A stretch of DNA of 64,000 bases from Clostridiales bacterium (lineage in GTDB: Bacteria > Bacillota > Clostridia > Oscillospirales > Oscillospiraceae), in contig JALFRA010000031.1 of the NCBI GenBank assembly GCA_022785125.1, forward strand, positions 1-64,000, written 5' to 3'. Below the pieces are notes generated by a model. That model was not told the DNA's origin. It ran no database searches and saw only the letters and a program-made list of their open reading frames with translations. This document shows, one piece after another, positions 1 to 64,000 of this stretch. A program made the translations under genes and the position numbers. The first letter of the stretch is position 1. Each line of letters begins with the position of its first letter.

Positions 1-1
1 A

Positions 2-142
2 ATGGCCGAGGGCAAAGGCCGGGGCTATGAACGCTGGGCGAAGATACACAATCTGAAGCAGGCCGCCAAAACGCTGTCCGTCTACCAGCAATACGGCTTT
101 ACTTCCCCGGAGCAGTTAGAAGCCGCCGTTGACACCGCCTAA
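2..142 (+). pseudogene. relaxase C-terminal fragment (first of two)
   Basis: A 46-codon open frame enters from the left edge and stops at 140-142. Its residues (KGRGYERWAKIHNLKQ, then a run ending VDTA) match the segment of Tn1549-type relaxases that precedes their coiled-coil tail. The same segment recurs in the second relaxase fragment near 4,560-4,620. Relaxases of this family continue well past this point, so the tail is missing. The frame stops where PrgI sequence begins (138), which suggests a deletion junction. Whether the part left of the window is intact cannot be seen. Confidence 0.7.
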
Positions 143-254
143 ACAGCGCCCGTATAAGACCAACAACTTCTATGCCGTGCTGGAACGGCAGGCAAGACTC
201 GACAAGGAGGTGTATGACATTGTTCACCGCAAAGAAAAACCGGCAGGCCGATAA
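138..254 (+). pseudogene. PrgI-family C-terminal fragment
   Basis: From 138 the frame reads PKQRPYKTNNFYAVLERQ and continues to a TAA at 252-254. This is the usual C-terminal end of the small PrgI-family membrane protein encoded just before the VirB4 ATPase in Tn1549-like elements. The N-terminal membrane part is absent and relaxase sequence stands in its place, so this is one side of a deletion scar. The fragment overlaps the start of the VirB4-like gene. Family recognition is from memory of the conserved motif. Confidence 0.65.
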
Positions 255-1080
255 GGATGGCAAGCAGACGCCGCCGGTTCCCAAGAAGAAGCTTTCCCGC
301 GCTGACAGAAAGCAGATCGAAGCCGCCATTGCCCGCGCCAACCGCACGGACAAAAAGGAAAAGTCCGCACAGGACAGCATCCCCTATCAGACTTACCTCA
401 ATGACCCTCGCCCGGAGAATATGCCCATTCTGGAGGACCTGTATGACCTGCTGCGGGCACAGGAGGAAAAGGAAGCGCAGTACATCGCCACGGCGCTGGA
501 AATCTACGTCACCGGCTCCCTCAATGTGTTCAATCACCGCAGCAATGTGGACATCAACAACCGCATTGTCTGCTATGACATCAAGGAACTGGGCAAGCAG
601 CTGAAAAAGATCGGTATGCTGGTGGTCCAGGACCAGGTGTGGAACCGTGTCACCATCAACCGTGCCGCCCACAAGTCCACCCGCTACTACATCGATGAGA
701 TGCACCTGCTGCTGAAAGAGGAACAGACCGCCGCCTACACGGTGGAGATCTGGAAGCGGTTCCGTAAGTGGGGCGGCATCCCCACCGGCATCACGCAGAA
801 TGTCAAAGACCTTTTGAGCAGCCGGGAGGTGGAGAACATCTTTGAGAACTCCGACTTCGTGTATATGCTCAACCAGGCGGGCGGTGACCGGCAGATTCTC
901 GCCAAACAGCTGGGCATTTCTCCGCACCAGCTCAGCTATGTGACCCATTCTGGCGAGGGCGAGGGCCTGCTGTTCTACGGCGCAACCATCTTGCCTTTCG
1001 TGGACCACTTCCCGAAGAACACCGAGTTGTACCGCATTATGACCACCAAACCCCAGGAACTGAAAAAGGAGGATGAATGA
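214..1080 (+). pseudogene. VirB4-like conjugation ATPase with large internal deletion
   Basis: The ATG at 214 follows AAGGAGG and gives 288 residues, against roughly 800 for the family. Residues 1 to about 58 are the basic N-terminus ending AQDSIPY. The chain then jumps in frame to QTYLNDPRPENMPILEDL, which in full-length relatives lies far downstream, after the P-loop. The Walker A motif is therefore missing, while the Walker B stretch STRYYIDEMHLLL and the C-terminal motor segments (GGIPTGITQNV, FVYMLNQAGG) remain. It would normally power the type IV secretion channel; here it should not hydrolyse ATP. The gene is still translationally coupled (ATGA) to the next. An assembly collapse could mimic the deletion. 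Confidence 0.8.
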
Positions 1081-1451
1081 CCATGAAGCCCAATATGGAA
1101 CTGAACTCTATGATGTTTTTTGAAGCGGCGCTGGAGGAACAGCGTTCCAATCTGCTCTCCGACATGGCCGCTGCCGTCAGCGAATGCCGTGAAGCGGCAG
1201 ACCAGGCGGCTCAGCTGAGCGAGGACGGCGAGGCGGGCCTGCTGCGCCTGACGGAAATCTGGTGCGCTATGAACGGCGTTCCCGTCATCGTCATCTTCGA
1301 GGGCGGGCAGTCTGAACTGCTGGCCTCTGTAGTGGCGCAGATCTACGCCTTTCTGATCCAGCACCCCTCCCGTGGTCCCCAGGGGTTGGCCCTCTATGTG
1401 GAGCTGCGCTACATGATGGCCTCCCTGATGATGGGAGAATGGTTTGAATAA
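1077..1451 (+). CDS. hypothetical conjugative-element protein, 124 aa
   Basis: This small acidic protein lies between the VirB4-like and CHAP genes, overlapping the first by ATGA and the second by 8 bp, so it belongs to the transfer operon. It starts at 1077, or at the ATG six bases later, behind AAGGAGG. The N-terminal half (FFEAALEEQRSNLLSDMAAAVSE) looks helical and the C-terminal half has hydrophobic strands. No membrane segment or catalytic motif is evident, and I do not recognise a family beyond its position in Tn1549-like elements. Confidence 0.65.
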   Translation: MTMKPNMELNSMMFFEAALEEQRSNLLSDMAAAVSECREAADQAAQLSEDGEAGLLRLTEIWCAMNGVPVIVIFEGGQSELLASVVAQIYAFLIQHPSRGPQGLALYVELRYMMASLMMGEWFE

Positions 1452-3216
1452 GGAGCCGCGCCTGCGCTTTACGGCGGAAGAACGGGCTGACCCGGCGCTG
1501 GAAAAGCCCATTCGTAAGGCGGACAAGGCCGCCGCCAAAGCGGATAAGGCGCAGGCCAAAATTCCGAAAAAGAAGGTCCGGCAAAAGGCGGTGGACCCGG
1601 AGACCGGAAAAGTCACCACGAAGCTGGTGCTGGAGGACAAGAAAAGGCCGCCCTCCAAGCTGTCCCATGCGGTACGGGATGCCCCCGCCAATGCTGCGCT
1701 GGGGAAACTCCACAAGGAAATCCAGGAGGCCGAACAGGACAATGTGGGCGTGGAGAGCGCCCACAAGTCCGAGGAGGCCGCAGAGACCGGCGCACGATTG
1801 GTTCGGGAGGGCTATCGCAGTCACAAGTTGAAGCCCTATCGTAAAGCAGCCCAGGCCGAGAAAAAGCTGGAAAAGGCCAATGTAAACGCCTTGTACCAGA
1901 AATCTTTGCAGGAGAATCCCCAGCTTGCCAGCAATCCTTTCTCTCGCTGGCAGCAGAAACGGACCATCAAGAAGCAGTATGCCGCTGCCAAGCGCGCCGG
2001 TCAGTCTGCCGGAAGTGCTGCCAAGACTGCGGAGGCCACCGGTAAGGCGGCCAAGGCTGCCAAGGAAAAGGCCCAGCAGGCGGGTGCGTTTGTCATGCGC
2101 CACAAAAGAGGTTTCATCCTCGTGGGGGTAATCTTCCTGATTGTCTGTCTGTTGCTCAACACCATGTCCTCCTGCTCCATGATGGCACAGAGTATCGGTT
2201 CTGTGGTGTCCGGCACCACCTATCCGTCGGATGACCCGGAGATGGTGGCGGTAGAGGCCGACTATGCAGCCAAGGAGGCGTCACTGCAAGCGGAGATCGA
2301 CGGCATCGAAAGTAGCCATCCGGGGTATGACGAGTACCGCTATGATCTGGACATGATCGGGCATGACCCCCATGAGCTGGCGGCCTATCTCTCTGCCGTG
2401 CTGCAAGGCTACACGCAGGCAAGCGCCCAGGCGGAGCTGGATCGTGTGTTTGATGCACAGTACGAGTTGACGCTTACCGAGGAAGTGGAGACGCGATACC
2501 GGACAGAGACCCGGACCGGCACCACCACATCTACTGACCCGGAGACCGGTGAGGTCACAACGGAAGAATACGAGTACGAGGTAGAAGTTCCCTACGAGTA
2601 TTACATTCTGAATGTGAAGCTCACCAGCAAGCCTATATCCTCTGTGGCTTCGGAGCTGCTGACCCCGGAACAGCTGGAAATGTATCAGGTGTACCGCAGC
2701 ACGCTGGGCAACAAACCGCTGATTTTTGGTGGTGGTTCTGCCGACACCAGCGACTCCGAGAGCTTGACCGGCGTGCAGTTTGTCAACGGCACCCGCCCCG
2801 GAAATCAGGCCGTGGTGGATATTGCCAAGAGCCAGGTGGGCAATGTGGGCGGTCAGCCCTACTGGAGCTGGTTCGGTTTTACCTCCCGTGTGGAGTGGTG
2901 CGCCTGCTTTGTTTCCTGGTGCTATGGCCAGATGGGGCTGTCCGAACCACGCTTTTCAGCGTGTCAGGCGCAGGGCATCCCGTGGTTCCAGTCTCACGGG
3001 CAATGGGGCGGGCCTGATTATGCCAATATTGCCCCCGGCGACGCAATCTTTTTCGACTGGGATCTTGACGGCAGAGCCGACCATGTGGGCATCGTTGTCG
3101 GCACGGATGGCAGCCGGGTCTACACCGTGGAGGGCAATTCCGGCGACGCCTGCAAAGTCAGAAGCTATTCTTTGACCTACGAGTGCATCAAGGGCTATGG
3201 CCTGATGAACTGGTAA
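1444..3216 (+). CDS. CD1108-type CHAP-domain peptidoglycan hydrolase of the ICE
   Basis: This 590-residue protein starts at a TTG overlapping the preceding stop. Residues 1 to about 220 are Lys/Ala-rich and probably cytoplasmic. One membrane segment follows at about 222-240 (GFILVGVIFLIVCLLLN), then an extracellular region. The last 140 or so residues are a CHAP/NlpC-like amidase domain: a Cys in RVEWCACFVSWCYG is the likely nucleophile, and the His in RADHVGIVVG the likely base. In conjugative elements of Gram-positives this enzyme opens the wall for the mating channel. It appears intact although the VirB4 and relaxase genes around it are broken. Confidence 0.85.
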   Translation: MNKEPRLRFTAEERADPALEKPIRKADKAAAKADKAQAKIPKKKVRQKAVDPETGKVTTKLVLEDKKRPPSKLSHAVRDAPANAALGKLHKEIQEAEQDNVGVESAHKSEEAAETGARLVREGYRSHKLKPYRKAAQAEKKLEKANVNALYQKSLQENPQLASNPFSRWQQKRTIKKQYAAAKRAGQSAGSAAKTAEATGKAAKAAKEKAQQAGAFVMRHKRGFILVGVIFLIVCLLLNTMSSCSMMAQSIGSVVSGTTYPSDDPEMVAVEADYAAKEASLQAEIDGIESSHPGYDEYRYDLDMIGHDPHELAAYLSAVLQGYTQASAQAELDRVFDAQYELTLTEEVETRYRTETRTGTTTSTDPETGEVTTEEYEYEVEVPYEYYILNVKLTSKPISSVASELLTPEQLEMYQVYRSTLGNKPLIFGGGSADTSDSESLTGVQFVNGTRPGNQAVVDIAKSQVGNVGGQPYWSWFGFTSRVEWCACFVSWCYGQMGLSEPRFSACQAQGIPWFQSHGQWGGPDYANIAPGDAIFFDWDLDGRADHVGIVVGTDGSRVYTVEGNSGDACKVRSYSLTYECIKGYGLMNW

Positions 3217-3246
3217 GGCTGATTTTTGAGAAAAGGAGTGATTGAA

Positions 3247-3504
3247 ATGGCTAAGAACAAAATCCAGCGCATTGACCAGGAGATTGCCAAGGTGCGCGAG
3301 AAGATCACGGAGTACCAGGACAAACTGAAAACCCTGGAGGCGCAGAAAACCGAGGCGGAAAACCTGGAGATCATCCAGACGGTGCGCGCGCTGCGGCTGA
3401 CCCCGGAACAGCTTTCCGCCTTGCTCTCTGGCGGCACGGTTCCCGGCATGGCCGCTGCTTCCGCCGATTACAACGAACAGGAGGATACCGACCATGAAGA
3501 ATAA
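3247..3504 (+). CDS. DUF4315 family coiled-coil protein
   Basis: The ATG at 3247 follows AAAAGGAGTGATTGAA and gives 85 residues; a longer frame from 3226 lacks a site. The first 45 residues are strongly charged with heptad character (RIDQEIAKVREKITEYQDKLKTLE), and a short helical C-terminus follows. This is the DUF4315 protein regularly found between the CHAP and DUF4366 genes of Tn1549-like elements; its function is unknown. The stop overlaps the start of the DUF4366 gene, so the two are coupled. Confidence 0.8.
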   Translation: MAKNKIQRIDQEIAKVREKITEYQDKLKTLEAQKTEAENLEIIQTVRALRLTPEQLSALLSGGTVPGMAAASADYNEQEDTDHEE

Positions 3505-4093
3505 GAAAATTTTCAAAACCCTTTCGGCCCTCTGCGCCGCCCTGGTGCTGATGATGGGCCTTTCCGTGACTGCCTTTGCCCAGGGAACGGAAGAACTTCC
3601 GGCGGAGGATGCCACCAACGACAGCAATGTGGTCGTGGAGGAAACCGAGGACAGTCCCGCCCTGACCCCGGAGGGCAACGCTGCTCTGGTGGATGATTTC
3701 GGCGGCAATAAGCAGCTTATTACCGTCACCACCAAGGCGGGCAACTACTTTTATATCCTCATTGATAGGGCGAATGAGGACAAGGAAACTGCCGTCCATT
3801 TTCTGAACCAGGTGGATGAAGCCGATTTGGAGGCACTGATGGAGGAAGGCCAGACCACCACGGAACAGCCCGCCACCTGTACCTGTACGGAAAAATGTGT
3901 GGCTGGTGCGGTCAATACGGCCTGTCCGGTGTGTGCCACCGATATGAGCGGTTGTATTGGCAAGGAGCCGGAACCGGAAGTGCCGGAGGCAACGCCTGCC
4001 CCTCAAGAAACCGAGCAGGAACCCGTGGGCCTCAATCCGGTAATTCTGTTGGCGGTACTGGCTGTGCTTGCTGGCGGCGGTGCGCTGGCTTAA
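3494..4093 (+). pseudogene. DUF4366 membrane protein, truncated
   Basis: A signal peptide (MKNKKIFKTLSALCAALVLMM to AFA) leads into an acidic ectodomain with a Cys-rich patch (CTCTEKC ... CPVCATDMSGC), a Pro/Glu-rich linker and the start of a C-terminal membrane helix (VILLAVLAVLAGGGALA). Relatives continue through that helix into a cytoplasmic tail. Here the frame ends at the helix, exactly where relaxase-like coding sequence begins in another frame at about 4,089. I read this as a deletion junction that removed the tail and everything between this gene and a relaxase. Confidence 0.75.
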
Positions 4094-4796
4094 CCTGGAC
4101 TGTGACCGGAAGTTCCGCAACTTTTGGGGCAGCACGAAAGCTGTCCGTCGATTGAGCGACACCATCTGCATTGAGAACGGACTGTCCATTGTCGAGAACC
4201 CAAAGCCCCACGGCAAAAGTTACGACCAATGGCTGGGCGATCAGGCGAAGCCCTCCCATCGGGAATTACTTCGTGCTGCCATAGATAACGCCTTGGCACA
4301 AAAGCCTGCTGACCTGGACGAGCTGCTGAAACTACTCCGAAAATCTGGCTGTGAAGTATCCAAGCGCGGGAAATCCTACCGTTTGAAGCTCCCAGGCTGG
4401 AGCAAAGTATCCCGCCTGGACAGTCTGGGTGATGGCTACACCCTGGAAGACCTGTTGGCCGTCCTCGCCGGTCAAAAGGTGCATACGCCCCGTCAGAAGC
4501 CGGTCAAGCGGGCAGATCTGTCGAAGGTCAATCTGCTGGTTGACATCCAGGCAAAGCTCCAGGCCGGAAAAGGTGCCGGATATGCGAGATGGGCCAAGGT
4601 CTTTAATTTGAAACAGATGGCGCAGACCGTGAACTATCTCACCGAGCATAACCTGCTGGAGTATGCAGTGCTGGAGGAAAAGGCTGCTGCGGCCACGGCC
4701 CACCACAATGAGCTATCCGCAAGAATCAAGGCTGCGGAGAAACGAATGGCGGAGATTGCCGTCCTGCGGACCCATAAGCTGATCGTGACCCAGTAG
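4089..4796 (+). pseudogene. relaxase internal fragment (second of two)
   Basis: The frame contains relaxase-family sequence starting abruptly (LNLDCDRKFRNFWGSTKAV) and running through ENGLSIVENPK, a linker, GAGYARWAKVFNLKQMAQT and a coiled-coil (AAEKRMAEIAVLRTHK) before stopping. The N-terminal catalytic domain with its Tyr and HUH motif is absent and the coiled-coil tail is cut short. It parallels the fragment at 2-142, and the two differ in sequence, so remains of two relaxase genes are present. It ends 16 bp from the convergent defence operon with no terminator between. Confidence 0.75.
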
Positions 4797-4812
4797 GTCG
4801 TATAAGTGGCTA

Positions 4813-5541
4813 TCAGCACATAGAAATAGTTGATGCAGTGTCAGAGGCATCTTCCAAAACATGAGAGTTAACAATCTGGCTTCCTGCATACATCAGATAC
4901 TTTATTCCACTTGCTATGGCCATCTCCTCTGCGGCTGCTTGCTTCGCTTTTACCACCGTATCGTCAATTTTATTATCTCCTTTGACTTCAATCAGCTGGT
5001 AGGACCCATCCGCCATTTTTGCCAAGAAGTCCGGATAGTATTGACGAATTCTGCCCGATTCCGGGTCATAATAATGCACGGAAAGATCTCCCTGATTGGA
5101 GGTAAACATTCCTGTGAAGTATACTTCTTTGACTTTTCCACTGGTGATATACTGCATAAAACATTCTTTCTCTGGGATAGAATCGAAGCAGTAGGTATCA
5201 GCATGGAAACTTTTCTTGATTTGTTCCGGGGTAAAGCCGGGATAACGATTTGTAATGACCAGGTCATCCTTTGCAGAAAATTCGTAATATCCAGCTTCTT
5301 TTGGTTCACGCAGCAGAACCAGTTCTTTATCCTCCGTTTTCAGTTCCGCTGTAATATCAAACAGCGCATGAAACACGCCTGGGATAATCCAGCCGTTCTG
5401 TTCTTTTCCATAAGTTTCCCGCAGCTGCGCAGGGTAATATTGTGTAGAACGGTACGGACGCTTGCCGGTCCACCGCAGTTCTGGAAACCCTTTAATCGTC
5501 GGTCGCTGTTCAAATTCAAAAGTCAGCTGTTCGTTATCCAT
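4813..5541 (-). CDS. PD-(D/E)XK nuclease-like protein
   Basis: The ATG at 5541 has GGAGG nine bases upstream and overlaps the preceding stop by 8 bp (ATGGATAA); an upstream in-frame ATG at 5583 lies inside the previous gene. The 242-residue product has an N-terminal region I do not recognise. Its C-terminal third, with YYPDFLAKMADGSYQLIEVKGD followed by a helix KAKQAAAEEMA, fits the PD-(D/E)XK nuclease core (Asp, then Glu-x-Lys), as in TnsA and the ends of type III restriction subunits. It is the last gene of a three-gene operon with a helicase-nuclease. DNA cleavage in a defence role is inferred. Confidence 0.65.
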   Translation of the reverse strand: MDNEQLTFEFEQRPTIKGFPELRWTGKRPYRSTQYYPAQLRETYGKEQNGWIIPGVFHALFDITAELKTEDKELVLLREPKEAGYYEFSAKDDLVITNRYPGFTPEQIKKSFHADTYCFDSIPEKECFMQYITSGKVKEVYFTGMFTSNQGDLSVHYYDPESGRIRQYYPDFLAKMADGSYQLIEVKGDNKIDDTVVKAKQAAAEEMAIASGIKYLMYAGSQIVNSHVLEDASDTASTISMC

Positions 5542-6349
5542 TAAGTTTATCCTCCATTTTCTCGATTTCCGTTGCAAATCCATACGACGCTGCTACTCTC
5601 TTTATTTCAGCCGCGCCAATCGGTAAGAGTTGCCCTTCTTTGTACAAATCTCTGCCCAGCAAGTAATGAAGCAAAAGATACCTATCCGTTTCAAGCAGGT
5701 TCAGATTTTCGCCCAAATAGCGGTTTACCTGTTCAAGCATAGCCGGATCGGTAAGCTGCGCCAATGTAGATGTCGCATCCAGTTCCCCAGCACTTTGAAG
5801 TTTCGTAAGGCTCTCCAGTAATCCCAGCCAATGATATAAAGCTTTCCGCTTCTCGGCATCTGCTTCTTCCATCGTCATTTTTGCAGTCAGTTTCGGCTTC
5901 ACAACGGCACCCTCTCTTGTTTTAGCTTGAGATCGTACCGCCTCCACTTTAAGTTCCCTTGTTGTCAGGACTTCCCGCGCTGTATGGTAAAATGGGACAA
6001 TATGCTCCTGCCAGACATTCGGCAGCACCTCATAAAAAAGCTTATCAACTGCCCAGTCAACAACTTTCTCGCTGGCCTCAATCGTTTTGTTGCGCACAGC
6101 ATCTTTGCAATATTCCTTCAAAGAAAAAGACTTTTGAGCAGGAACTATAGACGGATTTGTTTCTTTATGGTGTGGTACCGGCGGGTGTGCGGCATGGTGC
6201 TTTAGTTCTTTGAGAACACGATGGGGTTTTCTGTTTATCAGCCGCCCATAGTCATCAATATAAGCTTCATCACTTTTCCACTTCTGAAAAAGCTCATCGG
6301 TTGGGATAATGTAAATAATTTCATTTTTTCGTACTCGATGTTCCGCCAT
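5534..6349 (-). CDS. unknown helical protein of helicase-nuclease operon
   Basis: This 271-residue protein lies 16 bp downstream of the helicase gene and overlaps the nuclease gene by 8 bp. GAGGAC precedes its ATG at 6349. The N-terminus has a short beta-like stretch (NEIIYIIPTDELFQKWK), then a Lys/His/Pro-rich linker, then mostly predicted helix with a basic segment (REGAVVKPKLTAKMTMEEADAEKRKA). There is no signal peptide, membrane helix or catalytic motif that I recognise. Its fixed place between a helicase and a nuclease suggests an adaptor or sensor subunit, but nothing in its sequence shows that. Confidence 0.6.
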   Translation of the reverse strand: MAEHRVRKNEIIYIIPTDELFQKWKSDEAYIDDYGRLINRKPHRVLKELKHHAAHPPVPHHKETNPSIVPAQKSFSLKEYCKDAVRNKTIEASEKVVDWAVDKLFYEVLPNVWQEHIVPFYHTAREVLTTRELKVEAVRSQAKTREGAVVKPKLTAKMTMEEADAEKRKALYHWLGLLESLTKLQSAGELDATSTLAQLTDPAMLEQVNRYLGENLNLLETDRYLLLHYLLGRDLYKEGQLLPIGAAEIKRVAASYGFATEIEKMEDKLNG

Positions 6350-6365
6350 AAAGCATTGTCCTCAA

Positions 6366-9251
6366 TTACTTATTCCCGCAGTAAAAGCGGAAATCACATC
6401 CCGCACAGATTTTGGGGTCATTGGCACAGCGGTGGAAATCCTTCCGCATGATCTTCTTGACTGTATCATCAAATGCTGCCATTGTACCTTCCACAGCGGA
6501 TTTTGTGTACGGATAGGTGATCGTCGGCACACCGCTGTCTTCGCCGGTATAGTAAATGTGCATTTTGCTGACCTTCTTTCCGGTGCGCTCCTCCACAAGA
6601 TGGGCATAGATATGAAGCTGCCGACGATATCGCTCGAGCTGTTCGCGGTCTTTCTCCATGTCGGGTTTGCGCTGGGATTTAAAGTCTACAATTTCAACTG
6701 TATCTCCTTCGCCGCGAATCAGATCGACTTTGCCCTCAATAATATAATCCGGTTTCACAAGAGATACATCCACCTCGGCCTGTTGAATAGCCGACCAATC
6801 TCCATGTTGTCTGTCCACATAGCGGAGCACCTGTTTCAAAGCTGCCTCGCGCTGAGGGCCAGCTAGGTATGTATGCTCTGTTTTTGTAAGCGATACATAA
6901 TTGGAATCGAACCAGCGACTTATATTTTCCCCGGTAATCGTTTGCTCTTCATGCCGCAAAGCAGCCCGGTGAATATCCTCTATAGTCTCATGTACCAGAG
7001 TACCAAAGAGCATAGCGTTCGCACGGACCGGCATAAATTCCAATTCCTTGTAGAACTTATATTGCAAGGCGCAAGTTTCGTAAACCGAAATGTGCGATGT
7101 GAACGAGTAGGTATTCTTGATGTTTACGTCTTTGATTGGTTTAAAGTCAAACTCTTGTATGTCAAATCCAGAGCTGTCCAAGGATTGCAGTTCCCCATAG
7201 ATTTCTTTGAAATAGTTGCTGGGGGTCCGATTGTCCTCATTACAGGTCAGAATAAGCAGATCTTGTGCACGGGAAAATGCCGTGTAGTAGAGTCGCCAGA
7301 AGTCAAAGAACTTCGTAACCTCATGCGGTTCAAAAGCAGGACGCTTGAAGTAACGCTCCTCAATCTGCATCATCAAGTCATTTGTGTTCTTTCTTGGTAC
7401 ATTCGATAAAGAATCCACCAAAACAATCGGGAACTCCATACCCTTGGACTGGTGGATCGTCAGGAACGATACGCAGCCGCTGGGGGCATACTCAGAGTCA
7501 TCTTCATACTCCGTGATTCCCCCATCAAAGAGAAGACGCAAATACAGGTTGAAAAGCATCTCCGTATTCTGATCAATACGGCGTTTACCATGGTATTCCG
7601 TTGCATCCAGAACGTCCACTCGGTGAAGGTATTCAAACTTGCCGATGATTTGCGTCAGCTTCGCAAGATTTCGCGTGGGGCGGATGTCAACCACGCCGAC
7701 ATCCATCTCTGTATCAAGAATCCCTGCAAAAGGCTGAAACTCAAAAAGCTGATACATCAATCCGCAATAGGCGTAGTCCGTGGCACCAGTCAAACTGACA
7801 TGGACTTTTCCTCTGCGGCGTATCCATTTCAAAAGTTCTGAATTTTCTGGCCGCATAAGATATTCATTTGCCAGCATGATGCAATTCCGGTAGTAAGTCA
7901 GGTGCTCTGGACGGAGAAATACATAATCGCCATTCTCTAATCCTTGCACATAGCGTGGGAACATAAGCATCAGGCATCCAAGAGCTAGGCGTATCTCATC
8001 ACGCTGAAAAAACATATCTGAGCGTGGCGAATAAACATTTATGTGGTTCTGTTCCAAAAAACGGGCAAGTGCTGTGACACGGGGATGCTTTACAGATTGG
8101 AAGAGGAAGGCAATTTGATTATAGTCCGTGAGCTTGCCTGAGCCTTTAAGGTCATTGATAAAACTCAGGATTTTCTCATGCCACTCATCAGGATCATCAT
8201 CACTGGCGAGTTTCACGACGGCCGGACTATGAAGCAATGTTTTCTCATGCGGTTCAATCTGCTTGGCATACCGGAAATTGTCCCAGCTAAACTTGAACTT
8301 TGCGCCATCCGTGGTAGCCATCCACCTGTTGTAGAAATCAACAATATCACTGTTAGAACGGTAGTTAACAACTAGTGGAATAATGCGACATTCACCATCC
8401 GCAAACTTCTGCGGGAACTCCAATATATTTCGGATGGTTGCTCCGCGAAAACGGTAGAGACCCTGGTCATCATCACCAACTACACAGATGTTCTTTCTGT
8501 CTCCGGCGAGAAGAAATACCAACTGCTCCTGGATAAAGTTCGTATCCTGATATTCATCAACCATGAGATGTGTAATTTGGGAACGCAATTCATCCAGTAT
8601 TTCTTTATTTTCCCGAAGAAGATGATAGGCTTCAATCTGAATAGAAGAAAAGTCCATCAAATTTCCTTCAGTGAGAATGTCGCGATACTCTTTAAGCATT
8701 CGCCCAAGAGCTGCAATTGATTGATCCGCATCGGCCATCAATTCTTCGGGGGTTACGAGTTCTTCAGAGAGGTTATTTACATAATTGCAGATAGCGGCTG
8801 CTTGTTTCCATGCACCACCATTCGGCAGAGCAATTTCAATTTGAGGGATACTTCTAAATCGATGGATATTCTGGAAAACCATGTACTGTTGATCGAAAGC
8901 ATCCAAAAGGCGATAGTTTCTGCGAAGTCGCGTATATTCTAGATGTTCTTTTAGAATTCGAAGGCAGAGGGAGTGAAATGTTCCGATATACATTTCGTTA
9001 ATATTCGCCGCAATGCCTCTATTGGACAGCTCGTTTGTGATTCTTGTTATTAGTTCTTTAGCTGCTTTCTCCGTAAATGTGGCGACGAAGATGCTTTCCG
9101 GTTTTACATTGCATTCTTCTATGAGATAGATTGTGCGTTGAACAAGCGTATATGTTTTTCCAGTTCCAGGACCGGCTGTAATAAGGACAGGCCCTTCCGC
9201 AGCGGAGATAGCCTTTCGCTGGCCGTCGTTTGCATTTCCAAAATCAAACAT
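6366..9251 (-). CDS. UvrD-family helicase fused to Cas4/AddB-like Fe-S nuclease
   Basis: The product has 961 residues. The N-terminal two thirds are a superfamily 1A helicase: Q-motif Gln11, Walker A AGPGTGKT at 26-33, Walker B VDEYQDT, GDDDQGLYRFRGA, and late motifs TIHQSKGMEFPIV and YYTAFSRAQ. The last 230 or so residues are a RecB-type nuclease with GTLVHETIEDIH and EGKVDLIR ... EIVDFKSQR. Four cysteines at 942, 949, 952 and 958, plus an upstream YETCALQYKF cysteine, fit the Fe-S clasp of AddB/Cas4. The architecture is that of a DNA end-resection machine. Because it lies on an integrative element with two unknown partners, I favour anti-phage defence over housekeeping repair. A ribosome site close to 9251 is weak. 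Confidence 0.85.
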   Translation of the reverse strand: MFDFGNANDGQRKAISAAEGPVLITAGPGTGKTYTLVQRTIYLIEECNVKPESIFVATFTEKAAKELITRITNELSNRGIAANINEMYIGTFHSLCLRILKEHLEYTRLRRNYRLLDAFDQQYMVFQNIHRFRSIPQIEIALPNGGAWKQAAAICNYVNNLSEELVTPEELMADADQSIAALGRMLKEYRDILTEGNLMDFSSIQIEAYHLLRENKEILDELRSQITHLMVDEYQDTNFIQEQLVFLLAGDRKNICVVGDDDQGLYRFRGATIRNILEFPQKFADGECRIIPLVVNYRSNSDIVDFYNRWMATTDGAKFKFSWDNFRYAKQIEPHEKTLLHSPAVVKLASDDDPDEWHEKILSFINDLKGSGKLTDYNQIAFLFQSVKHPRVTALARFLEQNHINVYSPRSDMFFQRDEIRLALGCLMLMFPRYVQGLENGDYVFLRPEHLTYYRNCIMLANEYLMRPENSELLKWIRRRGKVHVSLTGATDYAYCGLMYQLFEFQPFAGILDTEMDVGVVDIRPTRNLAKLTQIIGKFEYLHRVDVLDATEYHGKRRIDQNTEMLFNLYLRLLFDGGITEYEDDSEYAPSGCVSFLTIHQSKGMEFPIVLVDSLSNVPRKNTNDLMMQIEERYFKRPAFEPHEVTKFFDFWRLYYTAFSRAQDLLILTCNEDNRTPSNYFKEIYGELQSLDSSGFDIQEFDFKPIKDVNIKNTYSFTSHISVYETCALQYKFYKELEFMPVRANAMLFGTLVHETIEDIHRAALRHEEQTITGENISRWFDSNYVSLTKTEHTYLAGPQREAALKQVLRYVDRQHGDWSAIQQAEVDVSLVKPDYIIEGKVDLIRGEGDTVEIVDFKSQRKPDMEKDREQLERYRRQLHIYAHLVEERTGKKVSKMHIYYTGEDSGVPTITYPYTKSAVEGTMAAFDDTVKKIMRKDFHRCANDPKICAGCDFRFYCGNK

Positions 9252-9400
9252 AAGAATATTTCACGCCCTTCCTCATAGCGTCACATTTTACATAGATGGT
9301 TTGTCTCTTAGAACTTCCGCACCATGACTAACGGTCACACAGAAATGTAGGAAGACCTTTTTGGTTTGTCATGCACAGTAAGGAAGTCCTGAATCGAAAT

Positions 9401-9470
9401 AGCGTTCAAAGAACGCGTAGCCGCAGGATGAAATCCTGCGTTTATGGGGGCTTGGGGGATACCCTCAACA
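9401..9470. other. paired hairpins in the 9,252-9,659 intergenic stretch
   Basis: The 408-base gap between the XRE gene and the helicase gene contains no convincing gene. At 9422-9440 there is a perfect 8-bp stem (CGCAGGAT with ATCCTGCG, loop GAA). At 9452-9468 a second stem follows (TTGGGGG with CCCTCAA, loop ATA). Between them is TTTATGGGGGC. The compact two-stem layout looks like a structured RNA or the end of a lost insertion sequence. The helicase operon promoter should also lie in this gap, but I cannot place it confidently. Confidence 0.4.
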
Positions 9471-9659
9471 AGCAGCGCCGGAAGCCGAATGGCTATCCAG
9501 GGGCATTGCTTGCTACAATATGTTTACACCAAGGTGAATCTCATACACATTACTGTTATTCGTGAAAAAGGATAGCTGACTTTTTGATTCTGCCCAATAT
9601 TTATACCCAAATCACTTTTATCGAAATGTGCTACGCATCTACCTTTACAATAGCCGTCT

Positions 9660-9878
9660 TTACTTCTCTTGTGGATTGTCCTTCACGACCTCCATGATAT
9701 CAGAAATATCGCAATCGAGTGCTGTACAAATGCGCAGCAACACCTCTGTAGTAATGTTATCGCCTTTGCCCAGTTTGGCAATGGATGCCGAGCTTATGCC
9801 GCTGATCTCTCTCAACGCTTGTTTATTCATGTTCTTATCAATCAGCAGCTTCCAAAGTTTATTATAACTAATATGCAT
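9660..9878 (-). CDS. XRE-family regulator, 72 aa
   Basis: A single Cro/C1-type helix-turn-helix domain fills the protein: NKLWKLLIDKNMNKQALREISGIS, recognition helix SSASIAKLGKGD, then the typical LLRICTALDCDISDIMEV ending. GGAGGT lies just upstream of the ATG at 9878. The gene begins 28 bp after the ABC-3C ATPase stop on the same strand, so it is probably the last gene of that operon and may control it. It could equally act on the helicase operon downstream. Confidence 0.8.
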   Translation of the reverse strand: MHISYNKLWKLLIDKNMNKQALREISGISSASIAKLGKGDNITTEVLLRICTALDCDISDIMEVVKDNPQEK

Positions 9879-9906
9879 ATCTTACCTCCGGCGCCAAAAT
9901 TATCAA

Positions 9907-11559
9907 TTAGTACTTCTCTTCAGTACCAGCATTCTTAATTGCCCAGCACCACCCAAACAATTCTTCTCCACCTGGGTTCAAGCGCAGTACCGCAGTGTTA
10001 TTCACAATTTCAGCCGTTCTATCGGTATATGCTTGTTCTTTGTCAAAAGCGATAAATATCTGCTTGTCGCTTTGAAGATATAATTCCATAATCTTATCTA
10101 CCGGATCATCTCCTATATTTTTAAAGATGGAAGAATCGTGAGCGATTACGGGGAGTGGAGTCAACTTTAGCACACTCATATCCAGAACGATCAGACTCTT
10201 GTAAGCAGTGCCTGTTCCACCGTCTCTTGGTGTAGTGAAGACATATTTGCTCTTGGACTCGAAGCGAATTGTGGGTGCCTCGCGCTTTATATCATAAAGG
10301 CTATCATTATAGCGTACCATCTGAGCGTTTAATGTTGATTCAATTTCATGTAGCACCTGCATTTCTGCGTCGTCTAGCTGCTCTTCAATTTCAGTGGCAG
10401 CATCCTTGAGTTCCTGCGTCCTTAGGAACGCCTCGTTCTGTGAACGTAAGCCAGAAATCTGTCGTTCGATCTCCGAATACTCATCAAGAAATTCTTTTGG
10501 AATTTCCGAAGGAATACCAAGCTCAGCAAGTTGTTGCTCCAAGCGCTGGATTTCTGCAGTGACATCCTTTATCAACAGTTGCAAGCTCGCGGCCTCTTCG
10601 AGTAGCTCGGAATCGAGAATGCAAGACAAGCTCCGGTGAAACGACTCAATTTCCTCGATTTTCTTAATATTGGCAGTCGGAAAGAAAGATAAAAGATGTT
10701 GCAAATCATCTTCCGTTGTAATGAATTGCTCGTCCTTATTTTTTGTAACTATGCGGTATTGGGTAGTCAGCTGGCCATACTCGCGCTTTATAGCTTTCAA
10801 CTGGCTAGCAACATCTGCAGCAGCATCCTTGCGCTTCATTTCTTTTTCCAGAAGCGCACTATCGGTGTCTCTCGTCAAGGTAGACTTCTTTTCTAAAAGC
10901 TCTTTGATTCGATCTTCGTTTTTTTTGTATTGTGTTTGAGTTCTAATGGCGCTCGGTACTAGCTCCAATCGACGGGCACTCGAATAGGTCGTTTTCTTTT
11001 CTTTTGCCGTCTTCAACTTTGCTTTCAATTCATCAACAAAACGATACAAATTAAACAGCTTCTCTAAAGAAGTGATGGCATCACTTGCGGTTTGTGAACC
11101 ATTGTTCAATGGATTTGTCACTGTATCGTTATTTTTGCCCGCTACCCTAAAAAAGCGACTAACAATATCTCTAAATGTGACGCCAGGCAGATCAATCTTA
11201 TATCCTGCCATCAACTGCTCGCGAAATTTCTTCACACTGATAATCTCTTGGGGCTTATATTCTTCATTGCAGATGGTTACATGATTAGGATCAGAAACCG
11301 ACCTGCTATAGTAATGTAATCCATCAGCAAACTCAAACGTAAAACAGATGGTGTGGTCGCCAACGTAATTCTTCACATCAGTTTTTCCATAGGTGTCGCC
11401 ACCGAAGCAAAAGTCAACGATCAGAAGAAACGTGGATTTACCGATAGAATTTTCGGCGGCATGACCGCCGAGAACCGTATTTAATCCCTTGTGGAATCTA
11501 ATAGGGCCACGAGGCTCACCGTTTGATTTAAATGCATCACAAAGAATTTCCTTTAGCAT
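9907..11559 (-). CDS. ABC-three component (ABC-3C) system ATPase, DUF2326-like
   Basis: I start at the ATG at 11559, preceded by AGGGGGTG; an upstream frame start at 11607 lies inside the neighbouring gene. In the 550-residue product, residues 31-43 are a Walker A loop (GGHAAENSIGKST). A long coiled-coil middle (about 190-430) follows, then a C-terminal DUF2326-like half with GTGTAYKSLIVLDMSVL and PLPVIAHDSSIFKNI, where the signature helix and Walker B are expected. SMC-like ATPases of this type work with a middle component and a variable effector in ABC-3C conflict systems, and both partners lie directly upstream. Triggering by invading nucleic acid is inferred from the family. Confidence 0.8.
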   Translation of the reverse strand: MLKEILCDAFKSNGEPRGPIRFHKGLNTVLGGHAAENSIGKSTFLLIVDFCFGGDTYGKTDVKNYVGDHTICFTFEFADGLHYYSRSVSDPNHVTICNEEYKPQEIISVKKFREQLMAGYKIDLPGVTFRDIVSRFFRVAGKNNDTVTNPLNNGSQTASDAITSLEKLFNLYRFVDELKAKLKTAKEKKTTYSSARRLELVPSAIRTQTQYKKNEDRIKELLEKKSTLTRDTDSALLEKEMKRKDAAADVASQLKAIKREYGQLTTQYRIVTKNKDEQFITTEDDLQHLLSFFPTANIKKIEEIESFHRSLSCILDSELLEEAASLQLLIKDVTAEIQRLEQQLAELGIPSEIPKEFLDEYSEIERQISGLRSQNEAFLRTQELKDAATEIEEQLDDAEMQVLHEIESTLNAQMVRYNDSLYDIKREAPTIRFESKSKYVFTTPRDGGTGTAYKSLIVLDMSVLKLTPLPVIAHDSSIFKNIGDDPVDKIMELYLQSDKQIFIAFDKEQAYTDRTAEIVNNTAVLRLNPGGEELFGWCWAIKNAGTEEKY

Positions 11560-11776
11560 AACACAGCACCCCCTCTTCTTCATCGAACCTAATCTTGTTA
11601 AGAGCATACAAGCAGTCCATTAAATCCATAAATTCACTGACACCACTTAAATGCGTATGCAGTGCTTTATATAAATCCCCAACAGTCATTGGACCTTCTT
11701 GTAACAATTGCAACGCTATCGGAAACTTTGAAATTACGCTTTCTCTATAAGTAAATAATTTATTTGGAAATAGCAT
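11537..11776 (-). CDS. ABC-3C middle component
   Basis: The ATG at 11776 has GAGG seven bases upstream and overlaps the end of the preceding gene; the stop overlaps the ATPase start. The 79-residue protein (MLFPNKLFTYRESVISKFP, then LQEGPMTVGDLYKALHTHL) is a small winged-helix-like domain. It matches the short middle component that bridges ATPase and effector in ABC-3C systems, probably of the MC6 or MC7 class, though I am unsure which. Tight overlap on both sides implies stoichiometric co-translation. Confidence 0.65.
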   Translation of the reverse strand: MLFPNKLFTYRESVISKFPIALQLLQEGPMTVGDLYKALHTHLSGVSEFMDLMDCLYALNKIRFDEEEGVLCYAKGNSL

Positions 11777-12941
11777 CAAATACCTCACACTTCTGAACAA
11801 AAAACGAAACAACTACCTCACAAGGGCCGGTTTCTTCATTTGTCAAGCCAGCAAGCCATGTAACCAGCTTGTCGAATATTTGACTTTGAGTTAGGCCCTG
11901 TTGTGCTAAGTCTTTATATTCGTATTTCATCTGGGAACAGAAACGCTCATAATCCACAGTGCCTTCCATTTCTAATTGTTTAAAAGTAGTTTCTACATCA
12001 GGATAATATTTGTTTACAAAGTTATGTATTTTAAAGAATAAAGATGCGTCTGTACCATCCATCTTTTTCACAACTTCTGTTGGACTATAATTCAACTCCA
12101 TTACCTGTGTGACCGGAATCTGTGAAATTTTGCGCAAAACACTTTCTACACCAGCAACTAATTTTTCGTCGCTCATTTCATCCAAAGCTTCCTTTAATAT
12201 AGTAATTCTAAGTTTAATGTCCTCCAAACGATGTATTTTCTCAGTATTGATATCAAACATATACCTCCTAGCACATTCCGGGCATAGTGCAATTAGATTG
12301 TCAACCGTGTTCCTTGGCAATTTTGGATTAATCTGGACAACAGTATAGTCAAAAGCACTTTTACCATCAGCATCTTGATACAATGGTTTGAAACATCCAT
12401 CATTAGGGCACCGCTGCTTTGTTTCTGCCAACAGGTGAACACCATACGCATTTTTAAGGTCAGTATCATCGTACACTGGCAATGTCAGTTCTTTTCCATC
12501 GCCTACCAAAGAAGCATCTACAGTCTCAATTCCCATTGCTGCGGCATCTATCAGGAGGCCAATTAGCTCTTCGCATACATTTGGCAAAGTTTCAACAGAA
12601 CACTTTATGCCATAAGCAGATAGTTCGCCAATCATCTTTTTGCGTGCAGATTCATCAACATCATCAAATGCATCCAAAAATGCAGATGTGTCATAGTACT
12701 TTTTTATCATGCGTGCTTTTATTTTGGGCAATGCTTTTCCATTGTAAATGCGGCCCAGATAATCTTTCTCAGACTCCAAGCCGTTATAAGGGTAATATTT
12801 GTTCTGCTCGTCTGCCTGCACCTCTGCATCAGAAGCAGGTGCACGCATAATAAGTGTGACAATGAATGGAATATAATCTTGATTCGTACACTCCACACCA
12901 ATATACGAGTGCAATATTTTTAGAAACTCACTCAATGTCAT
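11760..12941 (-). CDS. ABC-3C effector/C-terminal component with zinc-finger
   Basis: A strong AAGGAGGA site sits before the ATG at 12941, so I prefer it over the upstream ATG at 12971. The 393-residue protein carries a treble-clef-like segment in its middle: CPNDGC, about 40 residues, then LCPECARRY. An HNH-like spacing is possible, but I see no clear His-Asn-His. The C-terminal third (SPTEVVKKMDGTDASLFFKIHNF ...) is helical and of the kind seen in ABC-3C C-terminal domains. As the first gene of the ABC-3C operon it is probably the effector whose activity the ATPase gates. A nuclease function is suggested only by the zinc segment. Confidence 0.6.
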   Translation of the reverse strand: MTLSEFLKILHSYIGVECTNQDYIPFIVTLIMRAPASDAEVQADEQNKYYPYNGLESEKDYLGRIYNGKALPKIKARMIKKYYDTSAFLDAFDDVDESARKKMIGELSAYGIKCSVETLPNVCEELIGLLIDAAAMGIETVDASLVGDGKELTLPVYDDTDLKNAYGVHLLAETKQRCPNDGCFKPLYQDADGKSAFDYTVVQINPKLPRNTVDNLIALCPECARRYMFDINTEKIHRLEDIKLRITILKEALDEMSDEKLVAGVESVLRKISQIPVTQVMELNYSPTEVVKKMDGTDASLFFKIHNFVNKYYPDVETTFKQLEMEGTVDYERFCSQMKYEYKDLAQQGLTQSQIFDKLVTWLAGLTNEETGPCEVVVSFFVQKCEVFDAISK

Positions 12942-12975
12942 TTTTGTCCTCCTTCCGATATAGCTGGTCACCTAG

Positions 12976-13008
12976 TCCGCCCAAGTCCGGTTTAGTCCGC
13001 TGGGCGGA
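12976..13008. promoter_or_regulatory. inverted repeat upstream of the ABC-3C operon
   Basis: TCCGCCCA (12976-12983) and TGGGCGGA (13001-13008) form a perfect 8-bp stem, followed on the plus strand by TTTTTTG. AGTCCG occurs three times within it. It reads as a terminator in the plus direction, yet no plus-strand gene precedes it, so an operator 35 bp upstream of the ABC-3C start is also possible. The rest of 12,942-13,271 holds further small inverted repeats (for example CGTGAAG/CTTCACG at 13095-13118) and no gene. Confidence 0.45.
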
Positions 13009-13271
13009 TTTTTGTTTTGCTAAAATAAAGGCACAAGCAGAGAACGAGAATGCCGATTGCATCATGCACTATACGATTTAGTGTATCACGCTTACGTGAA
13101 GAAAACAATATCTTCACGATAGCAAACTTAAAAACGGCGATGCAAGAGATATGCTTTCGAGTTCCCTGATTGGGATACCATTGTAGAACTGTTGTGACTG
13201 GCATCGCTTGATCCCCGATGGCTCAACCAACCACGGCAGACAATTTAATACCGTAGCTGCCTTTTGAGCGG

Positions 13272-13385
13272 GTTAGCTGCAATCCGAAACGGAGAACTCC
13301 GTTAGGACTGCGGTTAGTTTCCTTTCTCTCTTTAGCAGCGCCTAGGGTCCTCCGTTTCGAGAAATCGAAAAACGGAGGACTTTTT
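13272..13385 (+). promoter_or_regulatory. two-hairpin leader with buried ribosome site
   Basis: Hairpin 1 pairs AACGGAG (13288-13294) with CTCCGTT (13297-13303), inside a larger imperfect stem. Hairpin 2 pairs 13347-13357 with 13370-13380 (11 bp), followed by TTTTT and immediately the ATG at 13386. The GGAGG of the ribosome site is inside the right arm of hairpin 2. The arms share sequence (AACGGAG and CTCCGTT occur in both), so alternative pairings between the hairpins are possible. This is the layout expected of an attenuator or translational switch for the downstream sigma-like gene. Confidence 0.6.
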
Positions 13386-13895
13386 ATGATCATCAAAAGA
13401 AAGCAGGGAGATTCCAAATCCCATTTCCACACCTGCCACCAAGAAATTGGAGGCGGGCAGCACAGTGCTGCCCCTCTGACCACTGATCCTTGTACTTATG
13501 TTTATAATTTTGCAGACGGATCGAGCACCACCTTGGTTTTCAACTCTGACGGCATTTCTGGCATTAATAGTTCTTGGCTTTCTGAGTTGCAGGAACTTGA
13601 TCGCCAAGAATACAATAACAACCACACTCAGACCCGCCGCCATTGCTCTCTGGAGGCCCAAGACCCAGAAGGAATGGGTGGATATTACGAGGGCGACAAT
13701 ATGCAGCGTGCGCAGCTTAGTCTCGAAGTGGACGAATTTCTTTCTGCTCTGCCAAGAGATTTAGAAGTAATCGCCCGTCTTCTATACGCTGGATTTTCTG
13801 CGGCAGATATAGCTCGTCAGCAGGGAGTCAACCGATCCACCATCTGCCGAAAGATCAAGAAGCTTCAGGATGCTCTAACTCGCTATAATCCATAA
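13386..13895 (+). CDS. sigma-70 region 4-like helix-turn-helix protein
   Basis: The 169-residue product ends in a sigma region 4-type fold: LSALPRDLEVIARLLYAGFSAADIARQQGVNRSTICRKIKKL, with the recognition helix at VNRSTICRKI. Residues 37-70 (YVYNFADGSSTTLVFNSDGISGINSSWL) match the N-terminus of small sigma-like factors in Tn1549/Tn916-type elements, so the first 35 residues may be an extension or a mis-set start. Such proteins sit by the recombinase and probably govern excision or transfer transcription. Expression is likely gated by the leader hairpins. Confidence 0.7.
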   Translation: MIIKRKQGDSKSHFHTCHQEIGGGQHSAAPLTTDPCTYVYNFADGSSTTLVFNSDGISGINSSWLSELQELDRQEYNNNHTQTRRHCSLEAQDPEGMGGYYEGDNMQRAQLSLEVDEFLSALPRDLEVIARLLYAGFSAADIARQQGVNRSTICRKIKKLQDALTRYNP

Positions 13896-13914
13896 ATATA
13901 CAGCACCTTGCGCT

Positions 13915-13954
13915 AGCAAAAGCCCGGCCTTTTGACCGGACTTTTGCTATTTTT
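13915..13954 (+). terminator. rho-independent terminator after the sigma-like gene
   Basis: AGCAAAAG ... CTTTTGCT with an inner CCGG/CCGG pairing forms a long stem followed by ATTTTT, 20 bp past the stop. Confidence 0.75.
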
Positions 13955-14083
13955 GAATAAGTTCTGCAAACTGCGCAACAAACGCCCTCTGCCGTGGCCT
14001 ACAAGTGAGAGGTACAAGTGCCAGGGAAGGGTACCAAGGCCGCTCAGACTTTGAATACACATAATCATAGGAGAGAAACGGCC

Positions 14084-14311
14084 ATGGATTACAAAACCGA
14101 ACCCAAGCAGCAGGAGCCGCAGCTGATTTGCCTGTGCGCAGCCTGTGCCAGTGCTTTTTATAATGTTCCCACCATAAGAGTCAAGCGCGCAGATCGCTAC
14201 CAATTCGTGAAAGATACCTGTACCTATTGTGGAATTCGCAGTGGATATGACTATATCGTCGCTCCCCGCAAAGTTCCGCAGCGCCATTCAGGTAATGAGG
14301 CGACGCTATGA
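14084..14311 (+). CDS. small zinc-ribbon protein of the ICE
   Basis: AGGAGAG precedes the ATG at 14084; a longer frame from 14018 has no site. The 75-residue protein has two Cys pairs, CLCAACASAF and CTYCGIR, spaced like a zinc ribbon. It overlaps the next gene by ATGA, so it is the first of a set of four tightly coupled genes that ends at the recombinase. I do not know the family's function; a DNA-binding accessory role is plausible. Confidence 0.6.
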   Translation: MDYKTEPKQQEPQLICLCAACASAFYNVPTIRVKRADRYQFVKDTCTYCGIRSGYDYIVAPRKVPQRHSGNEATL

Positions 14312-14679
14312 ACAAAAAGGATGTCTGTGCAACAAAAGTGGCTTATGTGCGCTTCACGGAAGATGATTTGGCGGATCTGGATCGTCAGGTCCGGAGGGTT
14401 GGCGCACCGTCAAGAGGCGCATATATTCGCAATCTGGTCAAACAAATTCGCCCCGTTGAGCTTCCTCCAGCAGACTATTTATCCCTGCTGGACGAGCTAT
14501 CATCCCTTCGGCGCAGTATTGATGCTTTGGCAGTGCGAGCCGCTGAAGGTGGAACATCTACTCTTAATCCGGTCGAATATTATACATTGTCCAGCCTTAC
14601 AGCGTTAACACTCCAAAAAATCCGGCTTGCGGCGTTACCACAGCAATGTCAATTACCGGAGGATATGATCCATGAATGA
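14308..14679 (+). CDS. MobC/RHH-like relaxosome accessory protein
   Basis: This 123-residue protein has an N-terminal ribbon-helix-helix pattern: a strand AYVRFTEDDLADLDRQVRRVG, then SRGAYIRNLVKQ, followed by a helical tail. This is the layout of the MobC-like plasmid mobilisation proteins that bind oriT beside a relaxase. It overlaps the genes on both sides by ATGA-type junctions. With the relaxases in pieces, a present-day mobilisation role would need a relaxase supplied in trans. Confidence 0.6.
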   Translation: MNKKDVCATKVAYVRFTEDDLADLDRQVRRVGAPSRGAYIRNLVKQIRPVELPPADYLSLLDELSSLRRSIDALAVRAAEGGTSTLNPVEYYTLSSLTALTLQKIRLAALPQQCQLPEDMIHE

Positions 14680-14794
14680 ATCGATTATTGACCGCACCTA
14701 TGTGTGCTTAAAGCTGATTGATATGCTCTACAAGAAGGGCCTTGTCAACGAGGCAACCTATCTGAATGTCAAGCAAACCTATCCGCAAAAGTGA
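14672..14794 (+). CDS. small ORF, 40 aa, SHOCT-like
   Basis: The ATG at 14672 overlaps the preceding stop (ATGAATGA) and follows GGAGG at 14658-14662. The peptide begins MNESIIDRTYVCLKLIDMLY and ends NVKQTYPQK. The pattern 'hydrophobic helix - KKGLVNEATY - helix' resembles the short SHOCT motif. Coupling and position between the RHH gene and the recombinase support a real gene; function unknown. Confidence 0.6.
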   Translation: MNESIIDRTYVCLKLIDMLYKKGLVNEATYLNVKQTYPQK

Positions 14795-14915
14795 ACACTT
14801 TTCCGGCAAGTTGTCAAGGATATCAGGCCAGCGTCCGTATCATTGCTGATTCTGTTGTTTTCGGGTATTCTCGCCTTGTCAGAACAAATCAGAAGCCATA
14901 AAGGAGGAAGATGCT

Positions 14916-16658
14916 ATGTACAATATGTCTCCGTACTCATTGTCCCGTTCTTTCCGGGACAAACCCTGCCGGGCAGTTATATATGGCCGTGCCTCAACAG
15001 AACACGAGGCCCAGGTCAAAGCCCTTCAGAATCAGATGCAATGGTATGATGATGTTGCTCGTTTTCATCCCCAGTGGAATGTCATCAGCCGCTACATTGA
15101 CCAAGGCATTACCGGAACCCAGGTCTATAAGCGGGATGCTTTTATGCAGATGATGGAGGATGCCAAACAGCATAAATTTGATTTGATCGTCACTCGCGAG
15201 GTCTGCCGCTTCGCCAGAAACACGGTGGATGCTCTGGTCTGCGTCCGTCAGCTTGCCGCTATGGGGATTGAAGTCTATTTTGTGAATGATAACATTTGGA
15301 CTCTTGACGGTGATGGTGAGCTGAGGTTGACCATCATGGCTACTATGGCACAAGAAGAAAGCCGCAAAATCAGTGAACGCTCTCTTGCGGGACAACGGGT
15401 CAGCCGCGAAAAAGGCGTCCTCTATGGAAACGGGAACATTTTTGGATATACCAGGAACAAACTCACCAAGCAGTTTGAAATTGATCCCGATCAGGCGGAA
15501 ACTGTAAAAATGATTTTTGACCTCTATGATTCCGGTATGGGTGAAACCTTGGTAGCAAAAGAGCTGACCCGCCTTGGACGCAAAAACGGGGTGGGTAAGG
15601 TCAAATGGGATGCTGGGAAGGTATCAAAAATCATCAAGCGTAAAAACTATTTGGGGTACACAGTTTACTGTCAGTCCTATTCCAACAACTATTTGGAGCA
15701 AAAACGGATCAAGCGCGACGAGAGTGAGTTCGTCTATGTAAAAGGCGGTTTTCCTCAGATCATTTCAGAGGAGCAGTACGAGCGGTGTAACGCCATTCGT
15801 CGCAGCAGGACCAAACGGCTGACGGATGAAAAAGGCCGCACGCGGAGTTTTGGTGTTCAGCAGGCTCAGAATGTATGGGGCAGAAAAATGAGGTGTCGTT
15901 GCGGTTCTCCCATGCTTCGACATCGTTGGAGAACCAATAATGCAGGAAAGCCTATCTATGGATATGAATGCAAACGACACCATGATACGCCCCGCATCCG
16001 CCTTCAGAATGAACAAGGCAATCCAACACCTATCTGTGAGATCAAGCCGGTTGGACAAAGCAAGCTGGAACTGATGGCCTCCAAAATATTTGAGAGGGTA
16101 TGGGGAGACCAAAGAGAAATCGTCCTCCAGACCTGCAAAATGCTGGATGCTTGCTACAAGCCAGACGCAGATCGTCGAGCAGATTTGATGAAAGCGAAAG
16201 ATGATTCTATTCAGTTGCTCCAACAACAGCTGGATGACTTGGTTGTGGTCCGTGCTCGTGGAGAGATTGAGCAGGATAAGTTCCTCCAGCGGACCATAGA
16301 AATTCAGCAGCAGATGGAGGCCCTTCGTCAGAGCAAAGCTCAAATTGCTTCAGAGGACTACAATCCCGGACGCCTGGATATGGAAGCCATTGAGGCAGCG
16401 TTGTGCGAAGCAGTTGAAATGCATGACGGTCTGGTAAGCGAGGATTTCATTGATCTCTTTGTTTCAAAGGTTACACCACTGTCTGATTCCCGCTTTGCCT
16501 GGTGCTTGGACTTTTCTCCGCAGCCCACAGTTGCCTTTCTGAATTTAGCCGGGCAGAGGAAGTACACGACCTGCTCTATGGATAGTAAATTACACTTTGG
16601 TCCTTTTGCTGATGAGGAGGGGCACACCATCCCTTTTCCGGGCAGCCTGCGTCGGTGA
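14916..16658 (+). CDS. large serine recombinase (ICE integrase)
   Basis: The 580-residue product follows a strong AAAGGAGG site. The N-terminal resolvase domain has the catalytic serine at position 27 in YGRASTE, with the conserved GITGT and REVCRFARNTVD segments. A recombinase domain (GYTRN ... GMGETLVAKELTRLG) follows. Next is a zinc ribbon around CRCGSPMLRHRW ... YGYECKRH, then a coiled-coil (LLQQQLDDLVVVRARGEIEQDKF). These are the domains of Tn1549/TndX-type integrases that insert and excise elements as circles. The gene is intact, unlike the transfer genes, so the remnant may still move as a cargo element. Confidence 0.92.
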   Translation: MYNMSPYSLSRSFRDKPCRAVIYGRASTEHEAQVKALQNQMQWYDDVARFHPQWNVISRYIDQGITGTQVYKRDAFMQMMEDAKQHKFDLIVTREVCRFARNTVDALVCVRQLAAMGIEVYFVNDNIWTLDGDGELRLTIMATMAQEESRKISERSLAGQRVSREKGVLYGNGNIFGYTRNKLTKQFEIDPDQAETVKMIFDLYDSGMGETLVAKELTRLGRKNGVGKVKWDAGKVSKIIKRKNYLGYTVYCQSYSNNYLEQKRIKRDESEFVYVKGGFPQIISEEQYERCNAIRRSRTKRLTDEKGRTRSFGVQQAQNVWGRKMRCRCGSPMLRHRWRTNNAGKPIYGYECKRHHDTPRIRLQNEQGNPTPICEIKPVGQSKLELMASKIFERVWGDQREIVLQTCKMLDACYKPDADRRADLMKAKDDSIQLLQQQLDDLVVVRARGEIEQDKFLQRTIEIQQQMEALRQSKAQIASEDYNPGRLDMEAIEAALCEAVEMHDGLVSEDFIDLFVSKVTPLSDSRFAWCLDFSPQPTVAFLNLAGQRKYTTCSMDSKLHFGPFADEEGHTIPFPGSLRR

Positions 16659-16668
16659 GCTGCCCGGA
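16638..16668 (+). terminator. hairpin across the recombinase stop
   Basis: CCGGGCAG and CTGCCCGG pair across the TGA codon. There is no U-tract, so it is a weak terminator or an mRNA-stabilising hairpin. Confidence 0.4.
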
Positions 16669-16685
16669 CAGCTCTAATTCAAAAT

Positions 16686-16714
16686 GTACATCGTTATATA
16701 CACAAGGTATGTAC
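16686..16714. other. candidate right attachment site of the ICE
   Basis: GTACAT (16686-16691) and ATGTAC (16709-16714) form an inverted repeat with a 17-bp AT-rich centre, 28 bp after the recombinase stop. Large serine integrases use imperfect inverted repeats of about 40-50 bp at the element ends, and elements of this type usually end within about 100 bp of the integrase gene. The crossover dinucleotide cannot be set without an empty site or the left end. Confidence 0.4.
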
Positions 16715-16756
16715 GGCGCAGGCCGCCATCAAGAACCCCCGTTAACCCGTTTCCCG

Positions 16757-17034
16757 TTCAGGGGCGCTGCAGCCGTGCAGCGCCCCTGAGACTGTCAAAA
16801 AAGGCACAAGTGCCTTTTTTGACAAAAGGCTGCATGGCGGGCGAAGCTCGATTTCTTGCGAAATAGTCGCCCCGCCCGCCATGAGAAGTGTCATTTCCGA
16901 GGCTCATGTCCCCGGAAATGACAAATTTTGATCTGATTCCGTCGCCTGCGGGCGACGGAACTCTGCGAGGCTTCCTGCGGGGGGGAGGTTTTTCGACAGA
17001 CTGAGGGGCGCTGCAGCCGTGCAGCGCCCCTGTT
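16757..17034. repeat. six-hairpin repeat element with matching ends
   Basis: Six perfect or near-perfect stems are packed into 270 bases with no ORF: 16761-16786 (11 bp), 16794-16823 (14 bp), 16833-16883 (11 bp with an inner stem), 16889-16923 (11 bp), 16937-16960 (10 bp) and 17005-17030 (11 bp). The first and last are identical. The sequences just inside them (GACTGTC after the first, GACAGAC before the last) are inverted relative to each other, so the whole block has imperfect terminal inverted repeats of about 45 bp. It looks like a non-autonomous (MITE-like) element. Confidence 0.7.
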
Positions 17035-17068
17035 TTATTTCCAGGTCGAAAGTTTGGACACCCTGCCG

Positions 17069-17097
17069 TTTACACCGCCGCATTTTTGTGGTAAAAT
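17069..17097 (+). promoter_or_regulatory. sigma-A promoter for the YfbR-like gene
   Basis: TTTACA, 17 bp, TAAAAT, 31 bp before the GTG start. Confidence 0.6.
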
Positions 17098-17128
17098 AAC
17101 TTGTTTCGATGGATGGGAGGCATTTTTT

Positions 17129-17716
17129 GTGGATCAACATCCTTTTTTTGCCTATTTATCCCGAATGCGGTATATCAACCGCTGGGGACTCATGCGCAAT
17201 ACCTTTCAGGAGAATATCCAGGAGCACTCCCACATGGTGGCGGTGCTCTCCCATGCCCTGGCAGTAATCCGGCGGGATGTGTTCGGGAAGGAGGCTGACC
17301 CCGGCCTGGCCGCCATGGCCGCGTTGTATCACGACGCCCCTGAGATCCTTACCGGCGACCTGCCCACCCCCATCAAGTATTACGACCCGGAGATCCGGGA
17401 CGCCTATAAAAAGGTAGAGGAGTTTTCTGCCGGCAAACTGCTGGCTATGCTGCCGGAGCAGCTGCGCCCCGCCTTCTCTCCCCTGCTGCGGGAGGACTAT
17501 GACCCGGATACCCACGCTCTGGTAAAGGCGGCGGACAAGCTGTCCGCCCATATCAAGTGCCTGGAGGAACTGAAGGCGGGCAACAGCGAGTTCCAGCAGG
17601 CCGCCCGCCAGACGCAGGATGCGCTGAAGAGTTACGACCTGCCCGAGGTGGACTACTTTCTGGAGCACTTCCTCCCCGCCTTCGGCATGACTTTGGATGA
17701 GATGGGCCGGGACTGA
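17129..17716 (+). CDS. yfbR: YfbR-type 5'-deoxynucleotidase (HD domain)
   Basis: I start at the GTG at 17129, after GGGAGG and a clear promoter; this removes 25 unrelated upstream residues. The 195-residue protein carries the YfbR signature INRWGLMRN (Arg18, Trp19) and the HD metal ligands: His33, His68-Asp69 and an Asp near 136 in KAADKLSA. Family members remove phosphate from deoxynucleoside 5'-monophosphates, trimming dNMP pools. It is the first gene past the integrative element and precedes the ACT-DUF711 pair by 49 bp. Confidence 0.9.
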   Translation: MDQHPFFAYLSRMRYINRWGLMRNTFQENIQEHSHMVAVLSHALAVIRRDVFGKEADPGLAAMAALYHDAPEILTGDLPTPIKYYDPEIRDAYKKVEEFSAGKLLAMLPEQLRPAFSPLLREDYDPDTHALVKAADKLSAHIKCLEELKAGNSEFQQAARQTQDALKSYDLPEVDYFLEHFLPAFGMTLDEMGRD

Positions 17717-17765
17717 CCGGCGCCGTTTTCATAGAGACAGAACGAATAAAAGGAGTTATCAAGTT

Positions 17766-18035
17766 ATGAGAGCCATTGTTACCGTTCTGGGCAAGGACCG
17801 AGTGGGCATCATGTCCGCCGTTTGTGCCCTGCTGGCCCAGCACAACGTCAATATTCTGGATATCAGCCAGACCATCCTCCAGGACTACTTCACCATGGTC
17901 ATGCTGGTGGACGCCGGCAACTGCGATATGCCCTTTGCCGACCTGGCCGCTCTGATGGAGCAGGAGGGCAAGGACCGGGACCTGTCCATCCGCGCCCAGC
18001 GGGAGGATATTTTTAACGCCATGCACAGAATTTGA
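17766..18035 (+). CDS. ACT-domain protein (UPF0237)
   Basis: The ATG at 17766 follows AAAGGAG. The 89 residues form a single ACT domain beginning MRAIVTVLGKDRVGIMSAVC, with the ligand-loop Gly in KDRVGI. ACT domains bind small ligands, often amino acids. It lies 12 bp upstream of the DUF711 gene, a pairing conserved across Firmicutes, so it probably senses a ligand for that enzyme. The ligand is unknown. Confidence 0.88.
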   Translation: MRAIVTVLGKDRVGIMSAVCALLAQHNVNILDISQTILQDYFTMVMLVDAGNCDMPFADLAALMEQEGKDRDLSIRAQREDIFNAMHRI

Positions 18036-18047
18036 GGGTAAAGCATC

Positions 18048-19406
18048 ATGATCAACACCAACGAAATTTTTGACACCATCCACATGATCGACCAGCAGCA
18101 TCTGGATGTGCGTACCATCACCATGGGCATCTCTCTGCTGGACTGCGCCGACTCCGATCCCAACGCCGCCTGCCGCAAGATCTACGACAAGATCACCCGC
18201 CAGGCCGAGCACCTGGTGGCCACCGGCGAGGCCATCGAGCGGGAGTTCGGCATTCCCATCGTCAACAAGCGCATCTCGGTGACCCCCATGGCCCTGGTGG
18301 CCGGGGCCTCCGAGACCGACAACTACGTCCCCTTTGCCGTGGCTCTGGACAATGCCGCCAAGGCCGTGGGCGTCAACTTCATCGGCGGCTTCTCCGCCCT
18401 GGTACAGAAGGGTGCCACCCGGGCCGACCGGAAGCTCATCGCCGCCATCCCCGAGGCACTGGCCCGCACCGAGCTGGTGTGCGCCAGTGTCAACGTGGGC
18501 TCCACCAAGGCGGGCATCAACATGAACGCTGTGGGCGTCATGGGCCGCACCATCAAGGAGTGCGCCGAACTCACCGCCGACAAGGGCGGCTTCGGCTGCG
18601 CCAAGCTGGTGGTGTTCTGCAACGCCGTGGAGGATAACCCCTTCATGGCCGGCGCCTTCCACGGCGTGGGCGAGCCCGACTGCATCATCAACGTGGGCGT
18701 GTCCGGCCCCGGCGTGGTGCACCACGCCCTGAAGGACGTGAAGGGTCAGCCCTTTGACGTGGTGGCCGAAACTATCAAAAAGACCGCCTTCCGGGTGACC
18801 CGTATGGGTCAGCTGGTGGCCCAGGAGGCCAGCCGCCGTCTGGGGGTGCCCTTCGGCATCGTGGACCTGTCCCTGGCCCCCACCCCCGCCATCGGCGACT
18901 CCGTGGCCCGCATCCTGGAGGAGATGGGCTTGGAGACCTGCGGCACCCACGGCACCACCGCCGCCCTGGCCCTGCTCAACGACGCGGTGAAGAAGGGCGG
19001 CGTTATGGCCTCCTCCCATGTGGGCGGCCTGTCCGGCGCCTTCATCCCCGTCAGTGAGGACGAGGGCATGATCGCCGCCGCCCGTGCCGGCGTGCTCCAC
19101 CTGGATAAGCTGGAGGCCATGACCTGCGTGTGCTCCGTGGGTCTGGACATGATCGCCGTCCCCGGCGACACCTCCGCCGCCACCATCTCCGCCATCATTG
19201 CCGACGAGGCCGCCATCGGCATGGTCAACTCCAAGACCACCGCCGTGCGCATCATCCCCGCCCCCGGCAAGGTGGTGGGCGATACTGTGGAGTTCGGCGG
19301 CCTGCTGGGCTCCGCCCCCGTCATGCCCGTCCACTCTGAGAGCGCTGAGGCCTTTGTGGCGCGGGGCGGCCGTATCCCCGCCCCCATGCAGAGCCTCAAA
19401 AACTAA
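18048..19406 (+). CDS. PFL-family protein (DUF711/UPF0210)
   Basis: The 452-residue product is full length for DUF711: [21 protein letters not shown] at the start, then [23 protein letters not shown], a GVVHHAL motif and a Gly-rich C-terminus. The fold is related to pyruvate formate-lyase/ribonucleotide reductase barrels, but no glycyl radical motif is present. The reaction is not known. It is co-transcribed with the ACT protein upstream. The gene is extremely GC3-rich, which creates long spurious antisense frames. Confidence 0.88.
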
Positions 19407-19417
19407 GGTACCGGGCC

Positions 19418-19443
19418 GAAGTGGGCGTCGGCCCCTACGCAAC
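19418..19443. repeat. short hairpin repeat ending CCCCTAC
   Basis: GGCCGA and a TCGGCC arm flank a short loop, followed by CCCTACG. Near-copies of this hairpin + CCCCTAC pattern occur at about 44,304-44,329 and 53,727-53,751. Confidence 0.5.
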
Positions 19444-19463
19444 CGATTCCTGTTTTACTCGCA

Positions 19464-19489
19464 AAAGGCCGCCCACGGGCGGCCTTTTT
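19464..19489 (+). terminator. terminator between DUF711 and molybdopterin genes
   Basis: AAAGGCCGCCC, loop ACG, GGCGGCCTTTTT, 60 bp after the DUF711 stop and 18 bp before the next start. Confidence 0.8.
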
Positions 19490-19507
19490 CAAAAGGAGGT
19501 TATCATC

Positions 19508-21469
19508 ATGTCCACTTGTCGTTCTGCCTGTCCCTACGATTGCCCCGAGGGCTGCTCTCTGCTGGTAGAGACCGAGGGCAACGCCGTCACCTCCATTACC
19601 GGCGACCCCGCCAACCCCTTTACCGACGGCTGGGTGTGCGCCAAGCTGCGCAACCTGCCGGAGGCCATCAACAGCCCCCACCGCATCCTCACGCCCCTCC
19701 GCCGCACCGGAGCCAAAGGCGCCGGAGCATTCGCCCCCATCTCCTGGGGGGATGCCATCGGAGAGATCACATCCCGCTGGAAGGACCTGATCGCCCAGTA
19801 CGGAGCCCAGACCATCCTGCCCTACTCCTACGCCGGCACCATGGGCGCGGTCCAGCGCAACTGCGGAGAGGGCTTCTTCCACGCTCTGGGCGCCAGCCGC
19901 CTCAAACGCACCCTGTGCAGCACCGCCAAGTCCACCGGCTGGCAGAAGGTCATGGGCAATTCCTGCGACCTGTCCCCCTGGGACGTGGAACACAGCGATC
20001 TGATCCTGCTGTGGTCCACCAATATCCCCGCCACCCGGGCCCACCTGGCCCCCATCCTGCGGAAGGCCAAGGCCAACGGGGCCAAAATTATCCTCATTGA
20101 TGTGTATGAGAATCCCTCCGCCGAGCTGGCTGACCAGACCATTCTGATCCAGCCGGGCAGCGACGGCGCCCTGGCCCTGTCCATGCTCCATGTGCTGGAT
20201 CAGGAGGGGCTCACCGACGAGGCATGGCTGGCCGAGCACGCCACGGGCTGGAATGAATTTCGGACCACCCTGGAGGTGTGGGACCCGGAGGAGACCCAGT
20301 GTCTCGTCGGCCAGGCCCCCGACGTAATCCGGGAGCTGGCCCGGGCCTACGGCAGAGCCAAGGCCCCCTGCATCGTACTGGGCAGCGGCTTCTCCCGCTC
20401 GGGCAACGGCGGCGAGGCCACCCGGGCCATCACCGCCCTGCCCGCCGCCGTGGGCGCCTGGGCCAAGAAGGGCGGCGGCACCTACGGCGTGTGCTCCTCC
20501 CCCGACCTCATCGACAAGTCCTCCGTCAAGCGGCCCGACCTGGCCGAGAAGCATACCCAGATGATCAACATCAACCAGCTGGGCCGCGCCCTGGAGGGCA
20601 AGGGTCTCTCCACCCCCATCCACAGTCTGTACGTCTACCATGCCAACCCGGCCACGGTGACCTCCGACCAGAACGCCATCCGCCGGGGCCTGGCCCGGGA
20701 GGACCTGTTTACCGTGGTCCACGAGCGGTACATGACCGACACCGCCAAGTACGCCGATATCATCCTGCCCGCCCCCTACATGGTGGAGCAGACCGACCTG
20801 TACACCCCCTACGGTTACCGCCAGATCCAATACGCCCCGGCGGTGGTTCCCGCCCCCGGTGAGGTGAAGAGCAACCTTGAGGTATTTACCCTGCTGGCCA
20901 ACGCCATGGGTCTGGCCGACCCCTTCCAGGGCCGTACCGCCGAGGAGCTGTGCCGCCAGATGGTGGAGGACAGCTGGGCTCTCTCCCGGGAGGAGAAGGA
21001 CAAGGTGCTTGCCGGGGAGCCGGTGGTGCTGGAGAGCCCCTTCCCCCTGCCCATCCAGACGGAGGACGGCATGATCCACCTGAACGACCCCATGATCGGC
21101 TGGTTCCCGCCCCACGGCGGCTCCGACCCCTTCCACCTGATCTGCGCCCCGGCGGTCCACACCCTCAATTCCTCCTTCAATGAGTCCTCCACCCTGCGGG
21201 ACCTGCGGGGGGAGATGACAGTGCGTATGAACGGCGAGGACGCCGCCCGGCTGGGCCTGGTCCAGGGGGATCAGGTGGTGTGCTACAACAAGCTGGGCCA
21301 GATGACCTGCTCCGTGGCCCTGGACCGGGCGGTAGCCCCCATGACTGTGGTGGCCGAGGGCGTCTATCCCGGCGAGAACACCGTCAACTGCCTCACCCAC
21401 GACCGCCTCTCCGACTGGGGCGAGGCCACCACCATGAACGACAACACCATCTGGGTCCGTAAGGCTTAA
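19508..21469 (+). CDS. molybdopterin oxidoreductase, DMSO reductase family
   Basis: AAAGGAGG precedes the ATG at 19508; an upstream start at 19421 is inside the terminator. The 653-residue product opens with an Fe4S4 site, Cys4, Cys8, Cys12 and Cys44 (CRSACPYDC ... WVCAKL). The large cofactor-binding domains follow (WGDAIGEI, AKSTGWQKVMGN, DPEETQCLVG). It ends in the beta-barrel molydopterin-dinucleotide domain (LRDLRGEMTVRMNGEDAARLGLVQGD). There is no signal peptide, so it acts in the cytoplasm. No partner subunit or cofactor gene adjoins it, and the substrate cannot be told. Confidence 0.85.
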   Translation: MSTCRSACPYDCPEGCSLLVETEGNAVTSITGDPANPFTDGWVCAKLRNLPEAINSPHRILTPLRRTGAKGAGAFAPISWGDAIGEITSRWKDLIAQYGAQTILPYSYAGTMGAVQRNCGEGFFHALGASRLKRTLCSTAKSTGWQKVMGNSCDLSPWDVEHSDLILLWSTNIPATRAHLAPILRKAKANGAKIILIDVYENPSAELADQTILIQPGSDGALALSMLHVLDQEGLTDEAWLAEHATGWNEFRTTLEVWDPEETQCLVGQAPDVIRELARAYGRAKAPCIVLGSGFSRSGNGGEATRAITALPAAVGAWAKKGGGTYGVCSSPDLIDKSSVKRPDLAEKHTQMININQLGRALEGKGLSTPIHSLYVYHANPATVTSDQNAIRRGLAREDLFTVVHERYMTDTAKYADIILPAPYMVEQTDLYTPYGYRQIQYAPAVVPAPGEVKSNLEVFTLLANAMGLADPFQGRTAEELCRQMVEDSWALSREEKDKVLAGEPVVLESPFPLPIQTEDGMIHLNDPMIGWFPPHGGSDPFHLICAPAVHTLNSSFNESSTLRDLRGEMTVRMNGEDAARLGLVQGDQVVCYNKLGQMTCSVALDRAVAPMTVVAEGVYPGENTVNCLTHDRLSDWGEATTMNDNTIWVRKA

Positions 21470-21579
21470 AGGTTTTTCCGGGAATTGGCTTTTTTCTCTG
21501 GCAAAAGCCGGCCCCCGGGTGTATGATAGGCATATCAGCCGACCTAGGCTTTGTGAAATGCAAAAGGAGTGACGTCACC

Positions 21580-22914
21580 ATGATTCAAATCGACACCTCC
21601 AACGCCCGTTCTTTCCTGCCCGACACCTGGCTTACCAGCCGTCTGGACGCTCTGGAGAGCGCCCGCCAGAAGCTGGAGACCGGCAGCGGCGCCGGCGGCG
21701 ACTTTACCGGCTGGGTCCACCTGCCCCGGGACTATGATAAAGAAGAGTTTGCCCGCATCCAGGCAGCGGCGGAGCGCATCCGCAAGGATTCCCAGGCCCT
21801 GGTGGTCATCGGCATCGGCGGCTCCTATCTGGGCGCCCGGGCCGTGGTGGAGCTGGTCAACTCCCCCAACTTCAACCTGACCCACAAGGACGGCCCCGCC
21901 ATCTACTTTGCCGGCAACGGCCTGTCCACCGACGCCATGCTGGAGGTCATGGACCTCATTAAGGACAAGGACTGGTCCATCAACGTGATCTCCAAGTCGG
22001 GCACCACCACCGAGCCCGCCGTGGCCTTCCGCATCTTCAAGAACCTGCTGGAGGAGAAGTACGGCAAGGAGGAGGCCCGCAAGCGCATCTACGCCACCAC
22101 CGATGCCCACAAGGGCGCTCTGAAGGGCCTGGCTGACGCCGAGGGCTACGAGGAGTTTGTGGTGCCCGACGCCATCGGCGGCCGCTACAGCGTGCTCACC
22201 GCCGTGGGCCTGCTGCCCATCGCCTGCGCTGGGGTGGACATCACCGCTCTGATGGAGGGCGCCCGGGAGGAAATGGAGGCTCTGGCCGCCCCCGGCGAGA
22301 CCAACCCCGCCTGGCAGCTGGCCGCTGCCCGCCACGCCCTGTACACCGGCGGCAAGAAGGTGGAGATCCTGGTGGGCTACGAGCCCTCCTTCCGCTTCTT
22401 TGGCGAGTGGTGGAAGCAGCTCTTCGGTGAGAGCGAGGGCAAGGACGGCAAGGGCCTGTTCCCCGCCAGCGTGGAGTTTACCGCCGACCTGCACTCCATG
22501 GGCCAGTACATCCAGCAGGGCGAGCGCCTCATGCTGGAGACCGTGGTGCGTTTTGCCAACAGCAACGGCCCCGCCATCACCATCCCCCACGATCCCGACA
22601 ACGTGGACGGGCTCAACTTCCTGGCGGGCAAGGACCTGTCCTTCGTGGCCGAGCAGGCCATGCGGGGCACCCTGCTGGCCCATGTGGATGGCGGCGTGCC
22701 CAACCTGATGGTCACCGCTCCCGGCCGCTGCGCCAGGAGCGTGGGTGCGCTCATCTACTTCTTTGAGTATGTCTGCGGTCTCACCGGCTACCTGATGGAC
22801 ATCAACCCCTTCAACCAGCCCGGCGTGGAGGCCTATAAAAATAATATGTACGCTCTGCTGGGCAAACCCGGCTACGAGGACAAGAAGGCCGAGCTGGAGG
22901 CAAGACTGAGCTGA
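21580..22914 (+). CDS. pgi: glucose-6-phosphate isomerase
   Basis: AAAGGAGT precedes the ATG at 21580. The 444-residue enzyme is the short bacterial form. It carries the sugar-phosphate loop SKSGTTTEPAVAFR, GIGGSYLGARA near residue 80, and DLHSMGQYIQQG with the active-site region. It interconverts glucose-6-phosphate and fructose-6-phosphate in glycolysis. It appears monocistronic. A diverged second copy of its last ten codons lies about 176 bp downstream (23055-23086), beyond a hairpin cluster. Confidence 0.95.
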   Translation: MIQIDTSNARSFLPDTWLTSRLDALESARQKLETGSGAGGDFTGWVHLPRDYDKEEFARIQAAAERIRKDSQALVVIGIGGSYLGARAVVELVNSPNFNLTHKDGPAIYFAGNGLSTDAMLEVMDLIKDKDWSINVISKSGTTTEPAVAFRIFKNLLEEKYGKEEARKRIYATTDAHKGALKGLADAEGYEEFVVPDAIGGRYSVLTAVGLLPIACAGVDITALMEGAREEMEALAAPGETNPAWQLAAARHALYTGGKKVEILVGYEPSFRFFGEWWKQLFGESEGKDGKGLFPASVEFTADLHSMGQYIQQGERLMLETVVRFANSNGPAITIPHDPDNVDGLNFLAGKDLSFVAEQAMRGTLLAHVDGGVPNLMVTAPGRCARSVGALIYFFEYVCGLTGYLMDINPFNQPGVEAYKNNMYALLGKPGYEDKKAELEARLS

Positions 22915-22935
22915 ATATAACGGCTGGCCTTATTG

Positions 22936-23093
22936 TCCTCAGGGACCCGCCGCAGGCGGGACGGCGCTTTTGCGCCGGAGGGCGGCGGGATTCACTTCCG
23001 CCGCCCACAAATGAAAATTCCGGGGTCCCCATGGGAGCGCGCTCCCATGGGGCGGACAAGAAGGCCGAACTGGAAGCCAGACCGGGTTAACAG
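22936..23093. repeat. hairpin cluster plus displaced pgi tail
   Basis: Stems occur at 22946-22960, 22963-22976 and 22980-23006. At 23027-23052 a perfect 26-bp palindrome (CCCCATGGGAGCG and its complement) follows. Directly after it, 23055-23093 reads in frame DKKAELEARPG-stop, against DKKAELEARLS-stop at the true pgi end. The differences in the shared codons are third-position (GAG/GAA twice, GCA/GCC). The 22,915-23,235 gap holds no gene. Confidence 0.7.
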
Positions 23094-23154
23094 TAAACCT
23101 GACGGTCACCCTGGGGTGGCCTATGGGAATTTTTTGTGAACTTGAGCAAATCAG

Positions 23155-23183
23155 TTGCAATCCCACCGCAAAAATGGTAACAT
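23155..23183 (+). promoter_or_regulatory. promoter for the P-loop protein gene
   Basis: TTGCAA, 17 bp, TAACAT, 53 bp before the ATG at 23236. Confidence 0.55.
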
Positions 23184-23235
23184 AAATGCACCAGGCCGGG
23201 GTGGTCCCGGCGTTACAAAGTAAGGAGTGATAACT

Positions 23236-23649
23236 ATGGTGAGAGTGATCATGGGGGTCAAGGGCACCGGCAAGACCAAGCAGATGATCGAGCTCATTAA
23301 CTCCGCTGTTCACAGCGAGAACGGCAACGTCGTTTGCATTGAGCGCGGCCCCAAGCTGACCTATGACATTCACTATAAAATTCGCCTGGTTGAGGCCAGC
23401 CACTTTGATGTCTGCAACTTCGACTTTATGAAGGGCTTCATCAGCGGCCTCTATGCCGGCAACTACGATATTACCCATGTGTTCATCGACAGCCTGACCA
23501 AGATTGTGACCACCGATGTTACTGACCACTCTGTGGAAGAGTTCCTGGATTGGCTGAACAGCTTCTCCGAGAAGAACAACATCAAGTTCACCGTCACCAT
23601 CAGCGCTGACGAGTCTCTGGCTACCGAAGGCATCAAGAAGTACTTCTAA
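23236..23649 (+). CDS. conserved clostridial P-loop protein
   Basis: AAGGAG lies before the ATG at 23236. The 137-residue product starts with a strand and Walker A loop (VRVIMGVKGTGKTKQM). A Walker B-like VFIDSLTKI follows, and the ending TVTISADES is reminiscent of the last strand of a small AAA/RecA-type core. It is a lone, minimal nucleotide-binding domain conserved in Clostridia. Its role is unknown. It shares a bidirectional terminator with the convergent pflB. Confidence 0.75.
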   Translation: MVRVIMGVKGTGKTKQMIELINSAVHSENGNVVCIERGPKLTYDIHYKIRLVEASHFDVCNFDFMKGFISGLYAGNYDITHVFIDSLTKIVTTDVTDHSVEEFLDWLNSFSEKNNIKFTVTISADESLATEGIKKYF

Positions 23650-23655
23650 CGAACG

Positions 23656-23687
23656 AAAAACCGCCCTGCTTCGGCAGGGCGGTTTTT
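23656..23687. terminator. bidirectional terminator
   Basis: AAAAACCGCCCTGC, loop TTCG, GCAGGGCGGTTTTTT lies between two convergent genes, with A and T tracts on both sides. Confidence 0.9.
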
Positions 23688-23697
23688 TATGCCCTTT

Positions 23698-25941
23698 TTA
23701 CATCTGCTCGTGGAAGGTCCGCTTGATGACCTCCAGCTGCTGCTCCCGGCTCAGGCGGGAGAAATTCACCGCGTAGCCCGACACCCGGATGGTGAGGGTG
23801 GGGTACTGCTCGGGATGCTCCATGGCGTCCACCAGCAGCTGCCGGTTCATGACGTTGACGTTGAGATGGTGGGCCCCCTGGAGGAAGTAACCGTCCAGAA
23901 TGTGCACCAGGTTGTCCACCCGCTCGCCCTCGCTCTTGCCCAGGGCGGAGGGTACGATGGAGAAGGTGTTGGACACGCCGTCCTGGCACACCGCCCGGTA
24001 GGGGATCTTGGCCACCGAGTTGAGGGAGGCCAGAGCGCCGCTCTTGTCCCGGCCGTGCATGGGGTTGGCGCCGGGGGCGAAGGGCTCCCCCGCCTTCCGG
24101 CCGTCGGGGGTGGCCCCCGTCTTTTTGCCGTACATCACGTTGGAGGTGATGGTGAGGGCGGACAGGGTATGGATGGCGTTCCGATACAGGGGGTGCTTTT
24201 TCAGTTCGGCGGAGAAGTAGGACACCAGCTCCACGGCGATGTCGTCCACCCGGTCGTCGTCGTTGCCGTACTTGGGGAAGTCTCCCTCCACTGCAAAGTC
24301 CACGGCGATGCCGTTTTCATTGCGGATGGGGCGCACCTTGGCGAACTTGATGGCGGACAGGGAGTCGGCGGCGATGGACAGGCCCGCCACGCCGAAGGCG
24401 GCCAGCCGCTCCACCAGGGTGTCGTGGAGGGCCATCTGGCTGCTTTCGTAGGCGTACTTGTCGTGCATATAGTGGATGATGTTGATGGTGTCCACATAGA
24501 GCTCCGCCACATAGGACAGCACCTTTTTGTAGTTGCCCAGCACCTTGGGGTAGTCCAGCACCTGGTCGGTGTCCAGCTGGATGTCGGGTACCACTTTGAT
24601 GCCCTTCTTCTCGTCCACGCCGCCGTTGATGGCATACAGCAGGCTTTTGGCCAGGTTGGCCCGGGCCCCGAAGAACTGCATCTGCTTGCCCACCGCCATG
24701 GCGGAGACGCAGCAGGCGATGCAGTAGTCGTCGCCATACATGGGCCGCATGAGCTCGTCGCTCTCGTACTGGATGGAGTCGGTGTCGATGCTCATTTTGG
24801 CGCAGTAGTCCTTGAAGCCCTGAGGCAGGTGGGGGCTCCACAGCACCGTCAGGTTGGGCTCGGGGGCGGTGCCCAGGTTGGTGAGGGTGTGGAGCATTCG
24901 GAAGGAGTTTTTCGTCACCAGGGTGCGGCCGTCCACCCCCATGCCGCCGATGGACTCGGTGACCCAGGTGGGGTCGCCGCCGAAGAGCTCGTTGTACTCC
25001 GGGGTACGCAGGTGGCGCACCAGCCGCAGCTTGATAACAAACTGGTCGATCAGCTCCTGTGCCCCCTGCTCATCCAGCACGCCGTTGTCCAGGTCCCGCT
25101 GGATGTAGATATCCAGGAAGGTGGACACCCGGCCCAGAGAGGTGGCAGCGCCGTTGTTCTCCTTGATGCCCGCCAGGTAGGCCATATACAGGTTCTGCAC
25201 CGCCTCGTGGGCGTTTTCCGCCGGGCGGGTGATGTCGCAGCCGTATCTGGCCGCCATACGGGCCATCTCCTCCAGGGCCCGGATCTGCATCTGGACCTCC
25301 TCCCGCAGGCGGATGCGCTCGTCGGTCATGGGGCCGTCGATGCGATCCAGGTCGGCCTGCTTCTCCTCAATGAGGAAGTCGGTGCCGTACAGGGGCACAC
25401 GGCGGTAGTCGCCCACGATGCGGCCCCGGCCGTAGGCGTCGGGCAGGCCGGTGAGCAACCCCGCCGTCCGGGCCAGACGGGTACGCTGGGGGTAGGCGTC
25501 GAACACGCCCTCGTTGTGGGTCTTGCGGTAGAGCCGGAAGTGGCGCTCGATCTCCGGGTCAAGCTGGTAGCCGTACTGCTCCAGGGCGGAGGTGGCGTTG
25601 CGGATGCCGCCGAAGGGGTTGACGATGCGCTTGAGGGGCGCGTCGGTCTGGAGACCCACAATGACCTCGTTCTCCTGATCGATGTAACCGGGGGCGAAGT
25701 TGTCGATGCCGGAGACAGCGTTTGTCTCCACATCAATGATCCCCTTCTTCACCTCCTCAATGATGAGGGCCTCAGCTTTTTTCCACACTGCCGCCGTTTT
25801 TGTGGAAACAGGGGCCAGAAAATCCCCATTTCCCGAATACGAAGTGTAATTCTTCTGGATAAAATTACGGACGTTCACCAAATGCCGCCACTCGCCGGTG
25901 CGAAACCCCTGCCAGGCGGTGCAATTTACATCAATGCTCAT
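23698..25941 (-). CDS. pflB: pyruvate formate-lyase (formate C-acetyltransferase)
   Basis: The 747-residue enzyme is full length. Cys410-Cys411 in YCIACCVS are the catalytic pair, and Gly722 in RVSGYAVNF is the radical site. It cleaves pyruvate with CoA to acetyl-CoA and formate under anaerobic conditions, and the Gly radical is installed by PflA. It follows pflA by 16 bp, the reverse of the common pflB-pflA order. AAAGGAG precedes the ATG. The gene ends at the shared terminator. Confidence 0.96.
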
Positions 25942-25957
25942 ATGACGACTCCTTTTC

Positions 25958-26680
25958 TCAGGCCTGAACGCAGGTGCGGTTCAGGCGTTTGTTCCATTGC
26001 TCCAGAACCCCACCCTCCATGGGGGGCACCCCCTCCAGAGGATAGGGCAGGCCCAGGGACGCGTACTTGTGGACCCCCAGGGTGTGGTAGGGCAGCAGCT
26101 CCGCCCGCCGGATGTGCTTCACCCCCTTCAGATAGGCCTCCAGCCCGGCAAGGTGTTCCTCCCCGTCGGTGAGACCGGGCACCACCACATGGCGGACCCA
26201 GAGGGGAACGGCAGCCTGCTGGGCCTGCTCCAGAAAACAGTCAAAGGCCGCCATGGAGCCGCCGGTGACCTGCCGCCAGCCTTCCGGGGTGTAGTGCTTC
26301 ACGTCCAGCAGGATCAGGTCGGTGTGGGCCAGGATGGCCTCATACTCCCCCAGACCGCACCCCGCCGTGTCCAGGCAGGTGTGGATGCCAGCCTCATGGC
26401 ACAGCGCCAGGCACTGGGCCAGAAACTCCGGCTGGAGCAGAGGCTCCCCGCCGGAGAAGGTGACTCCGCCGGTGCTGCCGTAATAGGGCTTGAAGCGGAC
26501 CAGCCGCTCCACCAGCTGCCGGGGCGTGACCGTCTCTGCCGTCCCTTCCGCCGCCCAGGTATCCGGGTTGTGACAGTAGCGACAGCGCAGGGCGCATCCC
26601 TGCAAAAAGACCACCGTGCGGATGCCGGGGCCGTCCACCAGCCCCATGGATTCCAGGGAGTGGACCCTCCCCTGTGTCAT
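25958..26680 (-). CDS. pflA: pyruvate formate-lyase activating enzyme
   Basis: I start at the ATG at 26680, after GGAGGT; the frame runs upstream to 26770 through a hairpin and is not coding there. The 240-residue radical-SAM enzyme has the cluster Cys29, Cys33, Cys36 (GCALRCRYC) and the glycyl-radical activase motif [21 protein letters not shown] is the SAM-binding GGE motif. It abstracts hydrogen from Gly722 of PflB. It is first in the operon. Confidence 0.95.
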
Positions 26681-26708
26681 AGGGAACCATACCTCCTTTT
26701 TGCAGAAA

Positions 26709-26755
26709 GAAAAGCCGACAGTCCGGGCTTTTCTCGCCCAGACGGTCGGCTTTTT
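26709..26755 (-). promoter_or_regulatory. leader hairpin upstream of pflA
   Basis: AAAGCCGAC and GTCGGCTTTT close a 46-base structure with an inner GGGC/GCCC stem; T-tracts flank it on both strands. It sits about 30 bp before the pflA start and inside any pfl transcript that begins upstream, so it could act as an attenuator or a processed 5' hairpin. Confidence 0.5.
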
Positions 26756-26768
26756 ACTATCATACTCC

Positions 26769-26786
26769 ATGTGGTAGGCTCCACAT
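26769..26786. promoter_or_regulatory. CRP/FNR-like palindrome upstream of pflA
   Basis: ATGTGG-TAGGCT-CCACAT is a perfect 6+6 palindrome with a 6-bp centre, the TGTGN-N6-NCACA layout of CRP/FNR-family sites. Its place upstream of an anaerobic operon makes a redox or catabolite operator plausible. Confidence 0.4.
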
Positions 26787-26863
26787 TATCCGTCAGTCAT
26801 ATGATACTATTTTTATAGCATGAGCATCCCTGCTTTGTCAAGCCGGGTTCTCCCCCAAAAAGG

Positions 26864-26894
26864 AAAAACGGCCGCCCGAAGGCGGCCGTTTTTT
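26864..26894 (-). terminator. terminator of the SLH protein gene
   Basis: AAAACGGCCGCC, a short loop and GGCGGCCGTTTTTT form a strong stem with tracts on both sides, six bases past the stop. Confidence 0.88.
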
Positions 26895-26900
26895 GTGTCT

Positions 26901-29558
26901 TTACTTGCTGACGCTCTCCACAAAGCGCATGAGGATGGTGGCAACCTCAGCGCGGGTGGCGGTGCCGGTGGGATCCAGCTTGCCGCCGTCCTTGCCGGTA
27001 ATCAGCTGGGCGCCAGCCGCCCAGGTCATACCGTCAGCCGCCCAGGCAGACACGGTACTGCCGTCGGCAAAGGTGGTCAGATCGCCCTTGGCGGTCACAT
27101 CGTACTCCTTGTACTCGGCATAGCGGCACAGGATGGTGGCCAGCTGCTCACGAGTCACGGTGTCGTTGGGGGCAAACACGGTGTCGCTGTAGCCCTTGAC
27201 GATACCCTTGGAGGTGGCCCAGTTCACAGCGTCGGTGTACCACACGCCGCTCTCCACGTCGGTAAAGGACAGGGTGGCGTCGGTCTTGGGCTGGCCCTCC
27301 AGACGCCACAGGATGGTGACGATCATGGCACGGTTGGTGGTCATGAGGGGGGCAAAGGTGGTGGCGGAAGTACCATCCATCAGCTTGTTGTCATAGACGT
27401 ACTTCACAGCCTCATAGAACCAGTCGTCGGCCTTCACGTCGGTGAAGGGCAGACCGGTGTTCACGGGAGCGTCGTCCCTGGTGAAGGAAGCCTTCACGGT
27501 AACGGCGGAGCCAGGCATGGTGAAGGTGTACTTGCCGTCGCCCTTGTCGGTGAGTTTGACCTCGCTGCCGTTCTTATCGGTAACGGCGAGGGTGTCCAGC
27601 TTGTAGCCCTCGTTAGGCTTCACGGTCAGGGTGACAGTGAGGCCCTTGGAGGAACGGGTACGGCTGGAGATCACGGTGCCGTTGTCGGTCTTGTCCACGG
27701 TGATGGCATAGGAGGTGGAACCGGAACTGTAAGTGTTCAGGTCCTCGGGACGCATCGTCTCGGCTACATAGTAAGGCTCAGTAGTCACATTGCCTTCTGC
27801 ACCTTCCACCGTATACACAAGTTTTCCAAACTGAGGATCAGCGCTTCCCCAGTAATTCTCCGAGGCATCCACACCATTGGCAACACCTACATACATGGCA
27901 TAGATGGAGTTTTCGGTCATCTCGAACTTATTCTTGTGGGCCTCAACATTCACATCAAAGTATTCAACGGCACTATCAACCGTCTTCCGGCTGGTAACCC
28001 AGATAGAAATAGGATTGCCAACAAAGCTGTTCTCCGTAATGTCGATATTTGCCGTAATGCCCTTATCGGTATTCTCACCCGAAGAATATACACGGATAGC
28101 GGCATAGTTCAGGCCCTCAGCTTCATCATCGTTATAATACGGCTGATTGGCCACATTCTCAAAGGTGTTGCCACGGATAATCACAGACTCACCGGTGGTA
28201 TAGTTGGCCAGCTGGATGCCGCCCTTGCCGGTATTCTTGATGGTGTTGTTTTCAAAGAGGACATTACCAATGGTGCTGTCCAGATTAAAGGCATGGAAAT
28301 TGATATTTTCCACGTAGTTGCCGGTAATCTCGTGCTCACTGGCATTCCACAGATTACAGGCGGACAGATTGCTACCGGTAATGTTGGTTACTTTATTATC
28401 CTGAACGGTGATCTTTCCCATGCGGGCGTCGTCCGCTCCGCTGGTGTAAACAAAGGTATTGGTCAGGCCATCGGCCACACAGTTCTGGACCGTCAGATCA
28501 GTGCCCGCATTATTGTTGGCAGAGGTAATGCAGCCAGCCTCGGTAAACTTCAGGCCATCAAGCACGACATCCAGGTCTTGACCGACAACATTGATCTTGC
28601 CGGTGATTACGCTCTCATTGCCGCGCGCCTCAGAAGTACCGCCCACACCGGCGTTGGCGCCCTTGAGGATAACAGACTTGTCAATGGTGATATTGCCGTC
28701 GTAGGTACCTTCCTTGAGTACGACCGTCGTATTCGGCTGGGTGTTGGTGTTGAGCACCTGACCGGCCAGATTGATCTTGTCATCCACAAGCAGAGTCAGG
28801 TTGTCATTGTTGACCGTAACATTGCTCTTGTGGTTGAAAATACCAGGACACCAACCGTAACCCCATTCGGGATGACTAGGATCTGTATAGCCGGCATAGC
28901 TGTTGTCGGTAAAGTCGACGGTCACATTGCTGGTGTTCAGCGTGCCGGTCTTGGAGTAGTTGGTAGAGATCCAGGAGTACAGCTTCACGTTTTCAAGGGT
29001 AGCCGTACCAATGTCGCCGCCCTCTGCCTGGGAATTGAAGATAATGGAGCCGCTGCCCCACTCGTTGACCCTCTTCATCTCAGAATTCTTCAGCGTAAAG
29101 TCCTGGCCCATGACTTCAATGGCCTTATTCTGGGTGTCCTTGGAGAGGATATCCACATTATCGATGGTAATGTCGTTGCCCCAGACAGACACAAAGTCCT
29201 GGGTGGCCCAGTTGGCGTTGGGACTCTTCACATCACTGGTGATGGTCACATCACCCTCGCCAATAATGGTGAGGTTATTTGCAGTCAGCGGGAAATACCA
29301 GCCGGTCTGGCCACCGCAGTCCTTGTTTGCGTACAGGGCAAGGTCCGCCTCAGTCAGGTTGTAGGCACCCTCCGCAAGCTTCCAGACCTGGCCGTCCTGC
29401 TGGCCGGCAATGGCCTGGGCCAGTTCAGCGGCAGTGTCAATGCTGACCTCCTGGACCTGGGAACCATCGTCCCCATCCACAGCCAAAGCTGTTACAGGCA
29501 CCATAGAAAGCACCATAGATGCAGCCAGCACAGAGGACAGGATTTTTCTCTTCTTCAT
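26901..29558 (-). CDS. surface beta-helix protein with three SLH domains
   Basis: The ATG at 29558 is eight bases after AAGGAG; a GTG nine bases upstream is less well placed. The 885-residue protein has a signal peptide (MKKRKILSSVLAASMVLSMV to ALA). About 550 residues of parallel beta-helix repeats follow (N- and V-rich rungs such as IRGNTFENVANQPYYNDDEA). A Gly/Lys Ig-like spacer comes next, then three S-layer homology modules beginning FTDVKADDWFYEAV, FTDVESGVWYTDAV and FADGSTVSAWAADG. It is anchored to wall polymers. The beta-helix suggests polysaccharide binding or lyase action, but I cannot point to catalytic residues. Confidence 0.88.
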   Translation of the reverse strand: MKKRKILSSVLAASMVLSMVPVTALAVDGDDGSQVQEVSIDTAAELAQAIAGQQDGQVWKLAEGAYNLTEADLALYANKDCGGQTGWYFPLTANNLTIIGEGDVTITSDVKSPNANWATQDFVSVWGNDITIDNVDILSKDTQNKAIEVMGQDFTLKNSEMKRVNEWGSGSIIFNSQAEGGDIGTATLENVKLYSWISTNYSKTGTLNTSNVTVDFTDNSYAGYTDPSHPEWGYGWCPGIFNHKSNVTVNNDNLTLLVDDKINLAGQVLNTNTQPNTTVVLKEGTYDGNITIDKSVILKGANAGVGGTSEARGNESVITGKINVVGQDLDVVLDGLKFTEAGCITSANNNAGTDLTVQNCVADGLTNTFVYTSGADDARMGKITVQDNKVTNITGSNLSACNLWNASEHEITGNYVENINFHAFNLDSTIGNVLFENNTIKNTGKGGIQLANYTTGESVIIRGNTFENVANQPYYNDDEAEGLNYAAIRVYSSGENTDKGITANIDITENSFVGNPISIWVTSRKTVDSAVEYFDVNVEAHKNKFEMTENSIYAMYVGVANGVDASENYWGSADPQFGKLVYTVEGAEGNVTTEPYYVAETMRPEDLNTYSSGSTSYAITVDKTDNGTVISSRTRSSKGLTVTLTVKPNEGYKLDTLAVTDKNGSEVKLTDKGDGKYTFTMPGSAVTVKASFTRDDAPVNTGLPFTDVKADDWFYEAVKYVYDNKLMDGTSATTFAPLMTTNRAMIVTILWRLEGQPKTDATLSFTDVESGVWYTDAVNWATSKGIVKGYSDTVFAPNDTVTREQLATILCRYAEYKEYDVTAKGDLTTFADGSTVSAWAADGMTWAAGAQLITGKDGGKLDPTGTATRAEVATILMRFVESVSK

Positions 29559-29617
29559 CTCTTTCACTCCTTGTTGTTTTGGGATGTGCTGCGCCAGGGA
29601 AATTTATCCACGCAGGC

Positions 29618-29646
29618 ATTATACTCTACAAATAGGGTATAGTCAA
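29618..29646 (-). promoter_or_regulatory. strong promoter of the SLH protein gene
   Basis: TTGACT, 17 bp, TATAAT on the minus strand, 60 bp before the ATG. Confidence 0.8.
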
Positions 29647-29683
29647 GATATAGAGCATGATAGCCTGTTATGGGTGATACACT

Positions 29684-29890
29684 ATGATCAGCTACAGTCC
29701 GTTTTATCAGACTCTGTACCGCAAAGGCATTACCGAATATTATCTAATCTATAAGCAGGGTGTTACCGCCAACACCATCCACCGCATGAAGCACGGGAAG
29801 GCCATTACCACCACCACGCTGAACACACTGTGCGAGATCCTGGACTGTCGGGTGGAGGATATTTTGGAATACATCCCGGATGAAGATTGA
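29684..29890 (+). CDS. XRE-type helix-turn-helix regulator, 68 aa
   Basis: This divergent neighbour of the SLH gene is 68 residues: FYQTLYRKGITEYYLIYKQGV, recognition helix TANTIHRMKHGK, and the usual TLNTLCEILDCRVEDILEY ending. It is a stand-alone Cro/C1-type domain. Its location across a shared 125-bp promoter region makes control of the SLH gene possible. From 29,891 to 30,118 there is only AT-rich spacer and one hairpin. Confidence 0.75.
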   Translation: MISYSPFYQTLYRKGITEYYLIYKQGVTANTIHRMKHGKAITTTTLNTLCEILDCRVEDILEYIPDED

Positions 29891-30034
29891 CGGCTGCCCG
29901 GCATGGCCGTAATTTCCAATATATCACTTTATTCTTTTATACACAATATATTCCAATGCAATATTTTCCGCTTATCCAAATTTGGTCCATTTTTATGAGG
30001 GGCTCCGCTGCATCCATTCTTCAGATAAATCAAA

Positions 30035-30064
30035 AGGACGTACTGCATTTTGCTGCAGTATGTC
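30035..30064. other. hairpin between XRE gene and tRNA operon
   Basis: GGACGTACTGCA and TGCAGTATGTCC pair over 12 positions with one mismatch. It may be a second terminator of the tRNA operon on the minus strand. Confidence 0.45.
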
Positions 30065-30118
30065 CCCTTCTGTTATTCTGAGCGCCAAACAGGCCCTCTT
30101 TTGCCCTTCAAAGCAAAG

Positions 30119-30149
30119 AAAAAAGGACATCCTATCGGATGTCCTTTTT
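30119..30149 (-). terminator. terminator of the tRNA operon
   Basis: AAAAAGGACATCC, loop TATC, GGATGTCCTTTTT, three bases past the end of tRNA-Val on the minus strand. Confidence 0.85.
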
Positions 30150-30151
30150 AA

Positions 30152-30227
30152 TGGTGGAGACGACAGAACTCGAATCTGTGACCCCTTGCGTGTGAAGCAA
30201 GTGCTCTACCGGCTGAGCTACGCCTCC
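30152..30227 (-). tRNA. tRNA-Val (CAC)
   Basis: A 76-nt cloverleaf with encoded CCA. The acceptor is GGAGGCG paired with CGTCTCC, the anticodon stem CTTGC/GCAAG encloses TTCACAC (anticodon CAC), and the T arm contains GATTCGAGTTC. Confidence 0.93.
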
Positions 30228-30231
30228 ATAT

Positions 30232-30306
30232 TGGTGACCCGTACGAGACTCGAACTCGTGTTACCGCCGTGAAAGGGCGGTGTCTTAACCACTTGACCAA
30301 CGGGCC
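30232..30306 (-). tRNA. tRNA-Glu (TTC)
   Basis: A 75-nt cloverleaf with encoded CCA. The acceptor GGCCCGT pairs with ACGGGTC, the anticodon stem CCGCC/GGCGG encloses CTTTCAC (anticodon TTC), and the T loop is GTTCGAGTC. Confidence 0.93.
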
Positions 30307-30343
30307 ATGTTGCCCAAGCGGGCCGAACGCTCGGAAAAGGGAC

Positions 30344-30373
30344 CCCAAAAGACGGCACGTGCCGTCTTTTGGG
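30344..30373 (-). terminator. perfect palindrome between tRNA-Met and tRNA-Glu
   Basis: CCCAAAAGACGGCAC pairs with GTGCCGTCTTTTGGG. Read from the tRNA-Met side it is a stem with only a weak T-tract, so it may attenuate transcription or guide processing inside the operon. Confidence 0.6.
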
Positions 30374-30375
30374 TC

Positions 30376-30452
30376 TGGTAGCGGCACCTGGATTTGAACC
30401 GGGGACACTACGGGTATGAACCGTATGCTCTAGCCACCTGAGCTATGCCGCC
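30376..30452 (-). tRNA. tRNA-Met (CAT)
   Basis: A 77-nt cloverleaf with encoded CCA. The anticodon stem TACGG/CCGTA encloses TTCATAC (anticodon CAT). The acceptor GGCGGCA pairs with TGCCGCT (one G-U at the end). It is an elongator Met or lysidine-Ile candidate; the formed first pair argues against the initiator. Confidence 0.9.
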
Positions 30453-30482
30453 ATTTGCACCCGGACGAACAGGTCAAGAGAT

Positions 30483-30511
30483 AGTATATCCGAAGTGTCC
30501 CATTTTGTCAA
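30483..30511 (-). promoter_or_regulatory. promoter of the Met-Glu-Val tRNA operon
   Basis: TTGACA, 17 bp, TATACT on the minus strand, 30 bp upstream of tRNA-Met. Confidence 0.85.
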
Positions 30512-30552
30512 CAGCTTTTTCGCAATTTTTTCAAAAAATTTCAGGCGGGAGG

Positions 30553-30691
30553 ATTCAGTCGATCTTATATCCTACCCCCCATGCAAGCGCGGGGACTTCC
30601 TGCGGGAAGTCCGGCGCAGAGCGCCAAGCCGCGCTCGCGGGCGGGAACCAGTTCCCCCCGCGGCCCCCCCTCCGCTCTCCGAGGGGACGGG
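30553..30691. repeat. hairpin cluster plus displaced response-regulator tail
   Basis: On the minus strand 30556-30585 reads AWGVGYKID-stop, a diverged copy of the true regulator end VWGVGYKID-stop at 30696. Differences in the shared GVGYKID codons are synonymous (GGT/GGG, GGT/GGA, TAC/TAT), and the stop is TGA instead of TAA. Between the copies are stems GACTTCC/GGAAGTC (30594-30611) and GGCGC/GCGCC (30613-30625) and a GC-rich stretch. No gene lies here. Confidence 0.7.
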
Positions 30692-30695
30692 AAAT

Positions 30696-31388
30696 TTAGT
30701 CGATCTTGTAACCTACACCCCACACCGTTTTGATAAATCTGGGGTTTCGGGACGGCTCCCCCATCTTCTCCCGCAGGCGGCGGATGTGGACCATGACGGT
30801 GTTGTTCCGGTCCAGGTACTTCTCCCCCCACACGCTCTCAAAGAGCCGCTCAGCGGAGATGACCTGACCCCGGTTTTCCGCCAGCATCCACAGGATGTCA
30901 AACTCGATGGGGGTGAGGCCCAGCTCCTTGTCGTACAGGGTGCACTCATGGGTGGAGCGGTTGATGACCAGTCCGTTGAAGTCCAGAATATCCCGGCTGT
31001 CCCCCTTGTCCGCCTCGTTGTAGCGGGTATAGCGGCGCAGTTGAGCCTTTACCCGGGCCATCAGTTCCAGGGGGTTGAAGGGCTTTGTGATATAGTCGTC
31101 CGCCCCAATGGTGAGCCCGGTGATCTTGTCCATATCCTCCGCCTTGGCGGTAAGCATAAGCACCGGGAAATGGTGGTCCTTGCGGATCTCCCCGCACAGG
31201 ACAAAACCACTGATGTCGGGGAGCATCACGTCCAGGATGGCCAGGTCCACCGACCGGCTGTTCACCACCGCCAGGGCCTGGGTGCCGGTATTGCACTTGT
31301 AGACGGTGCAGCCCTCACTCTGCAAATAGACCTCCACCAGATCGGCGATCTCGGGCTCGTCGTCCACCACCAGAATGTTGGCCTCCAT
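30696..31388 (-). CDS. VanR-like OmpR-family response regulator
   Basis: The second ATG (31388) has the better spacing to AAAGGAGG. The 230-residue protein has a receiver domain with the phospho-acceptor Asp53 (LAILDVMLPD), a VDDEPEIADLVEVYLQ acidic pocket and the Lys of YITKPF. A winged-helix output domain follows (LTPIEFDILWMLAENRG, NTVMVHIRRLREKMG). The receiver is strikingly like VanR (ITGLTIGADDYITKPF.PLEL.ARVKAQLRR). No vancomycin-resistance ligase genes are nearby. The likely partner is the VanS-like kinase at 33120, on the other strand. Confidence 0.9.
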   Translation of the reverse strand: MEANILVVDDEPEIADLVEVYLQSEGCTVYKCNTGTQALAVVNSRSVDLAILDVMLPDISGFVLCGEIRKDHHFPVLMLTAKAEDMDKITGLTIGADDYITKPFNPLELMARVKAQLRRYTRYNEADKGDSRDILDFNGLVINRSTHECTLYDKELGLTPIEFDILWMLAENRGQVISAERLFESVWGEKYLDRNNTVMVHIRRLREKMGEPSRNPRFIKTVWGVGYKID

Positions 31389-31410
31389 AGCCATCCCTCC
31401 TTTTGTCTCA

Positions 31411-31440
31411 ATTATACCGGCCCGGTTGTATTTCCGTCAA
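31411..31440 (-). promoter_or_regulatory. promoter of the VanR-like gene
   Basis: TTGACG, 18 bp, TATAAT on the minus strand, 22 bp upstream of the start region. Confidence 0.75.
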
Positions 31441-31477
31441 GCAGACGGGAAAAATGTCACAAAATCATAAGATAAGC

Positions 31478-31524
31478 CCACAACAGTGGGTGATGGTGAC
31501 TTTTCCGGCCATTGGTGGTACAAT
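31478..31524 (+). promoter_or_regulatory. promoter of the sprT-kinase operon with adjacent palindrome
   Basis: GTGACT (31496), 17 bp, TACAAT (31519). Just upstream CCCAC-AACA-GTGGG (31478-31491) may be an operator. The divergent VanR-like promoter is 40 bp to the left. Confidence 0.5.
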
Positions 31525-31566
31525 ATAGCTCTACAATTTTGATTCTTCCAGAGAGAGGGCTGTTCC

Positions 31567-32052
31567 ATGCACAACGCAGATACATTGCTGGCCCGGGTGG
31601 TCGCCCAGGCCAAAGCCCTGGGCATCCCGGTCTCTCCCCATATCCTCCCCCAGGTACGCCTCAACCGCCGGGCGGTGACCCGGTTCGGCTGCTGCATCCG
31701 GCAGGCCGACGGCACCTACCGCATTGAGCTGGCCCAGCGGCTGCTGGAGGCCCCGGTGGAGGCCTGCCTCCAAACCCTGGCCCACGAGGTGCTCCACACC
31801 TGCCCCGGCTGCCGGGACCACGGCGTCCGGTGGAAGGCCTACGCCGGGCAGATGAACGCCGCCTACGGCTATGCCATCTCCCGCACCGGTACCTGTGACC
31901 AGCTGGGGGTGGAGGATATCCGTCCCATCCGTCATCTGGTGGTGTGTACCAAGTGCGGCCGGCAGTTCCCCCGCGCCCGGCGCTCCCCCCTGGTGGCCCA
32001 TCCGGAGCGCTACCGCTGCACCTGCGGCGGCACCCTGCGCCGGGCGTATTAG
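31567..32052 (+). CDS. SprT-like zinc metalloprotease family protein
   Basis: The 161-residue protein has the metal motif HEVLH at 73-77 in LAHEVLHTC, and a C-terminal zinc ribbon (CTKCGRQF ... RCTCGG). This is the SprT/Spartan-like arrangement, associated in eukaryotes with DNA-protein crosslink proteolysis; bacterial members are poorly understood. It is cytoplasmic by sequence. The next gene begins six bases after its stop, so it leads the operon with the LPG-synthase-type protein and the kinase. Confidence 0.85.
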   Translation: MHNADTLLARVVAQAKALGIPVSPHILPQVRLNRRAVTRFGCCIRQADGTYRIELAQRLLEAPVEACLQTLAHEVLHTCPGCRDHGVRWKAYAGQMNAAYGYAISRTGTCDQLGVEDIRPIRHLVVCTKCGRQFPRARRSPLVAHPERYRCTCGGTLRRAY

Positions 32053-32058
32053 AATGGA

Positions 32059-33123
32059 GTGAATATTACGAAAAAGCACAGCAAGGCCGCCCTGTTCAAC
32101 CGTATCTTTTCCATCGCGGGCCTGAGCATCGGCGGCATCATTCTCATTGCGCTCATTGTCCATGTGACGCGCACCATGGATCTGCGGACCCTGGTGGCCC
32201 AGGTGCAGCCCGGCTGGCTGCTGCTGGCCGCCCTGTGCATCCCCTTCAGCGAGAGCGTGGACGCCATCCTGTTCTACGGCATGGGCAAGGCCGCCGGCTG
32301 TCCCATGAATCTGACCGGCTGCTTTGACGCGGCCTATATCGGGGAATTTTACTACAAGCTGGGCCCCGCCGGAGCTCCCATCCAGCTCAAGCTGATGTAT
32401 GACGCCGGGATGTCCGCCACCTATACCGCCTCCATCTACACCTGGAAGGCGGTGGCCAACACCATGGTATACACCGGCTACGCCGTGGCCGCCCTGGCCT
32501 ATGAGCTGATCTGGCGGAAGGCCGGTCTGGGAGCCGCCGTGGCAGGGGCCGGGGTGCTCATCGCCCTCTACCTGTTCCTGTGCGGTCTGGCGGTCTTTAC
32601 CGCCCTCCGTCCCGCCCCCATCCAGCGGCTCATCCGCCACATCCTCACCTTCCTGTCCCGGCACTGGAAGGTGATGGCCAGAGAGGGCATGGTGGACAAG
32701 GGCATGAACAAGGTGGATGAGTTCTGCCGGCAGCTGGGGGCCTTCCAGGGCAACAAGCGGCTGCTGGTATGGCTGTACGCCGGGATGTTTGTGGAGCTCA
32801 CCGCCCTCTTCTCCATCCCGTTCTTCCTCTACCGGGGTCTGGGCCTCACCGGCTTCTCCTTCTGGGAGCTGGTGATGGTACAGTGCCTGGTGATGGTGCT
32901 CTCCCGCATCATTATGCTGCCCGGCAACGCCGGCGGCGCGGAGGGCAGCTTCTATCTGTTCATGGGCCCCATCTTTGGGGAACATCTGGCGGTGGGCATG
33001 GTGCTGTGGCGGTTCGCCTCCTTCCTGGAGGTGCTGCTCCTGGGCGGCGCCTGGTCGGTGGGCCGGTTCGCCAAGCGCTCCGCCGCCCGCCACCACGCCC
33101 AGGAAAAGGAGGGGCCCGCATGA
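32059..33123 (+). CDS. LPG synthase-type (UPF0104) membrane protein
   Basis: A GTG at 32059 starts a 354-residue protein with about eight hydrophobic segments (for example IAGLSIGGIILIALIVHV and LVMVQCLVMVLSRIIML). The family motif GEFYYKLGPAGAPIQLKLMY near residue 95 and PGNAGGAEGSFYLFM near 290 identify the transmembrane domain shared with MprF. The soluble aminoacyl-transfer domain is absent, so it is more likely a lipid flippase or transferase. It overlaps the kinase gene by ATGA, linking envelope lipid handling to the VanS-like sensor. Confidence 0.85.
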   Translation: MNITKKHSKAALFNRIFSIAGLSIGGIILIALIVHVTRTMDLRTLVAQVQPGWLLLAALCIPFSESVDAILFYGMGKAAGCPMNLTGCFDAAYIGEFYYKLGPAGAPIQLKLMYDAGMSATYTASIYTWKAVANTMVYTGYAVAALAYELIWRKAGLGAAVAGAGVLIALYLFLCGLAVFTALRPAPIQRLIRHILTFLSRHWKVMAREGMVDKGMNKVDEFCRQLGAFQGNKRLLVWLYAGMFVELTALFSIPFFLYRGLGLTGFSFWELVMVQCLVMVLSRIIMLPGNAGGAEGSFYLFMGPIFGEHLAVGMVLWRFASFLEVLLLGGAWSVGRFAKRSAARHHAQEKEGPA

Positions 33124-34259
33124 AGGGAAAATACACCCGTCTCAAACTGAAAATGCTGCTGGTGGTCATTGTGGGCACCCTCATCGCCGGAGCGGCCGGC
33201 ATCTTCCTGCTGGAGGTGGTCATTGACGGCGTGCTCCAGGACCCCTTTGCCCGGTTCTTCCTGTGGGCGGCCCAGACCCTCTTTGGCCAGAGCCCGGAGG
33301 AAGCCGTCCGCCTCTATCAGGTCCTGATCCGGAACAACAAGCAGGAGATCCTCACCGTCTGCATTATGGTACTCATGCTCATCGCCTTCTATCTGGCCAT
33401 GGGCCGGTTCACCCATTGGCTGGAGGACATCCGGGCGGCCACCCGCCGCCTGGTGGAGGACCGGGAGGACCCGGTGGCCCTGCCCCGGGAGCTCTCCCCC
33501 ATTCAGGACGACCTGAACGCCATCCGCCGTCAGCTGGCCGCCCGGGAGCGGGCCGCCCAGGAGGCGGAGCAACGCAGAGGGGATCTGGTGGCCTTTCTGG
33601 CCCACGACCTCAAGACTCCCCTTACATCCGTGGTAGGCTATCTGACCCTGCTCCACGACGACCCCGGTCTGGCCCCGGAGCAGCGGGCCAAGTTCACCGG
33701 CATTGCCCTGGACAAGGCCCTGCGGCTGGAGGAACTGCTGGGGGAGTTTTTCGACATCACCAAAATGGATCTCGACAGCGGAGCGGGGGAGAAGGTGCCC
33801 ATCCAGCTGTCCATGCTGCTGGAGCAGCTCTCCGACGAGTTCTACCCCCTCTTCGCCGAAAAAAATCTCACCTGCGTCCCCGATATCCAGCCTCATCTGG
33901 TGGTGCGGGGAGACCCAGACAAGCTGGCCCGGTTATTCGACAACGTGCTGCGCAACGCGGTGAGCTACTCCATCCCCGGGGGTACCGTGGACGTGGTGGC
34001 CCGTGCCATGGGCTCCTACACAGAGATCACCATTCAGGATGAAGGGCTGGAGATCCCCGAGGGGGAACTGGCCAACATCTTTGAGAAATTCTACCGACTG
34101 GACGCCGCCCGCTCCACCCGCACCGGCGGGGCGGGGCTGGGTCTGGCCATCGCCAAGGAGATCGTGGAGCTCCACGGCGGCTCCATCCGCTGCGAGAGCA
34201 ACGGCAAGCTGACCAGCTTCATCATCTCCCTGCCGCTATATCGAGGAGGAAAGGCATGA
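33120..34259 (+). CDS. VanS-like sensor histidine kinase
   Basis: The ATG at 33120 overlaps the preceding stop. In 379 residues there are two membrane helices (about 12-34 and 77-95) flanking a short external loop, a HAMP-like linker, His162 in AFLAHDLKTPLTS, and an ATPase domain with NVLRNAVSYS (N box) and GGAGLGLAIAKEIVELHGG. The loop residues LYQVLIRNN and the dimerisation helix closely follow VanS. It probably phosphorylates the VanR-like regulator 1.7 kb away on the other strand. The ligand is unknown. Confidence 0.9.
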   Translation: MKGKYTRLKLKMLLVVIVGTLIAGAAGIFLLEVVIDGVLQDPFARFFLWAAQTLFGQSPEEAVRLYQVLIRNNKQEILTVCIMVLMLIAFYLAMGRFTHWLEDIRAATRRLVEDREDPVALPRELSPIQDDLNAIRRQLAARERAAQEAEQRRGDLVAFLAHDLKTPLTSVVGYLTLLHDDPGLAPEQRAKFTGIALDKALRLEELLGEFFDITKMDLDSGAGEKVPIQLSMLLEQLSDEFYPLFAEKNLTCVPDIQPHLVVRGDPDKLARLFDNVLRNAVSYSIPGGTVDVVARAMGSYTEITIQDEGLEIPEGELANIFEKFYRLDAARSTRTGGAGLGLAIAKEIVELHGGSIRCESNGKLTSFIISLPLYRGGKA

Positions 34260-34960
34260 CACTAGAAGAGACCGCTCTGGCCCGGCTGTCTGGCAACCGG
34301 CTTTTGTACATCGATATGCTGGAGGTGCTCCGTCGTGGGACCGCCCAGATCCGCCGGGCGGGGCCCGACGGGGTGCTGCTCTACGATCCCCCCAGCGAGG
34401 TGTGGTTCCTGGACGCGGAAACCCCCGCCGCCCTGGAGGAGATGCTCCCCATGATGGAGGGGTGCATGATCCTCACCGGCCATCAGATGTGGTACAAGGA
34501 CAAACTGGCCGCCCACTTCGGGTTTCAGACGGAACAGATCTGCCACCAGTCGGCCTGGATGAGCGACCAGATGCCCACCGTCCCCGCCTTTGACGGGGAG
34601 ATCCGCCGTTTGGACCAGAGCTGGGCGGAGTGGGCCGAGGAGCACTACAGCCACTCCTTCGGGGGTCTGGACTATATGCGGGGCGCCATTGACCGGGGGA
34701 TGCTGGGGGCCTTTGTGGACGGGCAGCCCGCCGGGTTTATCGCCACCCACATCGAGGGGTCCATGGGGATGCTGGAGGTGCTGCCCCAGTACCGCCGCCG
34801 GGGCATCGGAGAGGCCCTGCTGCTGTCCATGACCGCCTTTTGTCTGGAGCAGGGGATATACCCCTATGGTCAGGTGTGGTGGGACAACCATCCCTCCCTG
34901 ACTCTCCAGCGCAAGGTGGGCATGACCCTGTCGGAGGAACAGATCTTCTGGCTCTTTTAA
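34256..34960 (+). CDS. GNAT-family N-acetyltransferase
   Basis: This 234-residue protein overlaps the kinase by ATGA. The C-terminal half is a GNAT fold with the acetyl-CoA loop QYRRRGIGEALLLS near residue 182 and LQRKVGMTLSEEQIFWL at the end. The N-terminal half is a domain unlike the canonical GNAT. The substrate is unknown. It is the last gene of the operon and ends in a terminator. Confidence 0.82.
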   Translation: MTLEETALARLSGNRLLYIDMLEVLRRGTAQIRRAGPDGVLLYDPPSEVWFLDAETPAALEEMLPMMEGCMILTGHQMWYKDKLAAHFGFQTEQICHQSAWMSDQMPTVPAFDGEIRRLDQSWAEWAEEHYSHSFGGLDYMRGAIDRGMLGAFVDGQPAGFIATHIEGSMGMLEVLPQYRRRGIGEALLLSMTAFCLEQGIYPYGQVWWDNHPSLTLQRKVGMTLSEEQIFWLF

Positions 34961-34967
34961 AAGACAC

Positions 34968-35003
34968 AAAAAAGGCCACAGACAAACTGTCTGTGGCCTT
35001 TTT
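34968..35003. terminator. bidirectional terminator
   Basis: AAAAAGGCCACAGACA, loop AAC, TGTCTGTGGCCTTTTT lies between the convergent GNAT and lepB genes. Confidence 0.9.
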
Positions 35004-35009
35004 CTGCGT

Positions 35010-35609
35010 TTATGCCTGAGCGCCGTGGGCGATGGCCCCAAAATCCTGGAAGGGCAGGATCACCCACAGGGCCCGGCCCAGCACATAGCGCTCGTCCACC
35101 GTGCCCAGGGTCACGTCCCGGCTGTCGGAGGAGTGGTTACGGTTGTCGCCCATGACGAAGATGGAGCCCTGGGGCACCACCACGTCGGTGAGGGTCTCCC
35201 CGCCGGGCTGGCGCATATCCTCCTCGGGGTTGATATAGGGCTCGTCCAGCACCACGCCGTCCACGGTGACGGTGCCCGCGTCGTAGTCGATGACCACGTG
35301 CTGACCGCCGGTGGCGATGACCCGCTTGACGATGGGGCCCTCGGAGGCGTCAAATTCCTTGGTGAGTACCACCACGTCTCCCTGCTTGGGGGTATAACCG
35401 ATGCTCTGCAGCAGCAGCAGGTCCCCGTCGTGGAGGGTGGGATACATGGAGGAGCCCACCACGCCGATGATGCGCCCCACAAAGGTGAAAATGAGGATCA
35501 GGGCCACCAGCACCATCACCAGGGCCTGTAACCAGAAGTAGAGGTCCACCTTCAGGGCGTCCTTCCCCTCCAGCTCCTGCTCCTGGGTCTTTTCGTTTGC
35601 CAATGCCAT
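35010..35609 (-). CDS. lepB: signal peptidase I
   Basis: The promoter at 35637-35665 rules out the long upstream frame. Of two ATGs (35618 and 35609), the second has GGAG just ahead. The 199-residue protein has one N-terminal membrane helix (LQALVMVLVALILIFTFVG), the nucleophile Ser54 (GSSMYPTLHDGD) and the base Lys95 (IVKRVIA). The family boxes MGDNRNHSSDSR and GRALWVILPF follow. It removes signal peptides of Sec/Tat exported proteins outside the membrane. Confidence 0.93.
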   Translation of the reverse strand: MALANEKTQEQELEGKDALKVDLYFWLQALVMVLVALILIFTFVGRIIGVVGSSMYPTLHDGDLLLLQSIGYTPKQGDVVVLTKEFDASEGPIVKRVIATGGQHVVIDYDAGTVTVDGVVLDEPYINPEEDMRQPGGETLTDVVVPQGSIFVMGDNRNHSSDSRDVTLGTVDERYVLGRALWVILPFQDFGAIAHGAQA

Positions 35610-35636
35610 CAGCTCCATATGCTTGGAATATGCCAC

Positions 35637-35665
35637 ATTATAGCCCGATTTCCCCCCGATTGCAA
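35637..35665 (-). promoter_or_regulatory. lepB promoter
   Basis: TTGCAA, 17 bp, TATAAT on the minus strand; transcripts would start about 20 bases before the ATG. Confidence 0.75.
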
Positions 35666-35677
35666 GGGAAATTCGCG

Positions 35678-37882
35678 TCAGCGGCTCTGCTGCCAGGCTC
35701 TTTCCCGGCTGTGGCAGGTGAAGAGCAGGATCTGCCGCTCCCCGCCCAGCTCCTCCAGGCACTCCAGAGCCAGGGCCGCACGGCTGTCGTCGAAGTTGGC
35801 CAGGGCGTCGTCCAGCACCAGGGGACAGGGCTCCTCCTGGGGCAGCACCAGCTTGCAGGCCGCCAGCCGCACCGCCAGATAGAGCTGGTCCGCCGTTCCC
35901 TGGGACAGGGCCAGCGCCCGCCGGGGCTGGAGGCCGCCGGCCTCCTCGGCCAGGGCCTCAAACTGCCGGGTGAGGGACACCTTGTCGTACTTGCCGCCGG
36001 TGAGCTTGGCCAGATAGTCCCCCGCCAGATGGTTGAGGGCGGGAGAGAACCGGGCCTGAAGCCCGGCATGGGCGGCGTCCAGAGCCTTGAGGGCGGTCTC
36101 CAGCGCGGCGTACTCGGTCTGCCGGGCCTCCAGCTCCTCTTTGGCCTCCTCCCGCCGCAGCTCCAGCTCCGCCGGGTCCCCCAGAGTGTTCAGCTCGCCC
36201 TGGGCCATGGCCAGGCCGCTGCGGAGCCGGGACAATTCCCCCTCCGCCGCGCCCAGCCGGGCCGCCGTCTCGGCAGGGTCAAACCGGGGCTCCACCCCGG
36301 GGTCGGCCGCCACCGGCTCGGGCCGGGGCAGGCTGGCGGCCAGCTGCTGGGCTCCCTCCAGCTTCACCCGGGCGCTGGTCAGCCGCTCCTCCAGCTGGAG
36401 GGCACGGGAAATAGCCGCCGACACGCCGAAGGTATCCTTCACCGTGGGGGCAAAGGGGTGGACCAGCTCCAGCAGGGCCTTGCGGGTATGCTCATCCTGC
36501 GCCAGCAGGGCGTCCAGGGCCTGCTGGGCCTCCTCCCGCTGTTTGGCGGCCTGTCCGGCCACCACACAGGCCTCCCGGTAGGCATTGGCACGGGTGAGGA
36601 TGCCCTGGGGATCCTCCGCCTCATAGCGCTCCAGCAGCTCCGCCGCCAGGGCACCGGCCCGCTTTTTCCGCAGGGCGGCCGACACAAACAGGCCCACGCC
36701 CGCCGCGGCCAGCACACCGCAGGCCGCGCCCCCCATCCACAGGGCGGGCAGCACGCCGGTAAAGGCCAGCACCAGCGACCCGGCGGCCAGCACCAGGGCA
36801 ACAGCGCCCCCGGCATACCATCCGCCGCAACGGGGCACCTCCCCCGCCGCCTGGGCGTCGTCGCTGGCCTGCTCCCAGGCCTGATCGGGGGTCATGTCGG
36901 GGAACAGGGGGTCCACCGCGGCGGCGGCAGCCTCCGACTCCTGGGCCTGAGCCTGTTCCAGCCGCTCCTCCGCCTGCTTGCGGCTGGTGTGCAGGGCATT
37001 GAGCTGGTTCAGCTCTCCCTGGGCCTTTTGCAGGGTGGCCTTGTCGGGGGGCGTGCCATAGCGGTTGAGTTCCGCCTCGATGGTATCCACCTGCTCCCTG
37101 GCCTGATTCAGGGCGCTCTGGGCCTCCTCCCACCGCTGGCGGCGGGCGGCCATGGCCCGGGCCAGATGGGCGTCCCGCTCGGCCTGGAGGCGCTTGTGCT
37201 CACTCTGGAGCTTGTCCATCTCCCGGCGGGCCTCCTGAGCCAGCCGGAAGGCCTTGGCCTGACGGCCGGCGATCTCGTCGTTCTGGGCCAGCTCCTCCTC
37301 CAGCTTGGGGATAAGGCCGGTCTTGTTGTGCCTGCGGCGGTTGAGCCAGTCCCGCAGGCGGCGCTCCACCTGGGAGTAGGACACGTCCTCCTCCCCGCTG
37401 GAGGCCAGGGCGGCAATGCGGGCCTCCAGGGCGGGAGCGCCGTCGATGGCCGCACCTCCCTGGCCCACAAAGGCGGAGCGCTCAAAGACCTCTCTGGGGG
37501 CGCCGATGAGAGTCTCCCCCACGTTGTCGGCGGTGAGGAAGCCCACCGGCTCCCCGGTGTCGGTATACACCGCCTCAAACTTGCCGAATGGGGTGTTGCC
37601 CTTGGGGCCGCGGCGAAGGGTGATCCTCTCCCCCTTCCACTCCAGCTCCACCACGCCCTCCATGGCTCCGCCGTTCCAGGGCTGGTAGCGGTTCTTTTCG
37701 GCGATGTAGCCCTGCTTGTCCCGCTCCTTGGTGTTGATGCCGTAGAGCATGGCCCGCAGGAAGGCCGACCAGGTGGATTTGCCCCCCTCGTTGGGGGCCT
37801 CGATGATATTCAGCCCCTCCTTCAGCTCCAGTTCCCGGTGGTCCAGGCCGCCGAAGGTGGCTTTCATACGAATGATTTTCAT
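35678..37882 (-). CDS. YhaN/SbcC-like membrane-tethered AAA ATPase
   Basis: The ATG at 37882 overlaps the preceding stop (ATGA). In 734 residues there is an N-terminal half-ATPase with Walker A EAPNEGGKST at 28-37, long coiled-coils, and a C-terminal half with LSQGTADQLYLAVRLAACKL (signature) and PLVLDDALANFDD (Walker B). Between the coils two membrane helices (about 352-400, around VALVLAAGSLVLAFTG) interrupt the arm, as in YhaN. With the nuclease subunit upstream it forms an SbcCD/Rad50-Mre11-type complex, probably at the membrane. Confidence 0.85.
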   Translation of the reverse strand: MKIIRMKATFGGLDHRELELKEGLNIIEAPNEGGKSTWSAFLRAMLYGINTKERDKQGYIAEKNRYQPWNGGAMEGVVELEWKGERITLRRGPKGNTPFGKFEAVYTDTGEPVGFLTADNVGETLIGAPREVFERSAFVGQGGAAIDGAPALEARIAALASSGEEDVSYSQVERRLRDWLNRRRHNKTGLIPKLEEELAQNDEIAGRQAKAFRLAQEARREMDKLQSEHKRLQAERDAHLARAMAARRQRWEEAQSALNQAREQVDTIEAELNRYGTPPDKATLQKAQGELNQLNALHTSRKQAEERLEQAQAQESEAAAAAVDPLFPDMTPDQAWEQASDDAQAAGEVPRCGGWYAGGAVALVLAAGSLVLAFTGVLPALWMGGAACGVLAAAGVGLFVSAALRKKRAGALAAELLERYEAEDPQGILTRANAYREACVVAGQAAKQREEAQQALDALLAQDEHTRKALLELVHPFAPTVKDTFGVSAAISRALQLEERLTSARVKLEGAQQLAASLPRPEPVAADPGVEPRFDPAETAARLGAAEGELSRLRSGLAMAQGELNTLGDPAELELRREEAKEELEARQTEYAALETALKALDAAHAGLQARFSPALNHLAGDYLAKLTGGKYDKVSLTRQFEALAEEAGGLQPRRALALSQGTADQLYLAVRLAACKLVLPQEEPCPLVLDDALANFDDSRAALALECLEELGGERQILLFTCHSRERAWQQSR

Positions 37883-38961
37883 GGGCAGGGGTCCTCCCCG
37901 TTTTCCAGCGCCGCCAGCGCAAACCGGGCGGCCAGCTCGGCTTCGGGCCCGCCCTGGGCCTTCAGCTGGCGCAGGACCAGGCCGGTAAGGGAGTCCTCCC
38001 CCGCCCGCTCCCACAGGTCCCGCAGCTGTCTGGTGTGGTCCCGGATGGTGACGCTATAGTAGTATGGTTGGGCCTGGGCGGTGAGGGCCGCCAGGTCGGG
38101 CGGCCCAAAGGACCGCTGGCCGGTGAGCAGGATGCGGCAGCAGTCCCCGCAGGGCTCCGCCGGCAGGACGGCCTCCAGCGCCTGGGCGGCGGTATCCGCT
38201 CCGGTGACGTCGGCCTCCACGATCTCATACCGCCGTCCGGCCAGGGGCACGAACCGGGCGGTAAGGTCGCTGGGGTCGTCCCCCACGGTGACCACCAGCA
38301 CGCCCTTGTCCCCCGTCTCGTCAAAGCCCCGGCCCTCGGGGCAGCCGGGGTAGGCCCACCAGGTATCCCCCGCCTTCTGCAACCCGGAGCAGGCGTGGAT
38401 GTGGCCCAGGGCCAGATAGGTCAGGCCGCTGGCGGCAATGTCGGCGGGATCGATGGGGCCGTAGCGGCCCTTGCCGTCCACGTCGCCGTGGAGGGCCATC
38501 AGGTGGACCTGTCCGTCCCGGGGGGCGGTGAAGCCCATGAGGGGGGAGCGGTCGGCCTGGGGGGTGGTGAAGGCCGCGCCGTGGACGGTGCAGCCCAGCT
38601 CCGGCAGGGCCACCGACTCCACCGACACGGCGGAGAAGATATGTACGTTATCCGGCCAGGCGGTGTTGGCGTACACCGACCGGGGGCCGTAGCAGTCGTG
38701 GTTGCCCGGGGCGATAAACACCGGTGCCTGGATCTGGCCCAGGGTACGGGAGAGGGCCTCCACCGTCTCCTGGTAGGTCTGGCTGGAGTCCAGCAGATCG
38801 CCGGAGAGCAGCACCAGGTCGGCCCTTACCTCCTGGGCCAGATCGGCCAGCCGGTCCAGCAGCTGCCGCTGCTCCTCCCGCCGCTGCCTGGCCTTTTCGG
38901 GCGGCAGGGCGGCAAAGGGGGCGTCCAGATGAAAGTCCGCCCCGTGAATGATGGTTAACAT
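37879..38961 (-). CDS. YhaO/SbcD-like (Mre11-type) exonuclease
   Basis: The 360-residue metallophosphoesterase has the full metal motif set: GADFHLD (Asp9, His11), LLSGDLLD, APGNHDCYG, ALHGDVDG and LGHIHACS. A C-terminal capping region follows. It is the nuclease partner of the coupled AAA ATPase. In Firmicutes the YhaO-YhaN pair is distinct from SbcD-SbcC; a role in DNA end or structure processing is assumed from the fold. Confidence 0.87.
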   Translation of the reverse strand: MLTIIHGADFHLDAPFAALPPEKARQRREEQRQLLDRLADLAQEVRADLVLLSGDLLDSSQTYQETVEALSRTLGQIQAPVFIAPGNHDCYGPRSVYANTAWPDNVHIFSAVSVESVALPELGCTVHGAAFTTPQADRSPLMGFTAPRDGQVHLMALHGDVDGKGRYGPIDPADIAASGLTYLALGHIHACSGLQKAGDTWWAYPGCPEGRGFDETGDKGVLVVTVGDDPSDLTARFVPLAGRRYEIVEADVTGADTAAQALEAVLPAEPCGDCCRILLTGQRSFGPPDLAALTAQAQPYYYSVTIRDHTRQLRDLWERAGEDSLTGLVLRQLKAQGGPEAELAARFALAALENGEDPCP

Positions 38962-39000
38962 GGTTTTGTGTTCCTTTCCAACAGGATTCCAAAAGGGTGC

Positions 39001-39068
39001 ACAGACACCCCCTCATCCGTCCGACCCGAGGCCGGCCACCTTCCCCCCTCGGGGGGAAGGTCACAGGG
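39001..39068. repeat. GC-rich intergenic repeat with strong palindrome
   Basis: CCTTCCCCCC and GGGGGGAAGG form a 10-bp stem at 39039-39060, inside a stretch with CCCCTCATCCGTC. This looks like a dispersed intergenic element. It lies between ymdB and the yhaO-like gene and separates the two transcription units. Confidence 0.45.
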
Positions 39069-39072
39069 GGGA

Positions 39073-39855
39073 TCAGTCACGAACATCCAGCCGCTCCACA
39101 CCTACGCACTTGCGCTGGTCGGTGTCGATGGAGAAGAGGACGCTCTCCAGCTTGCAGGGTCCGTCCGCCTGCTCAAACCGCCGGGGCAGTCCCCCCAGGA
39201 AGCGGTTGATGGCCTGGTCGGGCCGGATGCCCAGCACGCTGCGGGCGGGGCCGGTCATGCCCAGGTCGGTGACGAAGCCCAGACCTTTGGGAAGCACCTG
39301 GGCATCGGCGGTGGGCACATGGGTATGGGTACCCCACAGAGCCTGGACCCGTCCGTCCAGGTAGTAGCCCATGGCCCCCTTCTCGCTGGTGGCTTCGGCA
39401 TGGAAATCCACCAGCACCACGTCCACCCCCTCCATCCGCTTCAAAACCTTGTCGGCGGTGGTGAAGGGGTTTTCAAAATTGCTGTCCATCTCGCACCGGC
39501 CGATGAGGTTCACCACGCCGATCCGCAGGCCCTTGGGGCCGTCGTACACCCCCCAGCCCCGGCCGGGCACCCGGTTGGTGTAGTTGGCGGGCCGCAGGGT
39601 GTAGCGGTCGTCCTCCAGAAAGTCGGCGATCTGGATGCGGTTCCAGGTGTGGTTGCCCAAAGTGATCACGTCGGCCCCGGCGTCAAAGATGTCCCGGGCC
39701 TGCCGGGGCAGGATGCCCACGCCGGAGGCGTTCTCCCCGTTGACCACGGTAAAGTGGACCTCATGGAGCTTTTTCAGGCTGCGGAGGTGGCGGTTCAGGT
39801 ACTCCACACCGCTCTCCCCCACCACATCGCCTACCGCCAGCACGTTTAAAATCAT
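39073..39855 (-). CDS. ymdB: YmdB-family metallophosphoesterase
   Basis: The 260-residue protein matches TIGR00282/YmdB: VGDVVGESGVEYL at the start, VNGENASGVG, LGNHTWNR, DFHAEATSEK and THTHVPTAD supply the bimetal ligands. In Bacillus, YmdB hydrolyses 2',3'-cyclic nucleotides and influences development and biofilm choice. It has its own promoter and a spoIIP gene upstream with a terminator between. Confidence 0.93.
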   Translation of the reverse strand: MILNVLAVGDVVGESGVEYLNRHLRSLKKLHEVHFTVVNGENASGVGILPRQARDIFDAGADVITLGNHTWNRIQIADFLEDDRYTLRPANYTNRVPGRGWGVYDGPKGLRIGVVNLIGRCEMDSNFENPFTTADKVLKRMEGVDVVLVDFHAEATSEKGAMGYYLDGRVQALWGTHTHVPTADAQVLPKGLGFVTDLGMTGPARSVLGIRPDQAINRFLGGLPRRFEQADGPCKLESVLFSIDTDQRKCVGVERLDVRD

Positions 39856-39891
39856 AGTCTGCCTCCCTCTGTCTGTTTACACATTGCTCTT

Positions 39892-39920
39892 ATTATATGT
39901 GATTTTTCGGAAAAGGGCAA
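39892..39920 (-). promoter_or_regulatory. ymdB promoter
   Basis: TTGCCC, 17 bp, TATAAT on the minus strand, 37 bp before the ATG. Confidence 0.7.
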
Positions 39921-39943
39921 TTCTTCTTTGCCGGCGGGGGACG

Positions 39944-39974
39944 CAAAAAAGCACGCCCGTGGGCGTGCTTTTTT
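39944..39974 (-). terminator. spoIIP terminator
   Basis: AAAAAGCACGCCC, GT, GGGCGTGCTTTTTT, two bases past the stop. Confidence 0.9.
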
Positions 39975-39975
39975 G

Positions 39976-41133
39976 TTATCCCTTCAGCCCCAGCAGCACC
40001 TGTCCGGCGGAACGGGCAAAGAGCCGGGCGGCGGACAGGGCCTCCTGAAGGGTATTGCCGTGGGTGCCCACCTCCACCAGCAGGGAACCGGTGGACAGCT
40101 CCTGGTTGTAGCTGGAGGAGCGGAAGGTCATGGGCCGGGCCAGGGTGGGGTAGAGGGTGTTCATGCTGGTCTGGATCTTGCAAGCCAGGGTCAGATTCTC
40201 CATCCAGTGGGGATTGCTGCCGTCCTGGCCGTGGCCGATGACCAGCATCACCTGGGCGGTATCCACCCCGTCGATCCGAGTCACCGCCTTATATATGGTA
40301 CCGTTCTCCCCCACCAGGGCGTCCCGGTGGACGTCCAGCACGATCTTGATGGAGGGATATTTGGCCAGATAGTCCTTCACAGTCTGGGCGGAGCGGGTAT
40401 AGGCCCCGTTGTACTGGGGGTAGTCGTGGAGGGTACGGTCGTGGACCACGCTCAGGCCCATCTCGGTAAACACCCGCTCCATCTCGTCCCCCACCCGGAT
40501 CACATTGTATGTCTCCTCCAGGGTGCGTCCCACTCCGCCGGAAGGGGTATACACGTCGGTGCCGTCGGGGGTATAGGACTCGGTGGCGTGGGTATGGACG
40601 ATCAGGATCTGGGGCTCCTCTGCCGGCAGGGTGATGTTCACCGCCGCCTGGGCCGCCGCCGCCAGGTCCACCTTTTCCCCGGTGCGGTTATAGAGGTACA
40701 GCCCCCCTGCCACATCGTAGCCCTGGGGACTGCTGGGAAGCAGGGTGCGGGCAATGATGTCCGACGGAGCCGTGGTGGTCTGGGGCTCCTCCACCAGGTC
40801 ATCGTGATCCTGAGCAGGCTGGCCCGCCGGCAGCTGTATTTCCTCCTGTACCTCTTGTCCCAGGTGCCGGCTCACCGCCTCCTGATTGCCTGAGAGCAGC
40901 AGGGACTGGCCTATGGCCAGCCGGTCCCAACCGTCCAGTTGATCCAGGGCGTCGCCCCCCGTCTTGCCCAACTCCGCCGCCAGGGCGGTGGACACAAAGG
41001 TACCGCTCTCCCCCAGACTTTGCAGCGCCCCCGCCCCGCCGCCGCACAGAAGCAGCAGCCACACCGCCAGCGTGGCCAGGAACAAAGCGGCACTCCGGCG
41101 GAACAGTCGTTTCCATAAAATCGGCCCTTTCAT
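39976..41133 (-). CDS. spoIIP: stage II sporulation protein P
   Basis: The 385-residue protein has an N-terminal membrane anchor (SAALFLATLAVWLLLLCGGG), a variable linker, and the amidase/endopeptidase domain with HTHATESYT (metal ligand His), VLDVHRDA and EVGTHGNTLQEA. With SpoIID and SpoIIM it degrades septal peptidoglycan during engulfment in the mother cell. Its presence is the clearest sign that the organism sporulates. No vegetative promoter is evident, consistent with a sporulation sigma factor. Confidence 0.92.
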   Translation of the reverse strand: MKGPILWKRLFRRSAALFLATLAVWLLLLCGGGAGALQSLGESGTFVSTALAAELGKTGGDALDQLDGWDRLAIGQSLLLSGNQEAVSRHLGQEVQEEIQLPAGQPAQDHDDLVEEPQTTTAPSDIIARTLLPSSPQGYDVAGGLYLYNRTGEKVDLAAAAQAAVNITLPAEEPQILIVHTHATESYTPDGTDVYTPSGGVGRTLEETYNVIRVGDEMERVFTEMGLSVVHDRTLHDYPQYNGAYTRSAQTVKDYLAKYPSIKIVLDVHRDALVGENGTIYKAVTRIDGVDTAQVMLVIGHGQDGSNPHWMENLTLACKIQTSMNTLYPTLARPMTFRSSSYNQELSTGSLLVEVGTHGNTLQEALSAARLFARSAGQVLLGLKG

Positions 41134-41240
41134 ATCGCACCATCCTCATCTGTAATGTGGGCTCCTTTCGGTCCCTTCTACCCTATGCGCCCATTCCCCC
41201 GGGTATGCCTTGTCCCAAACCGCACCGGCGGCAGAAATTA

Positions 41241-41255
41241 CTTTGACTGTCAAAG
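41241..41255. promoter_or_regulatory. MarR/FabT-like operator
   Basis: CTTTGAC-T-GTCAAAG is a perfect 7+1+7 palindrome, eight bases upstream of the -35 of the marR promoter. TTTGA...TCAAA palindromes are the general form of FabT sites. Confidence 0.6.
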
Positions 41256-41262
41256 GATTCTC

Positions 41263-41290
41263 TTGACATTTTTCTACAATCCGGTATAAT
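41263..41290 (+). promoter_or_regulatory. promoter of the marR-degV operon
   Basis: Consensus TTGACA, 16 bp, consensus TATAAT, 38 bp before the GTG start. Confidence 0.85.
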
Positions 41291-41328
41291 TCAGTTGCGA
41301 AACAAGCCACGCAGAAGGGAGGCCCCCA

Positions 41329-41796
41329 GTGGAGTATTCCATCGAAGTAGTCAACCGGTTCCTTTCCGACGTCTTTGGCGACATTCTGAAGCGGGAAGAG
41401 GCTACCCTGGCCGCAGGCGATCTGTCTCTGCGGGAGGTTCAGCTCATCGACGCCATCTGCCGCACCGTGGACGAGGGGGGCGACAACCGCTCCACCGCCA
41501 TTGCCTCCGCCCGGCAGATGCCGGCGGGCACCCTGACCTGTGCGGTGGGGCTGCTGGAAAAGAAAGGCTATCTGGTCCGCCGCCGGGATGAGAAGGACCG
41601 GCGGGCGGTGCGCCTGCTGCCCACCCAGCTGGGCCGGGCCGCCAGCGAACAGCACCGGGCCTTTCACCGCCGTCTGACCGACCGGATGCTGTCCGCCCTG
41701 ACCGATCAGGAGGCCTCCGCCCTGGTGCGGGGAATGGAAAAGCTGACCGCTTTCTTCCGCTGCGGAGCCCAGGCTCCGTCGGAACCACAGCTATAA
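41329..41796 (+). CDS. MarR-family regulator, FabT-like
   Basis: A GTG at 41329 follows GGGAGG. The 155-residue protein has the MarR winged helix: recognition helix MPAGTLTCAVGLLEKKGYL and wing RRRDEKDRRAVRLLPT, with dimerisation helices at both ends. It precedes a DegV (fatty-acid-binding) gene, and a palindrome of FabT type overlaps its own promoter region. I infer an autoregulated, lipid-responsive repressor; direct control of fab genes cannot be seen here. Confidence 0.82.
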   Translation: MEYSIEVVNRFLSDVFGDILKREEATLAAGDLSLREVQLIDAICRTVDEGGDNRSTAIASARQMPAGTLTCAVGLLEKKGYLVRRRDEKDRRAVRLLPTQLGRAASEQHRAFHRRLTDRMLSALTDQEASALVRGMEKLTAFFRCGAQAPSEPQL

Positions 41797-41820
41797 AGAT
41801 CTGATGAAGTGAGGTACGTT

Positions 41821-42690
41821 ATGAGTAAGATCGCCATTGCCACCGACAGCAACAGCGGCATCACCCAGGCCCAGGGCAGAGCGCTTGGCATTTTTGTACT
41901 GCCCATGCCTTTTTATATCAATGACGAGCTCTTTTTGGAGGATATCACCCTCTCCCAGGAGCAGTTCTATGAGCGTCTGGTCCAGGACGCCGACGTCAAA
42001 ACCACCCAGCCCTCCCCCGGCGACGTGACCGACCTGTGGGACAAGATCCTCCAGGACTATGACCAGATCGTGTACATTCCCATGTCCAGCGGTCTGAGCA
42101 GCTCCTGCGAGACCGCCATGATGCTCTCCCAGGACTACGAGGGCAAGGTGTTTGTGGTCAACAACCAGCGCATCTCGGTGACCCAGCGCCAGTCGGTGCT
42201 GGACGCTCTGGAAATGGCCCAGGCCGGCAAGTCCGTTCAGGAGATCCGCGACTATTTGGAGCGCACCAAGTTTGACTCCGACATCTACATCACCGTGGAC
42301 ACCCTGAAATACCTGAAAAAGGGCGGCCGCTGCACCCCCGCCGCCGCTGCTCTGGGCGCGGTGCTGGGCATCAAGCCTGTGCTGCGCATCCAGGGTGAGA
42401 AGCTGGACTCCTTTGCCAAGGTCCGTGGCTGGAAGTCCGCCAAAAAGACCATGATCGACGCCATCCACCACACCATGGAGACCCAGTTCGCCGGTCTGGC
42501 CGGTCCGGAGCAGCTCCACATCGCCGCCGCCTACACCGGCGACCGGGCCGACGCCCAGGCGTGGCTGGAGGAGCTGGAGGCCATTTTCCCCGGTTATCCC
42601 ATCCATATGGACCCCCTGTCCCTGTCGGTGGCCTGCCATATCGGCCCCGGCGCCCGTGCTGTCACTGTAACAAAAGCTCTGGAAAAATAA
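41821..42690 (+). CDS. DegV-family fatty-acid-binding protein (first paralogue)
   Basis: The ATG at 41821 has GTGAGG ahead. The 289-residue product shows the DegV pattern: IATDSNSGIT, TTQPSPGD (phosphate/lipid carboxylate loop), PMSSGLSSSCETA and KKGGRCTPAAAALGAVLGIKPVL. DegV/FakB proteins hold a fatty acid for phosphorylation by FakA. It lies 24 bp after the MarR gene. A second, distinct paralogue is at 55007. Confidence 0.88.
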   Translation: MSKIAIATDSNSGITQAQGRALGIFVLPMPFYINDELFLEDITLSQEQFYERLVQDADVKTTQPSPGDVTDLWDKILQDYDQIVYIPMSSGLSSSCETAMMLSQDYEGKVFVVNNQRISVTQRQSVLDALEMAQAGKSVQEIRDYLERTKFDSDIYITVDTLKYLKKGGRCTPAAAALGAVLGIKPVLRIQGEKLDSFAKVRGWKSAKKTMIDAIHHTMETQFAGLAGPEQLHIAAAYTGDRADAQAWLEELEAIFPGYPIHMDPLSLSVACHIGPGARAVTVTKALEK

Positions 42691-42701
42691 TGATAACGTT
42701 T

Positions 42702-42732
42702 AAAAAAGGGACGCAAATGCGTCCCTTTTTTC
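42702..42732 (+). terminator. terminator of the marR-degV operon
   Basis: AAAAAAGGGACGC, loop AAAT, GCGTCCCTTTTTT. Confidence 0.9.
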
Positions 42733-42883
42733 TGCTATTCCCCGGTATCCGTTCCGTTTTTGCCGGTGATGGGAATAATTTAAAAATCATGCACATTTTC
42801 TTCATAGTTCCGCCACAATTACCGGGTATCCTAAAACTCGTTCCAGGAAAACCGTAAAATCCGCTGGTAAAGGAGAGACCCTG

Positions 42884-44212
42884 ATGTATTACAGTGATTA
42901 TAATCGGCCCCCCGAGGATCGGGAGCCCGTCATAGAAAGCAATCAGTTCCATGTGTATGACGCCGAGCCCCCCAAACAAAAGAAAAAGGGCGGTTTTGGC
43001 AAGTTTATTGCCGTTGGCCTGTGCTGCGCCATCATTGGCGGCGCGGTGGGCGGCGGCGGCGTTTGGGCCATCAACCGCTTCGGCGGCAACTCCACCACCA
43101 TTTACGAGGGTACCCGCCCCACCGCCGTGTCTCTGGCCAATGTGGACGGCAAGACCGTCCTCTCCCCGGAGGAGGTGTATGCCTCCAACCTGGAGTCGGT
43201 GGTGGGCGTCAACGGCAATGTGACTACCAACGTGTGGGGCCAGACCGTAAAGAACGCCGTGTCCGGCTCTGGCTTCGTCATCAGTTCCAACGACACCACC
43301 AGCTACATCCTCACCAACTACCACGTCATTGACGGCGTCAGCGATATCACCGTGTTCTTTGCCGACGGCAAGAGCTATGGCGCCACTTTGGTGGGCGGCG
43401 AGGAGGAAAACGACATCGCCGTACTGAAGATCGACCAGGGCAACCTGCGGCCAGTGGTGCTGGGCGATTCCGACGCCATCAATGTGGGTGAGCCGGTATA
43501 CGCCATCGGTAATCCCCTGGGTGAGTTGACCTTCACCTTCACCGGCGGCTATGTGTCCTCCAAGGACCGCTCCGTCACCATGAGCGACGGCACTGTCATC
43601 AATATGATTCAGACCGATACCGCCATCAACTCCGGCAACTCCGGCGGTCCCCTGTTTGACAAGTACGGCCAGGTGGTGGGCATCGTGTCCGCCAAGCTGT
43701 CCTCCAGCTCCGCCTCCGAGGCCTCCGTGGAGGGTCTGGGCTTTGCCATCCCCATGAATGACGTGAAGGATATGGTCACCTCCATCATGGAGAACGGCTA
43801 TGTTACCGGCAAGCCCAACGTGGGCATCCTGATGAACAATGTGAGCCAGGAGGCCCAGCGGTACGGCATCCCTGCCGGCGCTGAGATCAAGGCCATTCTG
43901 GACGGCTCCTGCGCCCAGAAGGCCGGCCTTCAGGTGGGCGACATCATTACCGCCATAAACGATACCGCTGTCTCCACCAGTTCCGCCCTGTCTGAGGCGG
44001 TGAAGGACAACAAGGCTGGCGACACCATTGCCTTTACCGTCTACCGCAATGGGGAAACCCTCACCATCAACGTGGTGCTGGATGAGGATAACCAGGCCCG
44101 GCAGGAGGCCATGGAGCAGCTCCAGCAGGAATATCAGCAGCAGCAGCAACACCAGCAGCAACCGCAGGGGGGCGGCAATTACTATTACAACTTTCCCTTC
44201 GGCAACTGGTAA
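42884..44212 (+). CDS. htrA: HtrA/DegP-like serine protease with PDZ domain
   Basis: The 442-residue protein has a cytoplasmic N-terminus, one membrane helix (about 40-62), then a trypsin-like domain with His147 (TNYHVID), Asp177 (ENDIAVL) and Ser253 (GNSGGPLF). A PDZ domain follows (LQVGDIITAINDTAVSTSSAL). It degrades or refolds damaged proteins outside the membrane. The C-terminus is unusual: a Gln-rich run from about 412 ends in an aromatic tail (GGGNYYYNFPFGNW). GGAGAG precedes the ATG. Confidence 0.93.
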   Translation: MYYSDYNRPPEDREPVIESNQFHVYDAEPPKQKKKGGFGKFIAVGLCCAIIGGAVGGGGVWAINRFGGNSTTIYEGTRPTAVSLANVDGKTVLSPEEVYASNLESVVGVNGNVTTNVWGQTVKNAVSGSGFVISSNDTTSYILTNYHVIDGVSDITVFFADGKSYGATLVGGEEENDIAVLKIDQGNLRPVVLGDSDAINVGEPVYAIGNPLGELTFTFTGGYVSSKDRSVTMSDGTVINMIQTDTAINSGNSGGPLFDKYGQVVGIVSAKLSSSSASEASVEGLGFAIPMNDVKDMVTSIMENGYVTGKPNVGILMNNVSQEAQRYGIPAGAEIKAILDGSCAQKAGLQVGDIITAINDTAVSTSSALSEAVKDNKAGDTIAFTVYRNGETLTINVVLDEDNQARQEAMEQLQQEYQQQQQHQQQPQGGGNYYYNFPFGNW

Positions 44213-44229
44213 TCATCCGCTAAAACCAA

Positions 44230-44270
44230 CCCCCCCGGCATACCGGATATCCGGTGTGTCGGGGGTTTTT
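44230..44270 (+). terminator. htrA terminator
   Basis: CCCCCGGCATACCGGAT and its complement form a long stem ending in GGGGGTTTTT. Confidence 0.85.
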
Positions 44271-44473
44271 AGCGTCAGAGGTTACCGGAAACAAGGACCG
44301 ACAGGCCGATGAGGGCATCGGCCCCTACGCTCAAAAATGCCGTTTTGCAGAAGTGGGAAGTCTGTACCCGTCCGTTTGTCAGGGCTATATTGGGGCTCGC
44401 AGTCAGGAGGACACGCCTGCCCTGCATCGCCTGAACACCCCGGGACAGTCCCTGGGCCAGAACAGCTCAACAA
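44271..44473. repeat. hairpin repeat and non-coding remainder
   Basis: At 44304-44323 GGCCGATG pairs with CATCGGCC, followed by CCTACG, a copy of the CCCCTAC-type hairpin seen at 19,418 and 53,727. The remaining 140 bases have no ORF with a start site and no further structure I recognise. Confidence 0.45.
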
Positions 44474-44508
44474 CAAAAACCGGGCGGAGCCGCATGGCTC
44501 CGCCCGGT
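44474..44508 (-). terminator. oppA terminator
   Basis: AACCGGGCGGAGCC, loop GCAT, GGCTCCGCCCGGTT; on the minus strand followed by TTTTGTTG. Confidence 0.85.
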
Positions 44509-44521
44509 TGGATGGCTGAAA

Positions 44522-46255
44522 TCAGCCCTGGGTGCAGTGGTCGAAGAAGAAGTAGCCCAGAGGAGTATAGTACATACCCTGGATGCCGTCGGCCAGCATA
44601 TACTTCTGAGTGTAGAAGTACAGGGGGCACAGAGCATAGTCCTGACCCATGATGATGTCCTCAGCCTCGTGCATGAGCTTCATGCGCTCAGCGGGATCGG
44701 TAGCAGCCTTGGCAGCAGCGATCTTGGCATCATACTCCTTGTTGGAGTACTGAGCGTCGTTGTTGCCGCCGCCAGTGAGCCACATATCCAGGAAGCACAT
44801 GGGATCATTGTAGTCGGCGATCCAGCCGTTACGGGCGATGGAGTAATCGCCGTCCTTACGGGTCTGGAGGAAGGTGGCCCACTCCTGGTTGTTCAGGGTG
44901 ACGGTCACGCCCAGCTGAGTCTGCCACATATTCTGCAGGGCCTCGCCCACAGCCTTGTGGGACTCGCCGGTGTTATACAGGTACTCAACAACAGGGAAAC
45001 CCTTGCCGTCGGGATAGCCGGCCTCGGCCAGCAGGGCACGGGCCTCCTCACAGTTGGCCTCATAGGCCTCCTGATAGGGATCGTAGTAGTCGCCGCCGGT
45101 GGTGCGGAAGTCGTCGCCGGTAGCGCCGGCAGCGTCGTAAACACCAGCGGGCACGAAGCCGCCAGCCTCGACCTGACCGGTCTGGGTGATCTCGTCAACG
45201 ATGTACTTGCGGTCGACAGCCAGAGTGAAGGCCTTACGGACGCGAGGATCGTCGAAGGGAGCCTTCTGGGTCTGGTAGCAGACGTAATAGGTGCCGATGT
45301 AGTCCACGATCTTCAGGTCGCCGGAGGTCATCAGGCCAGCGATCTCGTCGGTGGGCAGGTCCTCGATGAAGTCCAGCTCACCGGACTTAAAGCCGTTGAG
45401 CATGGCGTTCTGGTCGTCCATCAGCTTGAAGGTGATCTTCTTGGGGCCCAGGGTATCCACAGCATAGTAGTTCTCGTTGGGCTCCATGACGATCTGGGAG
45501 TTGGTCTCACGGACAGTCATCTTGTAAGCGCCGTTGGAGATGTAGGTGGCGGGATCATAGGTCCACTGAGCGTTGCTCACGATATCCTCGCGCACGGGGA
45601 AGGTGGAGGGGAAGGCGCAGATCTCCAGGAAGTAGGGCAGGTCGGTGGTCAGAGTGACCTCAAAGGTCTTGTCGTCCACAGCCTTAACACCCAGCTCGCT
45701 GGGATCCTTCTCGCCGTTGATGATCTCCTTGGCGTTGACCACGCTGTCGATCATGTAGTTGTAGTCAGAAGCGGTCTCGGGGCTGACCAGGCGCTGCCAG
45801 GAGAACACAAAGTCCTGAGCGGTAACAGGCTTGCCGTCGGACCACTTGGCGTCCTCGCGCAGCTTGAAGGTATAGGTAACAGTGCCGTCCTCATTGGGAG
45901 TCTTCTCGTGGGACTCAGCCTGGCCGTAGTCCAGCACGGCGTTGTTGCAGGTGCCGTCGGTACCGGCGGTCTCAGTGCCGGAATCCTTCCAGCGCATCAG
46001 GCCTTCGAACATATGGCTGAGCATGATGGCGCCGTCGACCGCGCTGTTCAGAGCAGGATCGATGGACTGGGGCTCAGAAGCGATGTTGACGGTCATCTCA
46101 AAAGCTTCACCGGAAGGACCCTCGGTGCTGGGAGTGCCGCTGTTCTGAGCGTCGGGAGTCTCATTGCTGTTGCTGGTGCCGCCGCCGCAGCCGGCCAGCA
46201 GACCGAACACGAGAGCTCCGGACAGAAGCAGAGAGACAAGCTTTCTCTTTTTCAT
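44522..46255 (-). CDS. oppA: oligopeptide ABC transporter substrate-binding lipoprotein
   Basis: The ATG at 46255 follows GGAGGT. The 577-residue protein has a lipobox (LLAGC, Cys23), a Ser/Thr/Gly linker, and the SBP_bac_5 fold: EPQSIDPALNSAVDGAIMLSH, YTFKLREDAKWSDGKPVTAQDFVFSW and FDDPRVRKAFTLAVDR. It binds peptides outside the membrane for the OppBCDF importer encoded just upstream. It has its own promoter, which allows excess of binding protein. Confidence 0.93.
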   Translation of the reverse strand: MKKRKLVSLLLSGALVFGLLAGCGGGTSNSNETPDAQNSGTPSTEGPSGEAFEMTVNIASEPQSIDPALNSAVDGAIMLSHMFEGLMRWKDSGTETAGTDGTCNNAVLDYGQAESHEKTPNEDGTVTYTFKLREDAKWSDGKPVTAQDFVFSWQRLVSPETASDYNYMIDSVVNAKEIINGEKDPSELGVKAVDDKTFEVTLTTDLPYFLEICAFPSTFPVREDIVSNAQWTYDPATYISNGAYKMTVRETNSQIVMEPNENYYAVDTLGPKKITFKLMDDQNAMLNGFKSGELDFIEDLPTDEIAGLMTSGDLKIVDYIGTYYVCYQTQKAPFDDPRVRKAFTLAVDRKYIVDEITQTGQVEAGGFVPAGVYDAAGATGDDFRTTGGDYYDPYQEAYEANCEEARALLAEAGYPDGKGFPVVEYLYNTGESHKAVGEALQNMWQTQLGVTVTLNNQEWATFLQTRKDGDYSIARNGWIADYNDPMCFLDMWLTGGGNNDAQYSNKEYDAKIAAAKAATDPAERMKLMHEAEDIIMGQDYALCPLYFYTQKYMLADGIQGMYYTPLGYFFFDHCTQG

Positions 46256-46327
46256 GGTTGGACCTCCATCTTTCTCATTTTTGTATCTATGACGCCTTGA
46301 GGCGCGATACACATGGGAATGGTCACC

Positions 46328-46371
46328 GGCGCCCGCTTTGCGGGCGCCGAAAGGCCATGGCCTTTCGCGCA
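46328..46371. other. double hairpin in the oppA leader
   Basis: GGCGCCCG/CGGGCGCC and GAAAGGCCATGGCCTTTC are two adjacent palindromes between the oppA promoter and gene. They probably shape or protect the leader. Confidence 0.5.
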
Positions 46372-46389
46372 TTAAAGTAACGCAAAAGC

Positions 46390-46419
46390 ATTATACCACA
46401 GGTCAGGTACAGGTGTAAA
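46390..46419 (-). promoter_or_regulatory. oppA promoter
   Basis: TTTACA, 18 bp, TATAAT on the minus strand, between oppF and oppA. Confidence 0.75.
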
Positions 46420-46473
46420 GAATATGTTTCAAAATTGTTACGAACTCTTCAGTTCATTCTTTTTTGATTTCGA

Positions 46474-46503
46474 AAAAAGGCGGCAAATCGCCGCCTTTTT
46501 CCA
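46474..46503 (-). terminator. terminator of the oppBCDF operon
   Basis: AAAAAGGCGGC, loop AAAT, GCCGCCTTTTT, 43 bp past the oppF stop. Confidence 0.88.
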
Positions 46504-46545
46504 ATTTTTGCTTGGGTCGCCTTCCTGCACAGGCCGCGTTTCCGC

Positions 46546-47580
46546 TTAACCCAGCAGGTGACAGGCCGCATAATGCCCCGGGGCGTGTTCCTTGAACTGG
46601 GGCACGGACTCCTTGCACTTCTCGGTGGCATAGGGGCAGCGGGTATGGAACCGGCAGCCGGAGGGCGGATTCATGGGAGAGGGGATGTCGCCCTGCAGCA
46701 CGATACGCTGGCGGGTACGGCTCACCTCGGGGTCGGGCACCGGCACGGCGGACAGCAGGGTCTTGGTGTAGGGGTGGATGGGGTTGCGGTTGAGCTCATA
46801 GCTCTCGGCCAGCTCCACCAGAGAACCCAGATACATGACGCCGATGCGGTTGGAGATGTGGCGGACCACGGACAGGTCATGGGCAATGAACAGGTAGGTC
46901 AGGCCCAGATCCTGCTGCATATCCTCCAGCATATTCACCACCTGGGACTGAATGGACACGTCCAGGGCGGAGATGGGCTCATCGCACACAATGAACTCGG
47001 GGCGCACCGCCAGGGCGCGGGCGATGCCCACGCGCTGCTGCTGGCCGCCGGAGAATTCATGGGGATAGCGGTTGGCGTGTTCGGTGTTCAGACCCACCCG
47101 GCTGAGCAGTTCCTTGATGCGGTCGGTGCGGTCCTTCTTATTGGGGCACAGCTTATGGATATCCAGAGCCTCGCCGATGATCTCGCCCACCGTCATACGG
47201 GGGTCCAGAGAGGCGGAGGGGTCCTGGAAGATGATCTGCATCTTCCGCCGGTAGGGCAGCATATTGACCGCCTTGGGCTTGGGCGTCTTGATGTGGACCA
47301 GCTGGCCCTTCTCATCCCGCTGCCAGGGGTCCTCACCCTCAAAGATGGTCTCGCCGTCGTAGACGATCTTACCGGACGTGGGGGGATGGAGCTGGAGGAT
47401 GGTACGGCCCAGGGTGGTCTTGCCGCAGCCGGACTCGCCCACCAGGCCCAGAGTCTCGCCCCGCTTGATGAACAGGGACACATCCTCCACGGCCTGAACG
47501 CCGGGGCCCTTCACGCCCTTGACGCCAAAGTATTTCTTCAGGTGGTCTACCTGAACGAGGATATCATTCTTCTCACTCAT
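46546..47580 (-). CDS. oppF: oligopeptide ABC transporter ATPase OppF
   Basis: The ATG at 47580 overlaps the oppD stop (ATGAGTGA). The 344-residue ATPase has Walker [10 protein letters not shown], signature [15 protein letters not shown] and Walker [13 protein letters not shown]. The C-terminal oligopeptide-transporter extension carries a four-Cys motif ([14 protein letters not shown] ... C) that in Opp/Dpp ATPases binds an Fe-S cluster. Confidence 0.93.
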
Positions 47581-48646
47581 GGTCGCCCGCCTCCTTGTTC
47601 CCGGTCTCCTGCGCGGGCTTGGCGTCCGCCTGGCCGGCCTTCTCCTTCTCGATCTGCTCCTGCACCCGCAGCCAGCAGGCGGAGCGGTGGTTGTCACCCA
47701 GCTCCACATAGGGGGGCATCTTCTGCAGACAGATCTTCATGGCGTACTCACACCGGGGGGCAAAGGGGCAGCCCTCGGGGGGATTGAGCATATCCACGGG
47801 GGTGCCCTCGATGGGGATCAGGCGCTCGTAGCTCTCGGCGTCCACCCGGGGCATGGACCGCAGCAGGCCCATGGTGTAGGGGTGGCCGGGCTTGTAGAAG
47901 ATGTCGTCCACAGGGCCCTGCTCCACCATCTTGCCGGCGTACATGACGGAGACCTTGTCGCAGATCTCGGCCACCACGCCCAGGTTGTGGGTGATGAAGA
48001 TGATGCCCATGTGGGTCTTTTTCTGCAGGTCCTTCATCAGCTCCAGGATCTGGGCCTGGATGGTCATGTCCAGGGCGGTGGTGGGCTCGTCGGCGATGAG
48101 CAGCTGGGGATGGCAGATCAGGCCCATGGCGATCATCACGCGCTGGCGCATACCGCCGGACAGCTCGTGGGGATACTGCTTCATCCGCTTCTCCACGTTG
48201 TTGATGCCCACCAGTTCCAGCATCTCCATAGCCCGCTTGGCGGCCTCCTGCTTGGAGACCTTCTTGTCGTGGGCCTTCAGGGCCTCGATGAGCTGGTTGC
48301 CGATGGTGTACACGGGGTTGAGGCAGGTCATGGGATTCTGGAAGATCATGGCCACCTTGTTGCCCCGCAGGTCGATCATCTCTTCCTTGCTCTTGGCCAG
48401 CACGTCCTCGCCCTCCAGGGTGATGGAACCGCCCACCACCTTACCGGGAGACTGGAGCAGGCCGATGATGGAGTAAGCCTCCACGCTCTTGCCGGAGCCG
48501 GACTCGCCCACGATGCCCATGACTTCGTCATAATTCAGGTCATAGCTGATACCGCCCACGGCCTTGACTTCGCCGGCTGGGGTAAAGAAGGAGACGTGGA
48601 GGTCCTTCACTTCCAGCAGCTTGCCGGTTTTCTGTTTCTCTTCCAT
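47573..48646 (-). CDS. oppD: oligopeptide ABC transporter ATPase OppD
   Basis: The 357-residue ATPase has Walker A GESGSGKS, signature LSGGMRQRVMIAMGL and Walker B LLIADEPTTALD. The C-terminal CPFAPRCEYAMKIC cysteine extension is typical of OppD. It pairs with OppF to power import. The gene begins 16 bp after oppC with GGAGGAG ahead of the ATG. Confidence 0.93.
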   Translation of the reverse strand: MEEKQKTGKLLEVKDLHVSFFTPAGEVKAVGGISYDLNYDEVMGIVGESGSGKSVEAYSIIGLLQSPGKVVGGSITLEGEDVLAKSKEEMIDLRGNKVAMIFQNPMTCLNPVYTIGNQLIEALKAHDKKVSKQEAAKRAMEMLELVGINNVEKRMKQYPHELSGGMRQRVMIAMGLICHPQLLIADEPTTALDMTIQAQILELMKDLQKKTHMGIIFITHNLGVVAEICDKVSVMYAGKMVEQGPVDDIFYKPGHPYTMGLLRSMPRVDAESYERLIPIEGTPVDMLNPPEGCPFAPRCEYAMKICLQKMPPYVELGDNHRSACWLRVQEQIEKEKAGQADAKPAQETGNKEAGDHE

Positions 48647-48662
48647 GGTGTCTCCTCCTTTC

Positions 48663-49925
48663 TTACTTCTTCAGCCGGGGATCCAGAGCGTCGCGCAGGC
48701 CGTCGCCGAACAGGTTCAGGCACAGGATCAGCACGCTCAGGATGGCGGCGGGGATAAACAAACGGTAGGGATAGGTCTGCAGGCCGCTCAGGCCGTCGGA
48801 GCACATGGAGCCCAGGCTGGTCATGGGTGCGGAAACGCCCATGCCCAGGAAGGACAGGAAGGACTCGGTAAAGATGGCGGAGGGGATCTGCAGGAAGGTG
48901 GTGGTCACGATCTGGCCCACGCAGTTGGGCAGCAGATGGCGCTTGATGATGCGCCCGCCCTTGGCGCCCAGGGCACGGGCGGCGGTGACGTACTCCTGCT
49001 GCTTGAGCTGGAGGATCTGGCCGCGGATGATGCGGCTCATGGTCACCCAGTACAGCAGACCGAAGGCGATGAAGATGGCGATCAGGTTGGGACCCAGGAT
49101 GGTGACCAGCTTCTGCAGCGGCCCGTCGCCCGAGTTCTGGAAGTCCTCCAGAATGGGCTTGAGCGTTGCGCCCAGCAGCAGGATGATGAGCACCTCGGGA
49201 ACGGAGTAGATGATCTCCACGATACGCTGCATGACCGCGTCCACCTTGCCGCCGCAGTAGCCGGAGATGGAGCCGTAGATGGCGCCGATGACCAGCACGA
49301 TAAGGGCGCAGCAGATACCCACGATCATGGACACGCGGGCGCCGATCATGGTACGGACCATGATGTCACGGCCGTGCATATCGCAGCCGAACACATGGGG
49401 GAACACAAACTCTCCATTGGCCTTGCGCTGAAGCTCCTCATCGGTATAGCCGAAGAGGTGGGGCTTCATTTCCTGGGCGCCGCCGGACTTGATCTGGGCC
49501 CGGAGCATGGCTTCGTCCCGGCGGGTAAACTCCCGGCCTTCGGCTTCAGCCTCGGCTCTGGCCGCCTCAACAGCGGCATCCGGGTCCTGGGCCATCCGGT
49601 CCTCCAGGGAATAGTGCCAGGGGTGCAGGTTATTGGCGCCGCGGATCTGCTCGTCGTAGCCGTAGGGCACGATCATGGGACCCACAAAGGCAAACAGGGC
49701 AATGAGGATCACGATGACCATGGCCACCATGGCCACCTTGTTGCGGCGCAGACGGCGCCAGGCATCCTTCCAGTAGGACACGCTCTTGCGGTCCTGAATA
49801 AAGCTCTCCTTTTCCTGCGCGCTGGCCGGCTCAAAGGCATTGTCGGGCAGCTTGTTCCAGTCCAGGATATCCTCAACGTCGGGCTGCAGGGAGCCAAGGA
49901 CTTTCTTATGTTTACGATCAGCCAA
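48663..49925 (-). CDS. oppC: oligopeptide ABC transporter permease OppC
   Basis: The 420-residue permease is about 120 residues longer than usual. After the first helix (VAMVAMVIVILIALFAFVG) an external insertion of about 90 residues (85-175, including an Ala/Glu-rich helix AAVEAARAEAEAEG and HLFGYTDEELQRKANG) precedes the five-helix core. The core carries the EAA loop AARALGAKGGRIIKRHLLPN. The gene follows oppB directly. Confidence 0.92.
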   Translation of the reverse strand: MADRKHKKVLGSLQPDVEDILDWNKLPDNAFEPASAQEKESFIQDRKSVSYWKDAWRRLRRNKVAMVAMVIVILIALFAFVGPMIVPYGYDEQIRGANNLHPWHYSLEDRMAQDPDAAVEAARAEAEAEGREFTRRDEAMLRAQIKSGGAQEMKPHLFGYTDEELQRKANGEFVFPHVFGCDMHGRDIMVRTMIGARVSMIVGICCALIVLVIGAIYGSISGYCGGKVDAVMQRIVEIIYSVPEVLIILLLGATLKPILEDFQNSGDGPLQKLVTILGPNLIAIFIAFGLLYWVTMSRIIRGQILQLKQQEYVTAARALGAKGGRIIKRHLLPNCVGQIVTTTFLQIPSAIFTESFLSFLGMGVSAPMTSLGSMCSDGLSGLQTYPYRLFIPAAILSVLILCLNLFGDGLRDALDPRLKK

Positions 49926-49926
49926 C

Positions 49927-50868
49927 TCAGTTCCCTCCCTTGCTCAGATTGATTCGAGGATCCACCAGCTTGTACAGCAGGTCGGCCAGCAGGTTCATCA
50001 CGATCACGAAGGCCGCCAGGAAGATGGTGGTGCCCATAATGATGGGGTAGTCACGGGCCTGGATAGACATTACAAAGTAGCGGCCCAGGCCGGGGATGGA
50101 GAATACCTTCTCCACCACGAAGCCGCCGCACAGAGTAAAGGCGATCTGGGGGCCCAGGTAAGTGATCACGGGGATCAGGGCGTTGCGCAGGGCGTGCTTG
50201 AAGATGATCTTCTTGTTCTTCAGACCTTTGGCCCGGGCCGTCTTGATGTACTCCTGATTGATGGAGTCCAGCATGGCGGTACGGGTCTGCCGGGACAGGT
50301 AACACATGGGATAGAAGCCCAGGGCGGCGCAGGGCAGCACATAGCTCTGCCAGCTGCCGTCAAAGCCGGTGGGGAATATCTTGAATCCCTCGATACCGCC
50401 GGTGAACACATGCAGCAGTATGGTGGCTACCACGAAGCCCGGCATGGAAATACCTATGGTACACACCACTCGTAACAAGCTGTCCACCCAGGTACCTCGT
50501 TTATAGGCGGCCAGACAGCCCAATGGGACGCCCACCAAGATGGCCCAGCTGATGGCGATGATGCCGATCTTGGCCGACAGGGGAAACATGGTGGTGATGA
50601 TATCAAGCACAGGCCGGTCCTTCTGCATCTTGATGGAGTTGCGGAAATCGCCGTGGGCGATATCCTCCAGATAGAGGCCCAGCTGGACGATGACCGGTTT
50701 GTCCAGGCCGTACTTCTCATTCAGGGCGTCGATGGTGGCCTGAGATGGGGTTTTCTCAGACAGCCAGGGATTGCCCGGAACGGCGTTCATGAGGAAAAAA
50801 GTGACACAGATGACGATGAACAGCGTGATCACTGCCATCAGCACTCTTTTCAAAATGTATTTTGCCAT
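49927..50868 (-). CDS. oppB: oligopeptide ABC transporter permease OppB
   Basis: The ATG at 50868 follows GGAAGTGAAG; the upstream frame extends into the promoter. The 313-residue permease begins MAKYILKRVLMAVITLFIVI, has six hydrophobic segments and the EAA loop TARAKGLKNKKIIFKHALRN. It is the first gene of oppBCDF and forms the channel with OppC. Confidence 0.93.
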   Translation of the reverse strand: MAKYILKRVLMAVITLFIVICVTFFLMNAVPGNPWLSEKTPSQATIDALNEKYGLDKPVIVQLGLYLEDIAHGDFRNSIKMQKDRPVLDIITTMFPLSAKIGIIAISWAILVGVPLGCLAAYKRGTWVDSLLRVVCTIGISMPGFVVATILLHVFTGGIEGFKIFPTGFDGSWQSYVLPCAALGFYPMCYLSRQTRTAMLDSINQEYIKTARAKGLKNKKIIFKHALRNALIPVITYLGPQIAFTLCGGFVVEKVFSIPGLGRYFVMSIQARDYPIIMGTTIFLAAFVIVMNLLADLLYKLVDPRINLSKGGN

Positions 50869-50932
50869 TTCTTCACTTCCTATACCAGTCTCTGTTCGTT
50901 TTCCGTGAATGCCCCACAATAAACGTCTGTTT

Positions 50933-50961
50933 ATTTTATCGTAATTAGCCCTTTCCGTCAA
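50933..50961 (-). promoter_or_regulatory. oppBCDF promoter
   Basis: TTGACG, 17 bp, TAAAAT on the minus strand, 65 bp before oppB. Confidence 0.8.
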
Positions 50962-50994
50962 GAGTTCTGCCGCCTGAATTTGATGGAATCGCCG

Positions 50995-51063
50995 TCAAAT
51001 CTTGCAGCTGTCCGCGTTGCAGAGACACTTCTCTGCATAATTGTCCATTTCTTTCTTCGACAT
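50995..51063 (-). CDS. possible 22-residue Cys-containing peptide
   Basis: In the 430-base gap upstream of oppB, an ATG at 51063 opens a short frame ending 34 bp before the opp promoter. The peptide begins MSKKEMDNYAEKCLCNADSC. The ribosome site is poor (AAGGA 15 bases away). Coding is unproven; the three cysteines in seven residues are the reason to list it. The rest of 50,962-51,240 is AT-rich with no other gene. Confidence 0.25.
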   Translation of the reverse strand: MSKKEMDNYAEKCLCNADSCKI

Positions 51064-51240
51064 GGGATACTTTTTTTCCTTGTATGGCCTGGTTTTTGTC
51101 ACTTTTTCTCGCTAGTGTAATGAACTTTCCTTATAAGTATTCATTATTTCGCCCCACATATTCATTTTAACGGAATTCCTGCAAAGGGTCGCCTTTGAAT
51201 CTTCCCCTGCCGTCCGGTTGCAAAATCCATGCCAGAATAG

Positions 51241-51286
51241 AGAAACGCGGACAGACAGGGAGCATTCCCCGTCTGTCCGCGTTTCT
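51241..51286 (-). terminator. terminator hairpin after the GNAT gene
   Basis: A 16-bp stem, AGAAACGCGGACAGAC with its complement, lies 14 bp past the stop. The T-tract is weak. Confidence 0.65.
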
Positions 51287-51299
51287 CATACTCCGCCGT

Positions 51300-52178
51300 T
51301 TAATCAAAGCCCAGGCCCATATAGCCCCTGGTCTCCTCGCCCCAAAGGGCTCCCTTCTCCCGGTCATACCATTTGATCATGCCGAAGGGCTGGAGGTAAC
51401 TGCCCTGCATCCCGTCCCACTGGGCCGGGGTACGGACATAGTACCGCTGGCCGGGCAGTTGCCCCACCAGGACGGCCAGGCCCCGGGACATCTGTTCCGG
51501 CGGCAGCAGCAGTTCCTTAAAGAGGACGCTCTCCGAATCATGGTACTCAGCGGCGGCACAGCCCTGAACATCGCCCACAGTGACGCGGTACAGACCGCCG
51601 CCGGTGATCTGCCCCATTCCCTCCTGGTAGCGGAGCAGCTCCTGGCTGTAAGAGACAAAAGGCAGACCGTCCAGAAGTCTCTCCCGGATGGCGTTGTACT
51701 CCGCCGGTCCAATGGGCTCCACCCTGTCCTCCGGAGCCGGAGAGGCGGTCATGTTCCGCAGCAGCTCCACCTTGCGGGTAAAAAAGCCGGGCAGATAGCC
51801 CACCATGCCGAAAAATTTAAAGAGGCTGGCCTCGGCGGGCACCACGGTCACGCAATCGGCCCCCCGGGCCTTCAAAAAGTCGTCCACATAGAACAGCAGC
51901 TGCCTGCCGTATCCCTTGCTGCGCACGTCGGGATGGGTAGCCAGGGCGTAGACATACCAGGCGGAGGCGGTGCCGCCGCCGGGCAGGTGGATGGTCTGAG
52001 GCAGCAGAGCCAGCATGGAAACCACCCTGCCGTTCTCCAGCAGCAGGAGCGTATCCTCCGGCCGCCAGCAGCATTCGTAGAACCAGCTGATATAGCGGGG
52101 GTCCTCCCCAAAAGCGGCCTGCCACAGATCCCTCTGGGCCTGGGCCTCATGGGGCCGGGAGGGCCGGATCTCTGTCAT
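51300..52178 (-). CDS. Eis-like GNAT N-acetyltransferase
   Basis: The ATG at 52178 follows GAGGAGT. The 292-residue protein begins MTEIRPSRPHEAQAQRDLWQ. It has the acetyl-CoA loop THPDVRSKGYGRQLLFYV near residue 85, then a second GNAT-like half and a short C-terminal domain. This is the two-lobed plan of Eis/YkwB-type enzymes, which often acetylate amines on small molecules or proteins. The substrate is not evident. Confidence 0.82.
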   Translation of the reverse strand: MTEIRPSRPHEAQAQRDLWQAAFGEDPRYISWFYECCWRPEDTLLLLENGRVVSMLALLPQTIHLPGGGTASAWYVYALATHPDVRSKGYGRQLLFYVDDFLKARGADCVTVVPAEASLFKFFGMVGYLPGFFTRKVELLRNMTASPAPEDRVEPIGPAEYNAIRERLLDGLPFVSYSQELLRYQEGMGQITGGGLYRVTVGDVQGCAAAEYHDSESVLFKELLLPPEQMSRGLAVLVGQLPGQRYYVRTPAQWDGMQGSYLQPFGMIKWYDREKGALWGEETRGYMGLGFD

Positions 52179-52260
52179 AGGAACACTCCTCTCTGTCTTG
52201 TCTCTGTCTCCGGGCCGGAAAGGGTTTTGGCCCTTGCATCCAATATCCCAGTGTGCCGAC

Positions 52261-52289
52261 ATGATAACATGGCCTTCTGAAATTGGCAA
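52261..52289 (-). promoter_or_regulatory. promoter of the Eis-like gene
   Basis: TTGCCA, 17 bp, TATCAT on the minus strand. Confidence 0.65.
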
Positions 52290-52323
52290 GGGAAATCCGG
52301 CGAATCGGCCTGGAAACAGGAAA

Positions 52324-52346
52324 ATGGGCGGCCAAAGGCCGCCCAT
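52324..52346 (-). terminator. terminator of the DEAD-box helicase gene
   Basis: ATGGGCGGCC, AAA, GGCCGCCCAT; TTTTCC follows on the minus strand. Confidence 0.7.
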
Positions 52347-52354
52347 TCCGGCAT

Positions 52355-53536
52355 TTATGGTTCTTCCACCAGCATAAGGCAGCCGTCCTGATCGTACTTG
52401 AGCCGCTGGACTTCCGCCTTGGTGTTGCGGATGATGTCGTCCATGCGGACGCTCTCGGTGACGGTGGATACAAAGGTATAGGCCACGCCGTGGCGCTTGG
52501 CACGGCCGGTACGGCCGATGCGGTGGGTGTAGTTCTCCATCTCGTCGGGCACGTCGTAGTTGAACACCGCGTCCACATCGTCGATGTCCAGGCCGCGGGC
52601 GGCCACGTCGGTGGCGACCAGCACCTTGATCCCGCCCTTTTTGAACTTATCCAGGGTCTTCTCCCGCACCCGCTGCTGGATGTCGCCGTGGATGGCCTGG
52701 CAGGAGATCCCCCGCATCTGGAGCAGCCCAGCCAGCCGGTCGGTCATGTTCTTGGTGTTGCAGAAGGCGATGGCCCGCTCGTACTCCCCGTGGGTAATGA
52801 GGGCCGCGATGGTGTCCAGCTTCTGCTCCCGGCCGTCCAGATCGATGCGGTACTGGGTGATGTCGGGCTTGGACTCCTCCACCGGACGCACAGTGATCTC
52901 AATGGGGTCCCGCTGGTATACCCAGGAGATATCCATCACCTCCCGGCTGATGGTAGCGGAGAACATACCCAGGTTCTTCCGGTGCTTCAGCTGGTCCAGG
53001 ATACGGGTCACATCCCGGACAAAACCCATATCCAGCATCCGGTCGGCCTCGTCCAGCACCACCGTCTCCACCTTGTCCAGGCGGACGGTACGCCGCTTCA
53101 TGTGGTCCATGAGCCGTCCGGGGGTGGCCACCACGATCTGGGGTTTCTTTTTCAGGGTGGTGATCTGCTTGTCGATGGGCGCTCCGCCGTAGAGGCAGAC
53201 GGTGCGTACCCCTTCCTTAAATTCGCACAGGTCCCGCAGTTCCTCCTGGATCTGCACCGCCAGCTCCCGGGTGGGGGCCAGCACCAGAGCCTGCACGTCC
53301 TGGTTGTCCGGATCGATGTGCTCCACCATAGGGATGCCGAAGGCAAAGGTCTTGCCGGTGCCGGTAGGGGCCTTGGCGATCACGTCTTTCCACTCCATAA
53401 AGTAGGGGATGGCGCCCGCCTGGACCGGCGTGGCCTGGACGTAGCCCTTCTTGTCGATGGCGCGCATGACCTCAGGGGACAGGCCCAGGTCGGCGTAGTT
53501 GACGATCTCGTTGACCTGCTCGCCGTTGATTTCCAT
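52355..53536 (-). CDS. DEAD-box RNA helicase
   Basis: The 393-residue protein has all core motifs: a Q motif (YVQATPVQAGAIP), Walker A APTGTGKT, PTRELA, TPGRL, DEAD in VLDEADRML, SATIS, and motif VI HRIGRTGR. There is only a short C-terminal extension, as in CshA/RhlE-type minimal helicases. It unwinds RNA in ribosome assembly or mRNA decay. It is monocistronic. Confidence 0.94.
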   Translation of the reverse strand: MEINGEQVNEIVNYADLGLSPEVMRAIDKKGYVQATPVQAGAIPYFMEWKDVIAKAPTGTGKTFAFGIPMVEHIDPDNQDVQALVLAPTRELAVQIQEELRDLCEFKEGVRTVCLYGGAPIDKQITTLKKKPQIVVATPGRLMDHMKRRTVRLDKVETVVLDEADRMLDMGFVRDVTRILDQLKHRKNLGMFSATISREVMDISWVYQRDPIEITVRPVEESKPDITQYRIDLDGREQKLDTIAALITHGEYERAIAFCNTKNMTDRLAGLLQMRGISCQAIHGDIQQRVREKTLDKFKKGGIKVLVATDVAARGLDIDDVDAVFNYDVPDEMENYTHRIGRTGRAKRHGVAYTFVSTVTESVRMDDIIRNTKAEVQRLKYDQDGCLMLVEEP

Positions 53537-53655
53537 GGGTACAAACTTCCTTTCCGTTTCAGTCTGCCTGATTCAAGGTCCCCACAGGCATCGAAACTCC
53601 CTTTCGTACCCAACGCCCTCTTTCCCCGGGGCGCGACCTCAAATCGTACCGAAAA

Positions 53656-53684
53656 AGTGTATCATATCCGGGGAAAAAATGCAA
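53656..53684 (-). promoter_or_regulatory. promoter of the DEAD-box gene
   Basis: TTGCAT, 17 bp, TACACT on the minus strand; it implies a leader of about 110 bases. Confidence 0.65.
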
Positions 53685-53726
53685 TCCTTTCACTCTGAGC
53701 GGCCCTCATGCCGACAAAAAAACGGC

Positions 53727-53751
53727 GGGCGGCCATAAAGGCCGCCCCTAC
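53727..53751. repeat. short hairpin repeat ending CCCCTAC
   Basis: GGGCGGCC, loop ATAAA, GGCCGCCC followed by CTACAG: a third member of the hairpin family noted at 19,418 and 44,304. Confidence 0.5.
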
Positions 53752-53830
53752 AGTACATTTGCATCTTGGTCCGCATTCTGGTAGCATTAGAATATATAAC
53801 AGCCGACAAAATGTAAGACATGGTGATACT

Positions 53831-54010
53831 ATGGCTAAATTTAAACTGCCCGCCGTTCCCGGCACCACTTCCAAAACCATCCGCTTTCCCAATCAGATTC
53901 TGGAGGAGGTTGAGAAAGCCATTCAGGGAACAGACTGCAACTTCTCCCAGTTCGTCATTGAGGCCACCCGGGTGGCTCTGGAAAATCTGAAGGAAGAAGA
54001 GCATTCCTAG
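53831..54010 (+). CDS. ribbon-helix-helix-like small protein, 59 aa
   Basis: The ATG at 53831 gives a compact protein beginning MAKFKLPAVPGTTSKTIRFP. A ribbon strand (KTIRFP) is followed by two helices (NQILEEVEKAIQG, SQFVIEATRVALENL), as in small MetJ/Arc-type DNA-binding dimers. The longer upstream frame runs through a repeat and is not coding. The regulated gene is unknown. Confidence 0.72.
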   Translation: MAKFKLPAVPGTTSKTIRFPNQILEEVEKAIQGTDCNFSQFVIEATRVALENLKEEEHS

Positions 54011-54020
54011 TCCTCCACAC

Positions 54021-54054
54021 AAAAAGGACGCACCGCGGCGCGGTGCGTCCTTTT
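54021..54054. terminator. bidirectional terminator
   Basis: AAAAGGACGCACCGC, GGC, GCGGTGCGTCCTTTT lies between the convergent RHH and prmA genes. Confidence 0.9.
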
Positions 54055-54062
54055 GATCCATA

Positions 54063-55007
54063 TTATGCCCGCTTTGCGGCCAGGGACACCCAACCGTTCT
54101 GCTCCCGGCGGCGGATGATGTGCAGGCCGTTGCGCTCCAGGGCGGCCTCCACCTCGCCGGAGCGGGTGTCGATGATGCCGGAACACAGGAACACCCCGTC
54201 CTCGGTCATCCACTCCCCCGCCTTGGCGGACAGGGGCATGATGACGTCGGCCACGATGTTGGCCAGCACCAGGGGATAGCGCTGCTCACCCAGCTCCTTT
54301 ACCAGAGCCTGGTCGGTGAGCACGTTCCCCGCCCGGACGGTGTACCGGTCCTTGCCGATGCCGTTAAGGCCGGCATTCTCATAGGCCACGTCCACCGCCT
54401 TGGGGTCGATGTCCACCGCCACGGCGGAGCTGGCTCCCAGCGCCATGGCGGCAATGGACAGGATTCCGCTGCCACAGCCCAGGTCCAGCACCGGCTGGCC
54501 GGGCACGGTATACTCCTCCAGCCCCATCAGACACAGCTGGGTGGATGCGTGGTTGCCGGTTCCAAAGGTGAGCCCGGGATTGAGGTACACCGGGGTGCGC
54601 CCCTCCGGCGGGGTCTGGTCCCGCTCCCACTCGGGAACGATCCACAGCTTCTCCCCCACGGTCATGGGCTTGTAATACTTCTGCCAGGAGTGGGCCCAGT
54701 CGTTATCCCCCAGGGAGGAGGCGGTGTAGGGCTGGTCGATGCCCTCCAACCACTGCTTGAGCTGGGTCTTGCCGTGGTCGTCGTCGGAGACGTAGAACTT
54801 GACCCGGCACACCCCCTTCATCTTCTCCATCAGGTCCTCGTCCACATAGTCCCAGTACTGACGGTTCTGCTCCAGGAAGGTCTTGAAGTCCTCCTCATCC
54901 TCAATGGCGAAGCCGGTAACGCCGTTGGCGGTGAGCCGGGCGCACAGGCCGTCCAGCTCCTCCTCGGTGGTGTCCAGCACCACTTCCAGCCACTTGATAT
55001 CTTCCAT
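54063..55007 (-). CDS. prmA: ribosomal protein L11 methyltransferase
   Basis: The 314-residue enzyme has an N-terminal substrate-recognition domain (KWLEVVLDTTEEELDGL) and a Rossmann SAM-binding domain with VLDLGCGSGILSIAA. NPGLTFGTGNHASTQLCL and LANIVADVI are the PrmA signature segments. It trimethylates ribosomal protein L11. Its ATG shares one base with the degV stop (TGATG), so translation is coupled. Confidence 0.94.
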   Translation of the reverse strand: MEDIKWLEVVLDTTEEELDGLCARLTANGVTGFAIEDEEDFKTFLEQNRQYWDYVDEDLMEKMKGVCRVKFYVSDDDHGKTQLKQWLEGIDQPYTASSLGDNDWAHSWQKYYKPMTVGEKLWIVPEWERDQTPPEGRTPVYLNPGLTFGTGNHASTQLCLMGLEEYTVPGQPVLDLGCGSGILSIAAMALGASSAVAVDIDPKAVDVAYENAGLNGIGKDRYTVRAGNVLTDQALVKELGEQRYPLVLANIVADVIMPLSAKAGEWMTEDGVFLCSGIIDTRSGEVEAALERNGLHIIRRREQNGWVSLAAKRA

Positions 55008-55879
55008 CAGCGCTCACTCCCCATAAAGAAGAGGGCCACGGTGCCGGGGCCGGAGTGGGCGCCGATGACGGGACCCACATAGTTGATGATAACGGTCTCC
55101 ACCCCAAAGCGGCTCTTCACGTCGTCGGCCACCTTCTGAGCGTCGGCCAGACAGTCGCCGTGGCTGATAAACACCACCTGCTTGCCGGGGTCCTGGGCAG
55201 TCTCAGCCATATGGTCCACCAGAGCCTTCAGAGAGGCGTTGCGGCCCCGGGCGGTGCCCACCTTAATGAGGTGGCCCTCATTGTCCACGTGCATCACCGG
55301 CTTGATGGACAGCATGGTGCCCAGCACGGCAGTGGCGGAGGAGATGCGGCCGCCCCGCTTGAGGAACATGAGGTCATCCACGGTAAACCAGTGGCACAGG
55401 TTGAGCTTGTGCTCCTCGGTCCACTCCCGCACTTCCTCTATGGTCTTACCCTCCTTTTTCAGGTTGGCGGCATACCACACCAGCAGGCCCTGGCCCAGAG
55501 AGGCGCACAGGGTATCCACCACATACACCTTCCGGTCGGGATACTGCTCCATCAGCTCCCCGGCGGCGATTTTGGCGGAGTTGCAGGTGGCGGACAGGCC
55601 GGAGGAGAAGGCCAGCACCAGCACGTCCTTGCCCTCCTTCAGCATGGGCTCGATGGTATCCGTATAGGTAGCCACATTGACCGCCGAGGTGGTAGCCATT
55701 GCCCCGCCCCGCAGACGCTTATAAAAATCCGCCGGATCGATGTCCCGGTTGTCCGGGAAATTATAGTAGGTCTTATCCTCCATGGTAAAGGACAGGGGGA
55801 TCACCTCTACCCCCAGTTCCGCCACCAGCTCAGCAGTCAGGTCGGCGGAGGAGTCGGTCAAGATCACATATTCTCCCAC
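55007..55879 (-). CDS. DegV-family fatty-acid-binding protein (second paralogue)
   Basis: I start at the GTG at 55879, after GGAGG, giving the usual DegV opening VGEYVILTDSSADLT; the frame upstream begins only at a TTG. In 290 residues there are TTSAVNVATY, FSSGLSATCNSAKIA, KRGGRISSATAVLGTMLSIKPVM and a C-terminal GPVIGAHSGPGTVALFF. It presumably binds a fatty acid for FakA-type kinase. It sits between DUF1836 and prmA in one operon. Confidence 0.87.
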   Translation of the reverse strand: MGEYVILTDSSADLTAELVAELGVEVIPLSFTMEDKTYYNFPDNRDIDPADFYKRLRGGAMATTSAVNVATYTDTIEPMLKEGKDVLVLAFSSGLSATCNSAKIAAGELMEQYPDRKVYVVDTLCASLGQGLLVWYAANLKKEGKTIEEVREWTEEHKLNLCHWFTVDDLMFLKRGGRISSATAVLGTMLSIKPVMHVDNEGHLIKVGTARGRNASLKALVDHMAETAQDPGKQVVFISHGDCLADAQKVADDVKSRFGVETVIINYVGPVIGAHSGPGTVALFFMGSER

Positions 55880-55924
55880 AGCTTTGATAACCTCCAGTAT
55901 ATCATTCAAGTTTGATTGCAAAAA

Positions 55925-56461
55925 TCAGTCTTTTTTCTTTTTCTCTTTCTCCGACTGGGGCTGTCTGGCCCGCAGCAGTTCCAGAATACGCTGGCAGGCC
56001 AGCTTATCCGCGTAGCTGCGCAACGCCAGAGCCAGAGCCAGGCCGGACAGGTCCTCCTCCCCGGCAGTGGGGTCCAGGGACCCGGCAGTCACATCCAGAG
56101 CCCGGTCCAGCTCCATACAGAACTGCTCATACAGTTCCCTGGGCTCCCGCCCCTGAGCCGCCGCGGCCAGCAGCAGGCCGGCGTCCTTCACCGACAGCAC
56201 CTGCTTGAGGGCGCACAGGGCGGTGAGGTAGGCCAGGTGGGTGCGGGAGTACCGCTTGCCCTCCGCCCGGGGCATGGCCCCATCTTTAATATAATTATTC
56301 ACCATGGCGGAGGTCAGGGCCTCCCCCTCTCCATAGTGGATCAGTTGGCGGGGCATATAGTTGATGAGCTGATCCATATACAGACCAATATCGGGAAATC
56401 CCTCCCAATCTACCGGCCGTTCCCCCTCCAGCCGCTCCTTCAATGCACGGATCTCTTCCAA
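55925..56461 (-). CDS. DUF1836 family protein
   Basis: A TTG at 56461 lies seven bases after AAAGGAGG and is the best start; an ATG at 56503 has no site. The 178-residue protein contains the DUF1836 core: YMDQLINYMPRQLIHYGEGEALTSAMVNNYIKDGAMPRAEGKRYSRTHLAYL. This is a MerR-like HTH variant in which MVNNYIKDG fits the DNA-binding helix. The tail is acidic then Lys-rich. It is probably a regulator; targets are unknown. It is first in the operon with degV and prmA. Confidence 0.82.
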   Translation of the reverse strand: MEEIRALKERLEGERPVDWEGFPDIGLYMDQLINYMPRQLIHYGEGEALTSAMVNNYIKDGAMPRAEGKRYSRTHLAYLTALCALKQVLSVKDAGLLLAAAAQGREPRELYEQFCMELDRALDVTAGSLDPTAGEEDLSGLALALALRSYADKLACQRILELLRARQPQSEKEKKKKD

Positions 56462-56512
56462 AGGGCAGCCTCCTTTCTGGTTTTCAAAACCACATCTGAA
56501 CATATCGCCGTC

Positions 56513-56542
56513 ATTATACCACATTATTTTCCCGGAAGTAAA
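56513..56542 (-). promoter_or_regulatory. promoter of DUF1836-degV-prmA
   Basis: TTTACT, 18 bp, TATAAT on the minus strand; the palindrome TTTCAGCAGCTGAAA lies just upstream. Confidence 0.65.
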
Positions 56543-56669
56543 CCCTTTCAGCTGCTGAAAACAGGCCTGTTTTCTCACATAACAGCATTATGTGACCTTC
56601 CACCCCCACAAACCGCCTGGAGAGAGACCCACGGAAAATCTTCCGGTTTTTTGTGTGGTTTGACGAATG

Positions 56670-56705
56670 AATAAATATTGCATTTATTTGCATACGGTGT
56701 ATAAT
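56670..56705 (+). promoter_or_regulatory. promoter and operator of the amino-acid transporter
   Basis: TTGCAT (56678), 16 bp, TATAAT (56700). AATAAAT-ATTGC-ATTTATT (56670-56688) is a perfect inverted repeat that overlaps the -35. Its TGAATA...TTTATT-like AT-rich form recalls ArgR boxes, which would suit an amino-acid importer. Confidence 0.65.
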
Positions 56706-56772
56706 AAGAGACACCAAATCAAGGAACACAGTACGAATCGCGTGAAGCGCAATGAATAGGAGAGAATACAGT

Positions 56773-57651
56773 ATGAAGAATTTCAAGAAGCTGGCCCTGA
56801 TGGGCCTGACCGCAGTTATGTCCCTGTCTCTGCTGGCCGCCTGCGGCGGCGGCACCGCCGGCACCGCCAACACCCCCTCCGGCAACAGCGAGACCCCTTC
56901 CGTTGAGGGCACCGAGACTCCCGCCGCCTCCGGTGAGTTCACCACCGTGGAGGCCGGCAAGCTGATCATGAGCACCAACGCCCAGTTCCCCCCCTACGAG
57001 ATGGTGGGCGACGGCGAGGGCTACGAGGGCACCGGCTACGAAGGCATCGATGTGGAGATCGCCTACGCCATTGCCCAGAAGCTGGGCCTGGAGCTGGTGG
57101 TGGACAACATGGGCTTTGACGCCTCCCTGCAGGCTGTGCAGACCGGCAAGAGCGACATCGTTATGGCCGGCGTTACCATCACCGACGATCGTCTGGAGGT
57201 CATGGACTTCTCCGACACCTACGCCAACGGCATTCAGGTCGTCATTGTTCCAGAGAACTCCGACATCGCCACCATCGATGATCTGGAGGGCAAGCTGATC
57301 GGCTGCCAGATGGGCACCACAGGCTACATCTACTGCTCCGACACCCCCGAGAACGGCGGCTACGGCGAGGACGCCGTGATCCCCTATGACGACGGTGCCG
57401 CCGCCATCCAGGCTCTGATGAACGGCCAGGTTGACTGCGTGGTGATCGACAACGCTCCCGCCCAGGCCTATGTGGATGCCAATCCCGGCCTGAAGATCCT
57501 GGACTCCGAGTTCGCCAACGAGGACTACGCCATCGGCTTTGCCAAGGGCAACACCGCTCTGAAGGATGCCGTCAACACCGCTCTGAGTGAGCTGATCCAG
57601 GACGGCACCGTGCAGTCCATCATTGACAAGTATATCCCCGCTGAGGGCTGA
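56773..57651 (+). CDS. polar amino-acid ABC transporter binding lipoprotein
   Basis: AGGAGAG precedes the ATG at 56773. The 292-residue protein has a lipobox (SLLAAC, Cys24), a Thr/Pro linker and an SBP_bac_3 fold: NAQFPPYEMVG, YEGIDVEIAYAIAQKLGLELVV, MDFSDTYANGIQVVIVPENS and GAAAIQALMNGQVDCVVIDN. The family binds Arg, Lys, His, Gln or Cys; which one is not decidable. A terminator between it and the permease would give more binding protein than channel. Confidence 0.92.
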   Translation: MKNFKKLALMGLTAVMSLSLLAACGGGTAGTANTPSGNSETPSVEGTETPAASGEFTTVEAGKLIMSTNAQFPPYEMVGDGEGYEGTGYEGIDVEIAYAIAQKLGLELVVDNMGFDASLQAVQTGKSDIVMAGVTITDDRLEVMDFSDTYANGIQVVIVPENSDIATIDDLEGKLIGCQMGTTGYIYCSDTPENGGYGEDAVIPYDDGAAAIQALMNGQVDCVVIDNAPAQAYVDANPGLKILDSEFANEDYAIGFAKGNTALKDAVNTALSELIQDGTVQSIIDKYIPAEG

Positions 57652-57678
57652 GACAAGCGAAAGATTCGCATTCAACTG

Positions 57679-57707
57679 AAAAGGGCGGCCTTCGGGCCGT
57701 CCTTTTT
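57679..57707 (+). terminator. intra-operon terminator after the binding protein
   Basis: AAAGGGCGGCC, TTC, GGGCCGTCCTTTTT (one mismatch), probably leaky, ahead of the permease. Confidence 0.75.
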
Positions 57708-57746
57708 CGGGTCGTATGCGGCAGACAGCAAGAAAGGAGAATCTCT

Positions 57747-58520
57747 GTGAACTGGGCGCAACTCTATGAGTCCCTGGGACAGCAGCTGAAAGACGGCGTG
57801 GACTTGCCCTGGTGGCAAGACGCCTTTGTGGGCATTTATAAGGCCTTTTTTGAGGAGGCCCGTTGGCAGCTCTACCTGAACGGCGTGCTGACCACCCTCT
57901 GGATCACCGCCATGGCCCTGATCCTGGGTATTGTGCTGGGCGTGGTGGTGGCTGTGATCCGCACCACCCATGATCAGCAGCGTCTGGGCCGGCACAATCC
58001 CATCCTGGGCGTACTGAACGCCATCTGCAAGATCTATGTTACCATTATCCGCGGCACCCCCATGATGGTCCAGCTGCTGATCATGGGCTTTATCATCTTT
58101 AAAAGCAGCCGTGAATACACCCTGGTGGGCACCCTCACCCTGGGCATCAACTCGGGCGCCTATGTGGCCGAGATCGTCCGCGGCGGCCTGATGAGCGTGG
58201 ATATGGGCCAAAGCGAAGCCGGACGGTCCCTGGGCCTGAACTATCTGGATACCATGCGCTTTATCGTCATTCCCCAGGCCTTTAAGAACATTCTGCCTGC
58301 TCTGGGCAACGAGTTTATTACCCTGTTTAAGGATACCGCTCTGATCTCCGCCATCGGCGGTAAGGAACTGGTCTATGCCGCCAAGTCCATCGGCAGCAAG
58401 ACCTATGACGTGATGTATCCCTATCTGGGCATCGCCGTCATCTATCTTCTGATGGTCATGCTCTTCACCTGGCTGCTGGGTATTCTGGAAAGGAGGCTGC
58501 GTCAAAGTGATAGACGTTAA
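57747..58520 (+). CDS. polar amino-acid ABC transporter permease
   Basis: A GTG at 57747 follows GAAAGGAG. The 257-residue HisM/ArtQ-type permease has about five membrane helices, the family motif [12 protein letters not shown] and the coupling loop [23 protein letters not shown]. An N-terminal segment of about 45 residues precedes the first helix. The stop overlaps the ATPase gene by 14 bp. Confidence 0.93.
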
Positions 58521-59229
58521 AAACCTGTCCAAGTCCTTCGGGGACCATCTGGTGCTGGACGACATTTCCGAGCACATTTATCCCGGAGAGAAAGTGGTCA
58601 TCATCGGGCCCTCCGGCTCGGGCAAGTCCACCTTCCTGCGCTGCCTCAACCTGCTGGAGGCTCCCACCAAGGGCACCATCACCTTTGAGGGCACCGCCAT
58701 CACCGACCCCAAGACCAACATCGACCTGATCCGGCGACAGATGGGCATGGTGTTCCAGCACTTCAACCTCTTCCCCAACATGACCATTCGGAAGAATATT
58801 ACCCTGGCTCCCGTCCGCACCAAGCTGATGAGCCAGGCCGAGGCCGACGACACCGCCACCGCCCTTCTGAAACGGGTGGGTCTGGAGGAGAAGGCGGACG
58901 CCTATCCCGCCCAGCTCTCCGGAGGTCAGAAGCAGCGTATCGCCATTGTCCGCGCTCTGGCCATGAAGCCCAAGGTGATGCTGTTCGACGAGCCCACCTC
59001 CGCCCTGGACCCCGAAATGGTGGGCGAGGTACTGGAAGTCATGAAGCAGCTGGCCGACGAGGGCATGACCATGGTGGTGGTTACCCACGAGATGGGCTTT
59101 GCCCGGGAAGTGGGCAGCCGGGTCCTCTTTATGGACGGCGGCCATGTGCTGGAGCAGAACGAGCCCCACGCCTTCTTTGCCAACCCCAAGGAGCCCCGCA
59201 CCATCGAATTTTTGTCCAAAGTGCTGTAA
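58507..59229 (+). CDS. polar amino-acid ABC transporter ATPase
   Basis: A GTG at 58507 lies inside the permease gene. The 240-residue GlnQ/ArtP-type ATPase has Walker [11 protein letters not shown]-loop [12 protein letters not shown], signature [15 protein letters not shown] and Walker [15 protein letters not shown]. It drives the importer encoded just upstream. Confidence 0.94.
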
Positions 59230-59236
59230 TCTGCCG

Positions 59237-59272
59237 CGTCCCCCGGTACAAACCGTACCGGGGGACGTTTTT
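59237..59272 (+). terminator. terminator of the amino-acid transporter operon
   Basis: CGTCCCCCGGTAC, AAACC, GTACCGGGGGACGTTTTT. Confidence 0.9.
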
Positions 59273-59295
59273 CATTTGTTTTCCACCGGCTGGTT

Positions 59296-59324
59296 TTGAC
59301 AAGCTGGGCTTTTTGCGCTATAAT
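59296..59324 (+). promoter_or_regulatory. promoter of the LtaS-like gene
   Basis: Consensus TTGACA, 17 bp, consensus TATAAT, 34 bp before the ATG. Confidence 0.85.
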
Positions 59325-59358
59325 GGCACACTATCTTCCCAAATGACCGGAGTACCAT

Positions 59359-61173
59359 ATGATGAATGTTAAGCAAATTCTTCCCCTGCTTCGCAAGGAC
59401 GGGCTGTGGCAGGCGCTCTTCCTGCTCCTGACCCCCTTCACCGCTGTGTGGCTCATGCAGTTTACATACGGAGCCAATCCCTTCGCTCTGACCTTCCCCG
59501 TACTGGTGGCCAACGCCCTGTGCGTGGCTCTGCTGTTCTGGCTGCTGTGCGCCCTGGTGGGACGCATCGCCCCCTGCACCATCGGCATCCACATCGCCGC
59601 CGGGCTGTGGGGCGCCGCCAACTTTTTCGTCAACGCCTTCCGGGGCACCCCCATCCTGCCCTGGGACTTCTCCGCCCTGGGCACCGCCGCCAGCGTGGCA
59701 GGCAACTACCACCTGTTCCTCACCTGGCAGATCGGGATCGCCATCCTGCTGGCCGCCGCTCTGGTGGTGTTCCTTCACCCGGAGCGGCGCAAGGCCCGGC
59801 TGCGGCTCACCACCCGGAAGCGCCTGCCCCTGCGGCTGGCCTGTCTGGCTGCGGGGCTGGCCTGCCTCATGTTCCTGCTGCCCCCGGAAAAGCTGGAGAA
59901 GCTGGGGGTCAAGACCGACGTGTGGGATCAGGCGGGAGCCTACCGCACCGGCGGCTGCCTGGCCGTCTTTCTCCGCAATACCGAGTTTCTGAAGGTGGAG
60001 GAGCCGGAGGGCTACTCCCCGGAGAACGTGGATGCCCTGCTGGAGGGGGTGGAGCCCCTGGCCCCGGCGGCGGTGTCGGTCCAGAAGCCCAACATCATCG
60101 CCATCATGAACGAGTCCTGGGCCGACTTTGAGTCCTACGGCAACCTGCAGCTCAGCGAGAGCGTCACCGACTACATCCGCTCTCTGGACAATACCATCTT
60201 CGGCCACACCTACACCTCGGTATTCGGAGCGGGCACCAGCGCCAGCGAGTTCGAGTTCCTCACCGGCAACTCCATGGCCTTCCTGCCCTCGGGCAGCATC
60301 CCCTACCAGCAGTACGTGCTGGGTCCATCCGCCTCTCTGGCCTCCCTGCTGAAGGCCCAGGGGTACGACACCCTGGCCTTCCATCCCGGCGAGCGCACCT
60401 CCTGGCAGCGCAATCAGGCCTATCCCCAGCTGGGCTTTGACCAGTTCAAGTGTGTGGACGACATGGACGTGAACCAGACCATGGAGCACGGCTATGTCAG
60501 CGACCAGTCCGATTTTGAGCAGATCATCTGGGAGTTTGAGCACAAGGAGGAGGGGCAGCCCCTCTTCCTGTTCAACGTCACCATCCAGAACCACGGCAGC
60601 TACACCGCCAAAGATTACCCCGCCCAGGTCATCCTCACCGACGAGCCGGGCAAGTATCCCCAGGCCGAGCAGTACCTCACCCTGGCCAACAAGAGCGACC
60701 AGGCCTTCCGCACCCTAGTGGAGTATTTCCAGAACCAGGAGGAGCCCACCATCATCCTCATGTTCGGCGACCACCAGCCCTCGGTGGAGCAGGGCTTCCT
60801 GGACAAGGCCTACGGCGTCACCCAGGACCAGATGAACATGAATCAGTACATGGGCAAGTATGAGACTCCCTTTGTGATCTGGGCCAACTATCCCCTGCCG
60901 GAGGAGGACCCGGAGATCACCAGTCTGAATTTTTTGAGCCTCTATCTGCTGCGGTATGCCGGCATCCAGGGCACGGTGTACGACGGCTATCTGTGGCAGC
61001 TCCAGCAGCAGCTGCCCGCCCTTACCTTTGTGGGCTATATGGACACGGCGGGGCAGGCCCACAGCCACCTGGAGACCAACGACTACGCCGCCCTCATCCG
61101 GGACTACCAGCAGGTGCAGTACAATAACCTGTTTGGGGGCGGGGGCCGGCGAAGCGCCGCCTTCGATCCCTGA
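59359..61173 (+). CDS. LtaS-family sulfatase-fold membrane enzyme
   Basis: The 604-residue protein has five membrane helices in the first 180 residues and then an extracellular alkaline-phosphatase-type domain. PNIIAIMNESWAD supplies the first metal ligand, Thr293 in GAGTSASEFEFLTG is the likely nucleophile, and MFGDHQPSVE supplies later ligands. Family members polymerise glycerol-phosphate for lipoteichoic acid or modify glycans. The gene stands alone and ends in a terminator, so polymer type cannot be inferred from context. Confidence 0.88.
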   Translation: MMNVKQILPLLRKDGLWQALFLLLTPFTAVWLMQFTYGANPFALTFPVLVANALCVALLFWLLCALVGRIAPCTIGIHIAAGLWGAANFFVNAFRGTPILPWDFSALGTAASVAGNYHLFLTWQIGIAILLAAALVVFLHPERRKARLRLTTRKRLPLRLACLAAGLACLMFLLPPEKLEKLGVKTDVWDQAGAYRTGGCLAVFLRNTEFLKVEEPEGYSPENVDALLEGVEPLAPAAVSVQKPNIIAIMNESWADFESYGNLQLSESVTDYIRSLDNTIFGHTYTSVFGAGTSASEFEFLTGNSMAFLPSGSIPYQQYVLGPSASLASLLKAQGYDTLAFHPGERTSWQRNQAYPQLGFDQFKCVDDMDVNQTMEHGYVSDQSDFEQIIWEFEHKEEGQPLFLFNVTIQNHGSYTAKDYPAQVILTDEPGKYPQAEQYLTLANKSDQAFRTLVEYFQNQEEPTIILMFGDHQPSVEQGFLDKAYGVTQDQMNMNQYMGKYETPFVIWANYPLPEEDPEITSLNFLSLYLLRYAGIQGTVYDGYLWQLQQQLPALTFVGYMDTAGQAHSHLETNDYAALIRDYQQVQYNNLFGGGGRRSAAFDP

Positions 61174-61182
61174 GGCGCCCGC

Positions 61183-61219
61183 AAAAAATGCGCGCCGCAA
61201 TGTGCGGCGCGCATTTTTT
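61183..61219. terminator. bidirectional terminator
   Basis: AAAAAATGCGCGCCGCA, a short loop, TGCGGCGCGCATTTTTT lies between the convergent LtaS-like and acetyltransferase genes. Confidence 0.92.
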
Positions 61220-61862
61220 ATGCTTTGAGATTCCAGGCGAAGTGGTCCAGATCCTCCTCCAAAATCAGCTCCCGCTTGCTGTCGGCGGCCGTGATGGGGC
61301 GGATGGGGCGGCAGGGGTTGCCGTAGGCCAGCCAGCCGGCGGGGATGTCCTTGGTGACGACGCTCCCCGCGCCGATCACCGCTCCGTCCCCGATGGTGAC
61401 TCCGTCCAGCACCACCACATTGCAGGCCAGCCACACCCCGTTGCCGATGTGGATCTCCCGGGCAAACTCCGCCATGGTGGTGCGGCCCTCCCCGTCCAGG
61501 CCGGTGCGCTCCTGGGCGGGCAGCGGGTGGTTGGTGGCCATCAGGGACACATTGGGCCCAAAGCACACGTTGTCCCCGATCCAGATCCGGGCGTCGTCCA
61601 TCACCATCAGATTGAAGTTGGCGAAAAAGTTCTCCCCAATGAAGGTATGGCAGCCGTAGTTAAACTGGACGGGGCCCTGGAAGTAGCAGGCCTTGCCCGC
61701 CCGGCCCAGAATGGCCCGGATCACTTCCCCCCGCCCAGGGTCGTACTCGTCCATGGCATTGTACTTCCGGCAGGCCTCATGGGCCTTGTGCTTCAGGTCC
61801 TTCAGCTCCTGCCGCCGGGGATCGAACATCTTCCCGGCAAAAATCTTTTCTTCCTCCGTCAT
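61218..61862 (-). CDS. Maa/LacA-type sugar O-acetyltransferase
   Basis: The 214-residue protein has the N-terminal Maa helix region (AGKMFDPRRQELKDLKHKAHEACRKYN) and a left-handed beta-helix of hexapeptide repeats (IGENFFANFN, IWIGDNVCFGPNVSLMATNHPL, VTIGDGAVIGAGSVVTKDIPAG). The His in TNHPL is the usual catalytic base. It acetylates sugars with acetyl-CoA, perhaps as a detoxifying step. It follows the TetR gene by three bases and is probably controlled by it. Confidence 0.9.
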   Translation of the reverse strand: MTEEEKIFAGKMFDPRRQELKDLKHKAHEACRKYNAMDEYDPGRGEVIRAILGRAGKACYFQGPVQFNYGCHTFIGENFFANFNLMVMDDARIWIGDNVCFGPNVSLMATNHPLPAQERTGLDGEGRTTMAEFAREIHIGNGVWLACNVVVLDGVTIGDGAVIGAGSVVTKDIPAGWLAYGNPCRPIRPITAADSKRELILEEDLDHFAWNLKA

Positions 61863-61865
61863 GCT

Positions 61866-62546
61866 TCATTCACCTGATTTGTCTTGGAATTCGTTTCCTT
61901 CCAACAGCGCGCTGTTACGGAAGGCATTTTTCAGCAGCCGGATACAGTCGCCCAGCAGCTGATCCAGGTCGGAGAATACGGTGTGGGCCAGCTTATTGTA
62001 GTAGGTATTGAGCAGCCCGTTGAGAAATACGATGATGGAAAAGGCCGCCGCGTCCCGGGATACCTGGAGGGTATACCCCTTGTCTCCCAGATAGTTCTCC
62101 ATCACCTGCCGGGTAAGGATAAAAACCTCCATCCCCGCCTCATACTTTCGCCGGGCCACCGTCTCCATCTCCGTCCCGGCGTAGTCGGCCTGCATGGGGA
62201 CCTTTTTCAGCGCCATCACCTCATAGAAGGTGGGGTGGCTCCAGGCAAACTCCAGATAGGTCCGCAGGAAGGCGTCAAACTGAGCCTCCCCGCCGGAGGC
62301 GGTTTCCATGGCCTGCCGCAGACTGCCGCACAGCTGGCGGTAACCCTCAATGACCACCGACAGATAAACCTCATCCTTATTGACAAAATAGAGATAGATC
62401 TTGGTGGCTGAGGCGCCGATTTTCTGTCCCAGCCGGCGCATGGTCAGGCCCTCATAGCCGTCGGCCGCAAGGATATCCAGGGCAGCCTCCAGAATACGGG
62501 CCTTCTCCGCCGCTTTTTCCGCCGGCGTCTTTTCCCTGGGCGGCAT
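61866..62546 (-). CDS. TetR-family regulator
   Basis: The ATG at 62546 follows GAGGTGG. The 226-residue protein has an N-terminal TetR HTH (ILEAALDILAADGYEGLTMRRLGQKIGASATKIYLYFVNKDEVYLSVV) and a helical ligand domain (TetR_C-like, FLRTYLEFAWSHPTFYEVM). The palindrome at its promoter suggests autorepression. The downstream acetyltransferase is in the same unit. Confidence 0.9.
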   Translation of the reverse strand: MPPREKTPAEKAAEKARILEAALDILAADGYEGLTMRRLGQKIGASATKIYLYFVNKDEVYLSVVIEGYRQLCGSLRQAMETASGGEAQFDAFLRTYLEFAWSHPTFYEVMALKKVPMQADYAGTEMETVARRKYEAGMEVFILTRQVMENYLGDKGYTLQVSRDAAAFSIIVFLNGLLNTYYNKLAHTVFSDLDQLLGDCIRLLKNAFRNSALLEGNEFQDKSGE

Positions 62547-62579
62547 AAGACCACCTCTCTTTCCTATTTTTATCTGTAC

Positions 62580-62612
62580 TGATATTGTATCAAATCCCAT
62601 TTTTACATTCAA
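62580..62612 (-). promoter_or_regulatory. tetR promoter with overlapping operator
   Basis: TTGAAT, 17 bp, TACAAT on the minus strand (62584-62612). TGATA-TTG-TATCA (62580-62592) is a perfect palindrome covering the -10. Confidence 0.65.
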
Positions 62613-62744
62613 TACCCGCCTTTTTTCTCAGGCCGGGAATATTTCTGAGAAAGGTATGGATATCCCGGGGGAAATGTGATAAGCTGTAAACCAGTGTCCA
62701 CCAAAATCATCGGATTTTCAGGTGCAAGAGAGGAGGTCTCCCCG

Positions 62745-63518
62745 TTGAAGCCGGACTACAATGAGCTGCTGGAAATCGTAAGCGAAATGGGCTTCCGGCT
62801 CATGCTCAGCGGAGCGGAGATCTACCGGGTGGAGGAGTCCGTCAGCCGCCTGCTCCAGGCCTACGGGGCCGAGCGGGGGGAGGTCTTTGCCATCCCCAAC
62901 TGCATCATCGTCAGCCTCACCTCTCCCCAGGGGGAACCCATGACCCAGATCCGCCGGATGCCCAGCCACGGCACCGACATCTACCTGCTGGAGCGGTACA
63001 ACGACCTGTGCCGCCGGCTGTGCCGGGAGACGCCCCCCTTTGAGGAGGCCCTGGACAGTATGCGCCAGATCGAGCGCACCCACAAGGTCTACTCCCTGCC
63101 AGTCCAGCTGCTGGCCCACTTCCTGGGCTGCGGTATGTTCTCCCTGTTTTACGGCGGCTCGGTATGGGACGGCCTGTGCGGCGGCGTCTGCGGCATGGTG
63201 ATCTGTCTGTGTATGGCCTTCACCTCCAGGCTGGGGGCCAACCTCTTTTTCAAAACCATCGCCGGCGCGGCGGTGTCCGCCTTTGTGGCCCTGGCCCTTA
63301 CCGCCGCCGGTATCGGCCAGAATTCCGACAGCATCATCATCGGCGCCCTGATGGCCCTGGTGCCCGGCATCGCCTTTACCAACGCCATGCGGGATATCAT
63401 GGCCGGCGACATGGTGGCCGGCATCAGCAAGGCCGCCGAGGCCCTGCTCATCGGAGCGGCCATCGCCCTGGGCACCGCCCTGGCCCTGGGTCTGATCCGG
63501 ATGCTGATGGGAGGCTGA
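62745..63518 (+). CDS. ThrE-type threonine/serine exporter, N-terminal-domain subunit
   Basis: A TTG at 62745 is eight bases after AGGAGG; the frame upstream to 62676 has no site. The 257-residue protein opens LKPDYNELLEIVSEMGFRLMLSGAEIYRVEES, the soluble DUF1212 (ThrE) domain with SHGTDIYLLERYNDL, followed by five membrane helices. With the small partner encoded one base downstream it makes the split form of the ThrE/YjjP-YjjB exporter. The transported compound may be Thr/Ser or a dicarboxylate. Confidence 0.87.
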   Translation: MKPDYNELLEIVSEMGFRLMLSGAEIYRVEESVSRLLQAYGAERGEVFAIPNCIIVSLTSPQGEPMTQIRRMPSHGTDIYLLERYNDLCRRLCRETPPFEEALDSMRQIERTHKVYSLPVQLLAHFLGCGMFSLFYGGSVWDGLCGGVCGMVICLCMAFTSRLGANLFFKTIAGAAVSAFVALALTAAGIGQNSDSIIIGALMALVPGIAFTNAMRDIMAGDMVAGISKAAEALLIGAAIALGTALALGLIRMLMGG

Positions 63519-63519
63519 C

Positions 63520-63996
63520 ATGGAACAGTTTACCTACTATCTGCCCTGTATCTACGCCTTCCTGGCCTGCATCGGCTTTTCCCTGCTGTTCAACATCCAC
63601 GGAGCAGCCGGTATGCTCATCTGTGCCGGCGGCGGGGCCCTTGGCTGGCTGGTCTACCTGCTGGCCGCCCCCCTGGTCCACAGCGACATCATCCAATCCT
63701 TTTTCGCTGCCCTGGCCATCTCCGCCTGGTCGGAGATCATGGCCCGGCTGCGCCGGTGCCCGGTGACCAGTTATCTGCTGGTGGCCCTCTTCCCCCTGGT
63801 GCCCGGCGGCGGCATCTACTACACCATGGAGCACGCCATGAGCGGGGAGACCTCCCTGTTTCTGGAGTCTTTGCTCCACACCCTGGGTCTGGCGGGAGCC
63901 CTGGCGGTGGGCGTGCTGATGGTGGCCTCTCTGGCCCGCCTGGTCACCAACTATCAGAATCACCGGCGGAGCCTGTCAGGAGGCAACCACTCATGA
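63520..63996 (+). CDS. ThrE-type exporter, C-terminal-domain subunit (YjjB-like)
   Basis: The 158-residue protein has four to five membrane helices and the DUF3815 motif PVTSYLLVALFPLVPGGGIYYTME. It is the partner of the upstream DUF1212 protein, separated by one base. The stop overlaps another ATG (ATGA) at 63993. Confidence 0.87.
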   Translation: MEQFTYYLPCIYAFLACIGFSLLFNIHGAAGMLICAGGGALGWLVYLLAAPLVHSDIIQSFFAALAISAWSEIMARLRRCPVTSYLLVALFPLVPGGGIYYTMEHAMSGETSLFLESLLHTLGLAGALAVGVLMVASLARLVTNYQNHRRSLSGGNHS

Positions 63997-64000
63997 GACG
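63993..64000 (+). CDS. start of a coupled downstream gene (cut by window end)
   Basis: An ATG at 63993 overlaps the preceding stop as ATGA and is preceded by AGGAGGC, so a third gene of the exporter operon probably begins here. Only the first two codons (Met-Arg) and two bases are visible. Confidence 0.45.

What the first reader, a model, noticed from the sequence alone, without database searches (positions are those of the whole stretch)
30553..30725. Same displaced-tail pattern at the VanR-like gene
Downstream of the response-regulator stop lies a second regulator end reading AWGVGYKID-stop. The shared codons GVGYKID differ only silently, and hairpins lie between the copies. Two unrelated genes in one window showing gene end, hairpin cluster and old gene end suggests a general process that targets 3' ends of genes, rather than chance.
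Basis: partly seen in the sequence, partly recalled or inferred. Interest (0 to 1): 0.72.

Follow-up and report, generated by a model that had tools for sequence, protein, structure and literature searches.

The report
Mobile elements that re-make gene ends
A gut bacterium carries dozens of tiny hairpin-rich DNA inserts at the ends of ordinary genes; most come with a re-made copy of the gene end they pushed aside and a short stretch complementary to the insertion point, which looks like an undescribed kind of mobile element that spares its host genes.

Summary
The response-regulator gene (30696-31394, minus) ends WGVGYKID-stop; a 110-nt hairpin cluster follows, then a second WGVGYKID-stop (23 of 27 nt alike, differences silent) where Flavonifractor sp. 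An112 has its only gene end. It is not chance: a scan of 0.85 Mb of this genome found 14 genes with the layout body U / end T1 / hairpins / old end T2. A model of the main hairpin family (R) finds 48 copies here and copies in all 20 genomes of the genus searched. 41 of 48 have the T1/T2 repeat. In 37 of those 41 a stretch X before R is complementary to 8 or more nt of the gene, 36 spanning the U/T1 junction. At polC, X changes with its target between species; 7 of 20 genomes are occupied, 3 hold remnants, 10 are empty. Displaced ends stay under coding selection (private changes 23 silent, 4 not). Best reading: a non-coding mobile element that inserts where X matches, carries a working gene end and turns over so often that the displaced end was recently live. 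This locus carries a second hairpin family with the same layout but no X found. The mobiliser is unknown.

The parts
30699..31394 (-). Response-regulator gene (receiver + winged-helix output domain), host gene of the insertion
30696..30722 (-). T1: gene end now in use, WGVGYKID-stop (TAA)
30583..30692 (-). Class-2 hairpin element; 86% identical over 103 nt to the element behind the mutS2 gene elsewhere in this genome; 16 matches in 9 of 20 genomes of the genus
30667..30686 (-). Class-2 hairpin A, CCCCTCGGAGAGCGGAGGGG; 4 copies in the genome at up to 2 mismatches, all of them exact
30636..30663 (.). Class-2 hairpin B
30593..30612 (.). Class-2 hairpin C (inner stem)
30555..30581 (-). T2: displaced old gene end, WGVGYKID-stop (TGA), followed by the downstream sequence that An112 has right behind its only gene end
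21523..22914 (+). Phosphoglucose isomerase gene, second host gene in the window
22878..22914 (+). T1 of the isomerase gene (DKKAELEARLS-stop)
22926..22940 (+). X: segment complementary to the isomerase gene across the junction (8-nt run GAGGACAA plus, after a mismatch, AAGGCC). The 8-nt run alone is not exceptional (best run with other genes 10)
22958..23052 (+). R: class-1 structured element, match to model R1 (E 5.9e-12); this copy is one of the 12 the model was built from
23054..23090 (+). T2: displaced isomerase gene end (DKKAELEARPG-stop)

Best explanation
The hairpin clusters are short, ORF-less mobile elements that sit inside genes some tens of bases from the gene's end (or, in antisense, from its start) and come with a working copy of the gene terminus. 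Class-1 layout: gene body U, then T1 (re-made terminus, with stop), X (typically 8-16 nt complementary to the DNA spanning the U/T1 junction), R (about 95-180-nt structured core), then T2 (the old terminus). Shown: the layout, its repetition at dozens of genes, occupied, remnant and empty alleles in related species, X changing with its target at polC, and coding constraint on both T1 and T2. Inferred: the unit [T1-X-R] inserts at the U|T junction, recognised through base pairing of X (as RNA or single-stranded DNA); T1 keeps the host gene working; the unit is lost again often, leaving U-T or U-T-X, so that the displaced terminus is repeatedly the live one. The mobilising enzyme is unknown. The response-regulator locus carries a second hairpin family (class 2) with the same U/T1/element/T2 layout but no X found.
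For: Repetition: 14 genes by scan; 48 copies of R at E<=0.1 in the genome, the best 150 of 1,456 first-look candidates having been scored; 41 of 48 with the T1/T2 repeat at score 34 or more, against 1 pair at that score in five rounds of shuffled partners. R is structured: 26 predicted pairs, 16 with changes on both sides, in the 12 founding sequences. X: 37 of 41 copies have 8 or more complementary nt (2.8% of mismatched pairs do), 36 of those 37 spanning the junction; An112: 19 of 23 (null 4.6%), 17 spanning. Covariation at polC (named by NCBIfam): complementarity 12-15 nt in all 7 occupied genomes, 13, 13 and 8 in 3 remnants, 4-7 in 10 empty ones, X differing between species as its target does. 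Turnover: those polC alleles; the empty response-regulator site in An112; head-to-tail copies in five loci of four relatives, picked because two R hits lay close together. Selection on T2: 31 sense pairs here, 107 silent to 41 non-silent changes, pN/pS 0.11, in-frame stop kept in 25 of 31; T2 against T2 between this genome and An112 at 10 of 16 shared genes, 47 silent to 5 non-silent; private T2 changes 23 silent to 4, P 4e-12 against neutrality. In other genera and families: 18 of 20 further copies have a flanking repeat, 10 of those 18 X of 8 or more.
Against: No insertion or excision event was observed, only alleles in different species. None of three candidate enzyme families tracks the element: RVT_1, Y1 transposase and IS110 each have no match in some near-complete genomes with many copies. 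How a unit reaches a new gene, where both X and T1 would have to be new, is not explained. T1/T2 similarity mostly stops at the stop codon even when the coding part is identical (mean identity 0.39 in the next 15 nt; 4 of 32 at 0.8 or more), which a simple insertion duplication does not predict. 7 of 48 copies show no repeat at the threshold, and An112 has a copy with T1-X-R but no T2. Shared silent states of T1 and T2 within a species (23 columns) show exchange between the copies. 4 of 41 copies have X shorter than 8 nt; outside the genus only 10 of 18 reach 8, and the window's own class-1 X is not exceptional by run length. The class-2 family at the response-regulator locus has no recognisable X, and in 10 of its 16 matches I saw no gene-end duplication.
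Confidence: 0.6

Rival explanations
1. Ordinary transposition: a small element inserted with a long target-site duplication, and the outer copy T2 is dead and decaying.
For: A direct repeat flanks 41 of 48 copies; some repeats are identical over 50 nt or more, and 4 of 32 stay alike past the stop.
Against: T2 is not decaying: pN/pS 0.11, private T2 changes 23 silent to 4 non-silent. Repeats mostly stop at the stop codon. The X-target complementarity and its covariation have no place in this model.
Confidence: 0.1
2. A new kind of intron: X pairs with the 5' splice site and the 3' exon (as a group I internal guide does), T1 is spliced out with R, and the mature mRNA is U-T2; both ends are used.
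For: X spans the junction as an internal guide sequence would; T2 is under coding selection; R is a structured RNA.
Against: 6 of 41 copies fit only an antisense position at a gene start, where the gene's transcript would carry the wrong strand of R, yet T2 looks intact in the two such cases read by eye (C29:24888; C8:3587 and its An112 counterpart L246). T1 already supplies a complete end with its own stop. No Rfam intron family was matched in the stretches searched.
Confidence: 0.12
3. T2 is kept intact only by gene conversion from T1, with no life of its own.
For: 23 variable columns show the same state in T1 and T2 within a species and another in the other species; mismatches rise towards the stop (0.06 to 0.16 by fifths).
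Against: Changes private to T2, that is, made since the last exchange, are 23 silent to 4 non-silent, where unconstrained change would be about 78% non-silent.
Confidence: 0.1
4. The displaced end is the relic of a separate, deleted regulator, or chance.
For: Response-regulator ends are short and alike.
Against: 14 genes show it; the displaced copy has the native downstream sequence.
Confidence: 0.02

Closest known systems
Prophage e14 / phage 21 in E. coli icd (icdC relic)
   Same: The insert replaces a gene's 3' end with its own version and leaves the old end on the far side; 165 bp, 12 nt exchanges, 2 residues (passages of PMC11148124; phage 21 in passages of PMC4129442).
   Different: A prophage with its own integrase at one gene; here an ORF-less insert of some 110-175 nt at dozens of different genes, in class 1 with a guide-like segment.
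Fungal mitochondrial mORF elements (Allomyces atp6; Glomus atp6, atp9, cox2, nad3)
   Same: A mobile element brings a C-terminus and displaces the native one downstream; the paper explains it by endonuclease-driven insertion and horizontal transfer (passages of PMC3630166).
   Different: They encode LAGLIDADG or GIY-YIG endonucleases and live in organelle genomes; no guide segment in the passages seen.
REP/BIME palindromes with RAYT (Y1) transposases
   Same: Short hairpin elements in many copies (abstract beginnings in the listing; otherwise recalled).
   Different: I recall no gene-end duplication or target-complementary segment; Y1 transposase has no match in two copy-rich near-complete genomes.
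IS110 bridge RNA
   Same: A non-coding RNA pairs with target DNA on both sides of the insertion point (passages of PMC11208160).
   Different: Separate left and right guides pairing with opposite strands, and a recombinase; here one continuous segment complementary to one strand, no gene in the insert, and no IS110 match in two copy-rich near-complete genomes.
Group I / group II introns
   Same: A guide next to a structured RNA pairs with bases flanking the insertion site (recalled).
   Different: R is small, matched no Rfam family at threshold in the stretches searched, and some copies lie antisense to the gene.

Membership tests
REP/RAYT elements | Y1 transposase in genomes with the element | tested here: not met
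   PF01797 has no match at E<=1e-5 in G014 (63 copies, 99% complete) and G030 (98%); it does occur in the own genome and 13 others of 40
Group II intron / retroelement | Reverse transcriptase in genomes with the element | tested here: not met
   PF00078 has no match at E<=1e-5 in G006 (26 copies, 99% complete) and G030; present in 13 of 40, own genome included
IS110 bridge-RNA elements | DEDD recombinase in genomes with the element | tested here: not met
   PF01548 has no match at E<=1e-5 in G014 and G030; present in 11 of 40, own genome included
Group I / II intron | Match to the intron covariance models | tested here: not met
   No match at gathering threshold in five 20-kb stretches holding five of the scanned cases; three single elements searched with a loose E-value gave no intron
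Group I / II intron | Splicing of the mRNA | not testable with these tools
   Needs RNA data
Gene-end-restoring integrative element (e14/icd type, mORF type) | Insert supplies a working gene terminus; old terminus displaced, differences mostly silent | tested here: met
Gene-end-restoring integrative element (e14/icd type, mORF type) | Integrase or homing endonuclease encoded in the insert | tested here: not met
   130-173 nt between T1's stop and T2 in the 12 class-1 cases measured, about 110 nt in class 2: too short for an enzyme gene
IscB/TnpB omega-RNA systems | Guide-scaffold RNA with RuvC-type nuclease | not tested
Known Rfam family | Score at gathering threshold | tested here: not met
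   best weak match RT-15, 19.4 bits against 82 needed, opposite strand. Class-2 elements were covered only by L108

The most novel reading that the evidence does not exclude
A previously undescribed, ORF-less mobile element that is aimed by a 12-15-nt nucleic-acid guide spanning its own insertion point, and that carries a re-made terminus of whichever gene it enters, so that it can live inside genes for core functions (polC, infB, nusA, fhs here) without harm and home back to the same site in related genomes.
Probability: 0.4. Interest if true: 0.93.

Novelty: categorically new. Interest (0 to 1): 0.86.

Why it matters
It would be a mobile element that solves the insertion-damage problem by carrying the end of its target gene, at dozens of targets per genome and without any protein of its own. 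The segment that matches the insertion point, and at polC changes with it between species, suggests a guided insertion system not tied to the three enzyme families tested. Occupied, remnant and empty alleles coexist in close relatives, and An112 and others are named isolates, so the mechanism is directly testable. It also warns annotators that many gene 3' ends in these bacteria may be recent replacements.

Tried and rejected
Target-site duplication with decay, chance, and the separate-regulator relic were rejected on the counts given. RNA splicing was considered seriously because X has the geometry of an intron guide; I hold it at 0.12, mainly because of antisense copies at gene starts. Diversity-generating retroelement: the differences are not confined to one base type and no reverse transcriptase tracks the element. 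Y1 transposase and IS110 as mobilisers: no match in some copy-rich genomes; many genomes of the genus here are incomplete, so the test rests on the near-complete ones. X in class 2: the regulator and mutS2 loci gave runs of 5 and 6 nt, below the best runs with other genes (7 and 8); in the same call two of twelve class-1 loci, the isomerase (8 against 10) and one more (8 against 8), did not exceed other genes either. The idea that T1 is recoded to escape re-cutting was dropped: several T1/T2 pairs are identical over 50 nt or more. Papers were seen as listings or passages only; none was read whole.

Full report
WHAT WAS CHECKED. The response-regulator gene at 30696-31394 (minus) ends WGVGYKID-stop and a second WGVGYKID-stop ends at 30555, 141 nt further on; 23 of 27 nt agree and all differences are silent or between stop codons. 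The DNA between them is a hairpin cluster. A protein search gave 80 loci; in the 15 nearest, the gene has no second copy of its end within 400 nt (best downstream 27-mer match 13-16 identities). In Flavonifractor sp. An112 (99% identical protein) the single end is followed by the sequence that follows the displaced copy here. The displaced copy is therefore in the native place, and the new end plus hairpins is the insert. By sequence T1 is nearer to An112's end (25 of 27) than T2 is (22 of 27), while across the 15 relatives neither is consistently nearer; 27 nt are too few to say which end is foreign.

GENOME SCAN. Twenty stretches plus the window: 1,307 ORFs, 8 rows at score 45 or more, none in three permutations. 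Twenty more stretches: 1,174 ORFs, 7 rows, none in one permutation. These are 14 distinct genes, one of them seen in two frames. Two kinds of element lie between the copies. Class 1 (12 genes, including the isomerase in this window) shares a structured core R. Class 2 (the response regulator and mutS2) shares another set of hairpins.

CLASS 1 ANATOMY. Reading along the gene: body U; T1, the end in use, with stop; X; R; T2, the displaced end, in most cases with its own stop, and then further downstream sequence. R has hairpins with covariation: 26 predicted pairs, 16 with changes on both sides, in the 12 founding sequences. A model (R1) finds 48 copies in the genome at E up to 0.1; 150 of 1,456 first-look candidates were scored, so this may be a lower bound. 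41 of 48 have a T1/T2 direct repeat at alignment score 34 or more; among five rounds of shuffled partners one pair reached that score (47, next 33). T1 runs 25-136 nt from junction to stop, median 55, in the 35 copies readable as sense gene ends. 6 of 41 are readable only as antisense copies at gene starts, and 25 of the 35 also fit an antisense reading because this GC-rich genome is full of long antisense ORFs. One start case (truB by its peptide, my recognition) duplicates the first codons with mostly silent differences; another keeps start-codon and upstream sequence in both copies, here and in An112.

THE GUIDE-LIKE SEGMENT. Between T1 and R lies a stretch complementary to the gene across the U/T1 junction. 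In this genome 37 of 41 copies have 8 or more contiguous complementary nt and 20 have 12 or more; with mismatched partners the fractions are 2.8% and 0. 36 of the 37 span the junction, typically from about 5 nt inside U to 7 nt inside T1. In An112, 29 of 31 matches were taken, 23 of them have the repeat, 19 of 23 have X of 8 or more, 17 spanning. In an earlier test on the 14 scanned loci, 10 of 12 class-1 loci exceeded every other gene, the isomerase and one more did not, and neither class-2 locus did. In 20 copies from other genera or families, 18 have a flanking repeat (some of them head-to-tail copies, one a hairpin repeat rather than a gene end) and 10 of these 18 have X of 8 or more, so there the signal is weaker. 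At polC, read in all 20 genomes searched of the genus, 7 are occupied, 3 hold T-X with R gone or partial, 10 are empty, by reading and by a motif flag (a cruder flag had wrongly marked three empty ones). Complementarity is 12-15 nt in the occupied, 13, 13 and 8 in the remnants, 4-7 in the empty ones, and X differs between species in step with the target codons. This is covariation between an insert and its target, shown at one gene.

SELECTION ON THE DISPLACED END. In 31 sense pairs (10 of the 41 set aside: 8 not readable by that script as sense gene ends, 2 with indels) T1 and T2 differ by 107 silent and 41 non-silent changes (pS 0.283, pN 0.032, ratio 0.11); the stop is kept in frame in 25 of 31 and one T2 has a premature stop. 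Some of the 31 may be misread antisense cases and were left in. 16 of the 48 copies lie at a gene that also has a copy in An112. I used 10 of the 16 for a four-way comparison, dropping two without a repeat, one without T2, one at another junction, one at a gene start and one with a short alignment. T2 against T2 shows 47 silent and 5 non-silent changes, T1 against T1 36 and 2, T1 against T2 16 and 6 here and 24 and 7 in An112. 23 columns show T1 and T2 alike within a species but different between species and 5 the reverse, so the copies also exchange sequence. Changes private to T2 are 23 silent and 4 non-silent where about 78% non-silent would be neutral, P 4e-12; private to T1 they are 8 and 4. 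A dead relic would not look like this. Either T2 is often the live end, because the insert comes and goes, or it is used in some other way.

SPREAD AND DYNAMICS. All 20 genomes searched of the genus carry R (9-63 copies each; 31 in An112 and 94 in the distant genome G030 in the single-genome searches). None of 5 other genera of the family in that search did, but a wider draw of the order, with stricter filters and 12 candidates scored per genome, found 30 of 295 genomes and 17 of 148 genera, other genera of the family among them. The same gene end can be hit in another genus, for example the regulator end of L373. Head-to-tail units occur in five loci of four relatives that I picked for it. 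The isomerase gene of An112 has a copy at a different point of the same gene end. In G030 I looked at 30 of 94 copies; the output was partly cut; of the rows printed two (L270, L273) show the gene-end repeat and most do not.

CLASS 2, THE LOCUS OF THE FINDING. The 110-nt element has 16 matches in 9 of 20 genomes of the genus. By eye 6 of the 16 are flanked by a gene-end repeat (the regulator, mutS2, and one each in G019, G008, G014, G017), and the G017 one lies next to a class-1 copy at the same gene. No X was found. I therefore claim for this locus the layout and the displacement, not the guide.

MECHANISM. Most likely a unit [T1-X-R] inserts at a junction recognised by X, T1 restores the gene, and loss is frequent. 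Shown: layout, covariation of X with target at polC, alternative alleles, constraint on both ends. Inferred: movement, and X as the recognising part. Unknown: the enzyme; RVT_1, Y1 transposase and IS110 each have no match in near-complete genomes with many copies. Rivals and their tests are listed separately.

COMPARISON. The logic, an insert that supplies a new gene end and leaves the old one displaced with mostly silent differences, is known from e14 in icd (passages of PMC11148124), phages and chromosomal islands (passages of PMC4129442) and fungal mitochondrial mORFs (passages of PMC3630166). The mORFs encode their own enzyme in the passages seen; that e14 and such islands are large and encode integrases is partly recalled. 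A non-coding RNA pairing on both sides of an insertion point is known from IS110 (passages of PMC11208160). I found no report of an ORF-less element that combines the two (searches; titles and abstract beginnings only), and no Rfam family at threshold in the stretches searched. That is why I rate it categorically new as a family, while saying that what it works like has precedents.

Noticed in passing
window 16760-16788 and 17004-17032: Two identical 29-nt palindromes (AGGGGCGCTGCAGCCGTGCAGCGCCCCTG) flank a run of further hairpins downstream of the ORF 14916-16658; possibly another compound hairpin element.
   Followed up: no
L225 (An112 isomerase locus): An112 has a class-1 copy in the same isomerase gene end as the window, but at a different junction further upstream.
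   Followed up: partly
L334, L335, L336: Class-2 copies without gene-end repeat lie in what looks like the same coding region in three genomes, perhaps read through in frame.
   Followed up: no
L240, L241 and own-genome copies C11:115639, C11:110145, C14:38292, C34:23950: A subset of R copies without T1/T2 repeat; some sit beside what read as tRNA genes and end in a different terminal hairpin; may be a derived class.
   Followed up: no
G030 loci L191, L248-L276: A genome of another family carries 94 R matches, some in short head-to-tail runs; in the rows printed mostly no gene-end repeat.
   Followed up: partly
L210 and L228: In two genomes the X of the same gene matches a junction upstream of the T2 start (L210), or T2 is missing (L228), as if recombination between R copies had removed one T.
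   Followed up: partly
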